From: a virus | DNA: 28,967 bases | Direction: 5' to 3' (one strand) | IMG/VR virus record: IMGVR_UViG_3300008262_000787 | Location: 1-28,967 of that record | Shown: in pieces, positions 1-28,967 of the stretch | How the letters are laid out: every line of letters begins with the position of its first letter | How positions within the stretch are numbered: the first letter of the stretch is position 1 | Made by a program: the position numbers and the translations under genes | Notes under the pieces: generated by a model | What the model was told of the DNA's origin: nothing | The model's input: the letters and a program-made list of their open reading frames with translations, nothing else | Databases searched by the model: none

Positions 1-234
1 TTGGATCAGTTGGCAATTGATAGCCTTGCAGTTCGTTGTGAGATGCAGCAAATCACTAGCTATGCTGCATGGAGAGATATTAGAACTGCTGTAGATATTC
101 TTACAGGTGCCACAAATGGCTACTGTGATGTAGACTATCCTGGATTCGAAAGACACGAAGTTATTAAACACCACCCTGTGCATGATTGCGCACTAGATGC
201 AATGATGCTAATGTATGGAAAAACAAATCAATAA
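1..234 (+). CDS. 3'-5' exonuclease (DEDDh, Rv2179c-like), C-terminal fragment
   Basis: The frame is open from the left edge, so only the last 77 or so residues are present and the true start lies outside the window. Near the end, His61 and Asp66 of the visible part form the Hx4D pattern of DEDDh exonuclease motif III, followed by a helix ending in MLMYG. This resembles the small RNase T/Rv2179c-like exonucleases often encoded beside DNA polymerase in T4-like phages. Such proteins degrade DNA or RNA 3' ends using two metal ions. The first two acidic motifs are not visible, so the family call rests on this one motif and context. The stop codon overlaps the polymerase start (TAATG). Confidence 0.5.
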   Translation: MDQLAIDSLAVRCEMQQITSYAAWRDIRTAVDILTGATNGYCDVDYPGFERHEVIKHHPVHDCALDAMMLMYGKTNQ

Positions 235-2723
235 TGCATTTTTATACTAACGTATTTCCCTTTGGCGACCAGATGTTCGTACGTGGCTACGACAATGGTC
301 GCCCTTTTTCACATAAGGTGGAATTCTACCCAACACTCTATGTTCCTTCAAAGAAACAAGACAGCGAGTGGCGCACACTTGATGGTACTGTAGTAGATGC
401 AGTAAATCCTGGAGGCGTCAAAGACACAAAAGAGTTTGTCAAGCGATACGAAGATGTCAAAGGGTTCGACATCTACGGTAACACCAATTACGTTTGCCAG
501 TATATTAGTGATACCTACGAGAGTGATATCAAGTGGGATATGGATCTCATTAAAGTATACACGATTGACATTGAGACTAAAACCGAAAGTGGATTCCCTG
601 ATATCAAAACTGCCAATGAAGATATCTTGCTAATCACAATCAAGGATCTTGCTAGTAAAAAGGTTATCACCTTTGGAACTAAAACGTATGTGAATAGTAG
701 AGACGATGTAGTTTACCTGCATTGCGAAAGCGAAACACACTTGTTGCGAGAGTTTGTAGCTTGGTGGCAGCAGAACTACCCAGATATCATTACTGGATGG
801 AACACCGAATTCTTTGACGTACCTTATCTTGTTCGCCGCATTGAGCGTGAACTTGGCGAGGCTTATGCCAAGAAACTATCTCCATGGGGATACTACAACG
901 AACGCAAGACATTCATCAAAGGTTCTGAAGAGATTCATTACGACATTCATGGCATTGCGCACTTGGACTTTCTTGCCCTGTACAAGAAGTTTACGTACAC
1001 CAAACAAGAATCATATCGACTTGACTATATTGCCGAGCAAGAACTTGGCGATAAGAAGAAAGAAAACCCTGGAGATTCTTTCAAGGATTTCTACACAAAT
1101 CACTGGCAACAGTTTGTTGAATACAACATCCAAGACGTAGAGTTGGTCGACCGTATGGAAGACAAGATGCGCCTAATTGAACTGTGTTTGACTATGGCGT
1201 ACAACGCAAAGATTAATCTTGAAGATGTATTCTCACAGGTTCGTATGTGGGATGCCATCATCTATAATCACTTGCGTCAAAAGCATATTGCTATCCCTGC
1301 AAAGAATTTGTATGGTGGTAAAGATGCCCAGTTTGAAGGTGCGTATGTTAAAGATCCGCTGATTGGTATGCACAAGTGGGTTGCTTCGTTTGACTTGAAC
1401 TCGCTGTATCCGCATTTGATTATGCAGTACAACATCAGCCCAGAGACCCTAACGCACGAGAAGATTTCTTGTACAGTTGACCAGCTATTGAATCGAGAGA
1501 TTGATACTTCATATGCTAAGAACAATGAGCTGTCCATGACTGCAAATGGTTGGTGCTATCGTAAAGACATCAAAGGGTTTATGCCTGAGTTGATGGAGAA
1601 TATGTACAAAGACCGTTCCAAGTTTAAGAAGCAGATGTTGAAGATTGAGCAAGAGTATCAAGACGACAAAAGCAAGAAGCACTTGTTGAAGGATATCTCT
1701 AGATTGAATAACCTGCAGATGGCTATGAAGATTGCACTGAACTCTGCTTACGGTGCCATGGGTAACCAGTACTTTAGATACTTTGACTTGCGCATGGCTG
1801 AAGGTATTACGACTTCGGGTCAGTTGTCCATTCGTTGGATGGCTAATGAGTTTAATGCATACATGAACAAGTTGCTTAAGACCAAGGACGCTGATTACGT
1901 AATTGCCATTGATACGGACTCGATCTATTTGACACTTGAACAATTGGTTGAAACCGTAGCAGCTGATAAAGATACAGCAGGTAAGATCAAGTACATGGAC
2001 AAGATCTGTGAAGATATCTTCCAGCCTTTTATCGACAATACCTATAAGAAGCTGTCTGAGTACATGAATGCCTACTCTCAGAAGATGATCATGAAGCGAG
2101 AGGTTCTGGCTGACAAAGGTATCTGGACTGCTAAGAAACGATACATTCTCAACGTGCATAACTCTGAGGGTGTTCAGTTTGCAAAGCCAAAGGTCAAGGT
2201 CATGGGCTTGGAAATGGTCAAGTCATCTACACCTGCAATCATTCGTAACAAACTTAAAGAATCCATTCCTGTTATTCTGGATGGTGACCAAAGTAAGCTG
2301 CATGAGTTTATCGAGAAGTTTCGTAGCGAATACAAATCGTTTTCAGTTGCAGAAATTGCATTCCCACGAGGTGTCAATGGTATGAAGACCTACGTAGGTT
2401 CCCCGATCTATGCAAAGGGTACTCCAATCCATGTACGTGGTGCATTGCTCCACAATCACTACCTGAAGAAGATGCAGCTGGATAAAGTTTACCAACCTAT
2501 TCGCGATGGAGATAAGATCAAGTTTGTTTATGTAAAGAAGCCAAACCCTTTCCAAGAGGATGTGATTTCTTTCTCTCAAACCTTACCTGAAGAGTTTGGT
2601 CTAAATAGATTCATTGATTATGATCTTCAGTTCGAGAAAACATTTTTAGATGCACTGCAAACCGTAATTGAGCCACTCGGCTGGCACACTGAAGAAAAAG
2701 CATCACTGGAGGATTTCTTTTGA
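234..2723 (+). CDS. 43: Family B DNA polymerase, T4 gp43-like
   Basis: Replicative DNA polymerase with proofreading, 829 aa (T4 gp43 is 898). Exonuclease motifs are present: ExoI with D112 and E114, ExoII with N190 to D195, and ExoIII with Y297 and D301. The polymerase domain has motif A (DLNSLYP, D387), motif B (KIALNSAYGAMGN) and motif C (DTDS, D560 and D562), plus a downstream KKRYI motif. All catalytic acids look intact, so both activities are expected. An upstream in-frame ATG at 186 exists, but the ATG at 234 is preferred. It overlaps the preceding stop as TAATG, and the 16 extra residues would only read through the exonuclease gene in another frame. It opens the replication block. Confidence 0.95.
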   Translation: MHFYTNVFPFGDQMFVRGYDNGRPFSHKVEFYPTLYVPSKKQDSEWRTLDGTVVDAVNPGGVKDTKEFVKRYEDVKGFDIYGNTNYVCQYISDTYESDIKWDMDLIKVYTIDIETKTESGFPDIKTANEDILLITIKDLASKKVITFGTKTYVNSRDDVVYLHCESETHLLREFVAWWQQNYPDIITGWNTEFFDVPYLVRRIERELGEAYAKKLSPWGYYNERKTFIKGSEEIHYDIHGIAHLDFLALYKKFTYTKQESYRLDYIAEQELGDKKKENPGDSFKDFYTNHWQQFVEYNIQDVELVDRMEDKMRLIELCLTMAYNAKINLEDVFSQVRMWDAIIYNHLRQKHIAIPAKNLYGGKDAQFEGAYVKDPLIGMHKWVASFDLNSLYPHLIMQYNISPETLTHEKISCTVDQLLNREIDTSYAKNNELSMTANGWCYRKDIKGFMPELMENMYKDRSKFKKQMLKIEQEYQDDKSKKHLLKDISRLNNLQMAMKIALNSAYGAMGNQYFRYFDLRMAEGITTSGQLSIRWMANEFNAYMNKLLKTKDADYVIAIDTDSIYLTLEQLVETVAADKDTAGKIKYMDKICEDIFQPFIDNTYKKLSEYMNAYSQKMIMKREVLADKGIWTAKKRYILNVHNSEGVQFAKPKVKVMGLEMVKSSTPAIIRNKLKESIPVILDGDQSKLHEFIEKFRSEYKSFSVAEIAFPRGVNGMKTYVGSPIYAKGTPIHVRGALLHNHYLKKMQLDKVYQPIRDGDKIKFVYVKKPNPFQEDVISFSQTLPEEFGLNRFIDYDLQFEKTFLDALQTVIEPLGWHTEEKASLEDFF
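2708..2722 (+). promoter_or_regulatory. GGAGG ribosome binding site deciding a TTG start
   Basis: GGAGG at 2708-2712 lies 7 nt before the TTG at 2720, which overlaps the DNA polymerase stop codon. This favours TTG over the downstream ATG at 2744 as the start of the oxygenase and implies translational coupling to the polymerase. Confidence 0.6.
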
Positions 2724-3292
2724 AAAATTTAGCTGACTATGTTATGATTGTTGATCATGTATTGACTGAAGACTTTTGCAATTCATTGATTGAAAGATTC
2801 GAGAAGCACGAACAAAAGCTAACTAGCAATTCATGGGGCAATCATATGATGAACTTCCATGAATTAAACATCACACAACACGAGGACTTTGTAGAAGAGT
2901 CCAAGCTGTTTTATGATCTAACGCAAGACCTTTTTAAATTTTACATAGAGAAAAATAATGTAGAATTTATGCCTAGTAAAATTGGGTATGAAGATGCAAG
3001 AATGAAACGATATGATCCCAATGGTATTGACCAGTTTGGCTGGCATACTGACGTAGGAGATTATGCATCTGCAAAAAGATTCCTTGTTATGTTCTATTAC
3101 TTAAATGATGTTGAAGAAGGTGGACAAACCGTATTCAACGATGTAACAACTGACGAAAAAACAAACTTGACTATAAATGCTAGACGAGGTAGAATAGTAA
3201 TATTCCCTCCTATGTGGATGTACCCGCACAAGGGTATGCCTCCCATCAGCAACTCTAAGTATATTATATCCACATACTGCCATTACCTATAA
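2720..3292 (+). CDS. 2OG-Fe(II) oxygenase, prolyl 4-hydroxylase-like
   Basis: A 190-aa 2-oxoglutarate and Fe(II)-dependent oxygenase. The double-stranded beta-helix core shows iron ligands H109, D111 and H170. K180, ten residues after the second His, fits the lysine that binds the 2-oxoglutarate carboxylate in P4H-type enzymes. The stretch YYLNDVEEGGQTVF is typical of the P4H family. The start appears to be a TTG overlapping the polymerase stop, with a GGAGG ribosome binding site at 2708-2712; the next ATG (2744) would lose the first eight residues. Such genes are frequent in marine T4-like phages and their substrate is usually unknown. It is distinct from the TET/JBP-type oxygenase downstream at 6377. 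Confidence 0.85.
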   Translation: MKNLADYVMIVDHVLTEDFCNSLIERFEKHEQKLTSNSWGNHMMNFHELNITQHEDFVEESKLFYDLTQDLFKFYIEKNNVEFMPSKIGYEDARMKRYDPNGIDQFGWHTDVGDYASAKRFLVMFYYLNDVEEGGQTVFNDVTTDEKTNLTINARRGRIVIFPPMWMYPHKGMPPISNSKYIISTYCHYL

Positions 3293-3300
3293 GGACAAAT

Positions 3301-3552
3301 ATGAAACTATTAAAATTTTCTGCTGAGTGGTGCAACCCTTGCAAAACTCTAACACAAGTTATCATCAAAGCTGGTGACAAAGTAACTGTACCTGTTGAGC
3401 AGGTTGACATCGATGCCCAATCAGATGTTGCCATGCACTATGGAATCCGCAGCGTTCCAACGATGATTTTGATTGATGAGAACAATGCAGAAATTAAGAG
3501 ACGTGTTGGTTCCATGAACGAAGCACAATTGCTAGACTTCTTGAAAGGTTAA
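3301..3552 (+). CDS. Thioredoxin
   Basis: An 83-aa thioredoxin-fold protein with active site WCNPC (C11 and C14) and the conserved cis-proline loop SVPT further on. It is shorter than bacterial thioredoxins (about 105 aa), as phage versions often are. It should act as a cytoplasmic disulfide reductant. The phage NrdA in this window ends in a CxxC tail of the kind reduced by thioredoxin or glutaredoxin, so supplying electrons to ribonucleotide reductase is a plausible role, although the two genes are far apart. AGGA lies just upstream of the ATG. Confidence 0.9.
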   Translation: MKLLKFSAEWCNPCKTLTQVIIKAGDKVTVPVEQVDIDAQSDVAMHYGIRSVPTMILIDENNAEIKRRVGSMNEAQLLDFLKG

Positions 3553-3553
3553 T

Positions 3554-4615
3554 ATGAGCATTCTAGATAAGATCAAAAAGAATTCCACAATCAAAGAATC
3601 TGCGATTCTGGCAAATTCCAAGTTCTTCCAAAAGAAGGACATGATTGCTACCACAATCCCAGTTATCAACGTAGCATTTTCTGGTCGACTTGATGGTGGT
3701 TTTGTTCCTGGACTCACCATGTGGGCTGGTCCATCAAAGCATTTTAAGACTGCGTTCTCCCTACTAATGGCAAAGTCTTACATGGACAAGTATCCAGAAT
3801 CTGCTTTGCTGTTCTATGACTCTGAGTTTGGTACACCTCAATCTTACTTTGACTCTTTTGGTATTGACACTAACAGAGTTGTTCACACTCCAATCATGGA
3901 CGTTGAGCAATTGAAGTTTGACATCATGCAGCAATTGGCTGGCATCGATCGTACTGATAAGATTATGATTGTCATTGACTCTATTGGTAACCTTGCTTCC
4001 AAGAAAGAAGTTGAAGATGCCATGGATGGAAAGTCTGTTGCCGATATGTCTCGTGCCAAACAGATGAAGTCTTTGTTCCGTATGGTAACACCGCACTTGA
4101 CTATGAAAGACATTCCTATGGTAGTTGTCAACCACACCTACAAAGAAATTGGTTTGTATCCAAAAGACATCGTTGGTGGTGGTACTGGTTCTTACTACTC
4201 AGCTGACAACATCTTTATCTTGGGTCGTCAACAAGAAAAAGAAGGTACTGAGATCGTCGGCTACAACTTTATTATCAACGTAGAGAAAAGTCGTTATGTT
4301 AAAGAAAAATCTAAGATACCTGTTAGCGTATCTTTTGACGGTGGTATTAGCCGTTGGTCTGGTCTGCTTGATATCGCTTTGGAGTCAGGACACGTTGTTA
4401 AGCCAAGCAATGGTTGGTATAGCAAGGTAGATGCCGATGGGGTCGTTGAAGACAAGAAGTATCGTTTGAAAGATACCGATACCAAAGACTTCTGGATGTC
4501 AGTTGTAACATCAAAGACCTTCAATGAGTTTGTCAAGAACAAGTATGCAATTTCTACTGGTGACATCATGCAAGGTGAAGACATTGATGCAGAACTTGCT
4601 GCAATAGAAGGATGA
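3554..4615 (+). CDS. uvsX: UvsX RecA-like recombinase
   Basis: A 353-aa RecA/UvsX-family strand-exchange ATPase (T4 UvsX is 391 aa). Walker A is GPSKHFKT at residues 59-66. Walker B is the hydrophobic strand ending at D142 (IMIVIDSIGN). The segment with VVVNHTY and GGGTGSYYSADN matches the DNA-binding loop and nucleotide-sensing region of UvsX. It catalyses homologous pairing for recombination-dependent replication and repair, acting on ssDNA coated by gp32 with UvsY as mediator; neither partner gene is in this window. The gene follows thioredoxin by one base and is preceded by AAAGG. Confidence 0.93.
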   Translation: MSILDKIKKNSTIKESAILANSKFFQKKDMIATTIPVINVAFSGRLDGGFVPGLTMWAGPSKHFKTAFSLLMAKSYMDKYPESALLFYDSEFGTPQSYFDSFGIDTNRVVHTPIMDVEQLKFDIMQQLAGIDRTDKIMIVIDSIGNLASKKEVEDAMDGKSVADMSRAKQMKSLFRMVTPHLTMKDIPMVVVNHTYKEIGLYPKDIVGGGTGSYYSADNIFILGRQQEKEGTEIVGYNFIINVEKSRYVKEKSKIPVSVSFDGGISRWSGLLDIALESGHVVKPSNGWYSKVDADGVVEDKKYRLKDTDTKDFWMSVVTSKTFNEFVKNKYAISTGDIMQGEDIDAELAAIEG

Positions 4616-4616
4616 T

Positions 4617-4949
4617 ATGTACGAAGTGCCTGAAGATTTCCAACTACCTGCTCACGTAGTATTAGAAAATAAAGTGGACAAGACACAGGCAATAAAGTTG
4701 CTTGTGAGTCCATATGAGGGTATAATATTCTCTTACGGTAAGGTTTCTTTTGATAAAATCGTTGGGGATGCAGATGAAGAACATGCTCACATGCACTTTG
4801 AGTATAACGTGCATGACTATGCAGGCAAGGATTTTACTGCCAAGCAGAAAGCAGTCTTTGAAGAATTCCTTGGTGACTTCTTAAGAGATCTTATTATTTT
4901 TGGTATCAATGAAAACAACATATCATATACTGGTGGTATTGAAGGGTAG
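4617..4949 (+). CDS. Conserved phage protein of unknown function between uvsX and helicase
   Basis: A 110-aa acidic protein that I cannot assign to a function. It has an N-terminal part predicted to be beta-rich (IIFSYGKVSFDKIVG) and a His-containing middle (EEHAHMHFEYNVHDY). Its C-terminal helix carries AKQKAVFEEFLGDFL. There are no membrane segments or recognisable catalytic motifs. It starts one base after the UvsX stop and ends just before the helicase gene, so it is co-transcribed with replication genes and may be an accessory factor. A sigma70-like promoter lies inside its coding sequence. Confidence 0.75.
   Translation: MYEVPEDFQLPAHVVLENKVDKTQAIKLLVSPYEGIIFSYGKVSFDKIVGDADEEHAHMHFEYNVHDYAGKDFTAKQKAVFEEFLGDFLRDLIIFGINENNISYTGGIEG
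4698..4726 (+). promoter_or_regulatory. Sigma70-like promoter inside the 110-aa gene, upstream of helicase
   Basis: TTGCTT at 4698-4703, a 17-nt spacer, then TATAAT at 4721-4726, preceded by AGGG. It has the same -35, spacer length, AGGG and -10 as the promoter before primase at 24422. It would initiate about 225 bases upstream of the helicase gene. Being intragenic, it could be chance, but the match to the second copy argues otherwise. Confidence 0.55.
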
Positions 4950-4957
4950 AAATTTTA

Positions 4958-6367
4958 ATGCGTATTGAACAAGCCATTCTGTCTAATCTTATTCATAATG
5001 AGGAGTATTGCCGTAAGGTAATTCCTTACCTCAAGAAAGAATACTTTGCTGATCGCAAGGATTCGACAATTGCTGGTCTGTTGATTTCTTTCTTTGAGAA
5101 ATACAACAAACCTGCATCCTCGGAGATTATCGCCATTGAGGTGACTAATCTTCCAGGGTTGACTGATAAAGAAGTTCCAGAATTGCATGAGTATGCAAAA
5201 TCTCTTGTGTGCGATGTGATGACCAATCCTGATTGGTTGCTAGAGAATACTGAGAAGTTTTGTAAAGACCGAGCAGTATACAATGCGATTCTGGCTTCGA
5301 TTAAAATTATTGATGGTAAAGATAAGGTGCACAACCAAGATGCGATTCCATCCATCTTGTCTGATGCGCTTGCCGTAAGTTTTGATAGTCACATTGGTCA
5401 CGATTACTTGGATGATGCAGATGAACGTTTCGAATTCTATCATAGAATCGAAGAAAAGGTTGCATTCGATCTTGAGATGTTTAACCTTATCACTAAGGGT
5501 GGCTTGTCAAAGAAAACTCTAAACATTGCACTTGCTGGTACTGGTGTTGGTAAGTCATTGTTCATGTGTCACGTATCTGCATCTACACTGATGCAAGGTA
5601 AGAATGTTCTTTACATTACCATGGAAATGGCTGAAGAACGTATTGCTGAACGTATCGATGCAAACCTCTTGAACCTTACCATGGATGAGTTGAAGGTTAT
5701 CGATAAAGATATCTTTGATTCTAGAATGGAAAAGCTGTCCAAGAAAACTCAAGGCAAGCTGATCGTTAAAGAATACCCAACTGCATCTGCCCATGCTGGT
5801 CACTTCCGTGCACTGCTAGAAGAATTAAAGATGAAGCGTGACTTCCGTCCAGACATTATCATGATTGACTATCTCAATATCTGTTCTTCTCAGCGAGTCA
5901 AGCAAGGTGGCTCCGTAAACTCTTATACATATATTAAGTCGATTGCTGAAGAGTTACGTGGTCTTGCTGTAGAATATAATGTACCGATCTTGTCTGCAAC
6001 CCAAACTACTCGTAGTGGTTTTACGAATAGCGATCCAGGGTTGGAAGATACGTCAGAATCTTTTGGTTTGCCAGCTACAGCAGACTTTATGTTTGCATTG
6101 GTTTCCAATGAAGAACTTGAACAACTAAATCAAATCATTGTTAAACAATTGAAGAATCGTTACAATGATCCTGGATTTTACAAACGATTCGTTGTTGGTA
6201 TTGATCGTTCAAAGATGAAGTTATATGATGTAGAAGCCTCTGCTCAGCAGAACTTGTCAGACGCTGGTCAATCTTACAGTATGAAAGAAGATAAACCTCT
6301 CTTCGATCAAAGTGAGTTTGGCAAACGACTACATAGTAGTACTGGGTTCAGTGATTTCAAATTTTAA
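4958..6367 (+). CDS. 41: Replicative DNA helicase, T4 gp41 (DnaB-like)
   Basis: A 469-aa hexameric 5'-3' replicative helicase (T4 gp41 is 475 aa). The N-terminal helical domain is followed by the RecA-like motor with Walker A GTGVGKS at residues 194-200 and the MEMAEERIAERI segment typical of DnaB motif H1a. Walker B is DIIMIDYLN, and a SATQTTR loop is followed by the DSESFGLPATADF type of motif. It unwinds the fork and recruits gp61 primase, which is encoded about 18 kb downstream rather than next to it. The gene is preceded by GAAGGG and by a sigma70-like promoter within the upstream gene. Confidence 0.93.
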   Translation: MRIEQAILSNLIHNEEYCRKVIPYLKKEYFADRKDSTIAGLLISFFEKYNKPASSEIIAIEVTNLPGLTDKEVPELHEYAKSLVCDVMTNPDWLLENTEKFCKDRAVYNAILASIKIIDGKDKVHNQDAIPSILSDALAVSFDSHIGHDYLDDADERFEFYHRIEEKVAFDLEMFNLITKGGLSKKTLNIALAGTGVGKSLFMCHVSASTLMQGKNVLYITMEMAEERIAERIDANLLNLTMDELKVIDKDIFDSRMEKLSKKTQGKLIVKEYPTASAHAGHFRALLEELKMKRDFRPDIIMIDYLNICSSQRVKQGGSVNSYTYIKSIAEELRGLAVEYNVPILSATQTTRSGFTNSDPGLEDTSESFGLPATADFMFALVSNEELEQLNQIIVKQLKNRYNDPGFYKRFVVGIDRSKMKLYDVEASAQQNLSDAGQSYSMKEDKPLFDQSEFGKRLHSSTGFSDFKF

Positions 6368-6376
6368 GGAGTAGAT

Positions 6377-7678
6377 ATGGTTAAGGTTATTGTTGCCGAT
6401 AGAAAATATAACAGCGAACATTTGCTAGGGCAGTTTGTTGATGAGAGTCACTATGACTTGTTGGTTGAAGAAGATTGTGATGTTTACATGCCACTGCCTG
6501 TTGGCGAAGATGAAACATATCCAGAAGATCGTATTGTCTTTAAGTTTCGCAAGAACTACTTCTCCAAGGAACAACAAGACGCAGCATACGCTGGCTTGCG
6601 CGAAGCTGCAATTGAAACGCAGAATCGTGGGTTGGCTGCTGGTCCACGTGCAGACAAACTTGGTAATCGCGAGTGGGTTACTGAGTATGAGTATGAAATT
6701 GTAGACTACTTCTTGAAGCCTACTGAGAATCTTTTTGGTGAAGATCCAATCGAAGAAATTCGTAAGAAGTATGCCAATAAAAAAGACTCAATCTCCAATC
6801 GTGCCAACGTTTGGTCTATTGAACGTGTCAAGAAAGAGCAGTTCAAGTTTGAAGACTGGGTCAACAAAACTAAACTGTTGTCGCAAGAAGAACAGCAAGC
6901 GAGTGCGTCACATGTAGCTGAGAAGTTAATCTGCGCTACCACTTATGCTAACTCTGTAAACTCTGGTATTGCTGGATGGTTCGATCGTTATCCACGTATT
7001 CCTTATGGTCGTGCAACTGCATACACCACAAAGAACCCAGAGAAGTTTGCCATGGCATTCCCATTCCTACAGAATCTTGCCAAAGGTTTTAAGGATCTTC
7101 TTCCATGGAGATACAACAACCAAATGGAAGCTGCCAAGAAACTTGATCCTGCATTCTTGGTTCCTGGAACTCCATTCACCACAGTAACTGTTAACAAGAC
7201 ATTCCGTACAGCTGCACACTATGATGCTGGTGACTTGACTTCTGGTTTGTCTAACCTGTTGACATTGTCCAACGATGGTAACTACTCTGGTGGATATCTA
7301 ATTGCTCCAGAATATCGTGTCGCAGTTAACGTTCGTCCAGGTGACTTGCTGTTGATTAACAACCACGAAGTTATGCATGGTAACACACCTATTGTTTGCC
7401 AAGAAGGTTCTGAGCGTATTTCCCTAGTTGTTTACTTTAGAGAGAAAATGCTAGAGTTGGGAACTAAAGAATACGAAGAATGCCGTTTCGAGTTTGTTGA
7501 GACTCGCAGACTGAACAGAGAACACAAAGAGTGGCGTCCACTGTGGAATGGTGTTTCCCCTGGAATGTGGGACAGTGAAGAGTGGTATGACTTCTGCGAA
7601 AAGAAACTTGGTCGTGATACTCTTGAAAAGTACCACCCTGAATCTGTAAAAGCAAACTCACTAGAAGGATTCTTTTAA
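6377..7678 (+). CDS. TET/JBP-family 2OG-Fe(II) nucleobase dioxygenase
   Basis: A 433-aa protein whose second half matches the TET/JBP dioxygenase fold. Iron ligands are H281 and D283 (HYD within AAHYDAGDL) and H334 (HEVMHGN); R347 is placed to bind 2-oxoglutarate. The surrounding strands GGYLIAPEY and VRPGDLLLI are typical of phage TET/JBP proteins. The first 190 or so residues are a separate region with no motif I recognise. Known family members hydroxylate 5-methylcytosine (TET) or thymine (JBP) in DNA. No methyltransferase is seen here, whereas a 5-hydroxymethyl-dU kinase-like gene lies downstream, so thymine in phage DNA is the favoured substrate (inference). Strong AAGGAG lies before the ATG, and the stop overlaps the next start. 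Confidence 0.8.
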   Translation: MVKVIVADRKYNSEHLLGQFVDESHYDLLVEEDCDVYMPLPVGEDETYPEDRIVFKFRKNYFSKEQQDAAYAGLREAAIETQNRGLAAGPRADKLGNREWVTEYEYEIVDYFLKPTENLFGEDPIEEIRKKYANKKDSISNRANVWSIERVKKEQFKFEDWVNKTKLLSQEEQQASASHVAEKLICATTYANSVNSGIAGWFDRYPRIPYGRATAYTTKNPEKFAMAFPFLQNLAKGFKDLLPWRYNNQMEAAKKLDPAFLVPGTPFTTVTVNKTFRTAAHYDAGDLTSGLSNLLTLSNDGNYSGGYLIAPEYRVAVNVRPGDLLLINNHEVMHGNTPIVCQEGSERISLVVYFREKMLELGTKEYEECRFEFVETRRLNREHKEWRPLWNGVSPGMWDSEEWYDFCEKKLGRDTLEKYHPESVKANSLEGFF

Positions 7679-8376
7679 TGTGTTCTATTATTGGTGCGAT
7701 CATCCGTAACCCTACGAGTGATCACTTTGCTATGATACGACGTGTGTTCCATGAGTCAAAGATTCGTGGAATGCATGCTACAGGAATGTCTATATTATTT
7801 CAAAATAAAATTATGACGTTCAAAGAGCCTGTCCCAGCAGACAGGTTTGTTCATTTGGACTCTTTGGAGGAGATGGTAAATGATGACGGTACTTTATACC
7901 TTATTGGTCATTGTCGTTACAGCACTAGCGATCTGGAATATAATCAACCCTTAGCAAACACAGAATGTTCTATCGTTCACAATGGTGTTGTCACTCAAGA
8001 ACTACCTGAGAACTGGAAGACAATGTTTCCAGAATACGTTTGTGAAACTAAAAACGATAGTGAATTGATTTTGCACTCACCTTCACCACTAGAAGAATTC
8101 CCTGATGCTTCTATTGCTGCGTGTGAGTTGTGGGCTGATAGAAAGCTAATTACATATCGTAATGGTAAGCGTCCATTATATTTGACTTCTATGCTAGATG
8201 GATGTATAATTACTTCTACGTCTAATATTGCAAAACGTGCTGGTGTCGAGGGTGTTACTATGGAAGTTCCCATGAACACTTATATGACTATTGATTCTAG
8301 TCTTACGTTCGATATGCAAATAGTAAAGACAAACAAACGAGACTTACAAAGGGTTGAACATGAATTATCCGTCTAA
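7678..8376 (+). CDS. Class II glutamine amidotransferase (Ntn hydrolase)
   Basis: A 232-aa stand-alone glutaminase domain. It begins MCSIIG, so removal of Met exposes Cys2 as the N-terminal nucleophile of class II amidotransferases. The GHCRYSTSD segment and the VHNGVV segment match the glutamine-binding and oxyanion regions of GlmS/PurF-type domains. It should release ammonia from glutamine and pass it to an acceptor enzyme. No synthase domain is fused, so the acceptor must be another protein; the amidoligase whose start overlaps this gene's end is the natural partner. The ATG overlaps the dioxygenase stop (TAATG), and a promoter for downstream genes lies within it at 8182-8210. Confidence 0.85.
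   Translation: MCSIIGAIIRNPTSDHFAMIRRVFHESKIRGMHATGMSILFQNKIMTFKEPVPADRFVHLDSLEEMVNDDGTLYLIGHCRYSTSDLEYNQPLANTECSIVHNGVVTQELPENWKTMFPEYVCETKNDSELILHSPSPLEEFPDASIAACELWADRKLITYRNGKRPLYLTSMLDGCIITSTSNIAKRAGVEGVTMEVPMNTYMTIDSSLTFDMQIVKTNKRDLQRVEHELSV
8182..8210 (+). promoter_or_regulatory. Sigma70-like promoter inside the amidotransferase gene
   Basis: TTGACT at 8182-8187, a 17-nt spacer and TATAAT at 8205-8210. Start of transcription would be near 8217, about 140 bases before the amidoligase gene. Hexamers and spacer are identical to those of the promoter at 9742-9770. Confidence 0.55.
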
Positions 8377-9235
8377 CAAATACACATGGGGTTACGAGAT
8401 TGAATGGGGTGACGTAGATCGTAGACTTGTCGTTCCAGAACATCTTGGTAAATGGGAATACGCTGAAACTGATATTGTAAACATTCATGAACCTTTTAAG
8501 TATATTGCTTGCGATCCTCTTGGTACTGACCCTTACATGGGTGGTGAGATTAACACTAAGCCAACTAATACTTGGGCAGAGCAAGTGGACCGAGTCATGG
8601 AGATCCATAGCTTCTTTGTGGATGCTGGGAATGCTCCTTCTGCTTCTTGCGTGAACCATGGTCACTTGCATGTATTCGTTCCTGGTCTCAAGGACGATGT
8701 AGCTTCACTCAAGAAGTTAATCTCTTACATCAAAGCCAATCAAGCCGATACCATTGAAGCGTGTTATGGCTTCTATGAAGCATCACAAATGAAATCATGC
8801 AAGGGTGCTAAGATGTATCTCAAGTATGACGGCGGACGAGAAATGCCAGAATATATGTGTGACAATATCATCAATCTGGCAACAGACTTTGAACACTTTA
8901 TCAAGCTACACGCTGCTGGCAAAGATGGTGTGTCAATGGGTCGTCCTTTCCGATACGCAATCAATACATACTGCATGAAGCATACTGGTACTATCGAGTT
9001 CCGTTGTTTCCGTTCAACAACAAAGCGTGAAGAGATGGAAGCTCAGTTCCGTTTTGCAGAGAAGTTTATCGAAGCTGCATTGAACGATGGACCAAGCGTC
9101 AAAGAAATCCTTGCTGCAGATAACTACAAGTTCCCTCCATTCGTATGGGATCTGAATGAGTATGTTGGTTGGGAAAAGACAAAGTGGGATAAAGAACGTG
9201 GTAACAAACAACGTGAATACCTTGCAGTTGCGTAA
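8360..9235 (+). CDS. Amidoligase (glutamine synthetase-like fold, Amidoligase_2 type)
   Basis: A 291-aa protein with the hallmarks of the amidoligase family related to glutamine synthetase/gamma-glutamylcysteine ligase. These are GYEIEW at residues 11-16, GGEINTKPT, the HGHLHVFVPG segment and TIEFRCFRSTT near the end. Such enzymes form amide bonds from a carboxylate and an amine or ammonia using ATP. The ATG at 8360 is preferred over the TTG at 8354 because AAGGG sits 6 nt before it. It overlaps the end of the amidotransferase gene, which could supply ammonia, and is followed by an overlapping acetyltransferase. The substrate is unknown; from context it may be a group attached to DNA or its free precursor (inference). 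Confidence 0.75.
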   Translation: MNYPSNKYTWGYEIEWGDVDRRLVVPEHLGKWEYAETDIVNIHEPFKYIACDPLGTDPYMGGEINTKPTNTWAEQVDRVMEIHSFFVDAGNAPSASCVNHGHLHVFVPGLKDDVASLKKLISYIKANQADTIEACYGFYEASQMKSCKGAKMYLKYDGGREMPEYMCDNIINLATDFEHFIKLHAAGKDGVSMGRPFRYAINTYCMKHTGTIEFRCFRSTTKREEMEAQFRFAEKFIEAALNDGPSVKEILAADNYKFPPFVWDLNEYVGWEKTKWDKERGNKQREYLAVA

Positions 9236-9764
9236 GTGCACCAGAGAAGAATTCGTGTCGGCTATCACTGAAGATAAAGCTGACGGATTCGCCAAGACGT
9301 TTAGAGCCAAAGCAGATATGCAAGAGCAATGGGATGAATGTCTTGGAGCATTTGATTCGTCTGGAGAATTGATGGGTGCAATCATTACCACTCTTGGAAA
9401 GACTAATCCTAGAGTGGCAAACCTACAGCTGCTACATACGTTTAACAAGCATAGACGTAAAGGTGTAGCAAAAGAACTGACTCTAGCCTCCTACGACGAT
9501 ATAGTGGCACGAGGTGCTGTATATTTCCGAGTATCTGCTGAACCAGGTGCTGTGGCGTTTTACGAATCCTTAGGTTTTAGATTCTGGGGCAAACAGAAAT
9601 CAGGTTGTTCCCTAAGCATTTTCAAGGTAAACGGTAGGCTAGAGGATGGAATCTACGACGAAAATGACCCTACAGTTCGTAAGGCATTATATTCAGGTCG
9701 CAAGGGAAGTCTAGCCTCGTCCTACAGTTCGCAAAAAAGTGTTGACTTAAATCAGTTTCTGTAG
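9213..9764 (+). CDS. GNAT-family N-acetyltransferase
   Basis: A GNAT acyltransferase. The acetyl-CoA binding motif A is HRRKGVAKELT, followed by the strand YFRVSAEPGAVAFYESLGF typical of motif B. It would transfer an acetyl group from acetyl-CoA to an amine. The start is uncertain. The frame is open from an ATG at 9156, but that would overlap the amidoligase by 80 bases. GTG 9213 and TTG 9228 give a normal GNAT N-terminus (LRKCTREEF). I chose 9213 without a strong ribosome binding site. About 45 residues after the GNAT core form a Ser/Lys-rich tail. The gene end overlaps the promoter at 9742. In context it may acylate an amine produced in the modification pathway, or act on a host target. Confidence 0.75.
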   Translation: MNTLQLRKCTREEFVSAITEDKADGFAKTFRAKADMQEQWDECLGAFDSSGELMGAIITTLGKTNPRVANLQLLHTFNKHRRKGVAKELTLASYDDIVARGAVYFRVSAEPGAVAFYESLGFRFWGKQKSGCSLSIFKVNGRLEDGIYDENDPTVRKALYSGRKGSLASSYSSQKSVDLNQFL

Positions 9765-9770
9765 TATAAT
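9742..9770 (+). promoter_or_regulatory. Sigma70-like promoter for the GIY-YIG/ParB-transferase-kinase genes
   Basis: TTGACT at 9742-9747, a 17-nt spacer and TATAAT at 9765-9770, in the only clear gap of the modification island. Transcription would start near 9777, leaving a leader of about 26 nt before the ATG at 9803. Confidence 0.75.
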
Positions 9771-9802
9771 AGTATTATTGACACTGAGAAAGTAAACTTA
9801 TT

Positions 9803-10834
9803 ATGAAGTATGAAGCGATCGTTTACGGCTGGCGCAATATCATTGATGGTAAAATGTATATTGGTTTCCACAAAACCGACGAAGAATTCGACGGTTATGT
9901 GACATCCTCAGAAGATGAAGAACTTCAGTACGCATGGGCGAATGGTCATATGCGTCGCAGTATCATCTATCGTGGCACTCAGTCTATCGCCATTACTCTC
10001 GAGAATTACCTTCTCAAATCAATCAAAGCGAATAAGAACCCAGACTTCTACAATAAGTCTGTTGGTGGTGGTGTAGGTTGCGTCAAAGACTTCTCTAATC
10101 TGACTGAGTCTATTAAGCTGGTTGGTGAAAACTGGATCAAGGGTATTGAACCTGAAGAGAATCTAGACTACGTTGACGTTGCGGACCAAGACGTGACTGA
10201 AGCTATCAAAGCACGTCTGGCTGCTGAGCACTACATTGAGTATCAAGCACCAACGAAAGAAATCTTCGCACTACCAAAGAACCAAATTCGGTTCAATACG
10301 ATTGAACCTGAGCACCTTGAAGACATTAAAGACTTAATGCGTGACGACCCACTAAAAGCACGTCGCAATATCTCTCCAATAATTATCGTTGTGAATGAGA
10401 AGGGTGAGAAAATGATTCTGGACGGCAACCATACCATCACAGCAGCGTATGAAGTGAATTGGCCAAACGTCCCAGTCATCTACATTAACAGTTCCGAGTT
10501 TCTGAACAAGCAAGCTAACTACGATGACTTTGGCTTGCTAATGAATCACCAAGAGAAGAAAAAGAAGCCTAACGACAAAGGTGCTTTGAAGCGTGGTATT
10601 CTGAACCTTCTTCAAACTACTGGCTTGTCGATTGATTCCACCACGTTCAAGAACACGGCTTTGCGTAATCTGGTGAAGTATTATTCTAAGAATGCTATCG
10701 CCCATAACATCAAGTCTGTGGAAAAGATGCTCCGTGAAGAGCAGGAAGTATTGAAAAATAACTTCAAGCGTTACACAAAGAAAGAGTTGGAAACGATTGT
10801 TGGAGACTTGGAAGCTGCTAGTAGGTATTATTAG
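9803..10834 (+). CDS. GIY-YIG-like nuclease domain fused to a ParB-like domain
   Basis: A 343-aa two-domain protein. Residues 1-92 resemble a GIY-YIG nuclease: VYGW at 7-10, MYIGFHKT at 18-25, arginines at 51-52 and E67 as the probable metal-binding Glu. Residues about 155-235 form a ParB-like domain with the signature DGNHTITAAY (DGNH at 207-210), which in ParB-fold proteins binds nucleotides or contributes to nuclease activity. The C-terminal 110 residues are lysine-rich and helical. It is the first gene after a strong promoter and precedes the transferase and kinase genes. ParB-like proteins recur in predicted phage base-modification operons, but its role here (recognition, cleavage or DNA loading) is open. 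Self-spread as a homing nuclease is another possibility. Confidence 0.65.
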   Translation: MKYEAIVYGWRNIIDGKMYIGFHKTDEEFDGYVTSSEDEELQYAWANGHMRRSIIYRGTQSIAITLENYLLKSIKANKNPDFYNKSVGGGVGCVKDFSNLTESIKLVGENWIKGIEPEENLDYVDVADQDVTEAIKARLAAEHYIEYQAPTKEIFALPKNQIRFNTIEPEHLEDIKDLMRDDPLKARRNISPIIIVVNEKGEKMILDGNHTITAAYEVNWPNVPVIYINSSEFLNKQANYDDFGLLMNHQEKKKKPNDKGALKRGILNLLQTTGLSIDSTTFKNTALRNLVKYYSKNAIAHNIKSVEKMLREEQEVLKNNFKRYTKKELETIVGDLEAASRYY

Positions 10835-10853
10835 TATCTCCTCTGACCGATGC

Positions 10854-11051
10854 ATGAATGATGGATTGGGTGCGGTACTTAACAAGATGGGTGGTATGGA
10901 TGTCACTGAAGGTATTATCGTTATCTCTCACCGTAACATGACTGAGTATAAACTCCGCAAGGCACACACTGATAAATTGAAGAAGGCAATGAAACCCATC
11001 AATGCCAAAATTACAATCAACGAACTACCTGCCTTTATTAAGACGAAGTAA
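10854..11051 (+). CDS. Small protein of unknown function before the transferase gene
   Basis: A 65-aa product if translation starts at ATG 10854, or up to 84 aa from TTG 10797 inside the upstream gene; neither has a convincing ribosome binding site. The central sequence MDVTEGIIVISHRNMTEYKLRKAH is followed by a basic segment and a short helical tail. No family is recognised. Its stop overlaps the next ATG (TAATG), which argues that it is translated and coupled to the transferase gene. It may be an accessory subunit, but nothing in the sequence shows this. Confidence 0.6.
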   Translation: MNDGLGAVLNKMGGMDVTEGIIVISHRNMTEYKLRKAHTDKLKKAMKPINAKITINELPAFIKTK

Positions 11052-12070
11052 TGGATTATAGAATAAAAGAAAATCGACGTGAAGCATTCATCCGCTGGTA
11101 CGCATGGTCATTAAAATACGATGACTGTGACCCAGCGGTTTGGTGCACCAACTATATCAACAAACGCTATGAGCATAACGACGAGCAACGACTATGGTTG
11201 TGCTGGCTCTATGGCAATACATATCACTTACCAACTGCATGGGTTCTGATGAACGAATTCCCTGACTTTGAGTTGGCAACAGTTGATCGTATGGAGCAGT
11301 GGAACACTACCAACTACAAACGACTACGTTATCAAACTGATACAAAGTGGAACAAAGGTCACTTGCCTACCATGTTTGCTTCATATCAGAAGTTTATTGG
11401 TGGCAAATCTCAACGTGAAGTTATGGAGAAACATTATGGCGACAACGAGGAAAAATCATTTGATGTTTTGTGGGAGAGTGTTAAGTCTCAGCTTCACAAA
11501 TTTGGTCGTTATTCTACTTGGTTTTATCTTCAGCATCTTAAGCATACCGCTGGTATTCGGATTCGCCCTACTAGCCTCATGCTTGATGACTATGATGGGT
11601 CTCGCTCTCACCGTAATGGGTTGCATCTCGCCCTCGGGGAAGATGACAAGTACGATCAGAAACTGGACAGAGCAGATTATGTATCTCTTGAAGTCCAAGC
11701 AAAAGAAATACTCGAAGAAACCAGAAGAAGATTTCCAGAGCTAGGGAATCAAGTTGACTTCTTTACAATGGAAACGTGCCTGTGTTCATTCAAGAAGATC
11801 TTTCGAGAAAAGCATGGTCGTTATCTTGGCTATTATCTTGATCGTCAAGCTGAAGAGATTCAGCAATGCGAAAAAGATGGATGGTACGGTATTGATTGGG
11901 ATGTCTTGTGGCAATCTAGAAATGAAACTATCGACCTGCGTTTAGACCACAAGCGTGGTATTAACAAAGAAAAGTTTCCTAACTTTATTAGATCAGGTAG
12001 AATAGAAAACTTAGACTGGCTTTTCGATGATGAAGAGCCTCAACATATTGGATTGGAGATGTTTGGATGA
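11051..12070 (+). CDS. Probable amino acid:DNA transferase (aGPT-pyrophosphorylase family)
   Basis: A 339-aa soluble protein. The C-terminal part, with METCLCSFKK, RYLGYYLDRQAEEI and a WDVLWQSR segment, resembles proteins first predicted as alpha-glutamyl/putrescinyl-thymine pyrophosphorylases. These were later characterised in hypermodified phages as amino acid:DNA transferases. They displace the activating phosphate on 5-hydroxymethyl-dU in DNA with an amino acid such as glycine. The call is from memory of family patterns and is moderate on sequence alone. It is strengthened by the next gene, an overlapping P-loop protein like the 5-hydroxymethyl-dU DNA kinases that make the activated base. 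Start ATG overlaps the upstream stop, and its own stop overlaps the kinase start (ATGA). Confidence 0.55.
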   Translation: MDYRIKENRREAFIRWYAWSLKYDDCDPAVWCTNYINKRYEHNDEQRLWLCWLYGNTYHLPTAWVLMNEFPDFELATVDRMEQWNTTNYKRLRYQTDTKWNKGHLPTMFASYQKFIGGKSQREVMEKHYGDNEEKSFDVLWESVKSQLHKFGRYSTWFYLQHLKHTAGIRIRPTSLMLDDYDGSRSHRNGLHLALGEDDKYDQKLDRADYVSLEVQAKEILEETRRRFPELGNQVDFFTMETCLCSFKKIFREKHGRYLGYYLDRQAEEIQQCEKDGWYGIDWDVLWQSRNETIDLRLDHKRGINKEKFPNFIRSGRIENLDWLFDDEEPQHIGLEMFG

Positions 12071-12606
12071 AAAAGATTATTGCTGTTGGTGGTCAACCAG
12101 GAACTGGTAAAACTACTCTGTTCCGTAAGTTTATCGATAACTACGACTGGTTCAAATGTGAACCAAAGAAGTTACTCAATGCCATGTACTGCGAGGAGAT
12201 CGATACTTACATCTTAGGTAAGTATGAAGATGGCGAAACCTTTGCAGGAACAGATCGTCTTTCAATGGCAGTCCAACCTGCAGCGCAAGAGTTTGTAGCT
12301 GAAACCAAGTCCAACGTATTATTCGAAGGTGATAGAATCTTCAATCAGTCGTTCTTAGAGTTTTGTATGGCACTGCCCAACAGAGATCTTCAGGTTGTAT
12401 ATCTCAAGGTTCCAGACACCATGTTAAAGGAACGATATGCCGAACGTGGCTCCGATCAGTCGGAGGTTTTCCTAAAAGGTAGAGCAACTAAATATAGTAA
12501 TCTGTTATCAAATTTTGAACTGATGTCCTATATTACTGAGTTTGCAAACACTAACTTAGAGGAGCAAGCGAAGGTTCTAGCGTTTCTGGATAAACATCTA
12601 GCATAG
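12067..12606 (+). CDS. P-loop kinase, probable 5-hydroxymethyl-dU DNA kinase
   Basis: A 179-aa P-loop kinase with Walker A GQPGTGKT at residues 9-16. GTDRLSMAVQP at 61-71 and the Walker B-like strand VLFEGDR at 84-90 follow. The GTDRLSM.VQP signature matches kinases predicted and later shown to phosphorylate 5-hydroxymethyl-dU in phage DNA, which primes it for amino acid addition. It lacks the helical domain some relatives carry. It overlaps the end of the putative transferase gene by four bases (ATGA), so the two would be made together. A nucleotide kinase acting on free substrate is the main alternative, but the size and signature fit the DNA kinase group better. Confidence 0.65.
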   Translation: MKKIIAVGGQPGTGKTTLFRKFIDNYDWFKCEPKKLLNAMYCEEIDTYILGKYEDGETFAGTDRLSMAVQPAAQEFVAETKSNVLFEGDRIFNQSFLEFCMALPNRDLQVVYLKVPDTMLKERYAERGSDQSEVFLKGRATKYSNLLSNFELMSYITEFANTNLEEQAKVLAFLDKHLA

Positions 12607-12628
12607 CGTAAGAGTCTTCTGGAATACG

Positions 12629-13336
12629 ATGAAATTCCTAGAAGAAGCTAATTTCAACTGGATGGATATGCTCAATTTCTATGAGCCTCCATTTAGAGCT
12701 AAATTCATCCCCGCAAAAGTTTGGAGAGACCTAGATCGTTACAGAAATGACGAAAAGGGTCTCTCAAATTATTTTAAGAAGTGGCGCACTCGACTAGAGT
12801 TTACGCCTGAGTTATCAAGAGCCAAAGTATACGAAAAGTATATTGCAGTTGGCGGAGAATACGATCCTGATGCACGTCAATGTATTCTACAAATTCGAAC
12901 CATAGACTACGATATATTCCCATTCACTCCTGCTACATGGGACAGGTTTAAGTACAAACTTATACAGGTTCTTATGCATGAGATCATTCACTTTATGCAG
13001 TATGATCGTCGTGGAGATGAATGGAGCAACTATGTAGTTCCATATAAAAAGATTGGCAAGCAACAGGTAGATAATGAGCGAGAATATCTATCTGGTTTCG
13101 ACGAGATTCAAGCCTATGCCCATTGCGTATGGCTAGACTACAGATCGTTCCGTCCGAATGTTGATATAGATACTCTGTTGGCTCGCTCCAACGTGAGACA
13201 CGATTCCAATACCCTACGATATTTCCTAAAAACATTCAACTACGATTACCGTAACAACGAAGCTATTCCTAAGATTATTCAGCAAGTGGGTAAGTGGGAA
13301 AGAAAGTATCACCGTGTACTGAAGAATCCTAAATAA
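12629..13336 (+). CDS. Zincin-like metalloprotease-type protein (HEIIH)
   Basis: A 235-aa protein with HEIIH at residues 117-121, the zinc-binding and catalytic motif of zincin peptidases. A third ligand candidate is E159 in FDEIQAYAH, 38 residues downstream. The N-terminal third is charged and without motif. No signal peptide or membrane segment is visible, so it should act in the cytoplasm or be packaged. It begins FLEEANFNW and has no capsid-targeting sequence. It sits between the modification island and the internal head protein genes, and its substrate is unknown. The peptidase activity is inferred only from HExxH and the distal Glu. Confidence 0.65.
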   Translation: MKFLEEANFNWMDMLNFYEPPFRAKFIPAKVWRDLDRYRNDEKGLSNYFKKWRTRLEFTPELSRAKVYEKYIAVGGEYDPDARQCILQIRTIDYDIFPFTPATWDRFKYKLIQVLMHEIIHFMQYDRRGDEWSNYVVPYKKIGKQQVDNEREYLSGFDEIQAYAHCVWLDYRSFRPNVDIDTLLARSNVRHDSNTLRYFLKTFNYDYRNNEAIPKIIQQVGKWERKYHRVLKNPK

Positions 13337-13362
13337 GAGAGGTTCTTATAAAGGGTATATTG

Positions 13363-14394
13363 ATGGCTGACTTGGCAAGTAAAGCAACAGATGGTAGACT
13401 ATCGTTCGTCAAATATGTAACTGAGAATAAACGTTTTTCTGAAATTGATTTTGAAATTGAAAAGGGAAAACAAACAGCTGTTTATTCTAAAAAGGGTACA
13501 GGTTTGCTGGCAGGAAAGAAAGAATATCCTGCAGGGACAATAGTTAAAATAACAGACAAAAAAATGTATGAGATCGCTGGCATGAAATTGGCTGCGGTCA
13601 AGATAGGCACAATTGCTGGTTTCATACCAATTAATACTATAAGAAAACCCACAGGTGGTAATGGCACTCAATACGAAGACGAAGTTGTAGATGCTATAAA
13701 TTCTTATATTCTTGAGGCTGGTGGTAAAGTAGACTTTAAATTAAAGGGTGATTCTAAAGTCTATAAAGATATAGCATATGCAGTAAAAGTAGACTCTGCC
13801 ATTAAAGCCAGGGCAGGTGTAAAGGGTGATCCAAAAGCTGACATTATTCTATGTAAAGATAAATCAAATCCAACAGCACCTGGAGCAATCTACATTTCAC
13901 ATAAGAAAGAAGGTGGACCAGAAGCCTTCCAACAATATGGTGGATTGTCCGAGCAAGCTGGTGAACACATTTATGGTCACCCTCTGGTTCAAAAATTCTT
14001 AGGCAAGGTTGCTGCTATTGTTGGCAATAGCGATTCACTTTCAAGCCCTGTAATGGGAATGTTTACAGATAAAGAACTAGCAAACATGTCGATCTATGGT
14101 CCAGACTATGGTGGTGCATTTTCTTTACAACATACTCAGATTATTGGTCAAGGCAAGCCAGTGTTTAAGAATACTGGGAAAAATGTAGAACTATCATTCT
14201 CCAGTCACATGAGTCTTTCTGGAGACTTAAGTCATTTCGTGGAAGGATATCTTCCTGTATTTGGAGCTACATTTAGAGCAGGTCGTGGCTTTACTTACAA
14301 AGGCAAACGTTATAATGGCGCACGTGTAGCAATATATCCATATAAACTAATGGCTACACGTGGTGGTCTAATAACAGAGAATATTAAAAAATGA
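13363..14394 (+). CDS. SH3-like domain plus putative PD-(D/E)XK nuclease-like protein
   Basis: A 343-aa protein. Residues about 35-95 look like a bacterial SH3-like barrel (YPAGTIVKITDKKM through IAGFIPINTIRKP). After it comes a region with E105 in YEDEVVDAIN, D160 in GDPKADIIL and S179-H-K181 in IYISHKKEGG. This E...D...xxK spacing is what PD-(D/E)XK nucleases show, with Ser replacing the usual Glu/Asp of the last motif. The nuclease call is tentative. AGGG at 13352-13355 supports ATG 13363 over the TTG three bases earlier. The stop overlaps the next gene's ATG by four bases, tying it to the ligase-like gene. Confidence 0.5.
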   Translation: MADLASKATDGRLSFVKYVTENKRFSEIDFEIEKGKQTAVYSKKGTGLLAGKKEYPAGTIVKITDKKMYEIAGMKLAAVKIGTIAGFIPINTIRKPTGGNGTQYEDEVVDAINSYILEAGGKVDFKLKGDSKVYKDIAYAVKVDSAIKARAGVKGDPKADIILCKDKSNPTAPGAIYISHKKEGGPEAFQQYGGLSEQAGEHIYGHPLVQKFLGKVAAIVGNSDSLSSPVMGMFTDKELANMSIYGPDYGGAFSLQHTQIIGQGKPVFKNTGKNVELSFSSHMSLSGDLSHFVEGYLPVFGATFRAGRGFTYKGKRYNGARVAIYPYKLMATRGGLITENIKK

Positions 14395-15620
14395 AATCAC
14401 TAAAGTCTTTTATCATCGAGGAAAAGAATACCCACATGGAGCACCTTGAAGATTTAGTCTTCAATGAAGGTGTAGCTGGTACTCGTAAGGCAATCAACTT
14501 CCTTCGTGACCTTAGAGATATGCTTGCTGGTAACTCTACTTCTAAAATCACTGCCACTGTTAAATGGGATGGCGCACCAGCTATCTTTGCTGGTATTGAT
14601 CCACGAGACGGAAAGTTCTTTGTGGCTAAGAAAGGTATCTTCAACAAAGAGCCTAAAGTATATAAGACTGCAGCCGAGATCGATGCTGAGTTGTCTGGCG
14701 ACCTAGCCGATAAATTTAAAATTGCTCTATCTGAATTCTCAAAACTAGGCATTAAGTCTGGTGTTTATCAAGGTGACCTTATGTTTACCGATGATAAAAA
14801 GATCGAGACAATTGATGGCGAGAAGTACGTAACCTTCCACCCAAATACTATTGTTTACGCTATCCCTTACTCTAGCGAACTAGGTGCTAAGATTCGTTCA
14901 GCTAAGATTGGTATCGTTTGGCATACTACCTATGAGGGTAAATCATTCGAGACTATGTCAGCATCCTTTGGTAAAGGTATTGTAGAAAAGTTTAAGGATG
15001 TATCTACCATCTGGATGGACGATGCAAACTACAAAGACTATTCTGGAACTGCAACGTTTACCAAGTCAGAAACTGCTGCGGTAACTAAAATGCTTTCTGA
15101 TGTTGGTTCTATGTTCCAGTCAATGAATCCATTAACACTAAACGCAATCTCTCGTGATGAAGATCTATTGATGCAGGTTAAGACCTACAACAACTCAAAG
15201 ATCAAAGCCAATACCCCAATCACTGATATCAATGCCCACGTAACTGGATTGTTTAACTACATCCACGACAAGTTCCAAAAGGAAATTGATACAAAGAAAA
15301 CTCAAAAGGGTAAGGACGTTCAAGAAGAAAAGCGTAAGAAGATTCTAGCGTTCTTTGCCAATCACGACAAGCGTGAGATTGTTAAGATCTTTGAGATAGC
15401 CGAGAAGCTAACTGCTATCAAAGAAATGATCATCAACAAGATGAACGAAGCTGGACATATCTCTACGTTCATTAAGACTGCTTCTGGTTTCAAAGTTACT
15501 GGTGTTGAAGGTTTCGTTGCCATTGATCACCTGTCTGGTGGAGCAGTTAAGATCGTAAACCGCATGGAGTTTAGCAAAGCTAACTTCTCCTCTGATGTTA
15601 TTAAAGGATGGCAGAGATGA
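14391..15620 (+). CDS. Ligase-like nucleotidyltransferase (DUF6267-type) with capsid-targeting N-terminus
   Basis: A 409-aa protein with the motifs of the DNA/RNA ligase and capping nucleotidyltransferase fold. Motif I is K58-W-D-G61, where the Lys would carry AMP or GMP. Motif III-like is YQGDLMF (D129), motif IV is E373-G-F-V, and the motif V lysine is K387 (AVKIVNR). It resembles a family common in marine T4-like phages (DUF6267, from memory). The first ten residues, MKSLKSFIIE followed by E, match the T4 capsid targeting sequence (MKTYQEFIAE then A), which the prohead protease removes. This suggests packaging inside the head and delivery with DNA. Activity and substrate are unknown; no OB-fold domain is obvious. 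Confidence 0.65.
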   Translation: MKSLKSFIIEEKNTHMEHLEDLVFNEGVAGTRKAINFLRDLRDMLAGNSTSKITATVKWDGAPAIFAGIDPRDGKFFVAKKGIFNKEPKVYKTAAEIDAELSGDLADKFKIALSEFSKLGIKSGVYQGDLMFTDDKKIETIDGEKYVTFHPNTIVYAIPYSSELGAKIRSAKIGIVWHTTYEGKSFETMSASFGKGIVEKFKDVSTIWMDDANYKDYSGTATFTKSETAAVTKMLSDVGSMFQSMNPLTLNAISRDEDLLMQVKTYNNSKIKANTPITDINAHVTGLFNYIHDKFQKEIDTKKTQKGKDVQEEKRKKILAFFANHDKREIVKIFEIAEKLTAIKEMIINKMNEAGHISTFIKTASGFKVTGVEGFVAIDHLSGGAVKIVNRMEFSKANFSSDVIKGWQR

Positions 15621-15865
15621 AAACATTTAAAGAACATATAACTGAAGCTAAAGATCCAGATGAAAAGATTGTTGCTCAGTTAGAATTATTGAGTAAAAAT
15701 ATATCAAAATACGCACATCGTTGGAATGATAATCCAAGCCCACGTATGTACAAATGGGTTGACACGTATAACGATCTAAAAGATAACCACAAGTCAGCAT
15801 GGGCGACCTATTGTAAAAAGAACGGATTTTCTCTTGGTCATGATGCCTATGATAATTTAGCATAA
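15617..15865 (+). CDS. Small internal head protein with T4-type capsid targeting sequence
   Basis: An 82-aa protein starting MKTFKEHITE followed by A. It differs from the T4 internal-protein targeting peptide (MKTYQEFIAE then A) mostly by conservative changes and keeps the I-x-E cleavage site at residue 10. The rest is basic and aromatic (YKWVDTYNDLK, WATYCKKNGF). The ATG at 15617 is chosen over 15608 because it overlaps the upstream stop as ATGA and places Glu at position 10. T4 internal proteins made this way are cleaved by gp21 and injected with the DNA, some to counter host nucleases. The mature function of this protein is unknown. Confidence 0.75.
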   Translation: MKTFKEHITEAKDPDEKIVAQLELLSKNISKYAHRWNDNPSPRMYKWVDTYNDLKDNHKSAWATYCKKNGFSLGHDAYDNLA

Positions 15866-15870
15866 CAAAG

Positions 15871-15905
15871 ATAAAATAATCCTAAATATAATAGAATTAT
15901 TTTAT
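15871..15905 (+). repeat. AT-only inverted repeat before the nucleotidylyltransferase gene
   Basis: ATAAAATAAT at 15871-15880 is perfectly complementary to ATTATTTTAT at 15896-15905, giving a 10-bp stem with a 15-nt loop that contains TATAAT (15887-15892). No suitable -35 box is present. It occupies the short gap between two head-protein genes and could be a weak transcript-processing site or a promoter element. Confidence 0.4.
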
Positions 15906-15916
15906 AGATGGAAAAG

Positions 15917-18154
15917 ATGAAAAAGTTTAATCAATTAGTCAAAGAGTTGCCTTCCAATACCGTTGTCTTTGCCTTCGGTAGATTCAACCCACCCACATCG
16001 GGGCACGAACTATTAGTCAAAGCAGTTAAGAAACTTGCTAAGACTCACAATGCTTCACACGCCATCTACGCATCCAAGTCTCAGGATGCTAAAAAGAATC
16101 CCCTGACAGTAGAAAAAAAGGTTCACTATTTGAATCTGATGTTTCCTGACACTAAGTTTGTGGCAGCAAGCCCAACTGTTCGCACGTTTATCGAAGCTGC
16201 CAAGGAACTAAACAAGAAGTATAAAAACTTAATCATGGTCGCAGGTAGCGACCGAATCCCAGAATACGAGAAACTCTTGAACCGATACAATGGTCAAGAG
16301 TTTCATTTCGATTCAGTGATGGTTATTTCTGCTGGTGAAAGAGATCCTGACGCTGACGATGCCGCTGGTATGTCTGCTTCTAAGATGCGTGCTGTTGCGT
16401 CAAAGGGTGACTACAACCAGTTCAAGAAGGGTTTACCTTCTTCTATGAGAGACATTGATGGTCGTCGCATGATGAATGACGTTCGCCAAGGTATGGGTCT
16501 AGACGTTGTTAAAGAACAAGTAAAGTTTACTGTTGATGCTATCCGCGAAAAGTATCACAAGGGAAAGATCTTCCACATTGGCCAAATGGTTGAAAGTAAT
16601 GGTCATCGATACGAAATCCTAGACCGTGGCAGCAATCATTTAATCATAGTTGATTCTGTTGGTAACACGCATCGCAAGTGGTTGCACGATGTTATCCTTT
16701 CCAAGAATCAAATCAAAGAAGATATTCCTACTGGTTATGCTCCTAACGAAATAACATTCAAGGGTTATACCACAAAGAATTTCCACCATGTTCCAGAAGC
16801 TGCCAAAGCATTCATGCAAACGATTGAACGTGCTGGCACAGCAGATCCAATTGCAGTCTTAAATGCCATCAAAGCAACTGATGCATATATGGGGTTAAAC
16901 GATGCGCACATTGGTTACGGTGAAGCCCCACAGCCAGATGAAGTAGCAACGTGGAAATCTGCCCACGACAAAGCTAAAGAATCTCTAGATAGAGTCGGTG
17001 AATTCCTACATCACATGGATTACTGGCACACGCATCAACACGAATTAGAAGCAATGCTTGGAGATTTCAAAGAAACTGGCAAATCAGAATTCCAAGAATC
17101 AGCAGAGGAAGATATGCACGAAGAATTAACAAACAAGACCTTAAAGACAAGCGACAAGGTCAAGGTTGCCCGCATGGTTGCTACTATGTTAGGTAACGAA
17201 GATGCAGAAGCATCCAGTTCTCCAGAACAGTTGGTAAACTCTGCGCTTAGAAAGATCAGAAACAAACCACTGAACGCAGAAGCGTTAAAGATCCTAAACA
17301 ACATGTTGCAGTTAGCAACTGATGTTGGTATTAAGTTCGATGGTACTTTGAAGCCACAAAAGCTAAAAGAAGAAAACGAAGAAGATCTGATGCTACAAGT
17401 GCAACAAGATGCACTTAATCTAAATCACAGAATGAAGTTAGGTCATAGCTTACACCATCCAGTAGCAGGTAGTGATCATGCTCGTCTTGCTAAGATTAGA
17501 AAGCAGCTTGGAGAGAAAACAATCGAAGGTAAGGCAGTTAAATTACCAGATGACTCTGCACTGCTTGGAACTGCTAGCAAAGCGCAAGATGCTTTTGTAA
17601 ACAACACACCAGCAATGCCTACAATTCATACTCCAGAAGAAGAAGATTTCGACGACAACTTTGATGATGATATCGAAAAGATGTCTGACGATGACTACTA
17701 CGATGCATACGACGATGATGAGTTCTCTTTAGTCGATGACGATACTGGTGAAGAAATCGAAGACGACGAAGAAGATAAAAAGATTAAAGAGTCTGCGCTT
17801 ATGGAAGTTCTTTCTAGAGCAGAAAGAATCCGTGCCCGTGTGCGTCTAGCTAAGACCCAATCTAAGCGTGAACGTTCAATTCGCGTTGCGTTAAAGCGTT
17901 ATTCACCTCCTGCCACTATCAATAAGAGAGCAAGACGTCTTGCAATTAAACTAATGAAGCAGCGTATGGTTCGTGGTCGCGATGTCAATAAACTTTCTGT
18001 TGGTGAGAAAGAGCGAATCGAAAGAACACTAGAGAAGCGTAAAGATACTATCAACAGAGTTGCTATGAAGTTAGCTCCTCGTGTTCGTAAGATGGAAAAA
18101 GCTAGACTTTCTCATACAAAATATACACAATCTACATCAAGTGTAGCAATGTAA
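15917..18154 (+). CDS. HIGH-type nucleotidylyltransferase with acidic linker and basic tail, probable internal head protein
   Basis: A 745-aa multidomain protein. Residues 14-185 form a Rossmann-like nucleotidylyltransferase domain: GRFNPPTSGH at 21-30 (a TxGH form of HxGH) and GMSASKMR about 120 residues later, as in NMN adenylyltransferases. A KOW/SH3-like segment (IGQMVESNGHRYEILDR) and helical regions follow. Next comes a very acidic stretch (DDNFDDDIEKMSDDD), then about 130 Arg/Lys-rich residues likely to bind nucleic acid. The N-terminus MKKFNQLVKE has Glu at position 10 like the other targeting peptides, though V-K-E is a less standard cleavage site. ATG 15917 is preferred over 15908 for that reason. 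NAD-related chemistry after injection is possible but unproven. Confidence 0.65.
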   Translation: MKKFNQLVKELPSNTVVFAFGRFNPPTSGHELLVKAVKKLAKTHNASHAIYASKSQDAKKNPLTVEKKVHYLNLMFPDTKFVAASPTVRTFIEAAKELNKKYKNLIMVAGSDRIPEYEKLLNRYNGQEFHFDSVMVISAGERDPDADDAAGMSASKMRAVASKGDYNQFKKGLPSSMRDIDGRRMMNDVRQGMGLDVVKEQVKFTVDAIREKYHKGKIFHIGQMVESNGHRYEILDRGSNHLIIVDSVGNTHRKWLHDVILSKNQIKEDIPTGYAPNEITFKGYTTKNFHHVPEAAKAFMQTIERAGTADPIAVLNAIKATDAYMGLNDAHIGYGEAPQPDEVATWKSAHDKAKESLDRVGEFLHHMDYWHTHQHELEAMLGDFKETGKSEFQESAEEDMHEELTNKTLKTSDKVKVARMVATMLGNEDAEASSSPEQLVNSALRKIRNKPLNAEALKILNNMLQLATDVGIKFDGTLKPQKLKEENEEDLMLQVQQDALNLNHRMKLGHSLHHPVAGSDHARLAKIRKQLGEKTIEGKAVKLPDDSALLGTASKAQDAFVNNTPAMPTIHTPEEEDFDDNFDDDIEKMSDDDYYDAYDDDEFSLVDDDTGEEIEDDEEDKKIKESALMEVLSRAERIRARVRLAKTQSKRERSIRVALKRYSPPATINKRARRLAIKLMKQRMVRGRDVNKLSVGEKERIERTLEKRKDTINRVAMKLAPRVRKMEKARLSHTKYTQSTSSVAM

Positions 18155-18163
18155 GGAACAATT

Positions 18164-18838
18164 ATGTACTCATTTAAAGATCACTTAAAAGAAGCATGCG
18201 ACTGTTGGAAAGGTTACAAACGCAAACCTGGAACCAAGCCGTGCGCACCTGGTAGTTGCGTCAAAGAGTCTCTGGAGCTAGATGAATCATTAGACCCAAG
18301 TGAGATTGCCAGCAACCCAAAGATGTATGATGCATCTATTGCAAAGAAAGCATACTACCACAAGAGTGCCAGTGCCAGCGATAAAGAATCTCTTGCACGT
18401 CACCTAGACCGTCATCACGGTAACAAAGAGTGGCGCAAACCAGTTAAAGAAGAACTATCTGCTGACGATATGTTTGATATCATCGAAGAACTTGTCATTG
18501 ATTTAGCCGAAGAACATAGCATCGATCCTGAAGTTGTTTGGGAAAAGTTAGAGTCTATCGACGACGATACCCTATTTGAAGCTGCAGTAGATGCCAAAGG
18601 TCACAAGAGTTCTACTGGTGGTCTAACACAAAAGGGTCGTGAGTATTACAACAGACAATCTGGTGGTAACTTAAAAGCACCAGTTACTACCCCTCCATCT
18701 AAGCTAAAGCCTGGTAGCAAAGCTGCTAATCGTCGCAAGTCTTTCTGCGCTCGTATGAGTGGCGTAGATGGTCCTATGAAGAAACCAAATGGTGAACCAA
18801 CTCGCAAAGCGTTGGCATTACGTAAATGGAATTGCTAA
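18164..18838 (+). CDS. DUF6321-type protein with capsid-targeting N-terminus
   Basis: A 224-aa protein. It begins MYSFKDHLKE followed by A, with an L-x-E prohead protease site ending exactly at residue 10. The next residues hold four Cys. The middle is acidic and helical (MFDIIEELVIDLAEEH). The last 85 residues match the domain I know as DUF6321: GLTQKGREYYNRQSGGNLKAP, then SFCARMSGVDGPMK and RKALALRKWNC. That domain is frequent in marine phage proteins and has no established role. AAGGA precedes the ATG. Together with its neighbours it is best read as an internal head protein. Confidence 0.7.
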   Translation: MYSFKDHLKEACDCWKGYKRKPGTKPCAPGSCVKESLELDESLDPSEIASNPKMYDASIAKKAYYHKSASASDKESLARHLDRHHGNKEWRKPVKEELSADDMFDIIEELVIDLAEEHSIDPEVVWEKLESIDDDTLFEAAVDAKGHKSSTGGLTQKGREYYNRQSGGNLKAPVTTPPSKLKPGSKAANRRKSFCARMSGVDGPMKKPNGEPTRKALALRKWNC

Positions 18839-18841
18839 TAA

Positions 18842-19327
18842 ATGTCTAAAATACACATACTCAAAAATTCAGAAACTGAAGCAGTTGTGAAAGTTTACAC
18901 AACTGAACCTTCTGGTGAGTCTATTGATATTGATTTAGAAACATGGTTGACTACATCTAAACAAGTTTATGTCGCTGGTGCAAATGATTCTTCAGAGATT
19001 GACGGACATTTTGCTCAATACACTGGTTCTCATGTATTCATTACTGGTATCTGGTGGGGTCTTAAGAAAGATAAACAGTTAGACATAACACGTATTGTTA
19101 ATCCAACTGGACCAGTACTTCATAGTCATTATTATCTAATTAATGGTGGACAATACGAGTTTGACCACCATGGGTTTGCCGATAGAATTTATGCACATAT
19201 GGATTTTAGATTAACATTCGATGGTCCAGGACATTGTATTTTGAAGTTACGTAAAATGGGCTGGAACCCTAAAGTTGAGACTGCTCAGTTTGGTGCTCTT
19301 GATGATGAAACTGTGGTAGGAAGCTAA
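18842..19327 (+). CDS. Conserved-looking phage protein of unknown function, beta-rich
   Basis: A 161-aa protein that I do not recognise. It looks beta-rich (HVFITGIWWGL, HSHYYLINGGQYEFDHHGF, FRLTFDGPGHCILKLRKMGW), with several histidines clustered around residues 95-125. It has no targeting peptide of the kind seen in its neighbours, no signal peptide and no membrane segment. Its position between head-protein genes suggests a virion or assembly role. The stop is immediately followed by the Dps-like gene. Confidence 0.7.
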   Translation: MSKIHILKNSETEAVVKVYTTEPSGESIDIDLETWLTTSKQVYVAGANDSSEIDGHFAQYTGSHVFITGIWWGLKKDKQLDITRIVNPTGPVLHSHYYLINGGQYEFDHHGFADRIYAHMDFRLTFDGPGHCILKLRKMGWNPKVETAQFGALDDETVVGS

Positions 19328-19328
19328 T

Positions 19329-19769
19329 ATGAACGAACATATCATCGCTGCTAAAATTTGTTTAGCAAACACTTTTGTGTTTTACTATAAGGCACAGGCG
19401 TATCACTGGAATGTAGAAGGTATGTTCTTTCCGCAGTTGCACGATTTCTTTGGTGACTTGTACGCAGAACTTTATGGTGCTGTTGATCCATTTGCAGAAG
19501 AGATTCGAGCAATGCGCGAGATGGCACCAAAGTCTCTTGATGACTTAACAAAGTACAAAACCATTGATGGTTCTAACTCTGCCACTGATGCCGAAGGTAT
19601 GGTTGCTGATCTATTAGAAGCAAATGATGAGACAATAGAGAGCCTAAATAAATTATTCGATCTATTGTCTGAAGCAAAAGAACAAGGTTTCGCTGATTTT
19701 GTTGCAGGTCGTATAGATGCACACAAGAAACACGGCTGGATGCTTAGAGCAATTTTAAAGAAGAACTAA
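19329..19769 (+). CDS. Dps-like ferritin-fold protein
   Basis: A 146-aa four-helix ferritin-like protein of the Dps group. The signature YHWNVEG, LHDFF and AVDPFAEEI align with the Dps ferroxidase region. H26, H38, D53 and E57 match E. coli Dps H51, H63, D78 and E82 with identical spacing. The position of E. coli D67 is G42 here, with Asp at the next residue, so one iron ligand is changed or shifted. Dps proteins form 12-mers that oxidise iron with peroxide and can protect DNA. It lacks a capsid-targeting peptide and a lysine-rich DNA-binding tail, though the C-terminus ends in KKN. Protecting phage DNA from oxidative damage is a reasonable guess. Confidence 0.8.
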   Translation: MNEHIIAAKICLANTFVFYYKAQAYHWNVEGMFFPQLHDFFGDLYAELYGAVDPFAEEIRAMREMAPKSLDDLTKYKTIDGSNSATDAEGMVADLLEANDETIESLNKLFDLLSEAKEQGFADFVAGRIDAHKKHGWMLRAILKKN

Positions 19770-19770
19770 T

Positions 19771-21762
19771 ATGCAATCATTTAAACAAGTCATCGAAAAG
19801 ATTTACACTTCTGATTACGTCTTAAATAAAGACGGTCGCAAGGTTCACAGAAAAGAATTGATTGACAAAGAATCAGGTGACGATGTAAAGAAAGAAGGCT
19901 ACTACGGTGGCAAGTATCGTTCTGCAGCATGGCATGCAGATGGTGGTGCCAACGACGAAAGACACGACTTAGATACTCCACGATCAAAGCCAGCCGACCA
20001 ACCACATGCTGTTCATATCAATGGCAAGAAGTGGAAGTCTTTTGGTTCTCAGTCTCATGCTCAAAATGTAGCTAAGAAGATCAAGGGTGCTACTGTTCAC
20101 AAAGAAGAAGTTGAACTAGACGAAGAAAGCACAGAATACGAAAAGGCTGAAGAAAACAAGCGTTCTGCCGATGCTGCCAAGAAATATGGTAACATGTTTG
20201 ATCACCACTTACACATGGCTGATCATCACGAGAATCTAGCAAGATGGCATGCTTCTCGTGGTCGCCATGGTGAAGCAGACAAGCATTCTGAAAAGGCTGA
20301 TGCGCACCATGAAAAGGCTATGTCTTTAAAAGAAGCTAAAGACAAAGGCGAGTACGACTACGAAGGCGAGATGGCTGTTACTCAATTAAAGACTATCTGC
20401 CGCCATGCTGAAGCACTACAAGCTAAGATGAAACCAGATACTAACTTACCTGAGTGGGTTCAATCTAAGATTACCTTAGCAACAGATTATATGCAAACTG
20501 CCCATGACTACTTAATGTCTGAGCTAGAAGAAGAAAAGGGAGATTATATGTTAGGATTTAAAGATCTAGTAGAGAAAATGAATCTTGCTAAAGCTGATAT
20601 GGGCGATGTAATTAAAGACTTCCAACAGTCTGATGCACCTCAGTTTGCTGGCAAGTCAGACGAAAAGAAACGCCAGATGGCTATTGCTGCAAAGCTGCAA
20701 GCTGTCGATGGCGTCAAAGAAGAACTCAAAGGCAATCAACATAAGATTGACAAGAACAAGAACGGTAAAGTTGATGCCCATGACTTCAAACTTCTTCGCA
20801 AAGAAGAGGAAGAAGTGGAAGAAAAGTTTGATCCACTAAAGCATGTTAAGAATCCTACACCTGGAGAGAAAAAGGCAGCTAAGGATGTTAAGCGTGGTAG
20901 CTATGCCGACCGTGCAGCTATGTTACGTTCAGCACAAGCAGATGGTAGATTGAAAGAGGAAGAAATGGAAGAACAAGCACCTGTTGCTCCATCTCTAATG
21001 AAGCACCGTATCTCTGTAACTGTTTCTGACCCTGACCATACAATGGTTTCTAAGCGTAAAGAAAAGATTCAAAAGACTGTTATCGTTACTCACAGCGATA
21101 ACAAAGAAGGTGCTAAGAAGGTAGGCGAAAAGTTCTATAAGAAAAAAGGATATATCGTCCACGACTCTAATCATGCTGGAATGGTTAATGAAGAAGTCGA
21201 GTCTATCGATGAAGCTAACCATCGTGAGTTTGCCCAAGCTGGTAAGATGCACCCAGACATGGCTAAGTATATGAAGACTGGTCAAGAAATGGACTTCTAT
21301 CACTCTAAGACTGGTGATAAGATCTCTGGTAAAGTTACTAAGAATGACGGCAAGGCAGTGCATATTCAAGCGAATAAGGGTGGTAAAGTTGGCGGTGGTG
21401 AAACCCACAAGTTTGCCGTAAGCAAAAATCTTGGCGGACAAATGCACGAAGGAGTAGATATGCCAATGACATATAAAGAGTTCATGGAAGCAATGTGGCC
21501 AGGGACACCAGAATACGAAAAGAAATTTCCAAAGCGTGTAACTGGCGCTGGAGCAAGACATGATATCGTTGACACGGGCAAGGGTGTAAAAGCTACTCGT
21601 CGTTTCAATGACAATGACACTGCAGAAACACCAAAGACCCAAGAAAAACGTGGTCGTGGTCGCCCAGCAGGATCCAAATCTGGTGCTAACCAGAAAGTAA
21701 CAACAAAATCAGACGAATCAGGTGGAATGGCTACACATTCACTACGTCTTCCATCAAGATAA
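19771..21762 (+). CDS. Large EF-hand/AT-hook internal head or core protein with repeated targeting-like segments
   Basis: A 663-aa charged, low-complexity protein starting MQSFKQVIEK, similar to the targeting peptides of its neighbours. A His-rich segment lies near residues 145-190 (HHLHMADHHENLARWHASR). An EF-hand calcium loop (DKNKNGKVDAHDF) is near residue 330, and an AT-hook-like RGRGRPAGSK is near the C-terminus. L-D-E and I-D-E sites of the kind cut by T4 prohead protease occur at VELDEES and ESIDEAN. Residues 260 and 564 are methionines starting MLGFKDLVEK and MPMTYKEFME, both like targeting peptides and both behind good ribosome binding sites. I read it as a scaffold/core or DNA-associated internal protein, possibly three fused units. 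Confidence 0.65.
   Translation: MQSFKQVIEKIYTSDYVLNKDGRKVHRKELIDKESGDDVKKEGYYGGKYRSAAWHADGGANDERHDLDTPRSKPADQPHAVHINGKKWKSFGSQSHAQNVAKKIKGATVHKEEVELDEESTEYEKAEENKRSADAAKKYGNMFDHHLHMADHHENLARWHASRGRHGEADKHSEKADAHHEKAMSLKEAKDKGEYDYEGEMAVTQLKTICRHAEALQAKMKPDTNLPEWVQSKITLATDYMQTAHDYLMSELEEEKGDYMLGFKDLVEKMNLAKADMGDVIKDFQQSDAPQFAGKSDEKKRQMAIAAKLQAVDGVKEELKGNQHKIDKNKNGKVDAHDFKLLRKEEEEVEEKFDPLKHVKNPTPGEKKAAKDVKRGSYADRAAMLRSAQADGRLKEEEMEEQAPVAPSLMKHRISVTVSDPDHTMVSKRKEKIQKTVIVTHSDNKEGAKKVGEKFYKKKGYIVHDSNHAGMVNEEVESIDEANHREFAQAGKMHPDMAKYMKTGQEMDFYHSKTGDKISGKVTKNDGKAVHIQANKGGKVGGGETHKFAVSKNLGGQMHEGVDMPMTYKEFMEAMWPGTPEYEKKFPKRVTGAGARHDIVDTGKGVKATRRFNDNDTAETPKTQEKRGRGRPAGSKSGANQKVTTKSDESGGMATHSLRLPSR
20548..21762 (+). 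other. Possible nested in-frame gene starting at an internal RBS (first)
   Basis: GGGAG at 20538-20542 lies 5 nt before an in-frame ATG at 20548. The protein would start MLGFKDLVEK, matching the parent gene's own MQSFKQVIEK at M1, F4, K5, E9 and K10. It would give a 404-aa product containing the EF-hand and AT-hook. Whether translation starts here is untested. Confidence 0.4.
21460..21762 (+). other. Possible nested in-frame gene starting at an internal RBS (second)
   Basis: GGAG at 21451-21454 precedes in-frame ATGs at 21460 and 21466. The product from 21460 would be 100 aa, beginning MPMTYKEFMEA, close to the T4 targeting peptide MKTYQEFIAEA. It carries the AT-hook-like RGRGRP motif, which would make a small packaged DNA-binding protein. 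This is inferred from motif and ribosome binding site only. Confidence 0.45.
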
Positions 21763-21777
21763 TTCAAGGAGAAAAAC

Positions 21778-22335
21778 ATGGCACTATGGTCAAACACAGA
21801 TACTACAGCAAGCAAGCCAAAATATCTAAGCGATACCCTTATTAACGGTCAAGCCGTTACAGACAAAGCAGCAACAATCGGTGTTTCTGCCGATGAAGCT
21901 CTAAATGAACAGGGTCAAAGCGTTGGTATTAATACCGCTGGTTGGGTAATGACAAGATCTTATACAGAAACTGTATCTACTGGTTTAGTAGCAACGCTAT
22001 CAACTGGTACAGGTGCAGTAACTTTAACTACTGGAACTACAGCAGGATTGGCTGTTGGTATGGTTTTAAATAAAACATCAGGTACAGGAGCATTCGGAAC
22101 ATTCAGTAGCGGTGCAACTGTAACTATTTTAAGCATTACAAATTCAACTCAGTTTGTTGCTGCGGTTAATCATGCAACTGGTGGTTCTATTACATTCTCT
22201 TCAGGATATCCTCGTCGTAAATCAGAAACATTGGTTGCTATGGGAAGCATGACTGGAGCCAGCTACAGCAACATTCTCAGTTACTGCAACTGCTACCCGT
22301 GGTGCAACACTGGGATACTCATGGGAAAGATCTGA
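21778..22335 (+). CDS. Virion structural protein, zero-frame product upstream of an Ig-like extension
   Basis: A 185-aa zero-frame product starting MALWSNTD after a strong AAGGAG site. The Ala/Gly/Thr/Ser-rich beta-type sequence and the ETLVAMGSMTG segment near residues 150-159 resemble a small virion protein family of T4-like marine phages. The last 25 or so residues (SNILSYCNCYPWCNTG) look like out-of-frame reading. From 22253 the +1 frame is open and encodes a good Ig-like domain to 22507. Thus the full-length product probably needs a +1 (or -2) frameshift between about 22253 and 22275, or the sequence contains a single indel. Without a shift, a short form would end at 22335. Confidence 0.65.
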   Translation: MALWSNTDTTASKPKYLSDTLINGQAVTDKAATIGVSADEALNEQGQSVGINTAGWVMTRSYTETVSTGLVATLSTGTGAVTLTTGTTAGLAVGMVLNKTSGTGAFGTFSSGATVTILSITNSTQFVAAVNHATGGSITFSSGYPRRKSETLVAMGSMTGASYSNILSYCNCYPWCNTGILMGKI

Positions 22336-22507
22336 TGACGGTGGATCTACTTGGACTGTTCTGACTCCAATCACATCTACTAGCGCAACATACACAACTG
22401 CAGCTACTGTAGTTGGAACTGATAACGCAGACAAATACCGTGTTAAGGTTCAAGCAGTTGGATCTGCGCAGGTAACTTCTTCTGTAGTTACCTTGACTGT
22501 AACTTAA
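22253..22507 (+). CDS. Ig-like C-terminal domain in the +1 frame of the upstream virion protein gene
   Basis: This frame lacks its own start. Its open stretch begins after a TGA at 22250-22252. It encodes about 84 residues with the pattern of an Ig-like fold: ATFSVTATATRG, LGYSWERSDDGGSTWT, a run of short strands, YRVKVQAVGSA and a terminal VVTLTVT. The core Trp and the Tyr-x-Val strand are typical. Ig-like domains on tailed-phage virion proteins are often added by programmed frameshifting and may bind surface carbohydrates weakly. No classical slippery heptamer is seen in the overlap, so an assembly or read error remains possible. A terminator-like hairpin follows the stop. Confidence 0.6.
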   Translation: MEPATATFSVTATATRGATLGYSWERSDDGGSTWTVLTPITSTSATYTTAATVVGTDNADKYRVKVQAVGSAQVTSSVVTLTVT

Positions 22508-22517
22508 TCTTGATTTT

Positions 22518-22545
22518 GTGGAGATCTAAGATCTCCACTTAATTA
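22518..22545 (+). terminator. Terminator-like perfect hairpin
   Basis: GTGGAGATC at 22518-22526 pairs perfectly with GATCTCCAC at 22530-22538 around a TAA loop, followed by the T/A-rich TTAATTA. It lies 10 bases after the Ig-domain stop. The U-run is weak, so termination may be partial. It would separate the head-protein block from the genes that follow. Confidence 0.65.
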
Positions 22546-22551
22546 TAAATT

Positions 22552-22932
22552 ATGCTTTATAAACAGCTGAGCGAAGAAAATTTTCTATTATTTGCTATGC
22601 ATCATTACAATAATGTTCAATGTCATAGCCTTGAGGAGTTTGACTCAGATTTAAAAAGATTTCTTTATCTTAAGAAACTCTTTTCTAGATATAAAAGTAG
22701 CGGTGAATTAAAAGAACGATTGATACTTAATCATATCATCGTTCTTTACAATTTATTTAATGAGTCAGCTACTACAATGTTATTTTATAAGATAGATAAA
22801 GAACACTGGAACATACTAATCACTTTCTTAATCTTTTTGAATAGAATGCCAGAGAATGTTCCAGAGTATTCGATAACTACGTCTGATTATGCATTAGATG
22901 AAGCTGTGATAGAATCTTTAAGGAAAATTTAA
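22552..22932 (+). CDS. Unknown protein, helical, 126 aa
   Basis: A helical 126-aa protein rich in Leu, Phe and Tyr (FLLFAMHHYNN, FLYLKKLFSRYKSS, HWNILITFLIFLNRMP). The hydrophobic stretches are amphipathic rather than clear membrane spans. No family is recognised. It begins 14 bases after the terminator hairpin without a good ribosome binding site, and its stop overlaps the next ATG. The presence of two overlapping unknown genes before the spanins suggests a virion assembly or lysis-linked role. Confidence 0.65.
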   Translation: MLYKQLSEENFLLFAMHHYNNVQCHSLEEFDSDLKRFLYLKKLFSRYKSSGELKERLILNHIIVLYNLFNESATTMLFYKIDKEHWNILITFLIFLNRMPENVPEYSITTSDYALDEAVIESLRKI

Positions 22933-23459
22933 TGAGTCAAATAGTAGACAACCTAGTAGCATATAAGATTTTGACTATGTTAGTCAAACCCTTTAAAGAC
23001 ACGCAAGCGTTTAAGCTAGGCATCATCGACGACAAAGGAACCAACCTTAAAAAGTCTGGTTCACTGCGCACGTCTGAAGAAAAAGACTCATACACTTACC
23101 TACATCGTTTGGTCTTTAATATGAAAAAAATCATTAATAAGATTCCAGGCGGTGAGAGTAATCTCAAAAGTTTAGTGGCTGCTTTGTTTTTGGTACGCGA
23201 GTACTATGATAACAAAGACAGAACCACTTCTCTTATGGAAAGCAAGTATCTAAGCGTATTGGAGAAGATAAATGCTGGAGTTACACTTGCTGAAGAAGAA
23301 ATTGCAGTAAAGAAATTTGTCAAGTCTATGGAAGAAGATGCGCCAGTCAACAACGTTGGTGGTGGTGCAATTGCTCAATTAGACCAACCATTGATAGATA
23401 AAAAGAAAATCAAGAAGTATAAAACTGTTGTAAGAAGAAGTAAACCAGTAGGTGTATAA
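22932..23459 (+). CDS. Unknown phage protein, 175 aa
   Basis: A 175-aa mostly helical protein. The N-terminal 110 residues (YKILTMLVKPF, AFKLGIIDDKG, YTYLHRLVFNMKKIINKIPGG, LVAALFLVREYY) look like a conserved globular domain found in T4-like marine phages, but I cannot name a function. The C-terminus is Lys/Arg-rich (KKKIKKYKTVVRRSK), suggesting contact with nucleic acid or membrane. It starts on the overlap TAATG with AGGAAA upstream and ends overlapping the i-spanin start. Confidence 0.65.
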   Translation: MSQIVDNLVAYKILTMLVKPFKDTQAFKLGIIDDKGTNLKKSGSLRTSEEKDSYTYLHRLVFNMKKIINKIPGGESNLKSLVAALFLVREYYDNKDRTTSLMESKYLSVLEKINAGVTLAEEEIAVKKFVKSMEEDAPVNNVGGGAIAQLDQPLIDKKKIKKYKTVVRRSKPVGV

Positions 23460-24052
23460 TGTGGGCTCTTGAGTGGATACCCTTTTGGATTTTTCATGTG
23501 CTGCTAATTAGCGGCATTTTGGGTTTAATCTTTGCCTTTGTTTTAAGTTTTATTCCATTTATATCAAAATACAAGCTGCCTATTCAAGTAGGCTCTTTGT
23601 TGTTAATAGTGTTTGGAACCTTTATGGAAGGAGCCATTTCCAATCAGGAAGCATGGCTTGTTAAAGTTGCAGATCTCAAAGTAAAAGTTGCTCAGGTAGA
23701 AACAAAGTCTGCTGAGAAAACTACAGAGGTCGTAACTAAATATGTTACAAAGGTTCAGGTCGTTAAGGAGAAGGGTGATGTCATTATTAAAGAAGTGCCA
23801 AAATATATTACTAAAGAGTCTGATGCTAAGTGTGCTTTGCCTAACTCTTTCGTCGTGCTCCACGACAGTGCCAGTAAAAATGAAGTTCCCGACACCGCCA
23901 GAGTTGCTGATGAAACCACCTCAAGAGTTAAACTCTCTACCGCAACCGAAACCGTCGTCGGAAACTACTCAATCTGCCACCAAAACGCTGAACAATTAAG
24001 AGCCTTGCAAGAATGGGTTAAGGAACAGGAAAAGCTGTTCAACAAAAATTAG
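23459..24052 (+). CDS. i-spanin (Rz-like inner membrane lysis protein)
   Basis: A 197-aa protein with two hydrophobic segments near residues 7-35 and 40-62. A charged coiled-coil periplasmic region follows (VADLKVKVAQVETKSAEK and onward), and the C-terminal helix ends ICHQNAEQLRALQEWVKEQ. This is the architecture of phage i-spanins, which pair with a lipoprotein o-spanin to fuse inner and outer membranes in the last step of lysis. A second protein is encoded within it in the +1 frame, as for lambda Rz/Rz1. Many i-spanins have only one membrane segment, so the double N-terminal segment is slightly unusual. Confidence 0.75.
   Translation: MWALEWIPFWIFHVLLISGILGLIFAFVLSFIPFISKYKLPIQVGSLLLIVFGTFMEGAISNQEAWLVKVADLKVKVAQVETKSAEKTTEVVTKYVTKVQVVKEKGDVIIKEVPKYITKESDAKCALPNSFVVLHDSASKNEVPDTARVADETTSRVKLSTATETVVGNYSICHQNAEQLRALQEWVKEQEKLFNKN
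23778..23999 (+). CDS. o-spanin (Rz1-like outer membrane lipoprotein), embedded in the i-spanin gene
   Basis: A 73-aa lipoprotein wholly inside the i-spanin gene, in the +1 frame. The start ATG at 23778 follows a full TAAGGAG at 23764-23770; an in-frame ATG at 23742 is also available but lacks such a site. The signal peptide has Lys at 5-6, a hydrophobic core and the lipobox LSSC with Cys27 as lipidation site. The mature part is short and proline-rich (FPTPPELLMKPPQELNSLPQPKP), as in Rz1. It would sit in the outer membrane and bind the i-spanin C-terminus. This implies a Gram-negative host. Confidence 0.8.
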   Translation: MSLLKKCQNILLKSLMLSVLCLTLSSCSTTVPVKMKFPTPPELLMKPPQELNSLPQPKPSSETTQSATKTLNN

Positions 24053-24065
24053 CAGGATTACACAG

Positions 24066-24419
24066 ATGGAACTAGAGAGAATAGCTAAATTGGAAGCACA
24101 AGTAGAAGGCATACAAGAAGATGTCAAAGACCTAAAGGCTGATGTGAAAGAAATTCACTCTCGAATCACTACAGGCAATAGAGAGATCATTGATAAAATG
24201 GACGATATGCAAACCCGTATCGAACATAAGATGCAAGCTAATGCTCAAATATCACAAGATCAACACGTTTCTATTTCCAGACAGGTAAGTGAAGACATTG
24301 ACAACATTAAAGGTAGAGTGTCAGAACTTGAAAAGTGGAAGTGGTATGTTATTGGTGCCGCTGCTGCTCTTGGATTCTTACTAGGCAATATACATAAAAT
24401 CGCAGACATCTTAAAATAA
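24066..24419 (+). CDS. Coiled-coil protein with C-terminal membrane anchor (XhlA/holin-associated-like)
   Basis: A 117-aa protein with a long coiled coil over the first 90 residues (KLEAQVEGIQEDVKDLKADVKEI and similar heptads). A single C-terminal membrane segment follows (WYVIGAAAALGFLLGNI). The arrangement resembles XhlA-type haemolysin/holin accessory proteins. Being next to the spanin pair supports a role in lysis, perhaps as a holin or antiholin partner. No endolysin is seen in the window. A virion or membrane-attached scaffold protein is an alternative. Confidence 0.6.
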   Translation: MELERIAKLEAQVEGIQEDVKDLKADVKEIHSRITTGNREIIDKMDDMQTRIEHKMQANAQISQDQHVSISRQVSEDIDNIKGRVSELEKWKWYVIGAAAALGFLLGNIHKIADILK

Positions 24420-24421
24420 AC

Positions 24422-24450
24422 TTGCTTTGTGTCCTCATTTAGGGTATAAT
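24422..24450 (+). promoter_or_regulatory. Sigma70-like promoter before primase
   Basis: TTGCTT at 24422-24427, a 17-nt spacer ending in AGGG, and TATAAT at 24445-24450. It lies in a short noncoding gap right after the lysis block and would start transcription near 24457, 15 bases before primase. Its layout repeats that of the promoter at 4698. Confidence 0.75.
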
Positions 24451-24471
24451 AGGTACTCTACATGGGGACAT

Positions 24472-25491
24472 ATGCTTTACATTGACACAAAATTTGCAGG
24501 TTATGTTGGCACAAGGCTACGTAACTTTAAGAAAAAGAAAGACTATCTTTGGAACTACTCTTGCCCAGTATGCGGTGACAGTTCCAAAAATAAGATCAAG
24601 GCACGTGGGTATATCTACAGGTCCAAGGCTGATCTTTTTTGCAAGTGCCACAACTGCGGTTATAGCACAAATCTTGGTAATCTTATTAAATATGTAGATA
24701 CAAAACTTTATGATGAATATGTACTGGAACGCTACAAAGCTGGTGCTTCCAAGTATAGTGATCACAAAGAGGTTGAACCCTTACTCCCAAAGACAGAATC
24801 AGTTCTATTAGAAGATGACATCTTAAGTCCTGTAAAGCGACTTGATCTTCTAGATGAAACTCATCCTGCAGTTCAATATGTTATTGGTCGAAAGATTCCC
24901 AAAGAACAATGGAACCTTTTGTATTTTGCTCCTAAATTTAAGAAGTTTGTTAACTCTGTCACTCCAAAGTTTCAAGAACCCTTTGTTGATGAACATCCAC
25001 GTATGATCATACCGATGTTTACTCCAGCAGGTAAATGCTTTGCGTTTCAGGGTAGATCATACGGAGCAGAAGAACCTAAGTATTACACTATCAAGGTAGA
25101 TGAGACTCAAGAAAAGATTTTTGGCTTAGAACGTGTAGATTATAGTAAAAGAATTTACATCGTTGAAGGTCCGATTGATTCACTCTTTCTACCCAACGCA
25201 TTGGCTGTATCGGGCGCAAGTTTTGATACACCAACTATTCGTCAACTACTGACGAATGCCACCATTGTCATGGACAATGAACCAAGAAACAAAGAAATTG
25301 TAAAACAAATGGGTAAGTACATTGACGCTGGTTTCAGTGTCTGTATGTATCCCGACAGCGTTGTAGAAAAAGACATTAATGATATGATACTCTCTGGTAG
25401 GTCTCAAAGAGAGATTGTAGAACTAATAAATACGAATACCTTTACTGGTATAGAAGCAACTCTGCGATATTCAACATGGAGAAAAGTATGA
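24472..25491 (+). CDS. 61: DNA primase, T4 gp61-like
   Basis: A 339-aa primase (T4 gp61 is 342 aa). The N-terminal zinc ribbon has C31-P-V-C34 and later C57, C59 and C62 (FCKCHNCG). The TOPRIM core shows E232-G-P-I-D236 and D268 in IVMDNEP. It makes RNA primers for lagging-strand synthesis together with gp41. The frame extends upstream to 24427, but that would include the promoter, so ATG 24472 is used. The gene is separated from the helicase by about 18 kb of modification, head and lysis genes. Its stop overlaps the thyX start (ATGA). Confidence 0.9.
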   Translation: MLYIDTKFAGYVGTRLRNFKKKKDYLWNYSCPVCGDSSKNKIKARGYIYRSKADLFCKCHNCGYSTNLGNLIKYVDTKLYDEYVLERYKAGASKYSDHKEVEPLLPKTESVLLEDDILSPVKRLDLLDETHPAVQYVIGRKIPKEQWNLLYFAPKFKKFVNSVTPKFQEPFVDEHPRMIIPMFTPAGKCFAFQGRSYGAEEPKYYTIKVDETQEKIFGLERVDYSKRIYIVEGPIDSLFLPNALAVSGASFDTPTIRQLLTNATIVMDNEPRNKEIVKQMGKYIDAGFSVCMYPDSVVEKDINDMILSGRSQREIVELINTNTFTGIEATLRYSTWRKV

Positions 25492-26171
25492 AAGTTAGGA
25501 TGATTAGTTATAGCAAGCCCTCTCGTGAGATGTATGACGAAGGTTTGCTTGATGTGCAAGAGTTAATTGCTTTCTGTGCTCGCGTATCGAATCCAAGCAA
25601 TCAGTTTAATACTGAGACCTCGGAAAAACTCATCAAGTATTTGATCAACAACCAACACTGGTCACCGCTAGAAATGGTAAGTGCATGCCTAGAGATTGAA
25701 ACAACTCGTGACATTGCTCGCCAAATTCTACGCCATCGTTCTTTTGCCTTCCAGGAATTCTCACAACGTTACGCTGATCCAACAAAGGATCTACATTTTG
25801 AAGTACGTGAGGCTAGATTCCAGGATATGAAGAATCGACAAAACAGCGTTGAAATTGATAATACAGATGAAGCGCAAAGGCTGCTTGCTATTGAATGGGA
25901 ACGTGCGCAGAAACGTGTAATCTTTGCTGCTGAAAGAGAATACAAGTGGGCAATCGCAAATGGTATTGCCAAAGAACAGGCTCGTGCTGTATTGCCTGAA
26001 GGTTTGACTGCATCGCGTATGTATATGAATGGCACTCTACGTTCATGGATTCATTTCATTCAGGTTCGCTCTGGTAATGGTACACAAAAAGAAAACATTC
26101 TAATTGCACGTGAGTGTGCAAAAGTAATCGCGGAGATCTTCCCAATGGTTGAAGGTCTAGTATCAAAATAA
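25488..26171 (+). CDS. thyX: Flavin-dependent thymidylate synthase
   Basis: A 227-aa ThyX, which converts dUMP to dTMP using FAD, NADPH and methylene-tetrahydrofolate. The ThyX signature RHRSFAFQEFSQRY is at residues 82-95, and the region with QARAVLPEGLTASRMYMNGTLRSW carries the second conserved block. The start ATG 25488 overlaps the primase stop and has GGAG upstream; the ATG at 25476 would add four residues. As a dTMP producer it indicates that DNA contains thymine at synthesis. This matters for the TET/JBP-first modification model, because no dUMP hydroxymethylase is seen in the window. Confidence 0.93.
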   Translation: MKVRMISYSKPSREMYDEGLLDVQELIAFCARVSNPSNQFNTETSEKLIKYLINNQHWSPLEMVSACLEIETTRDIARQILRHRSFAFQEFSQRYADPTKDLHFEVREARFQDMKNRQNSVEIDNTDEAQRLLAIEWERAQKRVIFAAEREYKWAIANGIAKEQARAVLPEGLTASRMYMNGTLRSWIHFIQVRSGNGTQKENILIARECAKVIAEIFPMVEGLVSK

Positions 26172-26189
26172 AAAAAAAGGTAAAAACAT

Positions 26190-28001
26190 ATGACAGATGT
26201 TGTTCATGGGATTAATGTAGACTACAGTCGTGATAGTCTATTTGATGAGTTGGGTAAGATTAGACTCAAAGAAAGCTATATGAAAGACGATGAGGTCTCA
26301 CCTCAAGAAAGGTTTGCCTATGTTTCAAAACACTTTGGAAGTAATCAAGAACATGCTCAGCGCCTGTACGATTACTCCTCTAATCATTGGCTTAGTTATA
26401 GTACTCCAATTCTTTCTTTTGGTCGCAGTAAGCGTGGGCTACCTATTTCATGTTTCCTTAACTACATTGAAGACACTGCGGAGGGACTAGTTGATAACCT
26501 TTCTGAAACTAATTGGCTTAGCATGCTTGGTGGCGGTGTCGGCATCGGTTTCGGTATCCGCTCTGCTGACGACAAATCAACAGGAGTCATGCCGCACCTT
26601 AAGATGTATGATGCATCAAGCCTCGCCTACCGTCAAGGTAGGACTCGTCGTGGTAGTTATGCTGCATATCTTGATATATCTCACCCTGACATTATTAATT
26701 TTCTAGAAATGCGCAAGCCTACTGGCGATCAGAACATGCGTACTCTGAACATGCACCATGGTATTAACATCCCTGATTCGTTCATGCAGATTATTGAGAA
26801 CTGTATGTTGGATCCAGAGTATGATGATTCATGGCAGCTGGTTGATCCAACATCTAAAGAAATTCGTGAGACTGTATCTGCCAAAGAATTGTGGCAACGT
26901 ATTCTTGAAATGCGTATGACCACTGGTGAACCATACTTGCACTTTATTGATGAATCTAATCGTAAGATGCCTCAACACTTGAAGGATCTTGGTCTTAAAA
27001 TTCACCAGTCTAATCTTTGCTCTGAGATTATTCTTCCAACTAACGAAAAGCGCACAGCTGTTTGCTGCTTGTCCTCACTAAACTTAGAGTACTATGATGA
27101 GTGGAAAGACCATCCTACATTCCTTGCTGATATTGCAGAAATGCTTGACAATGTTCTTCAGTATTTTATTGATCATGCACCTTCCACAATCAAACGTGCA
27201 AAGTATTCCGCAATGCGTGAACGAAGCATCGGCATCGGTGCGTTGGGTTGGCATGCCTACCTGCAGAAAAACAATCTCCCATGGGAATCTTCACTAGCAG
27301 TAGGTCGCAATAAACAAATCTTTAAATCTATCAGAGAGAAATTAGATGAAGCGAACAAGAAGTTGGGATCTGAAAGAGGTGAGGCACCAGATGCTAAGGG
27401 TACTGGGAATCGCTTTAGTCATCTTATGGCTATTGCTCCCAATGCTTCTTCTTCCATTCTCATGGGCAATACTAGTCCTAGCATTGAACCTTATCGCGCC
27501 AATGCTTATCGCCAAGATACTCTATCGGGTTCTCACCTAAATAAAAATCGCTGGCTTGATAAAGTTATTAGAGAACACTTATCTTTAGAAGAAGGAATGG
27601 ATTCTGGAAAATATGCTGAGATTTGGTCTAGCATTATCGCCAACGATGGTTCTGTTCAACACTTGGACTGGATGGATGATTGGACTAAAGATGTCTTTAA
27701 GACTTCTATGGAAATTGATCAACGATGGGTTGTGCAACATGCTGCAGATCGTCAAGAGTATATTGATCAAGCTCAGTCCCTGAATGTATTCTTCCGTCCA
27801 GATAGCCATATTAAATACATTCATGCCGTACACTTCCAAGCATGGAAGCAAGGTTTGAAGACTATGTACTACTGCCGTTCTGATAAGATCGCAAAGGCAG
27901 ACAAAGTTAGCAAGCGTATTGAACGCGAAGTTATTAAAGAAATCGACTTACATGCTCTTACTGCAAATGCTGAAGACGTGTGTATTGCATGTGAAGGTTA
28001 A
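26190..28001 (+). CDS. nrdA: Ribonucleoside-diphosphate reductase, large subunit (class I)
   Basis: A 603-aa catalytic subunit converting NDPs to dNDPs. Redox cysteines C88 (ISCFLN) and C292 (VCCLSSLN) match E. coli C225 and C462. C277 within SNLCSE matches the radical Cys439 with its Asn and Glu partners. The C-terminal tail has C598 and C601 (CIAC), the pair that is re-reduced by thioredoxin or glutaredoxin. There is no N-terminal ATP-cone, so dATP overall inhibition is probably absent, as is common in phage enzymes. It is shorter than E. coli NrdA (761 aa). It works with NrdB, encoded 193 bases downstream. Confidence 0.93.
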   Translation: MTDVVHGINVDYSRDSLFDELGKIRLKESYMKDDEVSPQERFAYVSKHFGSNQEHAQRLYDYSSNHWLSYSTPILSFGRSKRGLPISCFLNYIEDTAEGLVDNLSETNWLSMLGGGVGIGFGIRSADDKSTGVMPHLKMYDASSLAYRQGRTRRGSYAAYLDISHPDIINFLEMRKPTGDQNMRTLNMHHGINIPDSFMQIIENCMLDPEYDDSWQLVDPTSKEIRETVSAKELWQRILEMRMTTGEPYLHFIDESNRKMPQHLKDLGLKIHQSNLCSEIILPTNEKRTAVCCLSSLNLEYYDEWKDHPTFLADIAEMLDNVLQYFIDHAPSTIKRAKYSAMRERSIGIGALGWHAYLQKNNLPWESSLAVGRNKQIFKSIREKLDEANKKLGSERGEAPDAKGTGNRFSHLMAIAPNASSSILMGNTSPSIEPYRANAYRQDTLSGSHLNKNRWLDKVIREHLSLEEGMDSGKYAEIWSSIIANDGSVQHLDWMDDWTKDVFKTSMEIDQRWVVQHAADRQEYIDQAQSLNVFFRPDSHIKYIHAVHFQAWKQGLKTMYYCRSDKIAKADKVSKRIEREVIKEIDLHALTANAEDVCIACEG

Positions 28002-28003
28002 CC

Positions 28004-28198
28004 ATGGACGCCTACGACATCTCTGATAAAATCAAAAAATATTGGGCAGCATTATATCCTAAAAATAGTGGTGAACTCACTAAAACATCATCAAAGATTA
28101 GAGTATGTGTTTATGATCCAGAAAATGGATTCAGAGATGTTGTCGGTGTTCGAATATTCGACGACTTTATAGAGTTAAAATTGGAAGAAGAAAAATGA
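28004..28198 (+). CDS. Small protein of unknown function between nrdA and nrdB
   Basis: A 64-aa acidic protein with an N-terminal helix (ISDKIKKYWAALYP) followed by strands (IRVCVYDPENGF, VVGVRIFDDFIELKL). No family is recognised. It starts two bases after nrdA and overlaps the nrdB start by four bases (ATGA), so it is translated in the same operon. It may affect the reductase, but that is only suggested by position. Confidence 0.7.
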   Translation: MDAYDISDKIKKYWAALYPKNSGELTKTSSKIRVCVYDPENGFRDVVGVRIFDDFIELKLEEEK

Positions 28199-28967
28199 TT
28201 AAAAAAATAACAAATCGATTGACGGATGAACGTAGCCACTTCAAACCATTCAATTATCCATGGGCATACGACGCATGGCTAAAGCATGAGCAAGCGCATT
28301 GGCTACACACAGAAGTGCCAATGGCTGAAGACGTTAAGCAATGGAAGAAAAGTTTGACACCACAGGAAAAGACTTTCCTAACAAACATCTTTCGTTTCTT
28401 TACGCAAGGCGACATTGACGTTGCTGGTGGTTATGTAAAGAACTACTTGCCATACTTTCCACAGCCTGAAGTGCGTATGATGTTGATGGGCTTTGCTGCT
28501 CGTGAAGCATTGCATATTGCTGCGTATTCTCACCTGATTGAAACATTGGGCTTGCCTGAAGTTACATACTCTCAGTTTATGGAGTACCAAGAGATGAAAG
28601 ACAAGCATGACTATGTGCTTGATATCTCATCTAAGAATGGTACCATTGAATCGACTGCTACACACATTGCCGTGTTCTCTGCTTTCACTGAAGGTATGCA
28701 GTTGTTTAGCACATTCATCATGTTGCTGAACTTTCCACGTCATGGTATCATGAAGGGTATGGGTCAGATTGTTACATGGTCTATCGTTGATGAGACTATG
28801 CACTCAGAAAATATGATGCGCTTATTCAAAGAGTTTATCAAAGAAAATCCAGAAATCTGGAACGACGAACTCAAGTCTAAGATATATACAATCGCTGAGA
28901 AGATGGTTGAACTTGAAGACAAGTTTATCGATCTGTCATTTGCTGAAGGTGAGATGCGCGACTTGAG
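28195..28967 (+). CDS. nrdB: Ribonucleoside-diphosphate reductase, small subunit, cut by the window end
   Basis: The first 257 residues of NrdB; the frame is open to the last base. Metal ligands D73, E104, H107, E166, E200 and H203 match the spacing of E. coli R2 D84, E115, H118, E204, E238 and H241. Y111 lies at the position of the radical Tyr122, so a tyrosyl-radical class Ia enzyme is expected. It generates the radical used by NrdA. The ATG overlaps the preceding 64-aa gene. The C-terminus that docks on NrdA is outside the window. Confidence 0.93.
   Translation, partial: MIKKITNRLTDERSHFKPFNYPWAYDAWLKHEQAHWLHTEVPMAEDVKQWKKSLTPQEKTFLTNIFRFFTQGDIDVAGGYVKNYLPYFPQPEVRMMLMGFAAREALHIAAYSHLIETLGLPEVTYSQFMEYQEMKDKHDYVLDISSKNGTIESTATHIAVFSAFTEGMQLFSTFIMLLNFPRHGIMKGMGQIVTWSIVDETMHSENMMRLFKEFIKENPEIWNDELKSKIYTIAEKMVELEDKFIDLSFAEGEMRDL

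Follow-up and report, generated by a model that had tools for sequence, protein, structure and literature searches.

Can a phage hypermodify thymine by oxidizing the base after it has entered DNA, instead of following the demonstrated route in which 5-hydroxymethyl-dUMP is made ahead of replication? We know of no bench demonstration that hypermodification is fed by a viral TET/JBP enzyme oxidizing thymine in DNA. The question is raised by a 28,967-nucleotide stretch of T4-like phage DNA (IMG/VR record IMGVR_UViG_3300008262_000787, positions 1 to 28,967; hereafter the window), in which an initial annotation had read positions 6377–12606 as an oxidation-first thymine hypermodification system. 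The open reading frames that it listed are all present on the plus strand and tightly packed, and are given here with their flanks and a distant ThyX gene.

4958–6367, plus strand: DnaB-like (gp41-type) replicative helicase, the fixed left flank of the slot (phrog_19, 9e-124)
6377–7678, plus strand: TET/JBP-family 2OG-Fe(II) dioxygenase of 433 residues, proposed thymine-DNA hydroxylase (Tet_JBP, PF12851)
7678–8376, plus strand: class II (N-terminal Cys) glutamine amidotransferase (GAT) domain without a synthase domain, core partner of the transferase (GATase_6, PF13522)
8354–9235, plus strand: amidoligase-like protein (glutamine-synthetase-fold COOH-NH2 ligase), optional tailoring enzyme (weak PF12224 match and fold)
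9156–9764, plus strand: GNAT acetyltransferase, optional tailoring enzyme (PF13673)
9803–10834, plus strand: N-terminal part of a GIY-YIG plus ParB-like protein, accessory and frame-broken (phrog_314, phrog_8071)
10797–11051, plus strand: C-terminal piece of the same protein, here in a different frame
11051–12070, plus strand: amino acid:DNA transferase (ADDT / aGPT-PPlase2 family, PF18724)
12067–12606, plus strand: P-loop kinase of the Ploopntkinase3 family (PF18751), proposed 5-hydroxymethyl-pyrimidine DNA kinase
12629–13336, plus strand: co-travelling protein with an HEIIH (HExxH) motif, found behind both alternative cassettes
25476–26171, plus strand: ThyX, source of dTMP (TIGR02170, 1.6e-42)

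Profile searches and a complete sister genome (G001; 168 kb with a 127-bp terminal repeat) identify the span 6377–12606 as a genuine, conserved cassette under purifying selection. Six of its genes are retained in G001 with dN/dS values of 0.04–0.14, which argues against a chance arrangement. The helicase lies about 1.4 kb upstream of the TET gene wherever that stretch could be seen, and the 12629–13336 protein matched no family in profile searches.

The TET/JBP, amidotransferase, GNAT and ADDT assignments of the initial annotation are borne out by Pfam profiles. The dioxygenase matches Tet_JBP with an E value of 2.6e-25 (89 bits; cut-off 34.9), and the residues expected to bind iron and 2OG (H281, D283 and H334 of the HxD...H motif and the 2OG-binding R347) do not vary across 26 aligned relatives. 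The predicted fold is of the TET type rather than that of AlkB or another 2OG oxygenase: the best matches to the AlphaFold model (mean pLDDT 77) are TET2, NgTET1, CMD1 and CcTet (Z of 18.6–16.6), ALKBH3 follows at 12.8, and the top 16 structure matches are all DNA-acting TET-family enzymes. The residue eight positions after the 2OG-binding Arg was considered as a signature of thymine versus 5-methylcytosine (5mC) specificity. It separates two phage lineages cleanly, being Arg in 84 of 84 window-family TETs and Asp in all 57 readable TETs linked to a methyltransferase, and is His in TET2, yet it is also Arg in CcTet, which was crystallized with 5mC DNA, and is thus not diagnostic of substrate.

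The transferase matches PF18724 at 2.1e-23 (83.7 bits; cut-off 26.2), a family with members in phages M6, ViI, phiW-14 and Ag3. Across these four phages, Cr30 and the window family, 12 columns are invariant, including E241, C245 and K248. The kinase matches PF18751 at 2e-10 (40.9 bits; cut-off 27), with an intact Walker A motif (GGQPGTGKTT, within a conserved GGxPGTGKTT) and a conserved FEGDR; neither protein had a match in PDB profile searches. The sequence check set by the initial annotation was passed: the 11051 protein falls in the transferase family and the 12067 protein in a P-loop kinase family seen elsewhere beside TET and ADDT genes. The kinase is outside the characterized HMUDK family (PF18723). 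Ploopntkinase3 genes also lie near a C5-methyltransferase and TET in Melnitz-type phages, and a solitary one adjoins the terminase gene of phage Banjo, so the family is not specific for hydroxymethyluracil. The glutaminase matches GATase_6 at 4e-7 (30.5 bits; cut-off 27), and its Cys2, R80, N102-G103 and D127 are invariant among 18 relatives.

Among the remaining genes, the GNAT matches PF13673 at 1.8e-10 (41.3 bits; cut-off 23.6); its start codon is uncertain, and it overlaps the preceding gene by 80 bases. The protein at 8354–9235, first proposed to be an amidoligase, is a candidate for that family. The window protein itself falls below the Amidoligase_2 (PF12224) cut-off of 22 (15.6 bits, 0.015), 11 of 14 family members match that profile (best 9e-5), and the near-top matches to its model (pLDDT 67; E of 4e-3 or weaker) are solely glutamine-synthetase-fold COOH-NH2 ligases (GshAB, YbdK, gamma-GCS, GS). 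It starts at either TTG 8354 or ATG 8360. The GIY-YIG/ParB protein is recognizable by matches to a homing endonuclease (phrog_314) and a ParB (phrog_8071) family, each at about 2e-7. A single uninterrupted frame in the near-identical locus L003 and in L011 indicates that the window copy is frame-broken, near 10800–10834, and that the 'small unknown' gene initially placed at 10797–11051 is its C-terminal piece. The gene is missing from G001 and is accessory.

Where, then, would the hydroxymethylated base come from? In complete genomes of M6, ViI, phiW-14 and Ag3, which were the positive controls when hydroxymethylase was sought, PF00303 (dUMP hydroxymethylase type), PF18723 and ADDT are all present and PF18751 was not found; TET was not found in M6, ViI or phiW-14, the three tested. 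G001 carries TET, ADDT, the kinase and a ThyX 98% identical to that of the window, and profile searches of it returned no PF00303, no PF00145 (C5-cytosine methyltransferase) and no HMUDK_hel PF18723; the initial annotation had asked for the rest of the genome to be searched for a hydroxymethylase or a cytosine methyltransferase. The presence of ThyX argues that thymine enters DNA as such. A second long contig, G002 (127 kb), was considered as a complete genome and set aside: it lacks a terminal repeat, gave no match to ThyX and looks incomplete, so that G001 is the single source of the main negative results at genome scale for the group to which the window belongs. The same replacement extends further: of the complete ADDT-bearing genomes, those of the sister phage, Cr30, VioletZ and LittleMunchkin use TET and the other kinase rather than hydroxymethylase and HMUDK. 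Searches of Cr30, VioletZ and LittleMunchkin found no PF00145 and no PF00303 save the canonical thymidylate synthase of Cr30, and PF00145 is in none of five complete genomes carrying the window TET lineage (G001, DLP6, Cr30, C48C1, S-CBWM1).

The cassette genes also keep strict company. Among loci found through ADDT and with room on the relevant side, TET lies upstream in 42 of 42, the glutaminase upstream in 67 of 67 and the kinase downstream in 40 of 40. Some loci have no amidoligase and a different GNAT, in the order GAT-GNAT213-ADDT-kinase. At one locus (L069) radical-SAM genes lie between ADDT and kinase; such enzymes reportedly act as tailors in thymidine hypermodification. Of 80 loci located by their TET gene, 59 carry an ADDT-type cassette in the slot behind the oxygenase and the other 21 an alternative set; no locus has both or lacks both, and there are at least 5–6 switches between the two on the TET tree. 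In 10 of these 21 the slot is taken by a 335-residue protein for which searches of Pfam, NCBIfam, PHROG, PDB sequences and phages gave no match; it resembles a glycosyltransferase only to the eye, so a recognized glycosyltransferase is counted in just 11 of the 21. A C5-methyltransferase lies upstream of TET in 58 of 58 loci of the other TET lineage versus 0 of 80 in that of the window, and none of the 80 ADDT-found loci has a methyltransferase match.

We propose that the cassette probably encodes a post-replicative thymine hypermodification pathway in which oxidation comes first. The initial oxidation-first reading is supported, and we infer thymine as the substrate from the genomic argument. 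ThyX would supply dTMP, and replication would put unmodified thymine into the DNA. Some of these thymines would then be hydroxylated within the DNA by the TET/JBP dioxygenase, yielding 5-hydroxymethyluracil in the manner of kinetoplastid JBP, and the Ploopntkinase3 enzyme would place a phosphate on the hydroxymethyl group. ADDT would displace this phosphate with an amino nucleophile, either an amino acid or ammonia from the glutaminase, and the amidoligase and/or GNAT would amidate or acetylate the added group, giving phage DNA that may be shielded from host nucleases.

Which nucleophile is used divides this proposal. Glutaminase ammonia might be channelled to ADDT to give 5-aminomethyl-deoxyuridine, later acylated by GNAT or amidoligase, a sub-variant that we regard as possible but doubtful. 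The glutaminase is as invariant an ADDT partner as TET is, and the GAT-GNAT213-ADDT-kinase loci show no ligase to consume its ammonia; it could, however, serve an unrecognized ligase or hydrolyse transferred glutamine, and characterized ADDT-family members reportedly install amino acids. On the same tentative footing, one conserved viral TET may make 5-hydroxymethyluracil while phages of one lineage repeatedly switch between a downstream sugar branch and the kinase-ADDT-glutaminase branch, the latter leading via ammonia to acylated 5-aminomethyl-deoxyuridine, an undescribed DNA base series.

Cytosine is an improbable alternative target, on a route where TET would oxidize 5-methylcytosine made by a host or an unrecognized phage enzyme and the kinase and transferase would elaborate the 5-hydroxymethylcytosine. 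Cytosine-acting phage TETs are reportedly the experimentally shown kind, Methylophilales phage Melnitz has a related kinase alongside its C5-methyltransferase and Tet_JBP protein, and the kinase is kept in 19 of 42 loci with room in the methyltransferase-linked TET lineage. Against this stand the methyltransferase counts above, the lack of PF00145 in the five window-lineage genomes and in VioletZ and LittleMunchkin, and the fact that thymine is the modified base in ADDT-bearing phages whose modification has been measured. It is very unlikely that the locus joins two unrelated modules, TET alone making 5-hydroxymethyluracil and the glutaminase, amidoligase and GNAT acting on a phage protein or cell-surface metabolite. 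Amidoligase-glutaminase-GNAT sets have reportedly been predicted to modify peptides or surfaces, but here the glutaminase strictly co-occurs with ADDT and kinase, and the whole block is exchanged against the alternative cassettes behind TET. Hardly any weight falls on an oxygenase acting on nucleotides (dTMP) or RNA. Although 2OG oxygenases of free thymine exist, the 16 best matches to the model act on DNA, and so does the kinase step of the thymine-hypermodified phages studied (PMC6449724).

The preferred oxidation-first pathway shares with the M6/ViI/phiW-14 systems (dUMP hydroxymethylase, HMUDK, ADDT and tailoring enzymes) the PF18724 transferase with its invariant residues, a DNA kinase ahead of the ADDT step and tailoring enzymes, and differs in having TET and Ploopntkinase3 in place of hydroxymethylase and HMUDK. 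Such a route could modify chosen thymines and leave the nucleotide pool in place, and cassette swapping behind a single oxygenase points to a way in which phages vary the coat on their DNA without giving up the initial oxidation. The earlier suggestion that the full combination may be undescribed is too strong, since a ParB-TET-ADDT-kinase set in Rhodococcus phage Tonitrus has already been put forward as a candidate for thymidine hypermodification (PMC11955845). The operons of Tonitrus and of actinophages VioletZ and LittleMunchkin share the three enzyme families and a ParB protein, and the latter two, like the window system, have neither hydroxymethylase nor C5-methyltransferase. They differ in their remote sequences, small-genome phages, at most 5 genes without a recognized glutaminase, amidoligase or GNAT, and no reported glycosylation exchange. 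Caulobacter phage Cr30 is T4-like, with homologues of TET (46%), ADDT (29%) and kinase (36.5%) and without an M6-type hydroxymethylase or C5-methyltransferase, but its genes are dispersed over about 9 kb, it has a TAGT-like glycosyltransferase, and its match to PF00303 is a canonical thymidylate synthase. A search with its TET found no match beyond Cr30 itself, and the literature searched on Cr30 held nothing on its DNA bases. Cr30 (on Caulobacter crescentus CB15) and VioletZ (on Mycobacterium smegmatis mc2 155) are cultured phages that open the claim to testing.

In the CmoX/CmoY carboxymethylcytosine systems a base handle is likewise extended by ATP-dependent amide ligation, in some members, it is thought, with glutamine-derived ammonia, but the handle is made by a C5-methyltransferase homologue using carboxy-SAM, a family absent here (PMC12783734). 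Melnitz-type systems resemble the window system in a TET-made hydroxymethyl handle that is then tailored and in a related kinase, and differ in the C5-methyltransferase that always accompanies their TET. Phages are reported to hypermodify cytosine by this pairing of C5-methyltransferase and TET. Kinetoplastid base J, made by JBP1/2 and a glucosyltransferase, is alike in mode, thymine in DNA being oxidized and the hydroxymethyl group then tailored; it is eukaryotic and confined to glucosylation, whereas the phage system described here would take an amino branch, and its sister phages have variants with glycosyltransferases.

All cassette open reading frames share one strand and are bordered by a gp41-type helicase gene and a conserved flank; the positions initially assigned to them were confirmed. 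Products matching Pfam families above the curated cut-off begin at:

6377, same strand, Tet_JBP: TET/JBP dioxygenase (TET)
7678, same strand, GATase_6: class II glutaminase (GAT)
9156, same strand, GNAT
11051, same strand, ADDT: amino acid:DNA transferase
12067, same strand, Ploopntkinase3: P-loop kinase

The transferase proposed at 11051 is thus placed in the ADDT family. The neighbouring protein, first read as a 5-hydroxymethyl-dU DNA kinase-like P-loop protein, is indeed a P-loop kinase, but of PF18751 and not of the HMUDK family (PF18723), which is the kinase family found in phages M6, ViI and phiW-14. The amidoligase assignment is weak by sequence for the window protein (11 of 14 relatives match in Pfam, the best at 9e-5); its predicted fold agrees at modest significance, the top matches of the model being COOH-NH2 ligases of the glutamine-synthetase fold only. 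The region 10797-11051, previously taken for a separate small gene, encodes the C-terminal portion of the GIY-YIG/ParB protein, with the rest of which it forms a single open frame in two other loci, L003 (nearly identical to the window) and L011. Since the gene is uninterrupted in both, the window copy (9803-11051) is frame-broken, through either sequencing error or mutation. The gene occurs in only 4 of 80 TET loci and is absent from the complete sister genome, and is therefore accessory. The iron and 2OG ligands of TET, Cys2 of the glutaminase and the P-loop of the kinase are intact. Between the window and the sister phage, dN/dS is 0.036 for TET, 0.136 for GAT, 0.057 for the amidoligase, 0.137 for GNAT, 0.080 for ADDT and 0.046 for the kinase, compared with 0.025-0.045 for helicase, UvsX and ThyX.

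As a 28,967-base record, the window cannot alone show what the genome lacks. The sister locus (L004) lies within a contig of 168,097 bases that begins and ends with the same 127 bases, as expected for a complete, circularly permuted genome. It shares about 84-92% DNA identity with the window across aligned blocks, with homologues of the window TET (96%), ADDT (94%), kinase (97%) and ThyX (98%). This complete genome encodes no thymidylate-synthase-fold protein (PF00303), C5-cytosine methyltransferase or HMUDK_hel. The PF00303 result is informative because the same search detects the hydroxymethylases of M6, ViI, phiW-14 and Ag3 at 50-66 bits.

Complete genomes bearing ADDT split into two sets. 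M6, ViI, phiW-14 and Ag3 have a hydroxymethylase and HMUDK, and no TET was found in the three tested (M6, ViI, phiW-14). The sister phage, Cr30, VioletZ and LittleMunchkin have TET and a Ploopntkinase3-type kinase, with no C5-methyltransferase; NCBIfam equivalogs identify the sole PF00303 match of Cr30 (373 bits) as a canonical thymidylate synthase. Twelve residues are invariant across the window ADDT family, the Cr30 protein and the M6, ViI, phiW-14 and Ag3 members. M6, ViI and phiW-14 resemble the sister phage in their ADDT and differ from it in having the hydroxymethylase and HMUDK. The TET/JBP genes of DLP6, Cr30 and S-CBWM1 (L082, L083, L085) carry the GenBank label 'SNF2 DNA repair protein', but the Cr30 protein showed no match to SNF2.

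Among 80 IMG/VR loci collected via TET, 59 have the GAT...ADDT...kinase cassette in the slot that follows it, many of these being short contigs showing only the first cassette genes, and 21 have an alternative set there; none has both or neither. In 6 of the 21, the alternative is a GT4-like glycosyltransferase, mostly accompanied by a cytidylyltransferase; 5 have a TET-associated glycosyltransferase (TAGT) and 10 a 335-aa protein without known family. Six changes of cassette type map to the TET tree, of which at least five fall on well-supported branches; this is a safer count than locus numbers because near relatives are not independent samples. In loci collected independently via ADDT, some shared with the TET-found set as loci or contigs, TET lies upstream in 42/42 and GAT in 67/67, and the kinase lies downstream in 40/40; none of the 80 has an alternative cassette or a C5-methyltransferase. 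Read most simply, the pattern means that TET supplies a shared intermediate usable by either branch.

Several features accompany the slot. The 335-aa protein (L013:7777-8784, with nine more loci) has, by eye only, a GT-B glycosyltransferase look. A second, small 2OG-Fe(II) oxygenase (PF13759) directly follows TET in some loci with either cassette type (L013:7184-7777, L015, L058, L061, L064). The conserved right-hand neighbour of the slot (window 12629-13336), present behind both alternative cassettes, encodes a protein without known family that contains the motif HEIIH (HExxH). In phage C48C1 (L084:11938-15385), the genes after TET encode an unassigned protein and a UDP-galactopyranose mutase and may represent a further sugar branch.

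Genome content points, indirectly, to thymine rather than cytosine as the probable substrate base. A cytosine route is opposed by the lack of any PF00145 match in five complete genomes carrying the window's TET lineage, and by the other phage TET lineage, found via Methylophilales phage Melnitz, in which a C5-methyltransferase lies upstream in all 58 loci with room for it. The thymine route needs no methyltransferase, thymine being supplied by ThyX, and phages with hypermodified thymine are among those that carry ADDT-family members (PMC6449724, PMC5977210). A residue-level signature for the substrate base was also sought and was not diagnostic.

In this second T4-like lineage (L107:3457-7537, phage Melnitz, and L149-L219), the methyltransferase lies directly upstream of TET (58/58), a Ploopntkinase3-like kinase often follows downstream and ADDT is absent; it is a likely cytosine counterpart of the same logic. 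Phage Banjo (L108:1-567) has neither TET nor ADDT in its genome; its Ploopntkinase3 stands alone, adjoining a terminase gene, and some homologues are labelled 'terminase small subunit'.

We infer all reactions of the following pathway. TET would convert thymine to 5hmU, which the kinase would phosphorylate; ADDT would then catalyse displacement by an amino nucleophile, and tailoring would come last. The most informative oddity of the cassette is the invariant glutaminase, kept even in loci that lack the amidoligase and have a different GNAT in its stead; thus, the ADDT step itself may consume ammonia. Further tailoring variants are seen in L069, with two radical-SAM genes between ADDT and kinase, and in L021, with a low-molecular-weight phosphatase. 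Radical-SAM (B12-binding) genes lie within the cassette at L069:12870-16354 and in L062, L064, L068, L074 and L080; the phosphotyrosine-phosphatase-like gene (PF01451) lies between amidoligase and ADDT at L021:4905-5327 and in L020, L024, L025 and L031. A ~130-aa protein without known family often separates ADDT and kinase (L037:8340-8735 and further loci).

Hydroxymethylpyrimidines generated by TET/JBP were reportedly proposed by Iyer et al. in 2013 as starting points for more modification. For Rhodococcus phage Tonitrus, a 2025 genome note pointed to a group of ParB, TET-like, aGPT-PPlase2 and kinase genes that may form a thymidine hypermodification system (PMC11955845). As far as checked, three things are new: hydroxymethylase, HMUDK and C5-methyltransferase are missing genome-wide; the T4-like version of the system includes a glutaminase, an amidoligase and a GNAT; and the cassettes that follow a single TET have been exchanged repeatedly.
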